Shown here in pieces: positions 1 to 49,159 of a DNA stretch of 49,159 nt; position 1 is the stretch's first letter, and the number at the start of each line of letters is the position of its first letter. A model generated the notes under the pieces. It made no database searches and was not told where the DNA came from. It saw nothing but the letters and a program-made list of their open reading frames with translations. This stretch comes from an uncultured Bacteroidales bacterium (GTDB lineage: Bacteria; Bacteroidota; Bacteroidia; Bacteroidales; Bacteroidaceae): NCBI GenBank assembly GCA_945836755.1, contig CAMAMB010000013.1, positions 1 through 49,159 on the forward strand, read 5' to 3'. The translations under genes were made by a program, and so were the position numbers.

Positions 1-168
1 TGACCTTTGCACTTCCGAGCCGCCGCCTATCTACTCTAAAGATAGTGCAAGGCAGCAGTGTGTTATAGGCAAAGCCGCAGGATTTGACCTTTGCACTTCC
101 GAGCCGCCGCCTATCTACTCTAAAGATAGTGCAAGGCAGAAGTGTGTCATAGGCAAAGCCGCAGGATT
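1..168. repeat. 84-bp direct repeat, two tandem copies
   Basis: Two head-to-tail copies (1-84 and 85-168) differ at only two positions. The first copy begins at the window edge, so more copies may lie upstream. Each unit contains nested inverted repeats: CTTTGCACT against AGTGCAAGG, CTATC against GATAG around an ACTCTAAA loop, and GCCTAT against ATAGGC. The transcript could therefore fold into a compact multi-arm structure. No open frame of coding character crosses the copies. Function is unknown. Confidence 0.85.
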
Positions 169-717
169 TGTTTTTCCACTGCTTGTCAGCCATCGTATAT
201 CTATTGGTAGGGGGCAACCTTCGTATACGCCAAATTCGCCGGTAGCAACTATGCTTCACCGGAATGCTTCCAGTTTTTACGGCAAGCATTCCAGTTTCTC
301 TTAGATGCCTTCCCGTGATGGTTCACCCATAACCCGCGCCGAACCCGTAGATGGGGAGGGGGTAGTGTAAGGTGTGTGCAAGGTGGAAGCTCCTATACAG
401 AACTGCATCCTCGTTTTTACTTACACACCTTGCACTAACTCTCCATGGGGCTGATGTTCAGTGCGTTAAGTATGTAGCGTTTTTAATGTGCACCTTGCAC
501 AAGTGTAGCATTTTCGGTCGCTTGGCCTGCCATCTGTATGTCACGCCCGGCTTCGGGTCACCTTCATACGCCGCCCTCCCATCCTCACCCACTTTGTGTG
601 TAAGATAAATGTAGCATTTGTGGCAGGTGCAGGTAGTAAATGCTACATATATAACGGTTTGATATACAGTCTGATACGTTGGATATGCAAGGTTGCCGCG
701 TTTTTTCTGTGAACGTG
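169..717. other. Non-coding stretch with short motif repeats
   Basis: No convincing gene is seen here. The longest frame (372-608, plus) has unusual composition, no recognisable domain and is judged spurious. The stretch holds three GTGCAAGG/CCTTGCAC octamers (376-383, 428-435, 493-500), adding to those in the 84-bp repeats. It also holds inverted repeats such as AGGTGTGT with ACACACCT and TGTAGCATTT with AAATGCTACA. At 261-321 there is a degenerate version of the 21/22-bp array described elsewhere. Confidence 0.6.
261..323. repeat. Degenerate 21-bp-period array
   Basis: Three consecutive 21-bp units start at 261 (GGAATGCTTCCAGTTTTT), 282 (GCAAGCATTCCAGTTTC) and 303 (AGATGCCTTCCCGTGATGG). 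The first two form an inverted pair (GGAATGCTT with AAGCATTCC). The third resembles the degenerate unit at 18185. The GGAATGCTT and A/T-run elements match the units at 10851-10913, so I place it in the same dispersed family. Confidence 0.5.
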
Positions 718-930
718 TATATTTCTATGGTATGAGCCTGCCTATATCCGGGCCGCGTACCCTGTGGGCGCCCGTACGCTGTCTGCAGTGAGGGTTGTGG
801 CATCAGCGGGAGGGTTACTTGCCCGACTTATCAACCAAGGGGCCGCGACGTCGTTGCTATCGCCGATAGGATGCCCCATGCGGAAGGCGCAGTGGAGGGC
901 ATGCTGCTCACGCTCCTCTACTGCGCCTTT
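718..930 (+). ncRNA. Candidate structured small RNA
   Basis: This is inference from signals, not a recognised family. A near-consensus Bacteroidetes -7 box, TATATTTC, lies at 718-725 with TTG at 693-695 (22-bp spacing), so transcription would begin near 732. The interval then contains strong stems: GCGTAC with GTACGC, GGGGC (839-843) with GCCCC (873-877), and TATC-GCC-GATA (859-869). It ends in a plus-strand hairpin with a T run at 884-930. There is no coding frame on this strand. The length of about 200 nt is in the range of 6S RNA or other abundant small RNAs, but I cannot match it to any. Confidence 0.35.
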
Positions 931-932
931 TA
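884..932 (+). terminator. Rho-independent terminator of the candidate small RNA
   Basis: A 15-bp stem pairs AAGGCGCAGTGGAGG (884-898) with CCTCTACTGCGCCTT (915-929, one mismatch), followed by a short T run. The T run is on the plus strand although the nearest annotated genes are on the minus strand. That implies a plus-strand transcript upstream. Confidence 0.6.
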
Positions 933-938
933 TAGAAT

Positions 939-967
939 GAAGGCCGGCTTCTTGTGGGCCGGCCTTC
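939..967 (-). terminator. Terminator of the rpmB-rpmG-DUF4295 operon
   Basis: A perfect 10-bp stem GAAGGCCGGC / GCCGGCCTTC lies 14 bp past the DUF4295 stop codon. An A/T-rich stretch (ATTCTATAAAAG on the minus strand) follows. Confidence 0.6.
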
Positions 968-980
968 AGGTCTGAGTATC

Positions 981-1139
981 TTAGTTCTTGAAGAAGTCCT
1001 TTACAGCTTCGTTGGGCACCATCTGCTCATCGAAGACGTAAGCACCGGTCTTGGGGCTTTTGACCATCTTGATGACTTTGGTGTATGAACGTCCGTCGGT
1101 CTTACCTTCCTGAAGAGTTGCAACTGTTTTCTTTGCCAT
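981..1139 (-). CDS. DUF4295 family protein, small ribosome-associated candidate
   Basis: A 52-residue basic protein beginning MAKKTVATLQEGK and containing VIKMVKSPKTGAYVF, which I recognise as the Bacteroidetes-specific DUF4295 family. It has no membrane segment or signal peptide. It sits 19 bp downstream of rpmG and completes the phylum-typical rpmB-rpmG-DUF4295 cluster. That order, with its size and charge, suggests a ribosome-associated role, but this is inference. The ATG at 1139 is the only start giving the full family motif. Confidence 0.85.
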   Translation of the reverse strand: MAKKTVATLQEGKTDGRSYTKVIKMVKSPKTGAYVFDEQMVPNEAVKDFFKN

Positions 1140-1158
1140 AAGTCAGAGCGTTGATAGA

Positions 1159-1350
1159 TTATTTAATTTCTTTGTGAATGGTCATCCGACGAAGGATGGG
1201 GTTGTACTTCTTGAGCTCGAGGCGATCGGGCGTATTCTTACGATTTTTGGTGGTGATGTATCGTGAAGTGCCGGGCAGACCGCTCTCTTTCATTTCGGTG
1301 CATTCGAGGATTACTTGCACTCTATTTCCTTTAGCTTTTTTTCCAGCCAT
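1159..1350 (-). CDS. rpmG: 50S ribosomal protein bL33
   Basis: A 63-residue bL33 of the large subunit. The C-terminal half has the family core [20 protein letters not shown]. The zinc-ribbon cysteines are largely absent: CTEM appears where zinc-binding forms have CTEC, and YNPILRR where they have a second Cys pair. This is therefore the zinc-independent (C-minus) form. It lies between rpmB and the DUF4295 gene in one minus-strand operon. Confidence 0.95.
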
Positions 1351-1505
1351 TGTTTTTTCTTATTATCCTCGGCGTGGGTCAGTGTATGCGGTTGTGTGTT
1401 GTCGCGTGCTTCTGTCCTTGTAGCCGGGGTTGGAAATTACTGATATGAGTAAATGGTATTGTGAGCTTGGTTAGCGTTGGGGTGAAAGGCTGTGTGGTTG
1501 AAGTC

Positions 1506-1766
1506 TTAGCCTATAACCTTGATGTCTTTCCAATCGCAGAAGCCGTTAGCCACGGCCTTGCGGAGGGCTGCGTCGAGACCAACTTTGTTGATAAGGCGAA
1601 GACCCGCTGCGCTAATCTTGAGGCTGATCCAGCAATCTTGCTCCACGTAGTAGAACTTCTTGGTGAAGAGGTTTACGTCAAAGGTGCGCTTGGTGCGGCG
1701 CTTTGAGTGGGAGACGTTATTGCCTACCATTGCTTTTTTACCGGTGATTTGACAAACTTTAGACAT
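1506..1766 (-). CDS. rpmB: 50S ribosomal protein bL28
   Basis: An 86-residue bL28 starting [21 protein letters not shown], with the family motif [13 protein letters not shown]. The frame is open for 34 further codons upstream, but that extension is not bL28-like. Its first codons lie close to the promoter, so the ATG at 1766 is chosen. A single Cys near the N-terminus replaces the CxxC of zinc-binding bL28. It is the first gene of the rpmB-rpmG-DUF4295 operon, with a strong promoter about 115 bp upstream. Confidence 0.95.
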
Positions 1767-1882
1767 TGCTGTTCGTGTGAATATGTTAAGTTGGCTGGCT
1801 GCGGGTAGTGCGGGGTCTTTGTTGTTGCGTAATCTTGGGGTGGTTGCCCTTTCCTTACTGCACGCCATTGCTTTAGCGGGTG

Positions 1883-1912
1883 CAAATTTACGACTTTTAT
1901 TTTATTGGGCAA
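1883..1912 (-). promoter_or_regulatory. Bacteroidetes-type promoter for rpmB operon
   Basis: On the minus strand, TTG (1910-1912) is followed after 19 bp by TAAATTTG (1883-1890). This fits the primary sigma-factor pattern of the phylum (TTG, about 19-21 bp, TAnnTTTG). Confidence 0.75.
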
Positions 1913-1996
1913 GTGCCTGATTATCTTTTTGCTGAGTTTTCTGTGCGACTTTTTGCTTGTGAAAGGCTGCGTAGAGAGTGTGTGGAAGATAAAGAA

Positions 1997-2042
1997 TATC
2001 CCCCTGCTGTGGTTCGTGGGTGTGAACAAGAGCAGGGGGATA
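1997..2042 (-). terminator. Terminator downstream of cinA-like gene
   Basis: A 12-bp perfect stem TATCCCCCTGCT / AGCAGGGGGATA spans 1997-2042. It is followed on the minus strand by T-rich TTCTTTATCTTC. It separates the map-tsaD-cinA group from the rpmB operon. Confidence 0.7.
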
Positions 2043-2078
2043 TGTGGGGTGGGGGAGCACCATGCCGGACGCCGTAGA

Positions 2079-2591
2079 TTATTCGGCAGCGGCAGTGTTT
2101 TCCTTGATAAAGTCGAGGAGCATGTGCATGGCTACAGAGGTGGCGGAGGCCAGGTTCTTGTCACGCCCATTGTCTTCCTCAATCATTTTGGTGACGATTT
2201 TGTCGGCAGAGCCTACGGCTATCCAGATAGTGCCTACGATGACGCCGGCCTTGCCTCCGTCGGGCCCGCCGGGTCCTGCGTATCCGCTAATGGCCACGGC
2301 GTAGTCTGTGTGGAAGAGCTTGTTGCAGCCAACGACCATGGCCTTGACTACGTCCTCGCAGACGGGGGTCTTCTCTTCAATGATTTGTGGATCAACCTCG
2401 AGGAGGTTGGTCTTCACCTCGTCGGCATAGCAGATGAGGCCGCCTTTATAGTAGTTGGAACTGCCTGGTACTGAGGTGATGACGCTGGCGATGCGGCCGG
2501 CGGTGCAGCTCTCAGCAGTGGAGAGGGTCTGGTTTTCGCGCCAGAGGATTTCGTTGACTTCTTTACTTACGAGCTTTACATCTAAGTCCAT
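2079..2591 (-). CDS. CinA C-terminal domain protein (nicotinamide-nucleotide amidohydrolase, PncC-like)
   Basis: A 170-residue stand-alone CinA_C domain. Members deamidate nicotinamide mononucleotide to nicotinic acid mononucleotide in pyridine nucleotide salvage. The hallmark TAESCTAGR is at residues 25-33 and AISGYAGPGG is near residue 100, followed by GTIWIAVG. Length fits the stand-alone form, which lacks the N-terminal MoCF-like domain of full CinA. It lies 80 bp downstream of tsaD on the same strand and is followed by a clear terminator. Activity is inferred from the family. Confidence 0.9.
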   Translation of the reverse strand: MDLDVKLVSKEVNEILWRENQTLSTAESCTAGRIASVITSVPGSSNYYKGGLICYADEVKTNLLEVDPQIIEEKTPVCEDVVKAMVVGCNKLFHTDYAVAISGYAGPGGPDGGKAGVIVGTIWIAVGSADKIVTKMIEEDNGRDKNLASATSVAMHMLLDFIKENTAAAE

Positions 2592-2671
2592 AATGATATA
2601 GATAAGTGGGGTTATGATGATCGTGGGGAGGGTGTTGTATGGATAGTTGCCAGGGCCGGGTGAGCAGCGTG

Positions 2672-3694
2672 TCAGACGCAGACCTTGGCGTAGGGAGGTT
2701 TGTCGATGGAGCAGAACTCTCCGTCGAGATATTTATGGTGGGCGGTGATGGCAATCATTGCTGCATTGTCAGTGGTGTAGCTAAACGGCGGTATGTAGAT
2801 GTGCCAGCCGGCCTTTTGGCTTTTCTCTATGAATGCCTGGCGCAGGGCGGTGTTGGCAGACACTCCGCCTGAGAGAGCCACATGCTTGATGCCTGTTTGC
2901 TTGACGGCGAGCTGAAGTTTCTGCATGAGGATGTCGACCACGGTCTTCTCGAAGGAGGCGGCTATGTCGTTGGCGTGGTGGGCTATGAAGTCAGCGTCGG
3001 CCTGCATCTGCTTGCGCAGGAAATAGAGCAGCGAGGTTTTGAGACCGGAGAAGCTGTAGTCTAAACCGGCTACATGCGGCTTGGCAAAGCTGAAGGCGGT
3101 GGGATTTCCCTTTCGGGCCATGCGGTCGATGATGGGGCCGCCGGGGTAGCCCAGGTTCATTATCTTGGCGCACTTGTCTAAGGCCTCGCCTGCTGCATCG
3201 TCGATGGTCTGTCCCAGGATCTCCATTTCGTTGTAGGCTTTTACCTTGACAATCTGAGAGTTCCCGCCGCTGACGAGGAGGCAAAGGAAGGGGTAGGGGG
3301 GGGTGGGGCGCGGCTCTTCACCGGCTTTCTGGATAAAGTGGGCTAGGATGTGGCCTTGCAGGTGGTTGGTCTCAATGAAGGGGATGCCGAGTGAGAGGGC
3401 CAGGCCTTTGGCGAAGGATACCCCCACTAAGAGCGACCCCATGAGCCCCGGACCGAGCGTGACGGCGATGGCAGATAGGTCGTGTGTGGTGACGCCGGCC
3501 TGTTTGAGCGCTGTGTCTACCACGGGCACTATGTTCTGCTGATGAGCGCGCGATGCCAACTCAGGCACTACGCCGCCATACGCTTCGTGTACACTCTGCG
3601 AGGCTGTGACGTTGCTGAGCAGCAGGCCGTCGCTGATGACGGCAGCAGAGGTGTCGTCGCAGCTGGATTCGATGGCGAGGATAGTTACCGGCAT
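2672..3694 (-). CDS. tsaD: tRNA N6-adenosine threonylcarbamoyltransferase TsaD
   Basis: A 340-residue TsaD. It transfers the threonylcarbamoyl group to A37 of ANN-decoding tRNAs. The N-terminus is ILAIESSCDDTSAA. The metal-binding HxxxH motif reads HLQGH (His111 and His115). Later motifs are SGGNSQIV, DDAAGEALDK, GYPGGP and SGGVSANTALR. Length is typical. It lies between map (73 bp gap) and the cinA-like gene (80 bp gap), probably cotranscribed. Confidence 0.96.
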   Translation of the reverse strand: MPVTILAIESSCDDTSAAVISDGLLLSNVTASQSVHEAYGGVVPELASRAHQQNIVPVVDTALKQAGVTTHDLSAIAVTLGPGLMGSLLVGVSFAKGLALSLGIPFIETNHLQGHILAHFIQKAGEEPRPTPPYPFLCLLVSGGNSQIVKVKAYNEMEILGQTIDDAAGEALDKCAKIMNLGYPGGPIIDRMARKGNPTAFSFAKPHVAGLDYSFSGLKTSLLYFLRKQMQADADFIAHHANDIAASFEKTVVDILMQKLQLAVKQTGIKHVALSGGVSANTALRQAFIEKSQKAGWHIYIPPFSYTTDNAAMIAITAHHKYLDGEFCSIDKPPYAKVCV

Positions 3695-3767
3695 GTGGAG
3701 CGTGGACTTATATGAACGTGAGGCGTATAAGGTGAGACTTATATAAAATAGGTAATGGCCGGGCGAC

Positions 3768-4625
3768 TTAGTGGGTCAATACTTCGAGCCCGTTTTCAGT
3801 CACCAGGAAGGTGTGTTCCCACTGGGCGGAAGGCAGCTCGTCCTCGGTGACGACGGTCCAGCCATCCTCTTCGTCGATGAAGACCTCGTGGGTGCCCATG
3901 TTAATCATGGGCTCGATGGTGAAGACCATGCCGGGAACGATGAGCATGCCGTGGTGGTGCGTGTTGTAATGGTCTACCTCGGGCTCTTCGTGAAACTCCA
4001 GTCCCACTCCGTGGCCGCAGAGGTCGCGCACCACGCTGAAGCCGTTTTTGCGGGCATGCCGCTCTATGGCTTTGCCTATGTCGCCGATGTAGCCCCAGGG
4101 CTTTGCCGCTTCGGCGCCAATGGCCAGACACTCTTTGGCTACGTTGACGAGTTTGGCCTTGCGGGGAGTGGTCTCTCCGATGATGAACATGCGGGAGGCG
4201 TCGCTGAAGTAGCCATTGAGAATGGTGCTGACATCCACGTTGACTATGTCGCCTGCCTCCAGATACTCATACTCAGAGGGGATGCCGTGGCAGACTACCT
4301 CGTTGATGCTGGTACAGACGCTTTTGGGGTATCCTTCGTAGTTGAGGGGCGCGGGTATGGCGCCATGGTCTGTGGTATAGTCGTACACCAGCTTGTCGAT
4401 TTCGGCAGTGGACATACCTTCATGGATCTCCTGAGCGATAAGGTCAAGCACGCCTGTATTGATGATGCCTGATTGGCGGATCCCTTCAATCTGCTCGGGC
4501 GTCTTGATGAGGGAGCGTGGAGGCACTAATCGCCCTTTACGCTCCTCTGTCATAATCTTGAGGTCAAAAGGGGTAGGCTCTAGGCCCGGGGGAATAATCC
4601 AGTGGTTGTTTTTGCGTCTTGTCAT
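3768..4625 (-). CDS. map: Methionine aminopeptidase, type I
   Basis: A 285-residue MetAP that removes the initiator methionine from nascent proteins. All five metal ligands are visible: Asp131, Asp142, His205 (CGHGVG), Glu238 (FTIEPM) and Glu270 (WEHTFLVT). His113 (VCHG) is in place. The first 40 or so residues form an extension before the catalytic fold (KTPEQIEGIR), rich in basic residues and prolines. It has no Cys-rich SEC-C motif. It has its own promoter about 60 bp upstream and heads the map-tsaD-cinA group. Confidence 0.95.
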   Translation of the reverse strand: MTRRKNNHWIIPPGLEPTPFDLKIMTEERKGRLVPPRSLIKTPEQIEGIRQSGIINTGVLDLIAQEIHEGMSTAEIDKLVYDYTTDHGAIPAPLNYEGYPKSVCTSINEVVCHGIPSEYEYLEAGDIVNVDVSTILNGYFSDASRMFIIGETTPRKAKLVNVAKECLAIGAEAAKPWGYIGDIGKAIERHARKNGFSVVRDLCGHGVGLEFHEEPEVDHYNTHHHGMLIVPGMVFTIEPMINMGTHEVFIDEEDGWTVVTEDELPSAQWEHTFLVTENGLEVLTH

Positions 4626-4686
4626 TGCTTCGGGGAGAGCTGCCTCTCTTTCGGGATGTAGGTGAAAGAGATTAGCAAACGTGGTG

Positions 4687-4716
4687 CAAAGTTAGTGTAT
4701 GGCGCTGTGTAGACAA
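4687..4716 (-). promoter_or_regulatory. Bacteroidetes-type promoter for map
   Basis: On the minus strand, TTG (4714-4716), 19 bp spacer, TAACTTTG (4687-4694). This is a full match to the phylum consensus. Confidence 0.75.
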
Positions 4717-4788
4717 AATATTCGTTTAACTCTTTCGGTGAAGCGACGCTTGACGATTGTGTGAGGTTCAAGAGTGTCTGCAGAAAAT

Positions 4789-4820
4789 GAGACCGCTGAG
4801 GGATCTCCTTCAGCGGTCTC
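4789..4820 (-). terminator. Terminator of fba
   Basis: An 11-bp stem GAGACCGCTGA / TCAGCGGTCTC lies about 35 bp past the fba stop. ATTTTC follows on the minus strand. Confidence 0.65.
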
Positions 4821-4854
4821 CATAGGATGGGCTTGCTTAGCCGTGAGTCACGTG

Positions 4855-5862
4855 TTAGAGCTGAGCGAGCTTGTTTTCAGAGCCAAGCACCTCAACAATC
4901 TTGTGCTCATACTGCTTCTTCATGTTGTCGCGAGCAGGGCCGAGGTACTTACGGGGGTCAAATTCACCGGGCTTCTCAGCGAAGACCTGACGGATAGCTG
5001 CCGTCATGGCAAGGCGGGAGTCGGAGTCAATGTTAATCTTGCAGACGGCGCTGGCTGCTGCCTTGCGGAGCTGCTCTTCAGGAATACCAACGGCATTGGG
5101 GAGCTTGCCACCATACTTGTTGATGGTGTCCACTTCTTCCTGAGGCACGGACGAAGAGCCGTGGAGTACGATGGGGAAGCCGGGGAGCTGCTCCATCACG
5201 GCGTCGAGTACGTCGAAGGCGAGGGGGGGAGGTACGAGACGGCCGGTCTTGGGGTCACGGGTGCACTGCTCGGGAGTGAACTTGTAGGCTCCGTGGCTGG
5301 TGCCGATAGAGATGGCGAGGCTGTCGCAGCCTGTGCGGGTTGCAAACTCTACTACCTCTTCGGGCTTGGTGTAGTGGCTTTCAGCGTGGCATACCTCGTC
5401 TTCCACACCGGCGAGCACACCGAGTTCGCCTTCTACGGTTACGTCAAATTGGTGAGCGTAGTCTACCACCTTCTTGGTGAGAGCAATGTTCTCTTCAAAG
5501 GGAAGGCCGGAACCGTCAATCATGACTGAGCTGAAGCCCATGTCGATACAGCTCTTGCAGGTCTCGAAGCTGTCGCCGTGGTCGAGGTGCAGTACGATTT
5601 CGGGATGCTCACAGCCGAGTTCCTTGGCATAAGCCACAGCACCTTCAGCCATGTAGCGGAGGAGGGTCTGGTTGGCATAAGCGCGTGCACCCTTAGATAC
5701 CTGAAGGATGACGGGGCTCTTCTTCTCTGCAGAAGCCTGGATGATGGCCTGCAGCTGCTCCATGTTGTTGAAGTTGAAAGCGGGGATGGCATAGCCGCCC
5801 TTGATGGCACGGGCGAACATATCGCGAGTGTTTACAAGGCCTAAGTCTTTGTAGTTGATCAT
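4855..5862 (-). CDS. fba: Class II fructose-bisphosphate aldolase
   Basis: A 335-residue zinc-dependent aldolase that cleaves fructose 1,6-bisphosphate into dihydroxyacetone phosphate and glyceraldehyde 3-phosphate. Visible motifs are IPAFNFNNMEQ, the zinc-binding LHLDHGDSFETC and LHGSSSVPQE. The frame is open 17 codons further upstream. The earlier ATG at 5913 falls on the -7 promoter box (5911-5918), so transcripts would not include it, and the ATG at 5862 (MINYKDLGLV) is preferred. Single-gene unit with its own terminator. Confidence 0.95.
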   Translation of the reverse strand: MINYKDLGLVNTRDMFARAIKGGYAIPAFNFNNMEQLQAIIQASAEKKSPVILQVSKGARAYANQTLLRYMAEGAVAYAKELGCEHPEIVLHLDHGDSFETCKSCIDMGFSSVMIDGSGLPFEENIALTKKVVDYAHQFDVTVEGELGVLAGVEDEVCHAESHYTKPEEVVEFATRTGCDSLAISIGTSHGAYKFTPEQCTRDPKTGRLVPPPLAFDVLDAVMEQLPGFPIVLHGSSSVPQEEVDTINKYGGKLPNAVGIPEEQLRKAAASAVCKINIDSDSRLAMTAAIRQVFAEKPGEFDPRKYLGPARDNMKKQYEHKIVEVLGSENKLAQL

Positions 5863-5910
5863 GATGTTTGTTGTTAAGAGTATTGGGTGTTTGAGTTTAT
5901 TTGCTTGGCG

Positions 5911-5918
5911 CAAAAGTA
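5911..5918 (-). promoter_or_regulatory. -7 box upstream of fba
   Basis: TACTTTTG on the minus strand matches TAnnTTTG. No clear TTG is present at -33, so the call is weaker than others here. Its position decides the fba start codon. Confidence 0.5.
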
Positions 5919-6081
5919 ACCTTTTTTTTTGGATTGTGGTATTTGTAGGGCATGAAAGCGATAATTAGGCCTTTATGTGCGAGTCGGATTGCTTTTCCTG
6001 CTTGTCAAATGGGGGTGGCAAGGTCTGAGCGTCGGCCTTGGTCATGAGGGGATGGCGTGTAGACGTGGCGCAGAGAAGAAA

Positions 6082-6115
6082 CGAGCTGCTTCGCCTGGTC
6101 GGGTGAAGCAGCTCG
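6082..6115 (-). terminator. Terminator of asnB
   Basis: An 11-bp perfect stem CGAGCTGCTTC / GAAGCAGCTCG lies 15 bp past the asnB stop. TTTCTTCTCTG follows on the minus strand. Confidence 0.65.
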
Positions 6116-6130
6116 CTGCATGCGGTGGGC

Positions 6131-7798
6131 TTATTTGTAGGCTTGTTCGTGGACGCCTGCCACGGCACGCCCGCTGGGGTCGTTGAGGTTTTTGAAAGAA
6201 GCGTCCCATGCCAAAGCCTCGGCGGTGGAGCAGGCCACGGATGGCACGGATGGCACACTGCGTGCTGCGCTTTCGCTGGGGAAATACTCTTCGAAGATGC
6301 TCCGATAGTAGTATTCCTCCTTGTTCATGGGCGGGTTGATGGGGAAGCGTTCGGCAGCGTGGGCCATCTGCTCGTCGGTTACGGCTTCTGCGGTTATCTG
6401 TTTGAGGGTGTCAATCCATGAGTAGCCTACTCCGTCGCTGAATTGCTCCTTCTGCCTCCAAGCCACGCTTTCGGGCAGCATGTCTGCAAAGGCCTCGCGC
6501 ACGATGCGTTTCTCGATGGTCTGTCCGGGGCACATCTTGGCTTCAGGGTTGAGGCGCATGGCCACGTCGAGAAATTCCTTGTCGAGGAAGGGCACGCGTC
6601 CCTCCACGCCCCAAGCTGAGAGGCTCTTGTTGGCGCGCAGACAGTCGTAGAGGTGGAGCTTGCCCAGTTTACGCACAGTCTCTTCGTGGAAGGCTTTGGC
6701 GTCGGGTGCTTTGTGGAAGTAGAGATAGCCACCGAAGACTTCGTCGGCCCCTTCACCCGAGAGCACCATCTTGATGCCCATTGACTTGATGACGCGGGCC
6801 AGGAGGTACATAGGGGTGGAGGCTCTCACGGTCGTCACATCGTAGGTTTCGATGTAGTAGATGACATCGCGTACAGCGTCGAGACCTTCCTGGATGGTAT
6901 AGTTGATTTCGTGGTGGACAGTGCCTATGAAGTCGGCCACCTCGCGGGCTTTGGCCAGGTCGGGAGCACCTTTAAGCCCCACGGCGAATGAGTGAAGGCG
7001 GGGCCACCATGCGGCCTGTTTGTCGCCCGACTCTACGCGGCGGGCCGCATACTTGTTGGCCACGGCTGATATGACGGAACTGTCGAGGCCGCCGGAGAGG
7101 AGCACACCGTAGGGCACATCGCTCATGAGCTGTCGCTTGACAGCAGCTTCAAGGGCATCGTGCACGTCGCCAGCTGCCGTGCTACCGTGCTGCACGGCTT
7201 CGTAGTCTTCCCAGTCTCGCTTGTACCATCTGACCATCTTTCCCTCGCTGCCCAGATAGTAGTGGCCGGGCAGGAAAGGCTCATAGCGTTCACAGAGTCC
7301 TTCGAGGGCTTTCAGTTCGCTGGCGCAGTATACTTTGCCGTCGGCGTCGAAGCCTATGTAGAGGGGGATGACGCCGATGGGGTCGCGTGCAATGAGGAAG
7401 TCGTCCTTCTCCTCATCGTAGAGGGCGAAGGCAAAGATGCCGTTGAGGTCTTCGAGAAAGTTTATGCCCTTATCGCGGTACAGGGCCAGTACCACTTCGC
7501 AGTCTGACCCCGTGGAAAAAGGATATTTGTCGGTGTAGCGGGCTCTGATGTCTTGGTGGTTGTAAATCTCGCCATTGACAGCGAGCACTTGCTTCCTATC
7601 AGGGGAGAAGAGGGGTTGGCCTCCGCTTTCGGGGTCAACGATGGAGAGACGCTCGTGACACATGATGGCCGACGCTCCGCAGTAAATGCCGCTCCAGTCG
7701 GGCCCGCGATGGCGAATGCGCTTGCTCATGGTGAGGGCTTTGGGGCGGAGGGACATGACGTCGTCCTTTATGTGAAAGATACAGGCTATGCCGCACAT
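6131..7798 (-). CDS. asnB: Asparagine synthase B, glutamine-hydrolysing
   Basis: A 555-residue AsnB converting aspartate, glutamine and ATP to asparagine. The N-terminal glutaminase domain starts at the catalytic Cys2 (MCGIACIF), with RHRGPDWSG and VNGEIYNH. The synthetase domain carries the PP-loop SGGLDSS at 235-241 and LSGEGADEVFGGYLY. The C-terminus ends in a low-complexity tail (SVPSVPSVA) beyond the conserved fold. It stands alone between its own promoter and terminator. Confidence 0.96.
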   Translation of the reverse strand: MCGIACIFHIKDDVMSLRPKALTMSKRIRHRGPDWSGIYCGASAIMCHERLSIVDPESGGQPLFSPDRKQVLAVNGEIYNHQDIRARYTDKYPFSTGSDCEVVLALYRDKGINFLEDLNGIFAFALYDEEKDDFLIARDPIGVIPLYIGFDADGKVYCASELKALEGLCERYEPFLPGHYYLGSEGKMVRWYKRDWEDYEAVQHGSTAAGDVHDALEAAVKRQLMSDVPYGVLLSGGLDSSVISAVANKYAARRVESGDKQAAWWPRLHSFAVGLKGAPDLAKAREVADFIGTVHHEINYTIQEGLDAVRDVIYYIETYDVTTVRASTPMYLLARVIKSMGIKMVLSGEGADEVFGGYLYFHKAPDAKAFHEETVRKLGKLHLYDCLRANKSLSAWGVEGRVPFLDKEFLDVAMRLNPEAKMCPGQTIEKRIVREAFADMLPESVAWRQKEQFSDGVGYSWIDTLKQITAEAVTDEQMAHAAERFPINPPMNKEEYYYRSIFEEYFPSESAARSVPSVPSVACSTAEALAWDASFKNLNDPSGRAVAGVHEQAYK

Positions 7799-8148
7799 AA
7801 TATATAATAGGTGTAAGGGTTAGAATATCGCATGGACTGAGCGTGCGGTGCAGGGTGTTAGCCGTCGCTACAGCTCTCAGGCTCGAACTGCTGCCTTCAA
7901 GTGGAGAATGCTTGGCTCAAACCGGGCGCAAAGATATGAATAAAAAATACTTTCAGGCAAGGAATGTGGGTGCTAATTGCTACCAAATGATAGAATATAG
8001 GCAAAAATAATAACAAACTGCTCACTCTCTTGCTTTGTGTGTGGCTTTGTGACTGCTATTGGTGCTGTTCTGTGGCATCGGGCTGTTTGTCGCTATTCGT
8101 CAGAACCTGGTCATGGCTGTGGGGCGGCGAGGGAGCATCGTCGGCCGG
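7799..8148. other. Intergenic region between asnB and the DUF3256 gene
   Basis: No gene is seen. It holds the asnB promoter at 7929-7960 and about 130 bp of asnB 5' leader. The 8060-8150 part, downstream of the DUF3256 stop, shows nothing I can name. Confidence 0.5.
7929..7960 (-). promoter_or_regulatory. Bacteroidetes-type promoter for asnB
   Basis: On the minus strand, TTG (7958-7960), 21 bp spacer, TATCTTTG (7929-7936). Confidence 0.65.
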
Positions 8149-8799
8149 TTAATCAGTGTATGGGATGATGCTCCCGAGAGGTGTCATCTTGTAGCGCACA
8201 GGTTCGAGCATGTCGTCCACATCCTTGCGGTCCTCAATCGAGAGGCCATCCGTGCTGATAGCAAAAGTGATAATGTCGAAGTCATCGCCTGTAAAGTCCA
8301 CCTTGATGGGTTGCTCGTTCAGCTTGGTCACCAGCTCCTGCATGCGAAAGGGGGAGATGCTGCTGCCGTCCATCTTGATAAAACGGCCCAGCCTGGGGGT
8401 AGGTATGGTCAGGCTCGAGGCCGTCCAATCTTTATGGTAGACGCTGATGGTCGACTGCTCACCGCTTGCCAGCACGCTGCGCACCACCACCATGAGTGTG
8501 TCGCCCGAGTTTTGTGGGAAGAGGCGCAGCTGCCACTTGCCGGCAGCGCTGGTCGTGAGTCGTATGAAGAAGTCTGTTCGCTGCAGCAGCTTGGCCTGGC
8601 CGCCCAGGTTATTCTCGGCTACTGCTTCCATCTTGTGATCGTGCAGGTCGAGCAGGTCAAGGCGCGCTGTGCCCGCAATCAAGGGTAGCACCTCGCGGGG
8701 AGCACTCACGAAGTAGCGGTCTACTGGCAGGGCAACCGCTGTGAGGCCGGTCGCCATGAATAAAATGAAGGGGAGGAGGTGAAGACGCAGGTGTGTCAT
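8149..8799 (-). CDS. DUF3256 family protein, exported
   Basis: A 216-residue protein that I place in the Bacteroidetes family DUF3256, of unknown function. The start at 8799 (MTHLRLHLLPFILFMATGL) gives a clean signal peptide with likely cleavage after TAVA. The frame extends 66 codons upstream, but that part is low-complexity Ala/Pro and overlaps the promoter zone. The mature part contains repeated short beta-strand-like segments, for example FFIRLTTSAAGKWQLRLFPQ. No catalytic motif is visible. It is divergent from rpmE. Confidence 0.75.
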   Translation of the reverse strand: MTHLRLHLLPFILFMATGLTAVALPVDRYFVSAPREVLPLIAGTARLDLLDLHDHKMEAVAENNLGGQAKLLQRTDFFIRLTTSAAGKWQLRLFPQNSGDTLMVVVRSVLASGEQSTISVYHKDWTASSLTIPTPRLGRFIKMDGSSISPFRMQELVTKLNEQPIKVDFTGDDFDIITFAISTDGLSIEDRKDVDDMLEPVRYKMTPLGSIIPYTD

Positions 8800-8918
8800 G
8801 GAGATACAAAGGGCCGCCCGTGGGGCGGGAGAGGCTGGGAGTGGGGCAGTGGAGGGCGCGAGGGCCGCTGAGGTGGTCCAGACCCCCTCTGGGCGTGTCC
8901 ACAACGCTCCCGGCGCTG

Positions 8919-8926
8919 CAAAAGTA
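8919..8926 (-). promoter_or_regulatory. -7 box for the DUF3256 gene
   Basis: TACTTTTG on the minus strand, with no clear -33 TTG. It is divergent from the rpmE promoter 60 bp away. Confidence 0.45.
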
Positions 8927-8957
8927 GCACTATTCTTCAGAAAATGACTTAAAAAAC

Positions 8958-8988
8958 TTGCTGACGTGGTGGAATGTTCGTACTTTTG
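8958..8988 (+). promoter_or_regulatory. Bacteroidetes-type promoter for rpmE
   Basis: TTG (8958-8960), 20 bp spacer, TACTTTTG (8981-8988). Transcription would begin near 8995, giving a leader of about 105 nt. Confidence 0.75.
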
Positions 8989-8994
8989 CGCCAC

Positions 8995-9099
8995 CAAAAG
9001 CCCATTACACAGAGTTTGTTACCAGCTCTATCCCTTCCGTAGCCGGATGCGCACCGGCTGAGGATACTTGTAAAACATTTATAAAGCTATAGCATCACA
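8995..9099 (+). promoter_or_regulatory. Structured rpmE 5' leader, candidate L31 autoregulatory element
   Basis: The leader contains a perfect hairpin AGCCGG (9041-9046) / CCGGCT (9054-9059) with a 7-nt loop and further partial pairing around it. Ribosomal-protein leaders that bind L31 are known in several bacterial groups, including an L31 leader class described from Bacteroidia. I infer that this is such an element from position and structure only. I did not match it to a covariance model. Confidence 0.4.
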
Positions 9100-9351
9100 A
9101 TGAAAAAAGGCATTCACCCTGAGAATTATCGTCCCGTAGTGTTCAAGGATATGAGCAACGGCGATATGTTCCTTTCTCGTTCAACCTGCAAGACCACTGA
9201 CACCGTTGAATTTGAAGGCGAAACCTATCCCGTAGTCAAGCTCGAAATCTCAAGCACTTCGCATCCCTTCTACACAGGTAAGTCCAAGCTCGTCGACACA
9301 GCCGGACGTGTAGACAAGTTCATGAGCCGTTACGGCAAGAGCCGCAAATAG
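9100..9351 (+). CDS. rpmE2: 50S ribosomal protein bL31, type B
   Basis: An 83-residue type B bL31. Visible family motifs are [29 protein letters not shown] and [24 protein letters not shown]. The single Cys shows that it lacks the CxxC zinc site of type A bL31, so it is the zinc-independent form. It is followed by a hairpin terminator at 9389-9425. Confidence 0.96.
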
Positions 9352-9388
9352 TCTTAGGGTTAACGGTAACACACACAACATTTGGTAA

Positions 9389-9425
9389 GTGGAGGCTTCC
9401 TATCGTGGGGTGCTTCCGCTTTTTC
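9389..9425 (+). terminator. Terminator after rpmE
   Basis: An 8-bp stem GTGGAGGC / GCTTCCGC (two G-U pairs) is followed immediately by TTTTTC. It lies about 40 bp past the rpmE stop. Confidence 0.65.
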
Positions 9426-9451
9426 GTTAAGCACAACCTTACATTCTCACC

Positions 9452-10669
9452 ATGGCCTCAGTATTCCAACTCTCCTGTTCCCCGATACCTCAGGTGCGCA
9501 TAGCCCTCATAGGGTTAGGCGACCGAGGCATGAAGACGCTGCGGCGTTATGCCTACATACACCATGCCGTGATTAAGTATGTGGTTGACCTCTCCGAGAC
9601 CAACGCCCGCAAGGCCAATGAAGCCCTACGCCTCTCAGGTCGACCGGAGGCCGGTGTGCTTGTGGGCGATGATGCCTGGCAGCGAGCCTGTCGCCTGCCC
9701 GATGTAGACCTTATATATATATGTACGGAGTGGCGGCTTCATGCGGCCATGTCGATTTACGCCATGCAGTGTGGCAAGCATGTGGCCGTCGAGGTGCCTG
9801 CCGCCACCACCGTAGACGAGTGTCACGCCTTGGTACGTACCGCCGAAGAGACACAGCGCCATCTCTTCATGACCGAAAACTGCTGTTACGACCTCTTCAC
9901 CCTACAGACGCTCCAGTTGGTGCGTCAAGGCAGGCTCGGACGCCTCTGCCACTTAGAGGGGGCCTATATACACCGTCTCACAGAACCTTCCACCGCCCTC
10001 ACTCCACGCTCGGCCACACGCCAGGCATGGATGCAGTACTCCTTTATGGAGCATGGTGGCAATCCATACCCCACTCACGCCGTCGGGCCCATCGCCCGGC
10101 TCTTGGGCATACACCGTGGAGACCGCTTCGTCTCCATATGCTCACTCACCGCGAAGGGCGAACGGGTGAACGGACTCTCGATAGGGCGCATCAGCAACTC
10201 TCTGCTCACCACGGAGAGCGGCTGCACCGTGCTGCTCCAGTTAGACGTCACCACGCCTCGGCCTTACAGCCGCATGCAGACCGTCTGTGGCACGAAGGGC
10301 TATGTACAGAAGTATCCCGTTCCCATCGTGCAGCTAAGTACGGACCATGAAAACGCTGCCGACCACGCGGATGGCGAGCCGGACATCCCTGCCGAGGCCA
10401 TGGTGGGCGAGGCGGCCGAAGCCTTCATGCGCAGTTACTGTTCAGACAGTTCGGCCGTGCGTCTATGGTTTGAAGGCAAAGCCATGGGGGTGCCCAATGA
10501 GATGAACTACACCATGGATGCCCGCCTCATTGAGTGCCTGCGCAATGGCAGCCCCTTGGACATTGATGTGTACGATGCGGCGGAATGGTCGTGTCTCGCA
10601 GAGCTGTCGCAACGCTCTGCTGCCCAGGGTGGCGTGCCGGTAGAGGTGCCCGTATTTTATCATCCCTGA
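9452..10669 (+). CDS. Gfo/Idh/MocA-type oxidoreductase, GH109-like
   Basis: A 405-residue protein with an N-terminal Rossmann fold (GLGDRG, residues 21-26). It has features of glycoside hydrolase family 109, whose characterised members are NAD-dependent alpha-N-acetylgalactosaminidases. EVP replaces the EKP of dehydrogenases (Glu114). ENCCYD is at 142-147, LEGAYIHRL contains Tyr172, and NPYPTHAVGP contains His209, followed by HRGDRF. Many GH109 proteins have a Tat or Sec signal, but this one has none, so a cytoplasmic location is inferred. Substrate is unproven, and a plain dehydrogenase remains possible. Confidence 0.75.
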   Translation: MASVFQLSCSPIPQVRIALIGLGDRGMKTLRRYAYIHHAVIKYVVDLSETNARKANEALRLSGRPEAGVLVGDDAWQRACRLPDVDLIYICTEWRLHAAMSIYAMQCGKHVAVEVPAATTVDECHALVRTAEETQRHLFMTENCCYDLFTLQTLQLVRQGRLGRLCHLEGAYIHRLTEPSTALTPRSATRQAWMQYSFMEHGGNPYPTHAVGPIARLLGIHRGDRFVSICSLTAKGERVNGLSIGRISNSLLTTESGCTVLLQLDVTTPRPYSRMQTVCGTKGYVQKYPVPIVQLSTDHENAADHADGEPDIPAEAMVGEAAEAFMRSYCSDSSAVRLWFEGKAMGVPNEMNYTMDARLIECLRNGSPLDIDVYDAAEWSCLAELSQRSAAQGGVPVEVPVFYHP

Positions 10670-11198
10670 ACCCCGTGCCTTTAAGGTGGCGTGGAGCGCA
10701 TCCCTTCTCTGCCCATGGCCTGACAAGGGGGGGCACGTGACCGGGCTAGACCATCGAGAGGGGAAGATGAGGGCGTGCGTCTCACTGTCCACCTGGTATC
10801 GCGGCCCCGGAGTGCTTTATATCATTGGGAGCAGCTCTCTCGAGTTGACTCCAAGCATCGCAGGAAAAACTCCAAGCATTGCAGAAAAAACTGGAATGCT
10901 TGGAGTTTTTTCTAGATGTACATGTAGGAAATCTTAGATGTACATGTAGGAAAATTTAGATGTACATGTAGGGTTGTGAGCATATATCGTCCCATCTATC
11001 CGGCCTGCTGTGAGGGGTGTTTCCCCCCTTCCGCTTCATCTCTTCAGCGTGTGTGTGGCGTGCGCCCATGTAGCGCCTCATGTTGTGCCTCCCAATAAAA
11101 CGGGCCTCCCGGCTTCGCGCCACAACCGGCAGGTACTGCAACCTGTGGAGCCGGCGTTGGCCGGAGGGACTGTGCGGGTGGTGATGGGCGAGGTGGCT
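10670..11198. other. Intergenic region between convergent genes
   Basis: The region contains no gene I can support. Its main content is the 21/22-bp array at 10851-10979. An imperfect inverted repeat near 11115-11155 (CCGGCAGGT...ACCTGTGGAGCCGG) could act as a weak terminator for the DUF3078 gene. Confidence 0.5.
10851..10979. repeat. Array of six units, 21/22-bp period
   Basis: Units start at 10851, 10872, 10893, 10914, 10936 and 10958. The first three are 21 bp, with cores CCAAGCAT, CCAAGCAT and GGAATGCTTGG; the third has the opposite orientation. The last three are 22 bp with AGATGTACATGTAGG, core ATGTACAT. All but the last end in an A- or T-rich run. Because the core changes while the period and A-rich tail persist, this looks like a modular array rather than simple slippage. 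Confidence 0.85.
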
Positions 11199-12635
11199 TT
11201 AGAAATTCATGTCGAAGCCTAAGCTGAGTAGCTCGTTGAACTGGAAGTAAGAGTGCTTGCCTTTTACCGGTGCGCTGTCGTCGAAGCGCGGATAGACGAA
11301 GAATTTAACTTTGAGATAGGTGTTGATCTTGAGGTCGAAGGTGTTTTCCCATTCTATCTGGGTCTTATCGTAGTCTGTGAAGTAGTAGAAGCGGGAGGTC
11401 CATGTCACGTTCTTGAACATGGTCCATGTACTATTCGCTGTGATGTTGGAGCCTCGTTCCCACATGTTGTGACGGCCGGGGTTGAGGCCGAAGGCGGTGG
11501 CAAGGTCTCTGCGTGCCACGTACTTGAACTTGAGGGCTATGGGCGAGAGGGTGGCGTTGATGCTGAAGTTCTTCTTCGAGAGCTTATAGTCCATACCGAC
11601 CGTGAGCAGCGACTCGAAGGGGGATGTGAAGTCTGAGTAGACGCGCGGGTCATTGGCTCTGTAGCCTCGGCAGAACTGTGTCCAGCTTTGCAGCATGAGG
11701 GTATAGTACCAGTTTTTGATGGCCTTCAGTCCAAACTTGTTGGTCATACGCAGCAGGTCAGAGTTGGTGAGGAACTTATGCTCTTTGTCCTTGCGTGTGC
11801 TCTGGAAGCCGAGCTTCATTTCGAGGCAGTTGTCGAAATTGATTTTCTTCTGATTGTTGAAGTCGCAGTGTATGGTGACTGCCCCGAGGAGGGCATTGTT
11901 GCTTTCACCGCCCTTGTACCAGTTTTCAGAGACATGGTTTTGTGTAAACTGTAGAGACAAGTTTGTCTTGATTTTCCAGAAGTTAGGTCTGCGCACCACG
12001 ATGCCGAAGTCATCCCCTATGCCCTCGGGGATGAGGGGTAGCGGCTTCTCCTCTTTGGGGTTGTCGGTGCGTTCGTGTGTGTACCTGTTGGTGAGGCTGA
12101 GTGTGTCTTTAACACTTTCGCGGAGGGCGTCTTCGAGATCAAGCGTGCCTGTGTCGGTCTCTTCGTGGGTGACGTACCATGGGGTGGTGGTGTAGATGTC
12201 GATGAGGCTTGCGTATTGTGCGCGGACAGCCCTTGCCGGTGAGAGCGTGATAGGGCCTTCGGCTGTGAGGTTGCGGCTCTTGCTTCCTATGGTGTGTGAG
12301 AGTGCTTCCTCGGAGAGGGCGTTGATGCAGAGGAGCGGGGTGAAGTAAGGGTCTGTGGGCATGATGTCGTCTGTGGGTCTGAGCGGCCGTGAGCCTTTCA
12401 GGGCAGCGTAATGCCTGTAAAGGGAGTCGAGTAAGTGGCTGTATTTCTGGACTATCTGTTGCTGGGTGGTCTGGATGGTCTTGGGCGGGGTGGAGGCTGC
12501 GTGATGGGTGGGTGAGAGGGCTTGTGCCTTGGCATGAAGAGGGAGAAGGGCCAGGCAGAGTAGCCAGACGCAGGCAAGGATGATGCCTTTGTGGCTACAG
12601 GCGGCTGAGCGGGCGATAGACTGTGAGATGGGCAT
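11199..12635 (-). CDS. DUF3078 outer-membrane beta-barrel protein
   Basis: A 478-residue protein of the Bacteroidetes DUF3078 family. A signal peptide covers residues 1-37 (hydrophobic GIILACVWLLCLALLPLHA, cleavage near AKA). Residues 210-478 are rich in alternating aromatic strands, including PNFWKIKTNLSLQFTQNHVS and NWYKGGESN. The last residues LSLGFDMNF end in Phe, as expected for a barrel inserted by BamA. The middle part (about 60-200) is likely periplasmic. Function is unknown; family members are presumed outer-membrane proteins. It has a strong promoter at 12700-12730. Confidence 0.85.
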   Translation of the reverse strand: MPISQSIARSAACSHKGIILACVWLLCLALLPLHAKAQALSPTHHAASTPPKTIQTTQQQIVQKYSHLLDSLYRHYAALKGSRPLRPTDDIMPTDPYFTPLLCINALSEEALSHTIGSKSRNLTAEGPITLSPARAVRAQYASLIDIYTTTPWYVTHEETDTGTLDLEDALRESVKDTLSLTNRYTHERTDNPKEEKPLPLIPEGIGDDFGIVVRRPNFWKIKTNLSLQFTQNHVSENWYKGGESNNALLGAVTIHCDFNNQKKINFDNCLEMKLGFQSTRKDKEHKFLTNSDLLRMTNKFGLKAIKNWYYTLMLQSWTQFCRGYRANDPRVYSDFTSPFESLLTVGMDYKLSKKNFSINATLSPIALKFKYVARRDLATAFGLNPGRHNMWERGSNITANSTWTMFKNVTWTSRFYYFTDYDKTQIEWENTFDLKINTYLKVKFFVYPRFDDSAPVKGKHSYFQFNELLSLGFDMNF

Positions 12636-12699
12636 GGTAGAGACTGGGGATGTGTGCCTCGCGGGTGGCTGAATAGTAGCGGGATGTGTCGTTTGAGGG

Positions 12700-12730
12700 C
12701 AAAGTTAGTCTAACTTATTGTATAGGCCAA
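12700..12730 (-). promoter_or_regulatory. Bacteroidetes-type promoter for the DUF3078 gene
   Basis: On the minus strand, TTG (12728-12730), 20 bp spacer, TAACTTTG (12700-12707). Confidence 0.75.
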
Positions 12731-12860
12731 GTTCCTGCCCTTAAAGTCGTTGGCACAAGGTGGTAGTGGCTATGGGCGACGTGGTGATGCGATAGTATCA
12801 AGGGCGCTGTATTCCCCGGACTGTGTTCCCCGCACCCGGAGCTGGCGTTGAGAGAAAAAG

Positions 12861-12896
12861 AAGTGCATCCGCCTTCGCGGGAAGGCGGATGCACTT
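12861..12896 (-). terminator. Terminator of the EF-G paralogue gene
   Basis: A perfect 16-bp stem (12861-12876 with 12881-12896, AAGTGCATCCGCCTTC) has a 4-nt loop and is followed on the minus strand by CTTTTTCTCTC. It is the strongest terminator in the window. Confidence 0.85.
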
Positions 12897-12933
12897 GTGG
12901 GTTGCAGCGGTGAGAGCACCGCTTGACGAGAGG

Positions 12934-15093
12934 TTATTTCTCTTCGGCCTGTTGCTGTTCGAAGTCGGTGATGAGCTTGTTCTGCAGGTCGCCGGGCACG
13001 AGTTCGTAGCTGGCGAACTTCATAATGAAGGAGGCTCGTCCACCTGTGAGCGAGCTGAGGGTGGTGGAGTAGCTGCTCATCTCTGCGAGGGGCACCTTGG
13101 CCTGAAGTTTCTCGTAACCGGACTCGCTGCTCATGCCAATAATCATGCCGCGGCGTCCTTGGAGGTCGCTCATTACATCGCCCATCTTGTCGGCGGGAAC
13201 AAAGACCTCGACATCGTAGATAGGCTCAAGGATTTTGGGACCGGCCTCTTTGAAGGCAGCGCTGAAGGCATTGCGGCCGGCGAGCATGAAGGAGAGCTCG
13301 TTGGAGTCTACGGGGTGCATCTTTCCATCGTAGACGATGACGCGTACATCGCGTGCATAGCTACCGGTGAGCGGTCCTTGCTCCATGCGGCTCATGATGC
13401 CTTTGAGTATGGCGGGCATAAAGCGTGCATCAATGGCGCCTCCCACTACGGAGTTGATGAAGACGAGCTTGCCGCCCCATTCCAAGGGTATCTCTTCCTT
13501 GCCCTTCATGGCTATGCGTATTTCCTGACCGCCGAATTTGTAGACCACGGGGTCGGGCATGCCGTCGCTGTAGGGCTCGACGATGAGATGTACTTCGCCG
13601 AACTGGCCGGCGCCACCGCTCTGCTTCTTATGGCGATAGTCAGCGCGCGCAGCCTTGGTGATGGTCTCGCGATAGGGAATGCGCTGGGGGTAGAACTCCA
13701 CGGCAATCTTGTCCAGATTTTCAAGACGCCATTTGAGCGTGCGGAGGTGGAACTCGCCCTGTCCGTGCACCAGTATCTGGCGCAGCTCCTTGCTCTGCTC
13801 CACTTCCCACGTGGGGTCTTCCTGGCGCATGCGGTTGAGCGCCGCCATCATCTTCTCGGTGTCGGCCTCGTTAACGGCCTTGATGGCCCGTGTAAACTTG
13901 GGGTTGGGGAATTTGATAAAGTTGAAACGATGCTCGCAGTCCTTGCTGTTGAGGGTGTTGCCGGTGCGCACATCTTTGAGCTTGACGGTGCAGCCGATGT
14001 CGCCGGCAGAGAGTTGCTCCACCTTGTCGCGGTTGGCGCCGGAGCAAACAAACAACTGGGCCATGCGCTCTTTAGAACCTCTGTCGGAGTTGGTAAGGTC
14101 GTCGCCCTCATGCAGCGTGCCGCTCATCACCTTGAAATATTGTACTTCGCCGATATGTGGCTCCACGCCGGTCTTGAAGAAGTAGATGGAGGTGGGGCCT
14201 TCCGGGTCGAGCTTTACTTCTTCGCCGCGGGTGTTGTGAACGGGGGGCATCTCGTTGACGAAGGGTACTACATTGCCCAAGAACTCCATGAGGCGTCCCA
14301 CGCCCATATTCTTGGTGGCGCACACGCAGAATACAGGGTAGATGCTGCGGGTGACCATGCCCTTGCGGATGCCTTCACGCATCTCGTCTTCGGTGAGCTG
14401 CTCGGTTTCAAAGAATTTCTCCATCAAGCCTTCGTCATTCTCAGCGGCTGCCTCTACGAGCGCCTTGTGCATGGCCTGTGCCTTCTCTTGCTCAGCTGCC
14501 GGAATGTCTTCGATGGTGGGTTCTCCGCCGTCGGGGCCGTAGGTGAGTTGCTTCATCAAGATGACGTCAATCAGGGCGTTGAAGTCGGGGCCGGTCTTGA
14601 CGGGGTACTGCACGGGCACAACCTTAGAGCCATAAATATTTTGGAGTTCTTCGACCACCATGTCGTAGTCACAATTCTCGCTGTCTAACTGGTTGACAAG
14701 GAAGATAACGGGCTTCTTCAGCTTCTCCGTATAGCGGAAGTGGTTTTGTGTACCTACTTCAGGGCCGAAAGTGCCGTTGATGAGGAGCAACGCTGTGTCT
14801 GTCACATTGAGGGCGGTAAGGGCAGCGCCCACAAAGTCGTCAGAGCCCGGGCAGTCAATGATGTTAAGCTTCTTGCCCATCCACTCGGTATGGAATACGG
14901 TAGAGAAAACGGAGTAACCATAGTCCTGTTCAACGGGGAAGTAGTCTGAGACAGTATTCTTGGCCGTGATGCGTCCTCTGCGCTTAATCTGACCACTCTC
15001 AAAGAGGAGAGCCTCCGTAAGGGTGGTCTTACCTGAGCCGTCGTTGCCAAGAAGTGCTATGTTCTTGATCTCGTGAGAATTGTAAACTTTCAT
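12934..15093 (-). CDS. Elongation factor G paralogue with altered GTPase site
   Basis: A 719-residue protein with full EF-G domain architecture. The P-loop is GNDGSGKT (16-23), G3 is DCPGSDDF (80-87) and G4 is NQLD (134-137). Canonical EF-G has DTPGHVDF in switch II; here the catalytic His is Ser84. The switch I RGIT motif is also replaced (YGYS, 58-61). As I recall, a Bacteroides EF-G paralogue (EF-G2) has been reported to support translocation without GTP hydrolysis and to matter for gut colonisation; this protein fits that class. It is a single-gene unit. It is not the main fusA, which should lie elsewhere. Confidence 0.9.
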   Translation of the reverse strand: MKVYNSHEIKNIALLGNDGSGKTTLTEALLFESGQIKRRGRITAKNTVSDYFPVEQDYGYSVFSTVFHTEWMGKKLNIIDCPGSDDFVGAALTALNVTDTALLLINGTFGPEVGTQNHFRYTEKLKKPVIFLVNQLDSENCDYDMVVEELQNIYGSKVVPVQYPVKTGPDFNALIDVILMKQLTYGPDGGEPTIEDIPAAEQEKAQAMHKALVEAAAENDEGLMEKFFETEQLTEDEMREGIRKGMVTRSIYPVFCVCATKNMGVGRLMEFLGNVVPFVNEMPPVHNTRGEEVKLDPEGPTSIYFFKTGVEPHIGEVQYFKVMSGTLHEGDDLTNSDRGSKERMAQLFVCSGANRDKVEQLSAGDIGCTVKLKDVRTGNTLNSKDCEHRFNFIKFPNPKFTRAIKAVNEADTEKMMAALNRMRQEDPTWEVEQSKELRQILVHGQGEFHLRTLKWRLENLDKIAVEFYPQRIPYRETITKAARADYRHKKQSGGAGQFGEVHLIVEPYSDGMPDPVVYKFGGQEIRIAMKGKEEIPLEWGGKLVFINSVVGGAIDARFMPAILKGIMSRMEQGPLTGSYARDVRVIVYDGKMHPVDSNELSFMLAGRNAFSAAFKEAGPKILEPIYDVEVFVPADKMGDVMSDLQGRRGMIIGMSSESGYEKLQAKVPLAEMSSYSTTLSSLTGGRASFIMKFASYELVPGDLQNKLITDFEQQQAEEK

Positions 15094-15340
15094 AATAGAT
15101 AAGGTTTAAGGTTGTGTGTCTTCGGAGGAAAGAGGGAGGACTTGTACTTGGCCCGGTTGGCCATGGCTGCCGGCCCTGAGAGACAAGTACCCGCTTAATC
15201 GGGCGCAAAGTACAAATTATTTGTATCGCAGGCAAATGATTTGTAGGTTTTTCCTACTTCGGCCTGCGATTTTTGTACCTCCCGCTCCGTGGTGGCGTGC
15301 TGTTTTCGAGTTGGTCGGCCGGTGCGGTGTGTCGTTGGGC

Positions 15341-15640
15341 CTATGCCTCGCAGTCGGTGCAGGCCCGCTCCTCTATATGTTTCATGAGTTCGAGGGCTAC
15401 GGCGCGGTGGGCGGGATGGGCTCCGTAGGCTTTGGCATCTTCCAAAGTGTCAAAGCAGGCGTAGAGGCAGATGTCCCAGTGTTCGGCGGGGTTGACGTTG
15501 AAGCCTACTGCCACTTTGCGAATGGTAGGAATGACGGCCGGCAGGGCTTCGATGCCAGCTTTGAACACTGCCTTGGCAGCGTTTCTCTGTTCGTTGCTCA
15601 CGTCTGAGCGGAAACGAAATTGGACGGTGTGATGTATCAT
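15341..15640 (-). CDS. Dabb family protein (stress-responsive alpha/beta barrel)
   Basis: A 99-residue protein with the dimeric ferredoxin-like Dabb fold. It shows the family pattern MIHHTVQFRF, VAVGFNVNPAEHWDICLYACFDTLEDAKAY and HPAHRAV. The frame is open upstream to 15721, but that would overlap the 3' end of the alpha/beta hydrolase gene. The start at 15640 leaves a 37-bp gap and fits family length. The biochemical role of these proteins is generally unknown. It is probably cotranscribed with the hydrolase. Confidence 0.85.
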   Translation of the reverse strand: MIHHTVQFRFRSDVSNEQRNAAKAVFKAGIEALPAVIPTIRKVAVGFNVNPAEHWDICLYACFDTLEDAKAYGAHPAHRAVALELMKHIEERACTDCEA

Positions 15641-15677
15641 ATGGATGAGGTTTGAAGTAGGAGGCTTAGTGCGTCGC

Positions 15678-16658
15678 TCAGTCTTTGCGAGGGGCGTGAA
15701 TGAAGGCGACAATGAGGCCAAGGGCCTCGTCAGTCATGGAGCCGGGTTGCAGATAGTCTGCGGGTTGGGCGGGATGGTCGAGGGCGCGCAGCAGATGGTC
15801 GTGCTTCGGCAGGTAGTGCAGGCTGGCGGCTGAGTGATTGCGCAAGGCAAATTGCCACTGTATGTAGTCGGCGATGGTCACCTGGTAGTCGTATTCGCCG
15901 AAGAGCAGGAGCATGGGCAGTGGCGTTAGCTTCTTCGCGTCGGCCGAGGGGGTATAGTTCTCGGCCTCGGCGGCATATTCTGCAGGAAGTGAGGCCTTCA
16001 TCTGTTGCACGGCTTTGGCGGCGGTCTGTTCAGCCAGAGCCTCGGAGGCGCCTTGCTGCGAGGCGATGTGCTTGACTTGGTCGTGTGCACACTGTAGGAG
16101 GGTGCGCGCCGGTGGAGCCAAGGCCACCATGCCTGCCACCTTGGTGTGAGAGGCGCAGGCGGCCACAATGCGCGGAGCCATCATGGCGCCCAGGCTATGG
16201 CCCACCACGTAAAGGCGACCGGCATCCACATCCTCTCTACGGGCCAGCTGGCGGAGGGCTTCAGCGGCATCGTCCACCACCTCAGTCTGGAAGTCCATCC
16301 TTCCGCCGCTCACCTCGCGGGAGCGTGCGCCGTAGACCAGAGTACGCTTATCGTAGCGCAGACTGGCAATGCCGGCTTTGGCCAGGCGGTGTGCCAGGTC
16401 GCGAAAGGGCTTGTTCGGTCCGATTGTCTCGTCTTTGTCGTTGGGCCCGCTGCCGGCCACGAGCACCACGGCGGGGTAGCGTGCCACTGCCTCTTGCGGC
16501 GTGTCCTTTGTGGCAGGTAGGCAGACCACGGCCGGCAGACTGATATCGCCGTGGCAGAGGGACACTTCCTCTTCGCGTATGCTGTCGGAGGGCAGGGGGC
16601 TTGTGGGCTCGACGATGGTCAAGGGCCACATTACGGCGAGGAGTGTCAGTATGTTCAT
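15678..16658 (-). CDS. Alpha/beta hydrolase, probably exported
   Basis: A 326-residue serine hydrolase. The nucleophile elbow is GHSLG (Ser155), the oxyanion region AGSGPNDKD (68-76), the acid lies probably in FGEYDYQV, and the His is in KHDHLL. A short hydrophobic N-terminus (MNILTLLAVMWPLTIV) may be a weak signal peptide. It resembles dienelactone-hydrolase and acyl-esterase-like proteins of Bacteroidetes. The substrate cannot be told from sequence. It lies 30 bp after the zinc-ribbon lipoprotein gene and before the Dabb gene. Confidence 0.85.
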   Translation of the reverse strand: MNILTLLAVMWPLTIVEPTSPLPSDSIREEEVSLCHGDISLPAVVCLPATKDTPQEAVARYPAVVLVAGSGPNDKDETIGPNKPFRDLAHRLAKAGIASLRYDKRTLVYGARSREVSGGRMDFQTEVVDDAAEALRQLARREDVDAGRLYVVGHSLGAMMAPRIVAACASHTKVAGMVALAPPARTLLQCAHDQVKHIASQQGASEALAEQTAAKAVQQMKASLPAEYAAEAENYTPSADAKKLTPLPMLLLFGEYDYQVTIADYIQWQFALRNHSAASLHYLPKHDHLLRALDHPAQPADYLQPGSMTDEALGLIVAFIHAPRKD

Positions 16659-16688
16659 TGGCTTAGGAAGTTAAATGGTGAAGATGTG

Positions 16689-17729
16689 CTATTCGTTCAT
16701 CACGCCGCAATGTGGGCATCTTCCCCTCGCCGGCAGCGAGTGATGGCAGGCGCCGCAGTAGAGGTGGGACGGCCCGTGGCGCATGTACTGGCTAATGGCG
16801 AAATACCAGTAGCCGCAGAGTAGCACGTAGCCTATATAAAAAGGTGTGGTGAGGGTAAAGATGAGGTAGAGCACCATGCAGACGCCGCCCAGCGTTACCA
16901 AGTAGCTGAGGTTGTCTCCCAGGTCGGGCAGGCGGCGCAGCTCGTCGACTACGGCCACTGCCACGATGAGCATGAGCCAGATGGAGGCAATGAAGAGGGC
17001 CAGGATGAGCGGTATGTCGGAGCTGAGGGGATTGAGGGTCGGGTGGTAGTAAAATTCCACCCATGTCTCGGGCACAAAGCGCTGGATGCTACCATAAATC
17101 ACGGCAGCGCCACTCACACAGAGGCAGAGCAGGGTGGGGTAGAAGCTCGGTATGTCGCGGAAGTGGACGATGCGGATACGCCCGTGGCGCACTATCTGTA
17201 CGAGAATGAAGAAGATGCCGATGCCTGCAAACGAGAGAAAGAAGAGGGCGCGGCTGTCCGAGAAGTGGAAGATGAACCGGCTGATAGGGTCGTCAGGCGT
17301 CACTCTCTGCAGCAGGTCGCTCTCTCGTACCCATCCCTGGGTGAACTGGTCGCGTGCTATCTTCACCCAGATGCTGTCGGTCGGGGCGTTGTCGGTGAGT
17401 GTAGCTGTGGGCGCCCCAGGGGCATAGGTGATGCTTACCACCACCGCATGGTCGCCTCTACGGAAGCGCGAGGTGTCGCTGAGCGCCAGGTCGTATTCGG
17501 GCAGCAGCCCGGTGAACGGCGCCGAGGTCGATGCGTTCAGCGAGTCTGTCAGCACGAAGTTGTAACCCACCCAGTAGTGGTGGCGTGCGCGGAAGTGTAT
17601 GCTGTCCACAGCCTGCTTCTCGCCCATCACCCAGGCGTCGCCGCCCCCTTGCTGGGAGTAGTAGCAGGAGCTCAGCAGGAGCAGGGTGGGGATGAGCAGG
17701 AGCAGATGGCGGAGGGTGGTCTGCGGCAT
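16689..17729 (-). CDS. Membrane lipoprotein with C-terminal zinc ribbon
   Basis: A 346-residue protein of unknown function. The start at 17729 gives a lipoprotein signal (LLLIPTLLLLSSC, Cys22). The 76 codons open upstream have no protein character. Residues 25-180 are extracytoplasmic and contain an SH3-like stretch (DSIWVKIARDQFTQGWVRESDLL). About four membrane helices follow (for example ALFFLSFAGIGIFFILVQIV). The C-terminus is a zinc ribbon with CGACHH and CPHCG. A lipid anchor, four helices and a cytoplasmic-type ribbon in one chain is an odd combination. Confidence 0.75.
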   Translation of the reverse strand: MPQTTLRHLLLLIPTLLLLSSCYYSQQGGGDAWVMGEKQAVDSIHFRARHHYWVGYNFVLTDSLNASTSAPFTGLLPEYDLALSDTSRFRRGDHAVVVSITYAPGAPTATLTDNAPTDSIWVKIARDQFTQGWVRESDLLQRVTPDDPISRFIFHFSDSRALFFLSFAGIGIFFILVQIVRHGRIRIVHFRDIPSFYPTLLCLCVSGAAVIYGSIQRFVPETWVEFYYHPTLNPLSSDIPLILALFIASIWLMLIVAVAVVDELRRLPDLGDNLSYLVTLGGVCMVLYLIFTLTTPFYIGYVLLCGYWYFAISQYMRHGPSHLYCGACHHSLPARGRCPHCGVMNE

Positions 17730-17964
17730 AGGCGTGTGTCGAGATGGTTGACGGGAGGTCGTGGAGCGGAGTAGCATGCCGGCATGCAGTACGCCGGGCT
17801 TCCCACTGCAAAAATAGTAGATATATCTTATCGCCCCGCACCATGTGGATATTTTTCCATCGTACGACCCTCCTTCGCACACCCCGTTGCCTGCCGCCCT
17901 CTTCTGCGTCAGCCGGGCGTTAGACCGTATTCCCTGCTGCCGGTTTGTACGTGGCATGAATCTT

Positions 17965-18206
17965 AGATGTACATGTAGGAAATCTTAGATGTACATGCAG
18001 AAAATCTTAGATGTACATGTAGGAAAAACTAGATGTACATGCAGAAAATCTTAGATGTACATGTAGAAAAAACTAGATGTACATGTAGAAAAAACTAGAT
18101 GTACATGTAGGAAATCTTAGATGTACATGTAGGAAGAACTGGATGTACATCTCGTTAAAACGGGAGGCATTTCACAAAAACGCTGGATGTTTCCCGTGAG
18201 GCTGCA
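17965..18206. repeat. Eleven-unit array with exact 22-bp period
   Basis: Nine units begin at 17965, 17987, 18009, 18031, 18053, 18075, 18097, 18119 and 18141, each exactly 22 bp apart. They share AGATGTACATGTAGG or AGATGTACATGCAG followed by an A-rich tail ending TCTT or ACT. Two more degenerate units keep the register at 18163 (GGAGGCATTTCAC) and 18185 (GGATGTTTCCCGTGAGG). The core ATGTACAT is palindromic. No unit-to-unit spacer is present. Confidence 0.9.
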
Positions 18207-18233
18207 ATGCGCCCTCTGGTCCTGATACAAGAA

Positions 18234-18263
18234 AGATGGAAGTCCGGCGTCAGACTTCCATCT
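18234..18263 (-). terminator. Terminator after tRNA-Ser
   Basis: An 11-bp perfect stem AGATGGAAGTC / GACTTCCATCT lies 12 bp past the tRNA 3' end. TTTCTTG follows on the minus strand. Confidence 0.7.
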
Positions 18264-18274
18264 TCAGGGGATAG

Positions 18275-18365
18275 TGGCGGAAAGTGAGGGATTCAAACCC
18301 CCGGTACGGACAAGCCGTACAGCGGATTTCGAGTCCGCCCCGTTCGATCACTCCGGCAACTTTCC
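18275..18365 (-). tRNA. tRNA-Ser (anticodon CGA)
   Basis: All arms can be folded. The acceptor is GGAAAGT / ACTTTCC with discriminator G and an encoded CCA (18275-18277). The D stem is CCG/CGG. The anticodon arm is GCGGA-CTCGAAA-TCCGC with anticodon CGA at 18329-18331. The long variable arm GTACGG/CCGTAC is typical of class II tRNAs, and the T arm is GGGGG-TTTGAAT-CCCTC. It reads UCG codons. Confidence 0.97.
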
Positions 18366-18458
18366 TAAAAGGCCCGTCCCCCGAGTGTGGTGGGGGAGGG
18401 CTTTGCGTAAAGCCGTGGCAAAAGTAGGACTTTCTTTCAGACGAGGCAAGGGGAGAGG

Positions 18459-19055
18459 TTACTTTTTTTTGTAACGCTTGTTGAGGCCGGCAATGATGGT
18501 GTTGGTAATGTCGAGCGACTTGTCGGCGTAGAGGATGTTGTCGCCGCTTTTGCTGAGTATCATCTTGTAGCGTCCGTCGGCGTTAAACACCTTGAGGTAG
18601 TTGTTGAGGCTGTCGCGGAGCACTTTTTGGTAGTCTTCAGCGGCTTTGGCCATTTCTTCCTCAAAGCGTCCCTGCATCTGCTGCAGCTGCTGTTGCTGTT
18701 TCTGCAGACTTGCCTGTTCTTTCTCCGCCTCCTGTTGCGAGGTGAACTTGCCCTGCTGGTACTTGTTCTGGAAGTTAGTCATGGCGCGTTGCAGGGCAGC
18801 GGCTTTGTTTTCGAGCTGCTTGCGGTAGTTGGCCTGCTTGGCCTCAAGGTTTTTTTGTCCTTCCTTGCAGTATTCGTATTGGGTAGCGAGGCTGTCAACT
18901 TCGACGTAGGCTATCAGGCCTTCGGCCTTACTTCCTTGTGTGGCGGCCGGCAGACCGGCCGTGTTCTTCTTGACTTTGCTGCTGTCAGTCTTCTGGCAGG
19001 CAGTGAAAGAGGCGGCGGCGAGCGCCAGCAGGAGGTAGGAGATGGATTTCATCAT
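18459..19055 (-). CDS. OmpH/Skp-like lipoprotein
   Basis: A 198-residue protein of the OmpH (Skp) type, periplasmic chaperones for outer-membrane proteins. It has a lipoprotein signal (LLLALAAASFTAC, Cys20), then AYVEVDSLATQYEYCKEGQKN, the strand and helix start of OmpH. A long Gln/Glu/Lys-rich coiled coil follows (about 65-150), and then a YKMILSKSGDNILYADKSLDIT segment like the Skp C-terminal strand. The lipid anchor differs from soluble Skp. It lies 72 bp downstream of the 61-aa membrane protein gene. Confidence 0.85.
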   Translation of the reverse strand: MMKSISYLLLALAAASFTACQKTDSSKVKKNTAGLPAATQGSKAEGLIAYVEVDSLATQYEYCKEGQKNLEAKQANYRKQLENKAAALQRAMTNFQNKYQQGKFTSQQEAEKEQASLQKQQQQLQQMQGRFEEEMAKAAEDYQKVLRDSLNNYLKVFNADGRYKMILSKSGDNILYADKSLDITNTIIAGLNKRYKKK

Positions 19056-19127
19056 GAGTGTGAGGGTGTATAGGGTGAGTATGTGTAAGCGTGAGGCAGT
19101 GGACGGGGTGAGGCGGCAGGGTAGGGG

Positions 19128-19313
19128 TCAGCGTCTTAGTCTGCGCCGCCGGTCTAAGGCGTCTTGTGTCCTGGCACAGTGTATGCCCTTCTTGCGCAGG
19201 GCTTCATTGTCGTGAGTGTGAGTCTGCACGAAGTCCTTGCCGAAGAAGAGGCGTATGGCGAGCAGTACGAAGGCTGCTGCGATGAGGAGGAGAGAGTAGA
19301 GGAATGCTTGCAT
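19128..19313 (-). CDS. Small single-pass membrane protein
   Basis: A 61-residue protein starting MQAFLYSLLLIAAAFVLLAIRLFF, one membrane helix. A basic tail follows with ALRKKGIHCARTQDALDRRRR. I have the impression that short proteins with LRKKGI near the end are conserved in Bacteroidales next to OmpH-like genes, but I know no function. The longer frame from 19436 has no protein character before this Met. It is probably cotranscribed with the OmpH-like gene. Confidence 0.65.
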   Translation of the reverse strand: MQAFLYSLLLIAAAFVLLAIRLFFGKDFVQTHTHDNEALRKKGIHCARTQDALDRRRRLRR

Positions 19314-19421
19314 AAGACACCGGGGTGAGGCGTGTGGCACAGTCGCCGCACGAAGGGGGGCGGTATGTGGCGGAAGGCCGGAGATGCCATGCGGCGGCAG
19401 TGAAAAGAAGGAGACTTTTCT

Positions 19422-19451
19422 TTGCCTTCCAAGCATCTTGGACTATCTTTG
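19422..19451 (+). promoter_or_regulatory. Bacteroidetes-type promoter for pepD
   Basis: TTG (19422-19424), 19 bp spacer, TATCTTTG (19444-19451). It gives a 5' leader of about 150 nt and rules out the upstream starts of the pepD frame. Confidence 0.75.
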
Positions 19452-19607
19452 CGGCGCGAAGGTAGTTATTTTTTATATGCCATCAGGCTACTCTTCACTA
19501 CTTTATTCTCAGCCTTCCGCTCACATGTCCCTCCCGGGCCCGATGAAAGGGTCTGCACGGAGTGTGAGGAGAGTGGCCGGATAGTTAGCCATTTTAATCT
19601 ACATATC

Positions 19608-21065
19608 ATGCAATCCCCTTCAGATACCACGAGTTTAGTACCCCGCGAAGTGTTTGCCCTCTTTGAGGAAATCTGTCGCATTCCCCATCCCTCCAAGCGT
19701 GAGGAGAAGATGACGCAGTATCTTGTTGACTTCGGTCAGCGCCTCGGTCTGCCGGTGAAGGTGGATGCCGCGGGCAATGTGCTCATCGCGAAACCTGCAA
19801 CCCCGGGCATGGAGGGTCGCAAGCGCGTTATTCTCCAGAGCCACTACGACATGGTGTGTGAGAAGAACGACGATGTAGACTTCGACTTCGACAAAGACGC
19901 CATTCAGACCTACGTAGACGGCGAGTGGCTGAAAGCCAAGGGCACGACATTGGGCGCAGACGACGGCATCGGTGTGGCCATGCAGCTTGCCATCCTCCAG
20001 GCGACTGACATTGCGCACGGCGACCTGCAGTGTGTGTTCACTCGCGACGAAGAGTCAGGGCTGACGGGCGCCTTCGGCATGGGCAGCGACTTCATGGAAG
20101 GCGATTATCTGCTCAACCTCGACTCTGAAGACGAGGGGCAGATATTTGTGGGCTGCGCCGGTGGCAATAGGACTACGGCCGTCTTTCCCCGCCCGCTTCA
20201 GGAGGTGCCGCAGGGCTACTACTTCTTCAAGGTGAAAGTCGAAGGCCTGACCGGCGGCCACTCTGGCGACGACATCGACAAGGGGCGTGCCAACGCCAAT
20301 AAGTTGCTGGTGCGTTTCCTCCTGTCAGAGGCCGAGAAGTGTGACCTCCGCCTTGTCGACATCCAAAGCGGCGGCCTGCCCAATGCCATCCCCCGCGAGG
20401 GCTACGCCGTGTGTGCTGTGCCTGCCGGCTTCAAAGAGGCTGTGCGCATAGATCTCAACATCTACATCGCCGAGGTAGAGACCGAGTTTGCCGCCACCGA
20501 AAATGCCGTGCGCTTCGAGCTCAGCACCGCCGAGGCTACGGCCGAGGGCATGGACTACGCGGCCGGCCTGAGAATGCTCAAGGGCTTACAGGCCGTGCAC
20601 AACGGAGTGTTTGCCATGAGCGCCGAGCTCGAGGGATTGGTGGAGACCTCGTCAAACCTCGCCAGTATCCGCATGGCAGACGACGGCATCTTTGTGAACT
20701 CCAGCCAGCGTAGCTCCCTCAACAGTCAGCGTGAGTACATGGTCAGCGTGTGGCGCTCGGCCATGGAACTGGCCGGAGCCACGGTGCAGACCAACGATGG
20801 CTACCCGGGCTGGAAGTTTAACAAGGATAGCGAGATACTCCGCATAGCCCGTGAAAGCTACCTCGCCCTATTTGGCAAAGAGCCCTTGGTGCGTGCCATT
20901 CATGCAGGCTTAGAGTGCGGTCTCTTCAGCGAGAAATATCCCGGGCTCGACATGATTAGTTTCGGCCCGACGCTGCGGGGAGTGCACTCCCCTGACGAGC
21001 GCTTGCTCATTCCCACCGTTGAGATGGTGTGGCGCCACCTGTTAGATATATTGAAGAGGGTGTGA
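19608..21065 (+). CDS. pepD: Aminoacyl-histidine dipeptidase (peptidase M20C)
   Basis: A 485-residue cytosolic metallodipeptidase of the PepD type (beta-Ala-His and other Xaa-His dipeptides). Zinc-binding motifs are visible: SHYDMV near residue 79, TLGADDGIGVAM near 118, DEESG near 148, NLDSED near 170 and a final His in IHAGLECGLF near 430. GPTLRGVHSPDER is at the C-terminus. The frame is open 62 codons upstream, but the promoter lies inside that stretch, so the start at 19608 (MQSPSDTTSL) is chosen. Confidence 0.93.
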   Translation: MQSPSDTTSLVPREVFALFEEICRIPHPSKREEKMTQYLVDFGQRLGLPVKVDAAGNVLIAKPATPGMEGRKRVILQSHYDMVCEKNDDVDFDFDKDAIQTYVDGEWLKAKGTTLGADDGIGVAMQLAILQATDIAHGDLQCVFTRDEESGLTGAFGMGSDFMEGDYLLNLDSEDEGQIFVGCAGGNRTTAVFPRPLQEVPQGYYFFKVKVEGLTGGHSGDDIDKGRANANKLLVRFLLSEAEKCDLRLVDIQSGGLPNAIPREGYAVCAVPAGFKEAVRIDLNIYIAEVETEFAATENAVRFELSTAEATAEGMDYAAGLRMLKGLQAVHNGVFAMSAELEGLVETSSNLASIRMADDGIFVNSSQRSSLNSQREYMVSVWRSAMELAGATVQTNDGYPGWKFNKDSEILRIARESYLALFGKEPLVRAIHAGLECGLFSEKYPGLDMISFGPTLRGVHSPDERLLIPTVEMVWRHLLDILKRV

Positions 21066-21141
21066 CCGTCCGCGCCGGAGGCCGACAGACCACCTCCGCC
21101 ACGGCGTCGCTTCCCAGCCAGTAATCTCTACCTCATCTGTC

Positions 21142-22611
21142 ATGAAACTTACAAAGGCCCTCCTATGTGTCATGGTCATGCTGCTGCCTCTGCAGATAAT
21201 GCTGACGGGCTGCTTAGACGACATAGAGTATACACACTCTGCGTCTGACAAGCTGCGCATAGGCATGGACACACTCAAGATGGACACACTGCTGAGCGAG
21301 ACCCCCAGCAGCTACCGCTACTTCACTGTGCACAACCCGCATGACAAGGCCATCCGCATAGCCAATGTGCGCTTGGAGCAAGGAGTGGCGCAGTCGCCTT
21401 TCAAGATAGACGTGGACGGAGTGCCCCTGACCGCCGATGAAGGCAATGAATTTGAAGTGCTGGCCAAGGACAGCATCTACGTGTTTGTCATGGCCAATGT
21501 GCCTGACGCAGACAGGGACGACGTGGTCAGCGTAGAAGACCGCCTACTCTTCACCACGGCCGCCGGTGTCGAACAGCAGGTGGTGCTCACGGCCGCAGGG
21601 CAGAGCGTCATTACGCTGCGGGGAGTAGAAATTACGGGCAATGAAGTGATGTCGGCCCGTCGCCCGTACCAGATTATGGACAGCCTCAGTGTGAAGGAAG
21701 GGGCCACGTTGACGCTCGGGGCAGGAGTGCGGATGTACTTCGCGCCCGAGGCAAGCCTCATCGTGCGTGGTACCTTGCACGTAGAGGGCACAATAGACGA
21801 GCCTGTAGTGATGCGCGGCAACCGCATGGGCAACATGTTCGACGGACAGCCCTACGACCGTATTCCGGCGCAGTGGGGCGGGGTGTTCTTCGCGAGTACC
21901 TCCACAGGCAATGTGATAGACCACGCCGACATACATAGCGGCACCTTCGGCGTCTACGTAGACTCCGCAGCCATAGGAAGCCGGCCCCGTTTGACCCTGA
22001 CCAATTCTATCATCCATAACACCCTCTACCACGGCTTCGAGACCAGGAACGCTTCGGTCTATGTGGGCAACACCCAGCTGACTAATGCCGGTGGCGACTG
22101 CGTGAGAGTGTCGGGTGGCAAGGCCGAGTTCGTGCACTGCACCATAGCCAACCTCTACCTCTTCGGGCAGGCAGGACACGCCCTGAACTTTGCCAACTTC
22201 GACGACTACGGCTCGCCGCTGCCTCTCGATATAAGCTTCAAGAACAGCATCATCACCGGCTTTGCCTCTGACGAGGTGATGGGCAGCCGCGCTGCCGATT
22301 ATCCCGATGTGCCATTTGAGTATCTCTTCCAGAACTGTCTGGTGAATACCCCCAAGCCCGACGACCTCGAAGACCATTGGGTAAACTGCCAATGGGACGT
22401 CACCGAGGGCGACACGGCCTTGGTACAGCGTGATGGCAATTTCTCGCCGGCTTATGACACCAAGCACCTGCTCTTCTACTTTGAGCTCAGCGAGAAGTCA
22501 AAGGCCATAGGTACAGCCGACCCGGCCATTACGCAGGCCACCTTCCCGGACGACCGCAAGGGACGCGCCCGGGGAACCTTCCCGGATATGGGTTGTTACC
22601 AGCACCCATAG
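21142..22611 (+). CDS. Right-handed beta-helix lipoprotein
   Basis: A 489-residue surface or periplasmic lipoprotein. The signal peptide ends in LTGC (Cys24). Residues 50-150 look like an Ig-like beta domain (YFTVHNPHDKAIRIANVRLEQG). Residues 170-400 form a parallel beta-helix with repeating hydrophobic turns (TLTLGAGVRMYFAPEASLIVRG, WGGVFFAS). The last segment (DPAITQATFPDD, FPDMGCYQ) is a common end of such Bacteroidetes proteins. No catalytic residues can be assigned. It lies 76 bp after pepD and 65 bp before dnaB. Confidence 0.8.
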   Translation: MKLTKALLCVMVMLLPLQIMLTGCLDDIEYTHSASDKLRIGMDTLKMDTLLSETPSSYRYFTVHNPHDKAIRIANVRLEQGVAQSPFKIDVDGVPLTADEGNEFEVLAKDSIYVFVMANVPDADRDDVVSVEDRLLFTTAAGVEQQVVLTAAGQSVITLRGVEITGNEVMSARRPYQIMDSLSVKEGATLTLGAGVRMYFAPEASLIVRGTLHVEGTIDEPVVMRGNRMGNMFDGQPYDRIPAQWGGVFFASTSTGNVIDHADIHSGTFGVYVDSAAIGSRPRLTLTNSIIHNTLYHGFETRNASVYVGNTQLTNAGGDCVRVSGGKAEFVHCTIANLYLFGQAGHALNFANFDDYGSPLPLDISFKNSIITGFASDEVMGSRAADYPDVPFEYLFQNCLVNTPKPDDLEDHWVNCQWDVTEGDTALVQRDGNFSPAYDTKHLLFYFELSEKSKAIGTADPAITQATFPDDRKGRARGTFPDMGCYQHP

Positions 22612-22676
22612 CCTCCACCCGGAGGCAGCAATGCCTCACACCATACTCTATCACTCACCCCGTAATAAACCCCATC

Positions 22677-24272
22677 ATGGTCTCTCAGACACCTACTCCG
22701 GCCAGACGCCGAACCTCCAAGAAGTATGACAACCAGGACACAGTGGCTGACTACGGTGGCCGCTTACAACCCCAGGCCGTAGAATTAGAGCAGGCTGTCA
22801 TCGGCGCCCTGATGATAGAGAAGAATGCCTATTATGAGGTGTGTGAGATATTATCGCCGGAGAGCTTCTACGATCAGCGCCACCAGCATATATATAAGGC
22901 CATCCGCCAGCTTAATCTGGAAGAGAAGCCGGTCGATATACTGACAGTCACCGAGGCACTGCGCTCTACCGACGAGCTGGAAGAGGCCGGTGGCAGCTTC
23001 TATATCGCAGAGCTGAGCGGCATGGTGGCCTCGGCAGCCCATATAGAGTATCATGCACGCATCATCGCCCAGAAAGCCACTGCCCGTGCACTCATACACT
23101 ACACGGGGGCCATACAGGAAAAAGCCTTCGACAATACACAAGATATAGACGTGCTCATGCAGGAGGCCGAGGGTGAGCTTTTCAAGTTGTCGCAAGAAAA
23201 TCTCAAGAAGGACTATACCCAGATAGACCCTGTCATCAAAGATGCCTACGAGATGCTGCGACGGGCCTCGGAGCGTACGGACGGCATGAGCGGTATACCT
23301 TCAGGCTTCCACGAGCTGGACAAGATAACCTCAGGCTGGCAAAACTCAGACCTGGTCATACTGGCCGCACGCCCGGCCATGGGTAAAACCGCCTTCGCAC
23401 TCAGCATGGCCAAGAACATGGCCGTGGACCAGCAAGTGCCGGTGGCACTGTTCTCTTTGGAAATGGCCAATGTGCAGCTGGTGAACCGCCTCATCGTCAA
23501 TGTCTGCGAGATTAAAGGCGAGACGCTGAAGAGCGGTCAGCTCAAGCCATACGAGTGGAGCCAGCTCGACTATCGCATCAAAGAGCTTGTGGGTAAGCCC
23601 ATCTATGTGGATGATACCCCGCAGCTCTCCATCTTCGAACTGAGAACGAAGGCCCGTAGGCTGGTGCGCGAACATGGGGTGCGCGTCATCATGATAGACT
23701 ACCTGCAGCTGATGAATGCCTCAGGCATAAGCCATGGCAGTAGACAGGAAGAGGTGTCAACCATCAGCCGCTCGCTGAAGAGCCTTGCTAAAGAGCTGAA
23801 CATCCCCATCCTGGCCCTGTCGCAGCTCAACCGTAGCGTGGAGCAACGTCCGGACAACGACAAACGCCCCCAGCTCTCAGACCTCCGCGAGTCAGGCGCC
23901 ATCGAACAGGATGCCGATATGGTGCTATTTATACACCGCCCGGAGTACTATGGTCTGAAGACCGACGCAGCCGGTAACGACTATCGCGGGAAGGCAGAAA
24001 TCATCATCGCCAAGCATCGAAACGGCTCAGTGGGCTCGGTGCTGCTCCGCTTCAAGGGCGAGTATGCTCGCTTCGAAAACCTGGACGAGACCGATGTCAC
24101 CGGGCAGCCCCCGGCTTCTAACCCCTTTGCTCCCTCCGGCACCCCGGACAATGCCTCCATCATAGGTTCCCGCCTCAATGGGGGAGACGAACTCCCGCCT
24201 CCGGCAGGCATGGACATGCTGCCTCCGGGTGGCGACATACCCTTCGCCCCTATTGAGGGCGCTTCCTTCTAA
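22677..24272 (+). CDS. dnaB: Replicative DNA helicase DnaB
   Basis: A 531-residue hexameric helicase that unwinds DNA at the replication fork. The N-terminal DnaB domain (PQAVELEQAVIGALMIEKNAY) is followed by the RecA-like domain. That carries Walker A ARPAMGKTAFALS (about 230-242), Walker B VIMIDYLQLM, SQLNRSVEQRPDNDKRPQLSDLRESG and VLFIHRPEYY. The C-terminal 50 residues are Pro/Gly-rich and probably flexible. The start at 22677 (MVSQTPTPARRR) is chosen because the 28 upstream codons overlap the preceding gene. Confidence 0.95.
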   Translation: MVSQTPTPARRRTSKKYDNQDTVADYGGRLQPQAVELEQAVIGALMIEKNAYYEVCEILSPESFYDQRHQHIYKAIRQLNLEEKPVDILTVTEALRSTDELEEAGGSFYIAELSGMVASAAHIEYHARIIAQKATARALIHYTGAIQEKAFDNTQDIDVLMQEAEGELFKLSQENLKKDYTQIDPVIKDAYEMLRRASERTDGMSGIPSGFHELDKITSGWQNSDLVILAARPAMGKTAFALSMAKNMAVDQQVPVALFSLEMANVQLVNRLIVNVCEIKGETLKSGQLKPYEWSQLDYRIKELVGKPIYVDDTPQLSIFELRTKARRLVREHGVRVIMIDYLQLMNASGISHGSRQEEVSTISRSLKSLAKELNIPILALSQLNRSVEQRPDNDKRPQLSDLRESGAIEQDADMVLFIHRPEYYGLKTDAAGNDYRGKAEIIIAKHRNGSVGSVLLRFKGEYARFENLDETDVTGQPPASNPFAPSGTPDNASIIGSRLNGGDELPPPAGMDMLPPGGDIPFAPIEGASF

Positions 24273-24370
24273 CTCTGCGGTCCGGTGAAGAGCATTCCCC
24301 TCATCTCTCTCCCCGAGCAAGCCGATAGAGCCCACACCATAAAGTATCATCTCCTCAACCTCCTAATATC

Positions 24371-25288
24371 ATGTTTACTAATCGCAGCCTCGTATCTATA
24401 GCCAACCTCACCCGCGAGGATATCATGCACCTTATCCATCAAGCTGAGCAGTTTGAAGCACAGCCCAACCGAACGATGCTCTCCGACAAGGTGGTCGCAA
24501 CGCTTTTCTTCGAGCCCTCTACACGTACCCGCCTGTCGTTTGAAACCGCGGCCAACCGCCTCGGTGCGCGTGTCATAGGCTTTACTGACCCCAAGGTGAC
24601 AAGCTCAACCAAGGGAGAGACGCTGAAGGATACCATCATGATGGTGAGCAACTATGCCGATGTCATTGTCATGCGGCATTACTTAGAAGGTGCTGCCCGT
24701 TATGCCGCCGAAATCTCTCCGGTGCCAGTCATCAATGCTGGCGACGGAGCCAACCAGCATCCCACGCAGACCCTGCTTGACCTCTACAGCATCTATAAGA
24801 CGCAGGGCTCGCTTGACAACCTGAATATCTATTTGGTGGGAGATTTGAAGTACGGCCGCACTGTACATTCCCTGCTGATGGCCATGCGCCACTTCCATCC
24901 TACGTTCCACTTCATCGCTCCGCGCGAGCTGGCTATGCCGGACGAGTATAAGCTATACTGCCGGCAGTACCATATCAGCTATGTGGAGCATGAGGATTTC
25001 AATGCTGGCGTGATAGCTGATGCGGACATCCTCTATATGACCCGCGTGCAGCGTGAGCGTTTCACTGACCTCATGGAGTATGAGCGGGTGAAGGACGTAT
25101 ATATATTGCGTGCCCAGATGCTGAAGGAGGCCAAACCCAATATGAAAATTTTGCACCCCCTGCCGCGAGTGAACGAGATAGCCTACGACGTGGATGAAGA
25201 TCCTCATGCCTACTACTTCGAGCAGGCACGCAATGGCCTCTACGCCCGTCAGGCCATCATTGCCCATGTGCTTAACATGGACCTCTAA
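24371..25288 (+). CDS. pyrB: Aspartate carbamoyltransferase catalytic subunit
   Basis: A 305-residue ATCase catalytic chain: carbamoyl phosphate plus aspartate gives carbamoyl aspartate in pyrimidine synthesis. The carbamoyl-phosphate site is FEPSTRTR (residues 47-54). Further motifs are [26 protein letters not shown] and HPLPRVNEI. Length is standard. It lies 62 bp upstream of the regulatory subunit gene. Confidence 0.97.
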
Positions 25289-25350
25289 CCCAGCACGGTT
25301 CCTTTAGTCCCCGTCGCCGGATAATCATCCTCCTAACAAGTTCCCCTTCT

Positions 25351-25809
25351 ATGAAACGTGAAGAACTGATGGTCGCTGCAATCAAGAACGGCACCGTCAT
25401 CGACCACATCCCATCCTCCAAGCTTTTTCAGGTGGTACGCCTGCTCCACCTCGAAGACATCCGCCACTCCTCTATCATGGTGGGCTACAATCTTCAAAGT
25501 AGCAAGATGGGCCACAAGAGTATCATCAAGGTGAGTGACAAGTACTTCACCGACACCGAGCTGAATATGCTGAGCGTCGTAGCCCCTAACGTCACCCTTT
25601 GTATCATCCGCGATTACGAGGTGGTAGAGAAGAAGTGTGTCGCCCTGCCTGAGACCCTGACGGGGATAGTGAAGTGTGCCAACCCCAAGTGTATTACCAA
25701 CAATGAGCCTATGGCCACGCGCTTCAAGGTGACTGACGCAGAGCACGGTGTGCTTCAGTGTCAGTACTGTGAGAAAGAACAGCGCGTCGAGGATGTTCGC
25801 CTTGTCTGA
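25351..25809 (+). CDS. pyrI: Aspartate carbamoyltransferase regulatory subunit
   Basis: A 152-residue PyrI. The N-terminal allosteric domain ([14 protein letters not shown]) binds nucleotides. The C-terminal zinc domain has all four cysteines (CANPKC and CQYC), which hold the contact to PyrB. Presence of pyrI implies allosterically controlled ATCase with the class B type holoenzyme. It is paired with pyrB. Confidence 0.97.
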
Positions 25810-25848
25810 CAGCCACCATAGCCCACTGTCCCATCGCCTCCCTGCCTT

Positions 25849-26427
25849 ATGAAACAAGATTGGAAGCCCGGCACCATGATTTATCCTCTGCCGGCTCTGC
25901 TGGTCAGTTGTGGTGACGCACCGGAGAATTTCAATGTGTTCACCGTGGCCTGGGCCGGTACGGTATGTACCAACCCTCCCATGTGCTCCATCTCCGTGCG
26001 CCCCGAGCGGCATAGTTACGACCTGATATGCCGCACCATGGAGTTCGTGATTAACCTTACCACAGAGCCCATGGCACGTGCCACGGATTGGTGTGGCGTG
26101 AAGTCCGGGCGCGAGGTCAACAAGTTTGAAGCCATGGGGCTTACCCCTGAGCCGGCCCGTTACGTCAAGGCACCTATCATCAAGGAGTCGCCCCTCAGCA
26201 TAGAGTGTAAGGTAAGGGAGATATTGAAACTCGGCTCCCATGATATGTTCCTGGCCGATGTGGTCAACGTGAAGGCTGACGATGCCTTTCTCGACGCCGC
26301 TGGTAAGTGGCATCTTGACCAGTCTTCCCCTTTGGTCTACCTCCATGGGGCCTACTATGGGCTCGGCCCGCTGATAGGCCGCTTCGGCTGGTCGGTGTGC
26401 AAGCGAGGCGACGAGGCTACCACCTGA
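25849..26427 (+). CDS. Flavin reductase-like domain protein
   Basis: A 192-residue FMN-binding split-barrel protein. Family pattern is visible as YPLPALLVSCGDAPENFNVFTVAWAGTVCTNPP, SVRPERHSYDL and FVINLTT. These proteins bind FMN and reduce flavins or act as NAD(P)H-dependent oxidoreductases. The specific electron partner is unknown. It lies 39 bp after pyrI and may be cotranscribed, but no functional link to pyrimidine synthesis is apparent. Confidence 0.85.
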   Translation: MKQDWKPGTMIYPLPALLVSCGDAPENFNVFTVAWAGTVCTNPPMCSISVRPERHSYDLICRTMEFVINLTTEPMARATDWCGVKSGREVNKFEAMGLTPEPARYVKAPIIKESPLSIECKVREILKLGSHDMFLADVVNVKADDAFLDAAGKWHLDQSSPLVYLHGAYYGLGPLIGRFGWSVCKRGDEATT

Positions 26428-26516
26428 CCTTCCCGGGTAGGAGGGCAGGCAACCGACGCCCCTCCTTGTCCTTCCCTGAGACAGATATATTATTCACCCA
26501 GCAAATACTTTTTATT

Positions 26517-29500
26517 ATGATCCACCAAACTTGTACACAACGAGTTACCGCCTTGCAACTCTTCTTGGCGGTGCTTGCATCCTTGTGCTGCGCCATCGTT
26601 CAGGTGCGAGCCCAGTCGACGTACACCATCTATCCTATCCCTCACCAGGTGACCTACGCCTCTGATAATCTTCGCTTCACCAAAAAAGTGGAGGTGATTT
26701 GTGGGGAAGGTATTGACCAAGCCACGAAGAACCGTGCAGAAGAGGTGCTCAAAGCCCACGGTCTGGAAGCCATGTTCATTGACGCTTCCACCGGAGACCC
26801 CGTTTCCGTCCTGCTGCTTGGCATCAACGGAGATAACTCCGAAGCGGATACCAGGGTTGACATCTTAGGTCTCTCCAGGGAGGTTTTCAACGTGCCCGAC
26901 AAATTTGACCGCCACCTTCTCCACGTTTGTGACAATGGTGAACAAATGGCATCTGTTGTTATTTTGGGAGAACACACCGACGCTGTCTTCTTTGCGCTAG
27001 CCTCACTCGACCAGATGTTGGACAAAGGCACCGAGAATTTGTCCGGCGTCACCATCAATGACTACGCCGACATGCAAAGCCGTGGCCTGGTCGAAGGATA
27101 CTATGGCTATCCCTACAGCATCGAGGTCAAGAAAGATCTCATGCACTTTATGAAGCGTTACAAGATGAACACATATCTCTACGGCGCGAAGAGCGACCCT
27201 TACCACTCTCAGTATTGGAAGGACGCTTATCCTACTTCCATCTCTGATGAGCAGGAGGCTAACGGGTGGCTCTCGCAGGACATGGTCAAGGAAATCTCTG
27301 CCACGTCGGCCGCCACTAAGGTCAATTTCATCTGGGCCATACATCCGGGCAACAACTACTCCAACAGCTCCACTGCCATCGCTGACATCATGAGCAAGTA
27401 CGAGAAGATGTACAACCTCGGCGTGCGCCAGTTCGCCGTCTTTGTGGACGACGTTGCCGTTCCCAATACGGCTTCTGAGTACAAGCTGGTGGCCGACCGC
27501 CTTACCGAGCTGCAAAGAGCCATCGAGGCTAAATGGAACACCGCCGATGCTGCCCCGGCAGACACGGTCCGTCCCATTCACTTCGTGCCCCACATCTACT
27601 GTCGTACCTTTGCGGCCACGCAGGAGCAGTATGATTCCTATTTCAGCGCACTTGCGGCCACACCTTCCTATGTGACTATCTACACCACGGGCTGGGGCGT
27701 CTGGTCTGTGCCCAATGCCGGCGACTTCCAGACACCTCGCACTCCGCTGGGCCGTAAAGTAGCCTGGTGGTGGAACTACCCCTGCAATGACAATGCAGAC
27801 GGCCAGATATATCCCATGGACATGTATTCCAACTTCTACGACCTGCCTGCCGTCAACTCTAACGCCACAGTGCCTGCCGACCTCTCCGGCGGCTTGGGCA
27901 TCGTGAGCAACCCCATGCAGCAGGGAGAAGTGGCTAAGACCCCTCTCTTCAGCGTGGCCGACTATGTGTGGAACACCTCAGGCTTCAGCAACACGTCGTC
28001 GTGGGAGGCTTCCTTCCACGCAGTACTTCCCGACAACGCCCCAGCCCGTGAGGCATACCGTGCCCTCGCGCCTTACCTGCGTTATAATGATATGGACAAT
28101 CAGGCCCTTATCGCTGCCTACGAGCAGAATGCCGACCCCACGGCGCTCTTAGAGGTCATGAATGCCATCAACGACAATTGCGAGGTGCTCAAGGGCTTGG
28201 AAACCTCTGAGACCGAGAGCGAGCGCCTGCTCTGGCGTGACCTCCGTCCTTGGGTGCTGAAGTTGCAGTACATGGCCACCATCACCAAGCAGCTCCTCCA
28301 GGCCTCTACCCTCGATCCTGCCAATGAAGATGACGCTCAGGCCTTAGCTGCCGCCTGTCTGGCTGCCAGCCACCTCAATTCCAACGAAGACTTCTACGTC
28401 GCAGCCCTCGAGGGAATGGGCACAGCCATCAGCGTATCGCATACCCTGGCCAAGCCTTCCCACAAATATCTCAATGAGTTTATTCCCCGTCTCGCAGCAA
28501 AGGTCGGCGCCCTGCTCATCGATACTCCCGCTCCCACCAAGGCAGTAGGCGTGACCAATCAGGAAGGCGTCAACGTGCGCGTAGGTGGCTCTTCCACCAT
28601 CTACCCCATACTCAGTGCCACTGTTCTCCAGCCCGGCAAGTATGTCGGCATACAGCTGCCGCGTCCCACTCTGCTTTCTGCCATCACCGTGGCCGATACC
28701 CTCTACACCCGCCATGCAGTCTTGTATAGCTCCAATGGCAAGAAGTGGACGCGCATCACCCAGAACAGGGTAACGACCGACGAGAAAGTACGCTATGTCT
28801 GCGTCTACAACGACACCGATGCCCCTATGCCCATCAAGCTCGCCGCCACCAGCATCAAGGTCGTGGCCATTCCGTCTGTCTCGGTGAAGGCCGATGCCAC
28901 TACCATCCCCGATGGGCCTATCTGGGAAAATCACGACAAGCAGTACATGTACGACGGTAACTACAACACCTTCGTCTGTCTCAACCAGAACCAGCGCAAC
29001 GGCGACGTCTATACGCTCGCCCTCACTAAGTCCGCCACCATCAGGAACGTGCGTATAGCCATGGGCACAACCAACGGCGACTACATGCTCGAGGGACGCG
29101 TGCAAATCTCAGCCGATGGTGAGACCTGGACCGACCTCAACGTGGCAGGCACTTCTTCCCCCGTCTATACGCTCAGCCTTCCCCAGAACGTGAAGTACAG
29201 CAATGAGGTTACGTTCTGCGACTTCGACGGAGACATGCAGTCGGCCGCCTTTGTCCGCCTCGTGCTTACCCGCCCCAATACAGCCAAGTGGCTGCGCCTT
29301 TACGAGATAGAGGTTAACGGCAACGCCCTGCTGAAGCCTCAGGCTGAGGATGGCAATGGCAATGTAGTGCCTGCTGTCTGCGATGCCGACCTTACCACCA
29401 AGCCCGCCGGCATTGCTACCAATTCCCTCATCTACAATTTCCAGAACATCGTCCCCTTGGCCAGCGTCGACCTCGTATGCTTGCCTGAAGAGGCCAAGGC

Positions 29501-29966
29501 TGCCAATCTCAAGGTGCAGTTCACTTACGATGGCGGCTACTGGTACGACCTCACCCTGCCCTCCGATCTCAAGGTCCTTACGCGCATTGACCTCTCGCAG
29601 CGCAGCCGTATCAGTGCCTTGCGCCTTACATGGACCGGTAGCAATCTGCCTGTCTACGAGATAGTGGAACATCTCAACCCGGCCTCTGACGCTCCCATCT
29701 TTACGGGTATCGCTCAGCCTTCTGCCGCGTCGGCAGTCACGGCTCAGCCTCAGTTTTTCGTCAAGGGCGGAGTGCTTTCGGGCACCAACCTGGAAGAGGT
29801 GAAGCGTCTCAGCATCTATGCCCCCGACGGCCGCCGCCTTCAGAGCGTTTCGTTGCAGGGTCAGGGCCTTTGGCATCTCCCTCTTTCGGCTGCTATGCCC
29901 CGCATGCTCGTTGTCCTTGCCACTCTCCGCTCGGGTGAAGAGGTATCTTTCAAACTGGCCTGGTAG
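26517..29966 (+). CDS. GH84 beta-N-acetylglucosaminidase (O-GlcNAcase-like), multidomain, secreted
   Basis: A 1149-residue exported enzyme. The signal peptide ends near VRAQS (residue 33). A GH20b-like N-terminal domain follows (YTIYPIPHQVTY). The GH84 catalytic domain begins around 185 with RGLVEGYYGYPYS, and the catalytic Asp pair is FVDDVAV (Asp311 and Asp312). A helical region covers roughly 490-680. Two discoidin-like (F5/8C) modules span about 760-1080 (MYDGNYNTF, RVQISADGETWTDL, FTYDGGYWYDL). The last 65 residues (RLSIYAPDGRRLQS ... SFKLAW) resemble a T9SS C-terminal sorting domain. Bacteroides GH84 enzymes are about 740 aa, so this is longer. The start at 26517 gives the signal peptide. 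Mucin or host glycans are likely substrates. Confidence 0.88.
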   Translation: MIHQTCTQRVTALQLFLAVLASLCCAIVQVRAQSTYTIYPIPHQVTYASDNLRFTKKVEVICGEGIDQATKNRAEEVLKAHGLEAMFIDASTGDPVSVLLLGINGDNSEADTRVDILGLSREVFNVPDKFDRHLLHVCDNGEQMASVVILGEHTDAVFFALASLDQMLDKGTENLSGVTINDYADMQSRGLVEGYYGYPYSIEVKKDLMHFMKRYKMNTYLYGAKSDPYHSQYWKDAYPTSISDEQEANGWLSQDMVKEISATSAATKVNFIWAIHPGNNYSNSSTAIADIMSKYEKMYNLGVRQFAVFVDDVAVPNTASEYKLVADRLTELQRAIEAKWNTADAAPADTVRPIHFVPHIYCRTFAATQEQYDSYFSALAATPSYVTIYTTGWGVWSVPNAGDFQTPRTPLGRKVAWWWNYPCNDNADGQIYPMDMYSNFYDLPAVNSNATVPADLSGGLGIVSNPMQQGEVAKTPLFSVADYVWNTSGFSNTSSWEASFHAVLPDNAPAREAYRALAPYLRYNDMDNQALIAAYEQNADPTALLEVMNAINDNCEVLKGLETSETESERLLWRDLRPWVLKLQYMATITKQLLQASTLDPANEDDAQALAAACLAASHLNSNEDFYVAALEGMGTAISVSHTLAKPSHKYLNEFIPRLAAKVGALLIDTPAPTKAVGVTNQEGVNVRVGGSSTIYPILSATVLQPGKYVGIQLPRPTLLSAITVADTLYTRHAVLYSSNGKKWTRITQNRVTTDEKVRYVCVYNDTDAPMPIKLAATSIKVVAIPSVSVKADATTIPDGPIWENHDKQYMYDGNYNTFVCLNQNQRNGDVYTLALTKSATIRNVRIAMGTTNGDYMLEGRVQISADGETWTDLNVAGTSSPVYTLSLPQNVKYSNEVTFCDFDGDMQSAAFVRLVLTRPNTAKWLRLYEIEVNGNALLKPQAEDGNGNVVPAVCDADLTTKPAGIATNSLIYNFQNIVPLASVDLVCLPEEAKAANLKVQFTYDGGYWYDLTLPSDLKVLTRIDLSQRSRISALRLTWTGSNLPVYEIVEHLNPASDAPIFTGIAQPSAASAVTAQPQFFVKGGVLSGTNLEEVKRLSIYAPDGRRLQSVSLQGQGLWHLPLSAAMPRMLVVLATLRSGEEVSFKLAW

Positions 29967-29989
29967 TCTGTCTTTTTCTTCACAATGAT

Positions 29990-30028
29990 AATAAGGAGCA
30001 CCCTCTTCTGCTGGGGGTGCTCCTTATT
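29990..30028 (+). terminator. Terminator between convergent genes
   Basis: A 14-bp perfect stem AATAAGGAGCACCC / GGGTGCTCCTTATT lies 23 bp past the GH84 stop and about 40 bp past the end of the exonuclease gene on the other strand. It may work in both directions. Confidence 0.7.
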
Positions 30029-30068
30029 CTATGTCGGTGGGATGTCGCGCTCTTGCCGCAACTTGGGG

Positions 30069-30563
30069 CTATAAGATGCGGAGGGCGATGGCGGCGCAGG
30101 CCTCGGCATCGGCCAGGGCGTGGTGATGGCGGGTGAGGTCGTAGCCACAATGCCGGGCCACGGTGTGCAGCTGATGGTTGGGCAATGCCCGTCCCCACTT
30201 GCGGCGCGAGGCCCGGCAGGTACAGTAGAAGCGGTAGCCCGGGTAGTCCATGCCGTAGACCTTGAAGACGGCCTTCAGACAGCTTTCGTCGAAGGGGCTG
30301 TGATGGGCCACCAAGGGCAGGCCGGCTATCTTCGGCTCAATCTCCCGCCACACGGCCGGAAAGCATGGCGCGTCTTTGCAGTCGGCTGCAGTCAGACCGT
30401 GCACCTGCACGTTCCAGTAGCTGAAGTAGTCGGGCTCGGGGGCTATGAGGCTGTAGTATTTGTCTACTATCTGCCCGCCGCGCACAATGACCACACCTAC
30501 GCTACACACGCTGGAGTGTGCCGAGTTGGCTGTCTCGAAGTCTATCGCTGCGAAGTCTTGCAT
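30069..30563 (-). CDS. DEDDh 3'-5' exonuclease, DnaQ-like
   Basis: A 164-residue stand-alone exonuclease domain. The acidic residues are visible: Asp8 and Glu10 in AAIDFETAN, Asp92 in HHSPFDESCL, and HHALADAE (His147, Asp152) at the C-terminus. Such proteins degrade DNA or RNA 3' ends and resemble the proofreading subunit epsilon but without its polymerase-binding tail. It is the last gene of the minus-strand cluster HU-like / Nudix / cystatin-like / exonuclease, 38 bp after the cystatin-like gene. Confidence 0.88.
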   Translation of the reverse strand: MQDFAAIDFETANSAHSSVCSVGVVIVRGGQIVDKYYSLIAPEPDYFSYWNVQVHGLTAADCKDAPCFPAVWREIEPKIAGLPLVAHHSPFDESCLKAVFKVYGMDYPGYRFYCTCRASRRKWGRALPNHQLHTVARHCGYDLTRHHHALADAEACAAIALRIL

Positions 30564-30601
30564 AAGGCTCAGGTAAAGGGTTGAAACATGGGGAAGAGGC
30601 G

Positions 30602-30952
30602 TCAGCGTTGCGGCTTAGTGGCTTTCTTCGTCGCGGTGATGCTCACAACGCTTGGCTCCCCCTGGTCGGGCAGGGGAACGTAAATAACGACTTCTGCATC
30701 GTTTCCGTCAGCGTCGACGCAGAGATACTTGTAGTTCATGCCTGCTACCACCTGGCGGGCCACTTTCTTGATCTTCAGGCCCTGCATCCGGTCATTGGTG
30801 GCTACCTTGCTGAACAGCCGTATTTCTTCGGTGGTGGGACGTTTGGCTTTGTCGTAGCCCCCCGTCATGGCGGGCGTCTTACAGCCTGTCAGCGCGGTGG
30901 TCATGGTGAGGGCGACCGCAGCGGCAAGGGTGGGGAAGGAGAGTAGTTTCAT
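30602..30952 (-). CDS. Cystatin-like lipoprotein, predicted cysteine protease inhibitor
   Basis: A 116-residue lipoprotein (signal ending LTGC, Cys24). The mature part reads like a eukaryotic stefin. A Gly pair in MTGGYDKAKRPTTEEI (Gly31-Gly32) matches the N-terminal trunk. A helix follows. The first hairpin is the cystatin signature QVVAGMNY (67-74), and a second loop is LPDQGEP (94-100), like the LPGQNE loop of stefin A. All three papain-contacting elements are therefore present. A longer frame upstream lacks protein character and overlaps the Nudix gene. Inhibition of C1A proteases is inferred, not shown. Confidence 0.75.
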   Translation of the reverse strand: MKLLSFPTLAAAVALTMTTALTGCKTPAMTGGYDKAKRPTTEEIRLFSKVATNDRMQGLKIKKVARQVVAGMNYKYLCVDADGNDAEVVIYVPLPDQGEPSVVSITATKKATKPQR

Positions 30953-31005
30953 GGGGGGGGTGGGTGAAATCTGTGGGCGCGCTAAGGGGCAAGCTCCTGT
31001 GCTTG

Positions 31006-31596
31006 CTATCGGTCGTGGCCTTCTTCCGGCCCATCCGAGGGCAGCGCTTCGGTGGCAAAGAACTTCCAGAGAGGGGCGGCCATCATGGCCTGGTGCAGCT
31101 CGTCGCGGTGAAGCAGGGCCAGCACTTCGCTGCGCTCCATGAGCACCACGCTGATGTCTTCCGACGCTTCCAAGTGCTGGCTCGACACCTTCTCTACGCC
31201 TCGTGCCACGTAGGTATGGCTGTAATTGGTGCAGGCGCCGGCGTTGGGGCAGATGGTCATGAGGTGTTGCCACTCGCCGCCTCCGTAGCCCGTCTCTTCG
31301 TACAGCTCTCGCTTGGCAGCCTCGAGGGGGTCTTCGTTCGGTTCCACGCAGCCTGCCGGTATCTCGTAGGCCGTGAGGCCCGTGGCGTGGCGGTACTGGC
31401 GCTCCATCACAAACCTCCCATCAGGCGTTAAGGCAATGACATTGCAGAAGTCGGGATATTCCAACACGTAGAAGTCTTTTATCTCGGCCCCGGTCGGCAG
31501 CACTACATGGTCTCTCCGGGCCGTCAGCCAGGGGCGGCGATAGAGGTATTCGCTCTGAACGACTTTCCAGGCCATTGGGTCTTTCTTCTCTTCCAT
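31006..31596 (-). CDS. Nudix hydrolase, ADP-ribose pyrophosphatase-like
   Basis: A 196-residue hydrolase of nucleoside diphosphates linked to another group. The Nudix box is complete: Gly82, Glu88 and RELYEETG (96-103), preceded by YEIPAGCVEPNEDP. The upstream VMERQYRHATG segment is typical of ADP-ribose and ADP-sugar pyrophosphatases. Length fits that class. It lies 66 bp after the HU-like gene and 53 bp before the cystatin-like gene. Confidence 0.88.
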   Translation of the reverse strand: MEEKKDPMAWKVVQSEYLYRRPWLTARRDHVVLPTGAEIKDFYVLEYPDFCNVIALTPDGRFVMERQYRHATGLTAYEIPAGCVEPNEDPLEAAKRELYEETGYGGGEWQHLMTICPNAGACTNYSHTYVARGVEKVSSQHLEASEDISVVLMERSEVLALLHRDELHQAMMAAPLWKFFATEALPSDGPEEGHDR

Positions 31597-31662
31597 ATTC
31601 GGTAGGCGGATCGTGTGGCTATTATGAATGGTGAGGGTAGAGGTGACGTGCCGGATGGTTGC

Positions 31663-32310
31663 TCAGTCTTGCGCCACCGTCTCCTGAGGGCTGCTTTCGC
31701 CGGCAATCACGTAGTAAGGGGCGTGGCGCGTGCCCAGCTTCTTCAGCAGGCCCAGGTCCATCAGTTTCGTTATCCATTGGCGGGTCATGGCCCTGCTGTA
31801 GCCCGTGGCAGTCTGTATGTCAATGCGGCTCAGCATTTGCAGCCCGTGCTCAGTCATATAACGGTCCAGGTGGGCCATTATTTCGTCCGTGGTCCACTCG
31901 TAGACCGCCTTTCTCGGGGTCTGTGTCCTGTGGAAGGTGGCCTGCCGGATGGCGGCCCTCAGGCTTCGCTTGGCTCTGAAGCGCACGTCGTCTAAGTAGA
32001 GGCCGCGTGCCGTGAGTTTGTCGTCGGGCCGGGTGATGGGCTCTTCGCTGGCGATGGAGGCCGAGAAGGTGCCGATGCCTTCCAGCTCCACCCTCTCTCC
32101 GTTCTTCAGATGGCTGACGAGCACCTGCTTGAGCGCCTCGATTACGCCTTTCACGTCGGCCTCGGTGTGGGTGGTGGCTCGGTTGATTTCTTTGCAGATG
32201 TCCTCCGTCGTAGCTGTGCGTATGTTGCTGGCAACGGGGAAGTAAGCCTTAGCGGGCTCGTCTTTGGCATGTGGTATCTCTCTCAGGTCAAATTCGATGA
32301 TGTTTCCCAT
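31663..32310 (-). CDS. HU-like DNA-binding protein with C-terminal winged helix
   Basis: A 215-residue protein with a Bacteroidetes-type HU-related domain. It shows TTEDICKEINRATTHTEADVKGVIEALKQVLVSHLKNGERVELEGIGTF-like spacing, where hu-type GxGxF appears as GIGTF. The C-terminal 70 residues look like a winged helix (DEIMAHLDRYM, TATGYSRAMTRQWITKLMDLGLLKKLG). The start at 32310 (MGNIIEFDLREIP) is chosen; the 63 codons open upstream translate the 22-bp repeats. It heads the four-gene minus cluster and is divergent from pheT. Its leader carries the array at 32382-32469. Confidence 0.8.
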   Translation of the reverse strand: MGNIIEFDLREIPHAKDEPAKAYFPVASNIRTATTEDICKEINRATTHTEADVKGVIEALKQVLVSHLKNGERVELEGIGTFSASIASEEPITRPDDKLTARGLYLDDVRFRAKRSLRAAIRQATFHRTQTPRKAVYEWTTDEIMAHLDRYMTEHGLQMLSRIDIQTATGYSRAMTRQWITKLMDLGLLKKLGTRHAPYYVIAGESSPQETVAQD

Positions 32311-32381
32311 GGTGTGTGCTGATGTTGGATGCAGTGTGGTGAGTAGGAAAAGCCTTCCGGCTGTTACGCGAAGCAGCCTTT

Positions 32382-32469
32382 CCGGTGGTTTTCGGTCGGA
32401 AACAGATGTGGTTTCGGCCGAAAACAGATGTGGTTCCGGGCAGAAACAGATGTGGCTTCGGCCGAAACC
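32382..32469. repeat. Four-unit array with 22-bp period, TTTCGGCCGAAA core
   Basis: Units start at 32382, 32404, 32426 and 32448, exactly 22 bp apart. Three begin AGATGTGG; the strongest continues TTTCGGCCGAAAAC, containing the perfect palindrome TTTCGGCCGAAA (32412-32423). The first unit is degenerate (CCGGTGGTTTTCGG). The period, the AGATGT start and the GAAAAC-like end match the arrays at 10914 and 17965, but the middle differs. It falls in the inferred 5' leader of the HU-like gene. Confidence 0.85.
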
Positions 32470-32487
32470 ACTTCGCTCCGCGCCTTG

Positions 32488-32495
32488 CAAAGTTA
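32488..32495 (-). promoter_or_regulatory. -7 box for the HU-like gene cluster
   Basis: TAACTTTG on the minus strand matches TAnnTTTG. No TTG is found at the right distance. If used, transcription starts near 32481 and the repeat array lies in the leader. Confidence 0.5.
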
Positions 32496-32735
32496 ACAAG
32501 CTACCTTCAAATGTCGGCCATGAGAGGGTAAAAAATCATAGGCTCTACATGTTGTTTTCCCGAGAAACTTCGGTAGACATCGGTTTAGCCATTGCGCGAT
32601 CGCTCTCCCACGGTGGGGAGCAGGGTGGAGGGGACGGCATGAGACCTGCCCCGCCGCGGCTCGCGCCAGAGCTGCGGACGGTCACTTGTGAGGTCGCTGT
32701 GGCTCAGTTTTTAGACCAAGTAAAAGACTTGGGGG

Positions 32736-32766
32736 TTGGTCGTTAATAAAATATAGCGTAATTTTG
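32736..32766 (+). promoter_or_regulatory. Bacteroidetes-type promoter for pheT
   Basis: TTG (32736-32738), 20 bp spacer, TAATTTTG (32759-32766). The leader is about 115 nt. Confidence 0.75.
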
Positions 32767-32888
32767 CGCCACGAAATGAAGCCGAGGGTTCGTCGCAGCG
32801 TCCCAAAGGCTTTAGTCTATCTCATTGACTATCGAAATCAAACAAGTTACGGCGTGTGCCACCAAGGCTCGCGCAGATACTATCCACT

Positions 32889-35351
32889 ATGAATATCTCC
32901 TATAACTGGCTGAAAGAATATGTCGACTTCGACATGACGCCGCAGGAAGTAGCCGACGCACTCACCTCCATAGGGTTAGAGTCGGATGGCGTAGAAGAAG
33001 TTGAAACCATCAAGGGCGGCCTGCGCGGCCTCGTGGTGGGCCATGTGCTCACCTGCGACGTTCACCCCAATAGCGACCACATGCACATCTGCACCGTAGA
33101 CGTGGGCGCAGCCGAACCCCTCCAGATAGTATGCGGAGCTCCCAACGTGGCCCAGGGGCAGAAGGTCATTGTGGCCACCATAGGCACTCACCTCTATAGC
33201 CCCGACGGAGAGGAGTTTGTCATCAAACGCTCCAAGCTGCGCGGCGTCGAGAGTCTCGGCATGATATGTGCCGAAGATGAGATAGGCGTCGGCACCAGCC
33301 ACGACGGCATCATGGTGCTGCCCGAAGATACGGCCGTAGGCACTCCCGCCGCCGACTATTTCAACGTCAAGAGCGACTACATCATCGAAGTAGACATTAC
33401 TCCCAACCGCGCCGATGCCTGTTCCCACTACGGCGTGGCCCGCGACCTCTATGCCTATCTGCTGCGTCACGGCGTGGCCACGGCACTGCACCGCCCCTCG
33501 GTGGAGAATTTTGCCGTCGACAGCCACGACCTCGACATAGCCGTTGAGGTGGAGAACACCGAGGCTTGTCCCCGCTACTGCGCCGTCAGCATCAAGGGAT
33601 GTAAGGTGGCCGAGAGCCCCGACTGGCTCAAAGAGAGGCTGCAGACCATTGGCGTACGTCCCATCAACAATGTAGTCGACGTGACCAATTATATCCTCTT
33701 CGCCTATGGCCAGCCCCTCCACTGCTTCGACGCCGCCATGATCAAGGGCGGCAAGGTGGTGGTCAGGGCCATGCCCGAAGGCACTCCCTTTGTGACCCTC
33801 GACGGCGTGGAACATACACTCAGTGAACGCGACCTCGCCATCTGCAATGCCGAAGAACCCATGTGCATAGCCGGCGTGTTCGGCGGCAAGGGATCCGGCA
33901 CCTACGAAACCACTACCGACGTGCTCCTCGAGAGTGCTTACTTCGACCCCACCTGGATCAGAAAGAGCGCCCGACGTCACGGACTGAGCACTGACGCCTC
34001 GTTCCGCTTCGAACGTGGCATCGACCCGGACGGACAAATCTATGCCCTCAAGGCAGCTGCCATGCTCATCAAGGAGCTGGCAGGCGGACAGATAGCCATG
34101 GACATCAAAGACGTGGCACAGCCTACGCTCGTCAAGCACTTCGACGTGGACCTGGCTTACGACTATGCCCATAACCTCATAGGTATGGACATTGACAAGG
34201 ACATAATCAAGCGCATAGTCACCTCGCTCGAAATGCAGATTGTAGCTGAGAGCGAAGAGGGCCTCAAACTCAGTGTGCCCGCCTATCGCGTGGACGTCAA
34301 GCGTCCCTGCGACGTGGTGGAAGACATCTTGCGCATCTTCGGCTACAACCAAGTGCCCCTGCCTACTGCCGTGCAAAGCTCACTGACCATAGCCGGTAGC
34401 GTAGACCGACTGAAGAAGGCCGAAAACCTCATCGGCGAACAGCTCGTAGGCGCCGGCTTCCGCGAAATACTCAACAACTCGCTCACCCGAGAGAGCTACT
34501 ACGCCGGCTCTGCCTCCTATCCCGCCACGTCGCTCGTCCGCCTGCTCAACCCGCTGAGCTCCGACCTCGGCGTGCTGCGTCAGAGCCTCGTGTTTGGCGG
34601 CCTCGAGAGCATTGCCCATAATGTTAATCGAAAGATGACTGACCTCCGCTTCTTCGAGACCGGCAACTGCTACGCCCTCAAACCCGACGCTGCGCCCGAC
34701 GACAAGCTCCCCTATGTGGAGACCGAGCGGCTGGCCCTCTGGATTACCGGCCGTCGAGTGGCCGGCTCATGGGCTCACGCCGACGAAGAAAGCAACGTCT
34801 ACGAGATAGCTGCCGCCGTCAGAAACATCATGGCCCGTCTCGGCCTGAACGCCGGACAGCTCAAACAGGCGGCCGGCCAAAACGACCTCTTCGCCAAGAG
34901 CCGCGTGGTCACAGACAGGAATGGCAAGCTGCTCGCCGAGTGGGGCGTGCTCAGCCGCGAGGTGACCCGTCTCTTCGACCTGCGTCAGGAAGTCTACTAT
35001 GCCGAAATCAACCTCCAACCCCTCTTCCGCCTCTCAGAGAAGTCGCCTTTGGAGTTCAGAGACTGGTCAAAGTTCCCCGCCGTGAGCCGCGACCTCGCCT
35101 TGCTGGTGGACAAGAATGTAGAGTTTGCTGCCATCGAGCAGGCCGCCATGCAGGCTGAACGCAAGTTGCTCAAGAAGGTGGAACTCTTCGACGTCTACGA
35201 AGGCAAGAACCTCGAGCCCGGCAAAAAGAGTTACGCCGTCAACTTCACGCTTCAGGATGCGGGCAAGACCATGAACGACAAGCAGACCGACGCCGTCATG
35301 AAACGCATCATCGCTGCCCTCGAAAAGGCCGTGGGCGCCAAGCTACGTTAA
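32889..35351 (+). CDS. pheT: Phenylalanine-tRNA ligase beta subunit
   Basis: An 820-residue PheT, partner of PheS in the alpha2-beta2 enzyme. The N-terminus MNISYNWLKEYVDF is typical. A tRNA-binding EMAP-like domain follows (VVGHVLTCDVHPNSDHMHICTVDVG). Then come B3/B4 editing (GVFGGKGSGTYETTTDVLLESAYFDP), B5 and the C-terminal anticodon-binding FDX-ACB domain (KFPAVSRDLALLVDK). pheS is not in the window. The start at 32889 is favoured over the Met 11 codons upstream by the family N-terminus. Confidence 0.96.
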   Translation: MNISYNWLKEYVDFDMTPQEVADALTSIGLESDGVEEVETIKGGLRGLVVGHVLTCDVHPNSDHMHICTVDVGAAEPLQIVCGAPNVAQGQKVIVATIGTHLYSPDGEEFVIKRSKLRGVESLGMICAEDEIGVGTSHDGIMVLPEDTAVGTPAADYFNVKSDYIIEVDITPNRADACSHYGVARDLYAYLLRHGVATALHRPSVENFAVDSHDLDIAVEVENTEACPRYCAVSIKGCKVAESPDWLKERLQTIGVRPINNVVDVTNYILFAYGQPLHCFDAAMIKGGKVVVRAMPEGTPFVTLDGVEHTLSERDLAICNAEEPMCIAGVFGGKGSGTYETTTDVLLESAYFDPTWIRKSARRHGLSTDASFRFERGIDPDGQIYALKAAAMLIKELAGGQIAMDIKDVAQPTLVKHFDVDLAYDYAHNLIGMDIDKDIIKRIVTSLEMQIVAESEEGLKLSVPAYRVDVKRPCDVVEDILRIFGYNQVPLPTAVQSSLTIAGSVDRLKKAENLIGEQLVGAGFREILNNSLTRESYYAGSASYPATSLVRLLNPLSSDLGVLRQSLVFGGLESIAHNVNRKMTDLRFFETGNCYALKPDAAPDDKLPYVETERLALWITGRRVAGSWAHADEESNVYEIAAAVRNIMARLGLNAGQLKQAAGQNDLFAKSRVVTDRNGKLLAEWGVLSREVTRLFDLRQEVYYAEINLQPLFRLSEKSPLEFRDWSKFPAVSRDLALLVDKNVEFAAIEQAAMQAERKLLKKVELFDVYEGKNLEPGKKSYAVNFTLQDAGKTMNDKQTDAVMKRIIAALEKAVGAKLR

Positions 35352-35366
35352 ACTTCATCACCTGTA

Positions 35367-35397
35367 AATGCGTGCCAGCCACATGACACGCATTTTG
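35367..35397 (+). terminator. Terminator after pheT
   Basis: An 8-bp stem AATGCGTG / CACGCATT is followed by TTG. It lies 16 bp past the pheT stop. The short T run makes it moderate. Confidence 0.5.
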
Positions 35398-35548
35398 TCA
35401 TGATGGCAAGGCCCGCTTTTCACGCTCTGCAGCAGCACTCCAAGCCTTGTGACGACCGCCGTGAAGCCTTGCTCCATCACTCTCGTAAAGAACGGGAACA
35501 GGCAGAATATCAGACAACTAATTACATCACAAAAATAACACACAAACC

Positions 35549-36280
35549 ATGGGACGCGCTTTTGAATATAGAAAGGCAGCAAAAATGAAAAGATGGGGCC
35601 ACATGGCTCGCACGTTTACCAAACTCGGCAAGCAGATAGCCGTGGCCGTGAAGGCCGGCGGTCCCGAACCCGAGAATAACCCAACCCTTCGCGCCATCAT
35701 CGCCACCTGCAAGCGAGAGAATATGCCGAAGGACAACATAGAGCGCGCTATCAAGAACGCTATGGGTAAGGACCAGAGCGAGTATAAGGCCATGACCTAC
35801 GAAGGATACGGCCCTCACGGAGTGGCCATCTTCGTGGATACCCTAACTGACAATCCAACCCGTACCGTGGGCGACGTGCGCTCCGTCTTCAACAAGTTTA
35901 ACGGCAACCTCGGTACCATGGGCTCCTTGGCTTATCTCTTCGACCACAAGTCAGTCTTCTCTTTCAAGAAGAAGGACGACATTGACATGGACGAACTCAT
36001 CCTTGACCTCATTGATTACGGCGTAGAAGACGAGTACGACGAAGACGAAGAAGAAGGCTCCATCACCATCTACGGTGACCCCAAGAGCTTCGGCCAAATA
36101 CAGAAGCATCTCGAGGAGAACGGCTTCGAAGTGGTAGGCGCCGAGTTCACCTACGTGCCCAACGACCTCAAGGACGTGACGCCCGAGGAACGCGAAAGCA
36201 TAGACAAGATGGTGGAGCGCCTCGAGGACTTCGACGACGTGCAGACCGTCTACACCAATATGAAACCCGCTGAAGAGTAA
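35549..36280 (+). CDS. YebC/PmpR family protein
   Basis: A 243-residue member of the YebC family. Its members are transcription regulators or ribosome-associated factors that help at polyproline stalls. Visible motifs are MGRAFEYRKAAKMKRWGHMARTFTKLGK, NPTLRAIIATCKRENMPKDNIERAIK and YEGYGPHGVAIFVDTLTDNPTRT. An acidic insert EDEYDEDEEEG lies near residue 165. It precedes panB by 51 bp. Confidence 0.92.
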   Translation: MGRAFEYRKAAKMKRWGHMARTFTKLGKQIAVAVKAGGPEPENNPTLRAIIATCKRENMPKDNIERAIKNAMGKDQSEYKAMTYEGYGPHGVAIFVDTLTDNPTRTVGDVRSVFNKFNGNLGTMGSLAYLFDHKSVFSFKKKDDIDMDELILDLIDYGVEDEYDEDEEEGSITIYGDPKSFGQIQKHLEENGFEVVGAEFTYVPNDLKDVTPEERESIDKMVERLEDFDDVQTVYTNMKPAEE

Positions 36281-36331
36281 ACACGATGCGTGTCTGCAGA
36301 CACCATCTACCGTTCCATCAAACTATAAAGA

Positions 36332-37150
36332 ATGTCAGGCTATCTGGTGACCGACACCCGCAAGGTGACAACCCGCCGACTGCGCGAAATGAAGGAGGCA
36401 GGCGTGAAAATCGCCATGCTCACTTCATACGACTATACCACCGCTAAAATCCTTGACGCCGCAGGCGTCGACTGCCTGCTTGTGGGCGACAGTGCGTCGA
36501 ACGTGATGGCCGGCCACGCCACGACCCTTCCCATCACCCTCGACCAAATGATTTATCACGCCATGTGCGTGAGCCGTGGAGCCAAGCGTGCCTTCGTGGT
36601 GTGCGACATGCCCTTCGGCTCATACCAGATTGACCGTACCGACGCTCTGCGCAACGCCGTACGCATCATGAAGGAGACAGGCTGTGATGCACTCAAGCTG
36701 GAAGGCGGCGCGGCCATCGCCGACACCATACGCAGCATCACCCAGGCCGGCATACCTGTGGTAGGGCATTTAGGCCTTACTCCACAGAGCATCCACCAGT
36801 TTGGCTCTTACGCCGTCAGGGCTCGTGAAGAAGCCGAGGCACAGACACTGCTCAACGATGTGGAAACCCTCTATCAGGCCGGCTGCTGTGCTATCGTCTT
36901 AGAGAAGATACCCGCAGCCCTTACTGCCAAGGCCGTCAAGGCCGTGCCCATCCCCATGATAGGTATAGGCGCCGGCGAGGCGGACGGACAGGTGCTCGTC
37001 GTGGACGATATGCTGGGCAAGAACAATGATTTCTCTCCCAAGTTCTTACGTCGCTACGCCAACCTCCACGAGATTATGACAGACGCCGTAGGACGCTATA
37101 TAGCCGATGTGAAGGAGGGAAGTTTCCCCGCAGCGGAAGAAAGCTACTAA
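36332..37150 (+). CDS. panB: 3-methyl-2-oxobutanoate hydroxymethyltransferase
   Basis: A 272-residue PanB, first committed step of pantothenate synthesis (ketopantoate from alpha-ketoisovalerate and methylene-THF). Motifs include [59 protein letters not shown] and IGIGAG. Length is standard. It lies 44 bp before ileS, with no other pan genes nearby. Confidence 0.96.
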
Positions 37151-37194
37151 CCCCCTTTCCCTCCCCCTCTCATACCATTCTAACATTCAGAATA

Positions 37195-40100
37195 ATGACA
37201 AAGTTCGCTGAACATACACGCCTGAATTTAAGTGAAGTAAATCAGGAGATCCTGCAAGACTGGGACAAGGCCGACTTGTTCCATAAAAGTATGACAGAAC
37301 GCGAGGGACAGCCCTCGTTCGTATTCTTCGAAGGACCTCCCTCGGCCAACGGGCACCCGGGCATCCATCACGTGATGGCCCGCTCGCTCAAAGACACCTT
37401 CTGCCGCTACAAGACCATGCAGGGATACCAGGTGAAGCGTAAGGCCGGCTGGGACACCCATGGACTGCCCGTGGAGCTCGGCGTGGAAAAGGAACTCGGT
37501 ATCACGAAGGAGGACATAGGTAAGACAATATCCATCGCCGACTACAATGCCAAGTGCCGGCAGAATGTGATGATGTATACCCGTGAGTGGACAGACCTCA
37601 GCCACAAGATGGGCTACTGGGTGGACATGGAGCACCCGTACATCACCTATGACAACGCCTATATAGAAACACTCTGGTGGCTTCTCGGTCAGCTCTACGA
37701 CAAGGGGCTCTTATATAAAGGCTATACCATACAGCCTTACTCCCCCGCAGCAGGCACTGGACTTAGCAGCCACGAGCTGAACCAGCCCGGCTGCTATCGT
37801 GACGTGAAGGACACTACGGTGACGGCCCAGTTTGAAATCACGAACCCTAAGCCTGAGATGACGGGGTGGGGCAGACCCTGCTTCTTGGCATGGACCACCA
37901 CACCCTGGACCCTTCCCTCCAACACTGCCCTCTGTGTGGGGCCCACGTTCGACTATGTGGCGGTACGTACCTATAACCCCTACACCGCAGAGCCCGTGAC
38001 CGTCGTCCTGGCCAAGGTCCTGCTGAATGCCTGGTTTGACCCCGCAGGGCTGGAAGCCGACCTCAATGCCTATAAACAGGGTGATAAGGTCATCCCTTAT
38101 AGAATTGTGGGAGAGTGGAAAGGCGCAGACCTTGTCGGTATGCAGTACAAGCCCCTCATGGACTGGGTAAAGCCCACCGAAAAGCTGGACGAGAATGCGG
38201 CCGACTTCATCAAAGACTTTGCAGCTGCCCACCCCGACCATTGCATTACTGTAGGCAGTGACACCTTTGTGGAAATGGCCGATGCAGCCTACCGCGTAAT
38301 TCCCGGTGACTACGTGACCACTGAGGACGGTACGGGCATTGTACACATCGCACCGACCTTCGGCGCCGACGATGCCAAGGTGGCACGCGCCGCAGGCATC
38401 CCCCATCTCTTCCTTATCAATAAGGCAGGCGAGACACGCCCCATGGTCGACCTCACAGGCAAGTACTATGTGGTCAGCGACCTTGCAGATTCTTTCGTGG
38501 AGCGGTGTGTCAATCTTGAAGCCTATCAGACACACGCCGGCGACTATGTGAAGAACGCCTACGACCCCGCCTTCGCCGACTCCAAGGAAGCTGAGAAGGC
38601 CGAGGACCTTAACATCGTGCTCTGCATGGAGATGAAGCAGTCAGGCCGTGCGTTCAAGATAGCCAAACATGTGCATAACTACCCCCATTGCTGGCGTACA
38701 GACAAACCTATCCTCTACTACCCCCTCGACAGCTGGTTTATTCGTAGCTCGGCCCTCAAGGAGCGTATGATGGAGCTCAATGACACCATCCTCTGGAAGC
38801 CTACGTCGACAGGGACAGGCCGCTTTGGAAAATGGCTGGAGAACCTCAACGACTGGAACCTCAGCCGCTCGCGTTATTGGGGTACCCCGCTACCCATCTG
38901 GCGCAACGGCAAAGAGACACTCTGCATCTCCTCTATCGCTCAACTCTATGAGGAGATTGAGAAGAGCGTGGCCGCCGGTTTCATGAAAGCTAATCCCTTA
39001 AAGGAAAAAGGCTTTAAGCCCGGCGATTATAGCAAGGACAATTACGATAAGATAGACCTGCATCGTCCCTATGTAGACGACATCGTGCTCGTCTCGCCTA
39101 CCGGCCGGCCCATGAAGCGCGAAGCGGACCTCATAGACGTCTGGTTCGACTCCGGCTCCATGCCCTACGCCCAGATACACTACCCCTTTGAGAATAAAGA
39201 GCTCCTCGATAGCCGACAGGTATATCCCGCCGACTTCATTGCCGAGGGAGTAGACCAGACACGCGGCTGGTTCTTTACGCTACACGCCATAGCCACCATG
39301 GTGTTCGATAACGTGGCCTTCAAAGCCGTTATCAGCAATGGCCTCGTGCTCGACAAGAATGGCAACAAGATGTCCAAGCGCTTAGGCAATGCGGTTGACC
39401 CCTTTGGCGCTATTGACAAATATGGCTCCGATGCCGTACGCTGGTACATGATTACCAATTCCTCGCCCTGGGACAATCTTCGCTTCGACGAGGAAGGCGT
39501 GATGGAAGTCAGCCGTTCCTTCTTCGGTAAACTCTACCAGACGTACTCCTTCTTTGCGATGTACGCCAACGTTGACCGGTTCGAGCCGGACGCTCCGGCA
39601 GTGCCTCTCGCAGAATGTGCCCCGCTTGACAGATGGATTATCTCGGAACTCAACAGCCTCGTCAAGGACGTCACCGACCTGCTCAATGACTATGAACCTA
39701 CGCGAGCCGGCCGCCTCATTCAGACGTTCGTGATAGATAATCTCTCCAACTGGTACGTGCGCCTCAGCCGTAAGAGATTTTGGGGCGGTGGCATGACCAC
39801 TGACAAGCTAAGCGCTTACCAGACACTCTACAAGTGTCTCCTCACTGTGGCCAAGCTCATGGCTCCTATTGCCCCCTTCTATGCGGACCGTCTCTATAAG
39901 GACCTTACGGGCGGATGTGCATCCGTTAAGGAGAGCGTCCACTTAGAGAATTTCCCATTGCCCGACCTGGCAGCCATAGATAAGGACTCAGAGCGTCGCA
40001 TGGAGCTTGCACAGAAAGTAACCTCCATGGCCCTCTCCTTACGTAAGAAGGAACACATCATTGTACGTCAACCCCTGCAGTGCATCTCCATCCCCATCAC

Positions 40101-40734
40101 CGACCCGCAGCTGCGCGCAGACCTTGAAACCGTCAAGGCACTGATCTTAGACGAGATAAATGTCAAGGAACTGCGCTACGCCGATGCCGACATGCTGGAG
40201 AAGAAGGTGAAATGTAACTTCCGCATCCTCGGAAAGAAGTACGGCAAGATGATGAAGGCCGTGGCTGCCGCGGTAGACGCTCTCAGTCCCGCCCAGATTG
40301 CGACCCTTGAGACGAGCGGTACACTCAGCTTCACCTTAGATAATGGGGAAGAGGCTGTCATTAACCGCGACGAGGTGGAGATCATCAGCGAGGATATGCC
40401 GGGCTGGACCGTGGCCAACGAAGGCACGATTACCGTGGCACTTGATCTGCAACTGACCCCCGAGCTACGCCTGGAAGGCCTTGCCCGCGAGATTGTGAAG
40501 CGCATACAGACCTTCCGCAAGGATAGTGGCTTCGACATCACCGACCGCATCAATGTCACTCTCGAAGCGCGTGATGAGGTGCGTGAAGCTGTTGCACTAT
40601 TCGGCGACTACATAGCTGCACAGGTGCTCGCTGACAAGCTCCTTTGTGACAGCATGAAGCAAGCTCCCGATGCGGTGATGTTAGACTTTGACACCTACAA
40701 GCTGAAGGCCCTCATCACAAAGGCTAATGCTTGA
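37195..40734 (+). CDS. ileS: Isoleucine-tRNA ligase, type 2-like with swapped HIGH motif
   Basis: A 1179-residue IleRS. GPPSANGHPGIHHVMARS carries the class I signature as Gly56-Ile57-His58-His59 where the usual order is HxGH. WDTHGLPVE, the CP1 editing domain (TTPWTLPSNTAL), HIAPTFGADD and KMSKR (725-729) are intact. The C-terminus has no CxxC zinc module, as in IleRS type 2. As I recall, type 2 enzymes carrying GxHH have been linked to very high mupirocin resistance. It lies in the panB-ileS-dksA-like-lspA stretch. Confidence 0.96.
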   Translation: MTKFAEHTRLNLSEVNQEILQDWDKADLFHKSMTEREGQPSFVFFEGPPSANGHPGIHHVMARSLKDTFCRYKTMQGYQVKRKAGWDTHGLPVELGVEKELGITKEDIGKTISIADYNAKCRQNVMMYTREWTDLSHKMGYWVDMEHPYITYDNAYIETLWWLLGQLYDKGLLYKGYTIQPYSPAAGTGLSSHELNQPGCYRDVKDTTVTAQFEITNPKPEMTGWGRPCFLAWTTTPWTLPSNTALCVGPTFDYVAVRTYNPYTAEPVTVVLAKVLLNAWFDPAGLEADLNAYKQGDKVIPYRIVGEWKGADLVGMQYKPLMDWVKPTEKLDENAADFIKDFAAAHPDHCITVGSDTFVEMADAAYRVIPGDYVTTEDGTGIVHIAPTFGADDAKVARAAGIPHLFLINKAGETRPMVDLTGKYYVVSDLADSFVERCVNLEAYQTHAGDYVKNAYDPAFADSKEAEKAEDLNIVLCMEMKQSGRAFKIAKHVHNYPHCWRTDKPILYYPLDSWFIRSSALKERMMELNDTILWKPTSTGTGRFGKWLENLNDWNLSRSRYWGTPLPIWRNGKETLCISSIAQLYEEIEKSVAAGFMKANPLKEKGFKPGDYSKDNYDKIDLHRPYVDDIVLVSPTGRPMKREADLIDVWFDSGSMPYAQIHYPFENKELLDSRQVYPADFIAEGVDQTRGWFFTLHAIATMVFDNVAFKAVISNGLVLDKNGNKMSKRLGNAVDPFGAIDKYGSDAVRWYMITNSSPWDNLRFDEEGVMEVSRSFFGKLYQTYSFFAMYANVDRFEPDAPAVPLAECAPLDRWIISELNSLVKDVTDLLNDYEPTRAGRLIQTFVIDNLSNWYVRLSRKRFWGGGMTTDKLSAYQTLYKCLLTVAKLMAPIAPFYADRLYKDLTGGCASVKESVHLENFPLPDLAAIDKDSERRMELAQKVTSMALSLRKKEHIIVRQPLQCISIPITDPQLRADLETVKALILDEINVKELRYADADMLEKKVKCNFRILGKKYGKMMKAVAAAVDALSPAQIATLETSGTLSFTLDNGEEAVINRDEVEIISEDMPGWTVANEGTITVALDLQLTPELRLEGLAREIVKRIQTFRKDSGFDITDRINVTLEARDEVREAVALFGDYIAAQVLADKLLCDSMKQAPDAVMLDFDTYKLKALITKANA

Positions 40735-40888
40735 GCCGCAGGGCGGCAGACAATAATATAAGCCCCATGTACGTATAATATATATAGGCTGAGGCAGCCG
40801 AGGCTACCATGCAGCAGCATTCTTCTACTGCCTCGCCTATGTCTCACACTCTCAAATAAATCTCTCACTAACCTAATCTTTTCCTGCT

Positions 40889-41266
40889 ATGGCTGACAAA
40901 GTAAGATACTCAGACGAAGAGCTTCAGGAGTTTAAGCAGATTATACTTGAGAAGCTCGAGTTGGCCCGCCGTGACTATCAACAACTCATGGACTCCCTTT
41001 CCAACAAAGGTGGGAACGGCGTAGATGATACCATGCCTACATATAAAGTCCTCGAAGAGGGTTCGATGACACAGACCAAGGAAGAACTTACTACCATGGC
41101 CGCCCGCCAGCAGAAGTTCATCCAGTCTCTACAAGCAGCCCTTGTACGTATCGAGAACAAGACATACGGCATCTGCCGTGTCACCGGTAAGCTCATCCCC
41201 AAGGAACGCCTCCGCGCCGTGCCCCATGCTACGTTGAGCATTGAGGCCAAGATGGCCAGAAAGTAG
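40889..41266 (+). CDS. TraR/DksA family protein lacking zinc cysteines
   Basis: A 125-residue DksA-like protein. N-terminal helices form a coiled-coil region (residues 8-90). The C-terminal motif is GICRVTGKLIPKERLRAVPHAT. Only one of the four zinc cysteines remains (Cys96), so it is the zinc-free form. DksA proteins bind the RNA polymerase secondary channel and work with ppGpp. In Bacteroidetes this form regularly lies between ileS and lspA, as here. Confidence 0.88.
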   Translation: MADKVRYSDEELQEFKQIILEKLELARRDYQQLMDSLSNKGGNGVDDTMPTYKVLEEGSMTQTKEELTTMAARQQKFIQSLQAALVRIENKTYGICRVTGKLIPKERLRAVPHATLSIEAKMARK

Positions 41267-41400
41267 GGTGTCCTATGACGAGCCTCGCCGGCGAGTGATA
41301 CAGCTGTTCCCATCCCAGCAAGAGATGGTGTCCCGGTGTGCAGGATAACCTGTAACAAGGGGACATCTCATTAAGCACCAGGTACTTATTCGTACTCTCT

Positions 41401-42021
41401 ATGAAATTTAGCTCAAGTCCGACTACGCTCCGAGGTGTTACCTCCGCCACGCTCATCATCCTCTTGGTCGTGCTCGATCAATGCGTTAAGTATTACATAA
41501 AGACCCATTTCGCCCTGTATGAAAGCCATGAAGTCACTTCGTGGTTTAGAATATTCTTTACCGAGAATACAGGCATGGCTTTTGGAATGCAGTTTGTGGG
41601 TACCATCGTATTGTCCGCTTTCCGCTTCGTGGCCATTACCTTCTTCCTTTATGTGTTGGCTGTGGCTGTGCGTCGTCGCGCTCCCTTCGGGCTTATAGTC
41701 TGTGTGAGCCTCATCATAGCCGGTGCTATGGGCAACCTAATAGACAACTTCTTCTACGGCCTTCTCTTCAGTGAGAGTACACCTTGGGAGGTGGCAGATG
41801 TCGTTCCGTTCGGCCAGGGCTACGGCAGCTTTCTTTCAGGCAAGGTGGTAGATATGTTCTACTTCCCTCTGTTTGTATGGCCCGACTGGTTGCCTCTTGT
41901 AGGAGGCGACGTGTTCTTCGGTGCCGTATTCAATCTGGCAGATGCCGCCATCAGTGTGGGCTTTGTATCCGCACTCCTGTTTTACTACAAGCGTCTCGGC
42001 CGTTCCTTTCTCTCTGTGTAA
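41401..42021 (+). CDS. lspA: Lipoprotein signal peptidase (signal peptidase II)
   Basis: A 206-residue, four-helix inner-membrane aspartic protease that cleaves prolipoproteins. Motifs are LDQ (26), ENTGMAFG (55-62), GNLIDN (111-116), the catalytic Asp in GKVVDMFYF (Asp151) and the second catalytic Asp in FNLADAAIS (Asp181). The loop between GNLIDN and VVD is about 30 residues longer than in E. coli. It would process the many lipoproteins predicted in this window. Confidence 0.95.
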   Translation: MKFSSSPTTLRGVTSATLIILLVVLDQCVKYYIKTHFALYESHEVTSWFRIFFTENTGMAFGMQFVGTIVLSAFRFVAITFFLYVLAVAVRRRAPFGLIVCVSLIIAGAMGNLIDNFFYGLLFSESTPWEVADVVPFGQGYGSFLSGKVVDMFYFPLFVWPDWLPLVGGDVFFGAVFNLADAAISVGFVSALLFYYKRLGRSFLSV

Positions 42022-42084
42022 GCTATCTCTCACCTGTTACCCGGCTGTGGCAGTTATTCCAAGCCGTCTCTCGATAGACCTCTC

Positions 42085-42981
42085 ATGATATCACTTGCGC
42101 CACCATCCTTCCGACTAGCTTCCAGGCTCGTACACCTCCTGCCGTGGCTGACAATGGCGGTGTGCCTTACGGCCTGCAAGCCTTCTAAGCCGAAGGGCAT
42201 ACTTGGAGAGAGCACCATGGCCAAGGTCCTGGCAGATTATCATCTGGCTACAGAGTTGGCTAACCGCAAGCCGGTGGACAGCATTGCCTTCTACAGCCGC
42301 TACTATCGGGCTGCGGCTTTACGGGCACACAACCTCACGCCCGAAGAATTCGACCGCTCGCTGCGATGGTACAACCGCCACGATGTGGAATTCTTGGCGG
42401 TTTACAAGAGACTGGCCGACGAACTCTCACTCTCGACCGACAACTCAAACACAGCGAAGGCCGACTCCAACAATATATGGAAAGGACCGCGTCAAGCAAT
42501 GCTCTCCACCGCCGGACGCCAGTTTTTCCATTATTCGTTGCCTGCCGACACCCTCATCAAGCCTGACAGCCGTCTTACATGGAACTTCAATACTACATGG
42601 TTCTATCCGGAAGGCCGGCGTCAGATGATAGCGATGCTTGTAGTGCATTACCCTGCCGACTCAGTGGCTGTCACCCAGCGTACCATTATATCCACCGGTC
42701 TCCAATCCATTTCCCATCGTCTTGGCCCCGGTCAACCGCTCCGTGCAGAAGCACTGCTGTATCAGGCTACACCGGCCAAGACGCGTCCACACATAGTGCT
42801 CGTACAGGACTTCCGCTTGCTGGTTGATGCAGAGCCGCATGTGACACCCCTTCTTCCCGACTCTACAGCCGCTGCCCCCACGCCCAATCTCATGCCCTCC
42901 CCTTTGTCGCCCACGCATAGGTTGCGAGACAGCCTTATCAGGAGTGACAACGAGCGAGACAAGCAGCCCCACTTCAGATGA
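42085..42981 (+). CDS. DUF4296 lipoprotein
   Basis: A 298-residue lipoprotein with signal ending LTAC (Cys31). A DUF4296 domain follows (MAKVLADYHLATELANRK, YYRAAALRAHNLTPEEFDRSLRWYNRH). The remainder is a Ser/Thr/Pro-rich beta-like part of unknown function. The stop overlaps the next ATG by 4 bp (ATGA). The gene is next to lspA, its likely maturation enzyme, a phylum-typical arrangement. Confidence 0.8.
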   Translation: MISLAPPSFRLASRLVHLLPWLTMAVCLTACKPSKPKGILGESTMAKVLADYHLATELANRKPVDSIAFYSRYYRAAALRAHNLTPEEFDRSLRWYNRHDVEFLAVYKRLADELSLSTDNSNTAKADSNNIWKGPRQAMLSTAGRQFFHYSLPADTLIKPDSRLTWNFNTTWFYPEGRRQMIAMLVVHYPADSVAVTQRTIISTGLQSISHRLGPGQPLRAEALLYQATPAKTRPHIVLVQDFRLLVDAEPHVTPLLPDSTAAAPTPNLMPSPLSPTHRLRDSLIRSDNERDKQPHFR

Positions 42982-43211
42982 CCCTACTGCCCTCTCTCTC
43001 CCGGTATCCTCATCCCCGCTTCCTGCGGGTAGCCTTTGCCAGGGTACGTCTGCCCGGCGAGCCGATAAGGCTTCGTCATATTGTCATCTTCGATGCACAA
43101 ACCAGACAGCCGGTCGCCCACTTCCCGTTCTCCCACGAGGAGCAGCCCAACCTCCTTTGGGTCAATGCGACCTACGTTTGGCCTTCACCTTTCAGTCTTC
43201 GAGTAGACTAA
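42978..43211 (+). CDS. Small hypothetical protein, translationally coupled
   Basis: A 77-residue ORF starting MTLLPSLSRYPHPRFLRVAFARVRLP, with VIFDAQTRQPVAHFPFSHEEQPNLLW near the middle. The start overlaps the previous stop (ATGA), which suggests translational coupling. It lies 32 bp before thiE. I do not recognise a family. The mix of short strands and conserved-looking HFPFSHEE supports a real gene, but a frame by chance in GC-rich DNA cannot be excluded. Confidence 0.55.
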   Translation: MTLLPSLSRYPHPRFLRVAFARVRLPGEPIRLRHIVIFDAQTRQPVAHFPFSHEEQPNLLWVNATYVWPSPFSLRVD

Positions 43212-43243
43212 TTATCCATTCCGGCTATCTGCCCATTGCGCTT

Positions 43244-43852
43244 ATGAAACTCATTCTCATGACCACGCCCCACTTCTTCGTAGAGGAGCATCGCATACTG
43301 ACGTCCCTATTTGAAGAGGGTCTGGAGTTGCTTCACGTCCGCAAGCCTGAGACCGAGCCTGTATACTCTGAGCGTTTGCTCTCACTCATCCCCGACAGCT
43401 TCCACAAGCAGATTGTCGTCCACGACCACTTCTATCTGAAGGAGGAATACGGGCTGCGAGGTGTTCACCTCAACCACCGCAATCCCGAGCTGCCTCCCCG
43501 TTATCGTGGCCGCATCTCTCTCTCTTGTCACACGGCTGACGAGATCAAGGCCCACAAGCGCAAGTGCGACTATGTGTTCTTGTCGCCCATCTTTGACAGT
43601 ATCTCCAAGTCAGCCTATCCCTCTGCCTTCCCTACGACCACCCTTCGCGCCCTTGCAGCCGACAAGGTCATAGATAAGAAGGTTATGGCCCTTGGTGGCA
43701 TCAACCTTGACAATATCCCACAGGTCAAGGCGCTGGGCTTTGGAGGCTGTGTCATCCTCGGCGACCTGTGGAATAGGTTTAATCCCCATTCTGCCAGCGA
43801 CTTCAAAGACCTTATCACTCACTTCCGCCGCCTCAAACGCGCCTGTGAGTAG
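43244..43852 (+). CDS. thiE: Thiamine phosphate synthase-like protein
   Basis: A 202-residue TIM-barrel protein of the ThiE/TenI group. ThiE joins the thiazole and pyrimidine halves of thiamine. Recognisable parts are GLELLHVRKPE, VVHDHFYL, GVHLNHRNPELP, SCHTADEIKAH, FLSPIFDSISKSAYPS and KVMALGGI. The start at 43244 (MKLILMTTPHFF) is chosen; the preceding 100 codons in frame overlap the small ORF. The motif set is divergent, so TenI-like or another role is possible. No other thi genes are in the window. Confidence 0.8.
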   Translation: MKLILMTTPHFFVEEHRILTSLFEEGLELLHVRKPETEPVYSERLLSLIPDSFHKQIVVHDHFYLKEEYGLRGVHLNHRNPELPPRYRGRISLSCHTADEIKAHKRKCDYVFLSPIFDSISKSAYPSAFPTTTLRALAADKVIDKKVMALGGINLDNIPQVKALGFGGCVILGDLWNRFNPHSASDFKDLITHFRRLKRACE

Positions 43853-43899
43853 GCATTCTCTCATCACGATACACTTCACCATCCATCCTACATACCATC

Positions 43900-44838
43900 A
43901 TGACTGACAATCGCAACTTTCTCGTGTTCTCTGGAACGGCCTCCCGCTACCTTGCAGAGAAAATCTGTGAAGAACTCGGCTGCCCGTTAGGCAACCTCAC
44001 TGTCACGCGTTTCGCGGACGGCGAATTTGAAGTATGTTATGAGGAGAGCATCCGTGGCCGCGACGTCTTCCTCGTACAGAGCACCTTCCCCAGTTCTGAC
44101 AATCTCATGGAGCTTCTGCTCATGATAGATGCTGCCAAGCGCGCCTCTGCACGTAGCATCTGCGCCGTAGTGCCCTACTTTGGCTGGGCACGTCAGGACC
44201 GCAAGAGCAAGCCCCGTGTCAGCATCGGAGCCAAGCTCGTGGCCGACCTCCTTAGCGTCGCAGGCATAGACCGCCTCATGACTATGGACCTCCATGCCGA
44301 CCAGGAACAAGGTTTCTTCGACGTGCCGGTTGATCACCTCTATGCCTCCACCATCGTGTTGCCTTACATCAAGAGCCTCAACCTTCCCAACCTCTGCATC
44401 GCCACTCCCGATGTGGGGGGAAGCAAGCGTGCAGCCTCTTACGCCAAGTACCTCGACTGCCCCATGGTTCTCTGTAACAAGAGCCGCAAGAAAGCCAACG
44501 AGGTGGCCTCTATGCAAATCATCGGCGACGTCAAGGGCATGGACGTTGTGCTTGTCGACGACATTGTAGATACTGCCGGCACCATCACGAAGGCTGCCAG
44601 TCTCATTATGGATAGTGGGGCAAATAGTGTACGTGCTGTGGCCAGCCACTGCATCATGTCCGGTCCTGCCGACCAGCGTGTCACCGAGTCTCCCCTTATT
44701 GAGATGGTCTTCACCGACAGCATACCCTATCGTGGCACTTGCTCTAAGGTGAAGGAGATTACCGTCAGCGGAATGCTGGCAGAGACTATCCGTCGCGTGA
44801 TGGATAACGAGAGCATCTCGTCGCAGTATCTCATCTAA
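43900..44838 (+). CDS. prs: Ribose-phosphate pyrophosphokinase
   Basis: A 312-residue PRPP synthetase (ribose 5-phosphate plus ATP). Motifs are FSGTASRYLAEKI, TRFADGEFEV, FGWARQDRKSKPR (ATP-binding), DLHADQEQGFF and the PRPP-binding DDIVDTAGT. It supplies PRPP to the pyrimidine pathway whose pyrB-pyrI genes lie elsewhere in this window, and to purine, NAD, His and Trp synthesis. Confidence 0.97.
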   Translation: MTDNRNFLVFSGTASRYLAEKICEELGCPLGNLTVTRFADGEFEVCYEESIRGRDVFLVQSTFPSSDNLMELLLMIDAAKRASARSICAVVPYFGWARQDRKSKPRVSIGAKLVADLLSVAGIDRLMTMDLHADQEQGFFDVPVDHLYASTIVLPYIKSLNLPNLCIATPDVGGSKRAASYAKYLDCPMVLCNKSRKKANEVASMQIIGDVKGMDVVLVDDIVDTAGTITKAASLIMDSGANSVRAVASHCIMSGPADQRVTESPLIEMVFTDSIPYRGTCSKVKEITVSGMLAETIRRVMDNESISSQYLI

Positions 44839-44870
44839 GCCATCTCCATTTTCACAGTCCGTATATACGT

Positions 44871-44907
44871 CAGGCTGGGCATCCTACAGTGTAAGATGCC
44901 CAGCCTG
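44871..44907 (+). terminator. Terminator between prs and folE
   Basis: A perfect 13-bp stem CAGGCTGGGCATC / GATGCCCAGCCTG lies 32 bp past the prs stop and between convergent genes. It has no strong T run, so it may need Rho or act as a bidirectional barrier. Confidence 0.55.
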
Positions 44908-44975
44908 CTGGTTATAATGAATAGCGTGTGCGGCTTGCGTGAGGTAGCAGTCAGCCGAGGCACGCCCTTGTTGGT

Positions 44976-45545
44976 CTATCCGTTGCGGTGGCTTATGAGG
45001 GCGAGAAACTCGTCCCTTGTCTTGGCGGCCTTGAAGGCTCCACTGAAGGCTGAGGTGGTGGTGATGCTGCCGGGCTTCTCGATACCTCTCATCTGCATGC
45101 ACAGGTGTGAGGCTTCGAGCACCACAATGACTCCCTGTGGGTGGAGAGCTTCTTCTATGCTGTCCTTGATTTGCATGGTGAGCCTTTCCTGCACTTGCAG
45201 GCGGTGTGAGAGGATGTCTACCACCCGTGCCAGTTTCGAGAGGCCGGTGATGGTGCCATTCGGAATGTAGGCTATGTGTGCTTTGCCGTAGAAGGGCAGC
45301 AGGTGGTGCTCGCAGAGGGAGTAGAAGGGTATATCGCGCACTATGACCATCTGGTCGTAGGTTTCCTCAAACTGTGCAGAGCGTATGACGGCTACGGGGT
45401 CTTGTTCGTAGCCCCTGGTGAGGGTCTGCAGAGCCCGTGCCATGCGTAGCGGGGTCTTTTGCAGGCCTTCTCGTTCCGGGTCTTCGCCTATGAGCGACAG
45501 TATCTCGCGGCAGTGTGCGCTAAGTGCTTCTTCTGTGTGTGCCAT
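44976..45545 (-). CDS. folE: GTP cyclohydrolase I
   Basis: A 189-residue enzyme converting GTP to dihydroneopterin triphosphate, the first step of folate synthesis. Zinc ligands are Cys78 and His81 ([10 protein letters not shown]) and Cys149 (HLCMQMRG). Further motifs are [16 protein letters not shown] and [19 protein letters not shown]. It is the last gene of the minus-strand group DUF1599 / BT_3928-TIM / SPOR / folE, 15 bp after the SPOR gene. Confidence 0.96.
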
Positions 45546-45560
45546 GGTGAGGGATTAGAG

Positions 45561-46136
45561 CTATTCGTCGGGCAGGTTTACTTCGGTGGCAATGATACGT
45601 GCTTCGTAGGTGAAGCCGGCCCGGCGTATGCGTGTGGCATATTTAGCAGCATCTTCTTTAGTCTTGAAGTCGCCCACGTGTGTGACCCACCTTGGTGCGA
45701 TGAAGGTGGTGTATGTGGCGAGTTCGCTGAAGAGTTTGCGGCATTTCTCACCCATTTGCTGGGCCTTGGCCTTATCTGCGCGTGAGTTCCCGCCGGTGAA
45801 TATGCAGATGCGGTAACCTTTGGCTTTGTGTCTGGTGCGTGCTCCCCAGCGGTGTGTGGTTTTGTCTATGTGCGTGTTGCGTTCGGCGGTGTTTTTAGGT
45901 GTGTTGTTATTGTTGGGAGTGGCCGGGTTATTGTCTTTGGCAGCTTTGGGCTGTGTGTGATTGACGTTTGCGGGTGCTACGTTGTTGACGCAGTCTTCGA
46001 TGTCGCTGCTTTGCCTGATGACGATGACCCCTTTCCCTGCTTCATAGCTGCGCAGGGTGGCTGTGAGGGGCTTAGTCTGTGCCTGTGCCCCTATGGGGAG
46101 CATGAGGGAGAGTAGTAGAGAGATGTGTGTATGCAC
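45561..46136 (-). CDS. Secreted SPOR-domain protein
   Basis: A 191-residue protein. A signal peptide (HISLLLSLMLPIGAQAQ) is followed by an Asn/Pro/Thr-rich linker (about 50-95). The C-terminal SPOR domain (about 105-185) contains YRICIFTGGNSRADKAKAQQMGEKC and THVGDFKTKEDAAKYATRIR. SPOR domains bind peptidoglycan lacking stem peptides, often at division septa. Lineage-typical neighbours are tpiA and folE. Confidence 0.88.
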   Translation of the reverse strand: MHTHISLLLSLMLPIGAQAQTKPLTATLRSYEAGKGVIVIRQSSDIEDCVNNVAPANVNHTQPKAAKDNNPATPNNNNTPKNTAERNTHIDKTTHRWGARTRHKAKGYRICIFTGGNSRADKAKAQQMGEKCRKLFSELATYTTFIAPRWVTHVGDFKTKEDAAKYATRIRRAGFTYEARIIATEVNLPDE

Positions 46137-46227
46137 GATATGGAGTTGGTCCGATGTTACACCTTTGTCCCTTGTTGGGCTGTGGGGAGTGGTGATGGCA
46201 CTTCTGCCATCTCTTGAGTAGGAAGAG

Positions 46228-46266
46228 GGTCACCCGCCCGGTGTGTGTAGCACTGGGCAGGTGACC
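46228..46266 (-). terminator. Terminator after tpiA
   Basis: A 12-bp stem GGTCACCCGCCC / GGGCAGGTGACC (one mismatch) lies 13 bp past the tpiA stop. TCTTCCTACTC follows on the minus strand. Confidence 0.55.
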
Positions 46267-46279
46267 TGTGTAGTTGTGG

Positions 46280-47041
46280 TTAGTCTTTCCAGGCGTCGAT
46301 GATGCCTTTGAAGTCGGCAGCCTTGAGGGCAGCGCCGCCTATGAGGCCGCCGTCCACGTTGGGCTTGGCAAAGATTTCCTTGGCGTTGGAGGGCTTGCAG
46401 CTTCCGCCGTAGAGTATGGAGACGTTCTCGGCTGCGTCGGCGCCAAACTTGTCGGCGATGGTGGCGCGGATGAAGGCGTGCATCTCTTCAGCCTGTTCTG
46501 CGGTTGCGGTCTTGCCGGTGCCGATGGCCCAAACGGGCTCGTAGGCCAGGATGATGCTCTTAAATTCTTCTGCGCTGAGGTCGAAGAGTGAGCCTTCGAG
46601 CTGAGCTTTTACCACGTCGTTCTGCTTTTCAGCCTCGCGCTCTTCGAGCACTTCGCCAATGCAGAAGATGACCTTGAGACCGTTGGCGAGGGCGAGGTTC
46701 ACCTTCTCCTTCAGTATTTCGGGGGTCTCGTGATAGTAGGCACGGCGTTCGCTGTGGCCGAGAATAACGTAGGTGGCACCGGTACTCTTTACCTGTTCGG
46801 CCGACACCTCGCCGGTGTAGGCGCCCTTTACTTTGTCGGCGCAGTTTTCGGCGCCGAGGCCGATGAGGGCTGGGTCGATTTCAGCGGCTACGGAGGCCAG
46901 GTGGATGAAGGGCGTACAGATGACTACGTCGCAAGCGGGCTTGTCGGCGGTGAGTGCAGCGTTCAGTTCCTTGGCCAGGGCCACGCCTTCTTGCAGGTTA
47001 AGGTTCATTTTCCAGTTACCTGCTACGATCTTCTTTCTCAT
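46280..47041 (-). CDS. tpiA: Triosephosphate isomerase (C-terminal part of a longer frame)
   Basis: A 253-residue TIM interconverting dihydroxyacetone phosphate and glyceraldehyde 3-phosphate. Motifs are AGNWKMN (N-terminus), the catalytic His in HSERR, the catalytic Glu in [11 protein letters not shown], and [10 protein letters not shown]. The Met at 47041 is the standard TIM start, but the frame continues upstream without a stop into the membrane protein described in the next entry. TIM may therefore be made from this internal start, as part of the fusion, or both. It pairs functionally with fba in the same window. Confidence 0.9.
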
Positions 47042-48280
47042 AGTGTGTAAGGGTTTTAAACGTTTGAAATATATATGGTGTTGATAGAAGAGTATGGCTA
47101 TGCGCAGTCTGTCGGCTATGACGATGAGGGTGATGATCACGAGATACCAGCCGAGGGCTTTCCAGCCGCCTCCGAGGAGTGGGCGATGGTCGGGCGCTGC
47201 GATGAAGATGGTGGCGGGCCGGTCTGCGTCGGGCAGGTTGTTGCAGCTCCATTTGTTCACTACGACACCGTCCTTGAGCAGGAGCAGGCCGGGGTTGGAG
47301 CGCACCATGGCCCTGAGTTCCGTCTCTTCGGCGCAGAGTATCGGGTAGTTAGCGCCTGTGAGGTCTTTCCATTCGGCTATTCCCGCGCTGTCTGCCGCTG
47401 TGGCCATGTAGAAGTGTATGCGGCGGTCGGTGCATAGGTCGTAGAGGTCGGCTATGCGGTCGCAGGTGCCGTCGTCTGCGGTCTGTGTCTCGGGCAGGGT
47501 GAGCAGGAAGGTGTAGCTTGTGTCAGCCAGCAGCTCGAAGGTGAGGTCTTCGCCCGTGTCGGCGCGATAGACGTAGAAGTTGAGCGGATGGGCTCCCGTA
47601 ATGCCCGATGCGTCGGCGTCGCCTGTGGAGGGACGGTTATCGTCCGTGTCGGGGGTAGAGTCGAAGGCGGCTTGTATGTCAGTGCCTTTGACGTAAGGCC
47701 CGAAGTCGGCCACGGGCAGGAAGTGGAGGGAGTAGAGGGCTGTGACTACGGCGAAGCAGAGGGTGGAGAGCAGGGCGAAGTGGCCGTACTCGGCGGTGAT
47801 GGAGAGCTGCAGTCGGTGGCGTAGCCTGGTGAGGAGAAAGAGGGAGCAGGCCAGCAGCACGATGTTCTTTGCGAGTGTCTGCCCGTTGGTCAGTCGTATG
47901 GCCTCGCCGAAGCAGCCGCAGTCGCTGATGGGGCTGGCTACGTAAAGCCAGACCGTGAGGCCGGTCATTGCCATCATGACGCCGAGGGTGAGGCGCAGGG
48001 TGGAGGCACGCTTGAAGCCACAGAGCAGGCTGATGCCGAGCATCCATTCGGCTGTTCCGAGGGCTGTGGCCGCGCCGTTGCCTATGAGTGGTGAGGCGTG
48101 GAAGAGGGCGTGCAGGCCGAGGGCGTCGGCGTAGCTGCCGAGTTTGAGCGCCATGCCGGCAGGGTCAGCCGCCTTGGTCATGCCTCCAGCCACGAAGGTC
48201 AGTCCTATAAGCCAGCGGCTTAACCCGGCGAGGGCTGAGAGGCATTTGAGCAAGTGGTGGCGTTGGTAGAGGCGGCGCAT
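46280..48280 (-). CDS. BT_3928-like membrane protein fused in frame to triosephosphate isomerase
   Basis: A 666-codon open frame. Residues 1-130 carry about four membrane helices of the DoxX/MauE kind ([21 protein letters not shown]). A further helix lies near 165-190. Residues 200-360 are a thioredoxin-like extracytoplasmic part ([39 protein letters not shown]). One helix ([18 protein letters not shown]) leads to a basic tail. TIM starts at residue 414. In related Bacteroidetes these are separate adjacent genes. Here I checked codon by codon from the TIM start back to about 47100 and found no stop. The predicted topology would leave TIM on the cytoplasmic side. A sequencing error removing a stop is possible. 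Confidence 0.7.
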
Positions 48281-48322
48281 GGGGAGGATGGGCTAGCTTG
48301 TAACGGGGAGGGAGGGGCTGCG

Positions 48323-48907
48323 TCAGTCGGCTTCGTGGCCTTTGGCTTCGAGCCGGCCGTCAGCTTCGTAGAGCCTGATGAGGCAGAACACGGCATAGTT
48401 GAGCATGTCCATATATCCGGCGTCCACGCCTTCGCTGGCTAAGGTGTTGCCCTGTAGGTCTTCTATCTGCTTGATGCGGAGCAGCTTCATGTAGATGAGG
48501 TCTGTCATGGAACTAACCCGCATGGAGCGCCATGCCTCGTCGTAGTCGTGGTTCTTGGCCTGCATGAGGTTGAGAGAGGTCTCTGCCCAGCGGTCGTAAT
48601 GCTCTAAGGCGGTGGGAGCGTCCATGTCGGGGGCGGGGGCAGCACCCTCAGCGCACTGTATGAGTGCAATGATGCTGTAATTGACAATGGCTATGAAGGC
48701 GTCGTCAGGGCTTTCGTCCACCCTGGCTTCACCTTTCTCTTGCAGGGAACGCAGGCGGGCAGCCTTGATCAGTATCTGGTCGGTGACGGTAGCCGGCCTC
48801 ATCACTCGCCAGGCAGCTCCGTAGTCGTGAAGCTTCTTGGCGAAGACTTCTTTAGCCTTTGCCATGACGGCTTGACACTCCTGCTGTGTGTGGGATGTAG
48901 AGCACAT
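48323..48907 (-). CDS. DUF1599 family protein
   Basis: A 194-residue protein with two related halves. KLHDYGAAWRVMRPATVTDQILIKAARL aligns with NHDYDEAWRSMRVSSMTDLIYMKLLRI, so it is a tandem duplication of one helical unit. The family is conserved in Bacteroidetes. It has been discussed as a nucleotide-modification-associated or MazG-like helical domain, which I hold loosely. It is first in the group with the membrane-TIM gene, SPOR and folE, 42 bp before the former, behind a good promoter. Confidence 0.85.
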   Translation of the reverse strand: MCSTSHTQQECQAVMAKAKEVFAKKLHDYGAAWRVMRPATVTDQILIKAARLRSLQEKGEARVDESPDDAFIAIVNYSIIALIQCAEGAAPAPDMDAPTALEHYDRWAETSLNLMQAKNHDYDEAWRSMRVSSMTDLIYMKLLRIKQIEDLQGNTLASEGVDAGYMDMLNYAVFCLIRLYEADGRLEAKGHEAD

Positions 48908-48935
48908 GTTGTCTCTGTTTATGGTATTCTTGCCG

Positions 48936-48965
48936 CAAAATTACTTTATCTCCCCCTTTCGGCAA
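48936..48965 (-). promoter_or_regulatory. Bacteroidetes-type promoter for the DUF1599 group
   Basis: On the minus strand, TTG (48963-48965), 19 bp spacer, TAATTTTG (48936-48943). Confidence 0.75.
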
Positions 48966-49084
48966 AGCAAAAGCAGAGCTTACTTGCCCGCGGTGTCCAA
49001 AATGACCTTCTGTCTCGTCGTAGCTATGCGAAGAGCGGGGTGGGGCAGTCGGTGGTATGTCCGTCAGCCTATGCCGCAGTTCCT

Positions 49085-49159
49085 GGATGTACATGTAGGA
49101 AAACCTGGATGTACATGTAGGAAAAACTAGATGTACATGTAGGAAAAACTAGATGTACA
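49085..49159. repeat. 22-bp-period array, four units, cut by the window edge
   Basis: Units begin at 49085, 49107, 49129 and 49151, each 22 bp apart, as GGATGTACATGTAGG or AGATGTACATGTAGG plus an A-rich tail ending CCT or ACT. The fourth is truncated by the end of the window, so the array probably continues. It lies about 120 bp upstream of the DUF1599 promoter. Confidence 0.85.

Follow-up and report, generated by a model that had tools for sequence, protein, structure and literature searches.

Rows of a 22-bp palindromic repeat dispersed between the genes of an uncultured Bacteroidales bacterium

The draft genome of an uncultured Bacteroidales bacterium (2,252,793 bases in 94 contigs, 84.8% complete) carries a dispersed system of arrays, in which a palindrome of 8 bp recurs in rows at 22-bp steps at no fewer than 83 places outside predicted genes. 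The arrays are a firm observation; as to their function, we infer that they may be phased sites for a putative dimeric DNA-binding protein, the best reading available and one to which we give about even chances. Among dispersed palindromic repeats of intergenic DNA, they come closest to BrickBuilt and REP elements, though each of these has a tested defining feature that they lack. In a search of open-licence papers, none of the titles listed names such arrays in this genus.

The window, by which we mean the whole analysed stretch of 49,159 nucleotides (C13:1-49159), contains the array in which the repeat was noticed, together with the following neighbours and related features.

17963..18154, + strand: main array, nine units at an exact 22-bp step
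18155..18206, + strand: decayed end of the main array, read by eye
18275-18365, - strand: neighbouring tRNA-Ser(CGA), 69 bp from 18206, not thought to be part of the array system
10912..10971, + strand: sister array of three units in a convergent gap
49083..49159, + strand: sister array running into the window end
32385..32470, + strand: 22-bp array with another palindrome, GGTTTCGGCCGAAAAC + AGATGT, in a divergent gap (tandem repeat 32385-32467)
10848..10911, + strand: second family, two 21-bp units (CTCCAAGCATYGCAG + A tract)

The nine RGATGTACAT anchors of the main array lie at 17965, 17987, 18009, 18031, 18053, 18075, 18097, 18119 and 18141, bearing out the strict 22-bp interval given in an earlier, sequence-only reading of this DNA. 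On both strands of the window this pattern has 16 matches where 0.14 are expected (none of 100 shuffles reached 16, and the maximum was 3), and TRF assigns period 22 to 17959-18132. Each unit consists of TTAG, CTAG or CTGG, then ATGTACAT, then GTAG or GCAG, followed by a 6-nt linker; the final unit has CTCG instead. The tails, described in the same reading as alternating, do not alternate; they run in the order TC-TT, TC-TT, AA-CT, TC-TT, AA-CT, AA-CT, TC-TT, AA-CT. Its claim that two decayed units keep the register is weak, with 6 of 10 anchor letters matched at each of 18163 and 18185 (counted by eye); these units are nearly complementary to one another (CGGGAGGCAT and ATGTTTCCCG) and make up a near inverted pair. 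The main array is free of predicted genes, as had been said; of an ORF of 422 aa at 16689-17957 beside it, the gene is called from 17729. The two sister arrays and the 22-bp array at 32385-32467 are additions to that reading. The end of tRNA-Ser is where it had been placed, 70 bp away by that count, and since 4 of the 83 arrays in the genome lie within 500 bp of a tRNA gene, this neighbourhood looks incidental.

Across 289 kb (the window and fetched stretches), there are at least 83 arrays with 446 units, 2 to 12 in each, a lower bound since a few more occur on contigs C5, C6 and C9 outside these stretches. Genome-wide, GATGTACATGTAGG occurs 105 times, adjacent unit pairs 117 times and rows of three ATGNNCAT cores 341 times; reversed-pattern controls in this genome gave 96 + 70 and 243 + 243, but these controls lack independence, since the array units themselves also match the reversed patterns. 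The sequence-only reading had named the lack of any period preference throughout the genome as a refutation, and a preference was found: 360 of the 363 steps in the 83 arrays are 22 bp, under an array definition that limits joining steps to 1-3 units +/- 1 bp. When cores with up to one mismatch are compared without this limit, 359 of the 376 gaps shorter than 100 bp measure 22, and exact cores separated by less than 150 bp (n=337) stand at 22 in 331 cases, at 44 in four, and at 66 and 67 in one each. The core is nearly confined to the arrays, which hold 420 of its 425 occurrences (composition alone predicts ∼2.3 in 289 kb). No array among the 83 extends more than 10 bp into a predicted gene, the gene calls being those of a simple codon-usage script rather than a standard gene finder. 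Array orientation has no relation to gene direction, GC skew or net gene strand, and no replication polarity was seen. Two pairs of arrays have similar flanks (L140 and L160, 93% alike; L159 and L162, 91%), as duplicated segments or assembly duplicates.

Oriented by its constant side, the unit comprises a variable arm (CTAG, CTGG, TTAG, CGGC or CGGG), ATGTACAT, GYAG and a 6-nt linker that is mostly A/T-rich. Among 278 inner units the core is perfect in 267 and GYAG is present in 265 (the GYAG counts omit one array with no clear orientation), and the linkers include GAAAAA (54), TTTTTC (48), AAAAAA (38), TTTTTT (19) and TTTTAA (16). The A-rich linker strand is opposite the GYAG strand in 28 of 82 arrays (e.g. 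L103, L104, L122 and L124), showing that palindrome and linker orient independently; the same flip is seen in the congener Bacteroidaceae bacterium RGIG5034 (G067; L176 versus L177).

Pairs of units with this core are absent from 36 congeners and from 24 genomes of other families of the order, and none was found in a collection of 84,980 species, a scan that may leave out the genome itself or very near ones. A looser 22-bp scaffold, GTAG-GAAAAA-CTAC with at most 3 mismatches, matches in 4 of 58 genus genomes: 55 times in this one, 38 in 'Candidatus Equimonas faecalis' (G009), 19 in G067 and once in G072. Equimonas is classed under Bacteroidaceae by NCBI. Reversed-pattern controls gave zero for the unit-pair search, the search for relatives' cores and the looser-scaffold search. 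The cores of the relatives are different, being TATA-centred in G009 and ATAGGCAT in G067. Among their core-to-core gaps shorter than 60 bp, 74 of 132 measure 22 for the loose hexamers of G009 (the next most frequent gap being 44, n=6), as do all 13 for G067.

The period extends further through the genus. Sampling 40 kb from each of 20 congeners gave 51 intergenic tandem repeats with periods of 15-40, of which 33 have a period of 21 or 22, and such repeats are present in 16 of the 20; in 18 genomes of other families (660 kb) the figure is 3 of 16 (p 0.0016), and per 100 kb of intergenic DNA the densities are 17.8 and 2.1, respectively. The congeners sampled were 20 of 57, with stretches placed by position on contigs bearing Y1 or OmpH matches; this sample was not blind, as arrays or repeats had already been seen elsewhere in some of the genomes, and the contig of G065 was chosen through a match lying 7 kb beyond the stretch sampled. 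The control sample was drawn from 20 of the 24 other-family genomes, two stretches under 3 kb being dropped. A palindrome test was applied to 63 of the 72 intergenic arrays with period 21 or 22 (the rest have another consensus length or fewer than two copies). Individually, 16 of 63 are palindromic at p 0.05 (∼3 expected), from 8 of 16 genomes or samples, so that across species the palindrome is a tendency and no rule; the longest A or T run averages 4.06 in the 63 arrays and 2.96 in shuffles. Units that join a palindrome to an A/T tract include CTACGTCTGAGGTAG-ATTTTT (G064), TGGCAGGCCTTGCCA-CTTTTT (G020) and CTAGATGCGCATCCAA-GAAAAA (G032), the palindromic array unit of G032 being CTAG-ATGCGCAT-CCAA-GAAAAA, and G019 carries a row of ATGGCCAT. 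Long intergenic arrays were also encountered in G028 (L289 9300-9746, 23 bp x 19.4) and G032 (L278 1764-1985, 21 bp x 10.6). Beyond the family but within the order, the genome G054 carries a pair of 23-bp arrays of a palindrome-like unit with a T tract (L345 8231-8298 and 9647-9736); 23 bp is also the BrickBuilt period.

Array sites do not look visibly conserved with G009, although the numbers are small: in 400 kb of G009, an array stands at the matching gene end for 1 of 14 ends that have an array here and for 3 of 16 that have none. This comparison excluded matches with less than 60% coverage or 35% identity and gaps cut by a stretch end, left out array-free gaps under 100 bp in our genome, and took G009 gaps under 60 bp as lacking an array. 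A conserved site on the 3' side of OmpH, promising by eye for the two genomes, was dropped in view of this count. By eye, arrays also lie upstream of the same gene in our L157 and in L202 of G067, a genome outside the counted test.

Several explanations compete with protein binding. A neutral minisatellite, its 22 bp kept by slippage and unequal exchange alone, would account for tandem rows of varying length and for the 40 of 83 arrays that end no more than 30 bp from the end of their contig, at the point where assembly broke off (arrays at so many draft breaks also mean that short-read assemblies probably lose parts of them). We nevertheless hold it to be very unlikely, as differences between neighbouring units avoid the core: over 340 pairs (n=1218), 28 fall in the core where proportionality predicts 443, with 119 in GYAG, 402 in the left arm and 669 in the linker. 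Since arrays were located through cores with at most one mismatch, this conservation is somewhat overstated, a bias bounded by the scarcity of 44- and 66-bp gaps (5 of 337), and since the units of one array are related, the counts are not independent. Moreover, 346 neighbour pairs have accumulated 1259 substitutions and 3 steps other than 22, and one core sits at 83 places with no common flanks. Rows of intrinsic terminators or mRNA-end hairpins, formed by the palindrome and a T tract, are similarly improbable, even though, of 99 array sides with a gene within 600 bp, 61 face its 3' end (p 0.027). Arrays flanked by genes on both sides (n=36) occupy 17 tandem, 13 convergent and 6 divergent gaps, against 25, 1 and 12 among the 38 gaps of 150 bp or more that lack an array in these stretches; the convergent enrichment (13/36 vs 1/38, p 0.0002) may in part be a gap-length effect, as array-free convergent gaps may simply be short. 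The first 132 nt of the main array have a strong RNA fold on either strand (z -9.07 and -7.36), which is to be expected of any row of palindromes, while a pair of units by itself gives a weak fold on the minus strand (z -1.90). The second family at 10848-10911 is terminator-shaped: the second unit pairs with an inverted copy terminating in TTTTTT to give a two-way form (RNA fold of 10833-10912: -34.1 kcal/mol, z -5.05). The arrays proper show no preference for a U tract placed downstream in the sense of the upstream gene, the T-tract side being turned toward a gene 3' end in 32 of 51 cases and the other side in 29 of 48, and linkers such as TTCGAA have no T run. Strong flank hairpins near gene 3' ends are similar on both sides (19/28 vs 16/26). 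The arms also do not covary as a hairpin stem would, and the sense is even opposite: across the linker, GCAG stands opposite an arm A rather than the pairing G 21 times versus 1 (odds ratio 0.07, p 0.0006), and within the unit 22 versus 1, counts from related units for which p is only a guide. Termination as the main function was dropped, since neither orientation nor flank hairpins have a side preference.

The chief rival is a REP-like or BrickBuilt-like mobile repeat, in which the palindrome with its GYAG foot would be the substrate of a trans-acting transposase and rows would arise by repeated processing; we consider this possible, if somewhat unlikely. Like REP/BIME elements, which are mostly intergenic (PMC3733652, PMC6006769; further literature in PMC8957277), the repeats are short, high-copy palindromes lying outside genes and differing between species, with a GTAG/GYAG motif on one side (265 of 278 inner units), and the variation of that motif matches the GYAG of published GTAG-REP tags. 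The apparent lack of site conservation with G009 would also suit a mobile repeat. Published canonical feet lie 5' to the hairpin, while GYAG here lies 3' to the core on its own strand; the rows run head to tail at 22 bp and not as inverted pairs, and the arms lack the compensating changes of a stem. Y1_Tnp (PF01797), the domain of RAYT-type enzymes, gave no match at E 0.001 in this genome (at its 84.8% completeness). Y1_Tnp is above cut-off in 26 of 58 genus genomes, and 14 of 30 loci fetched, from 13 congeners, were compared with the units of arrays sampled in their own genomes (most flanks being 1.5 kb, and three of the 14 loci partial or weak matches): 13 hold no such units, and at one (L100) units lie ∼1.3 kb from the gene. 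The repeats were not assigned to the GTAG REPs, their tag being on the other side and their arms unpaired, and no RAYT having been found in the genome as assembled or close to the sampled arrays. A Bacteroidetes subclass (2.6) of this transposase family is described as having atypical flanking structures with no GT[AG]G tag, and the poor fit to classical REPs leaves room for a relative of this kind. BrickBuilt, a stem-loop-forming minisatellite MITE of Porphyromonas gingivalis, is described as limited to P. gingivalis and P. gulae (PMC4596501), with 19 elements in strain ATCC 33277, 11 with both leader and tail and 4 with both IS5-like terminal repeats. Our arrays share with it the Bacteroidales host and spacer-less tandem units of about two helical turns (23 nt in BrickBuilt), always intergenic and at many places (PMC4596501). 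They differ in number (at least 83), in period (22 bp) and in having no common leader, tail or terminal inverted repeat, with 17 similar pairs among 125 flanks.

We prefer to read the arrays as phased protein sites. A phased array has a conserved core at constant spacing, and such a core is found here; this reading is supported by the conservation of core and step, the placement outside predicted genes, the free orientation of the arrays, arms that do not compensate like a hairpin, the near confinement of the core to arrays and the period seen in congeners, although recent spread by a copying enzyme that needs the core could leave a conserved core too. A dimeric DNA-binding protein would recognise each ATGTACAT core as double-stranded DNA, and with sites two turns apart, neighbouring dimers could fill the row side by side, perhaps helped by the A/T linker. 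A row might act locally, insulating or condensing its gap, or serve as one of many chromosome anchors; the observations fit local insulation downstream of genes as well as anchoring of the chromosome. Core and protein would change together between species, and arrays would be born and lost quickly. With 10.5 bp to the helical turn, each 22-bp step adds a drift of ∼34 degrees, so that neighbouring cores would share one side of the DNA and a whole row would do so only at ∼11 bp per turn in the cell. The sequence-only reading, which put all cores on one side, is thus retained for neighbours and narrowed for the row; its cooperative protein-binding array has gained a genome-wide 22-bp preference, a conserved palindromic core and the 21/22-bp bias of congeners, with the binding itself still putative.

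Plasmid iterons are likewise 22-bp phased direct repeats that serve as protein sites, and 22-bp direct repeats with GGAGAAAAAACTGT in Lactococcus fujiensis (L213) and Proteus sp. FME41 (L216) are presumably of this type. The arrays resemble iterons in this layout and in the proposed role, but being dispersed over at least 83 places in one genome they are unlikely to be iterons, which would lie next to a replication gene at an origin. A wider version of the binding reading, drawn by analogy with centromere repeats and in our view distinctly unlikely, is a genus-wide satellite system whose core would be replaced as a set between species along with a fast-evolving binding protein, and which would organise or insulate the chromosome.

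The recurrence of a step of about two turns and of an intergenic place across the sampled congeners, with a sequence that differs by species, amounts to a natural experiment. A protein that reads the core would be expected to change its recognition residues along with it, for example between ATGTACAT here and ATGCGCAT in G032; if instead an enzyme spreads the rows, it would represent a route to a high-copy bacterial repeat for which we found no description.

Other repeats were observed along the way. In the array at 32385-32470, the palindrome TTTCGGCCGAAA lies between divergent genes and may perhaps provide operator sites. Two arrays of G067 (L177 and L178) terminate in an inverted unit similar to that of 10848-10911, and the window itself begins with a tandem duplication of 84 bp (positions 1-170, 97% matches).
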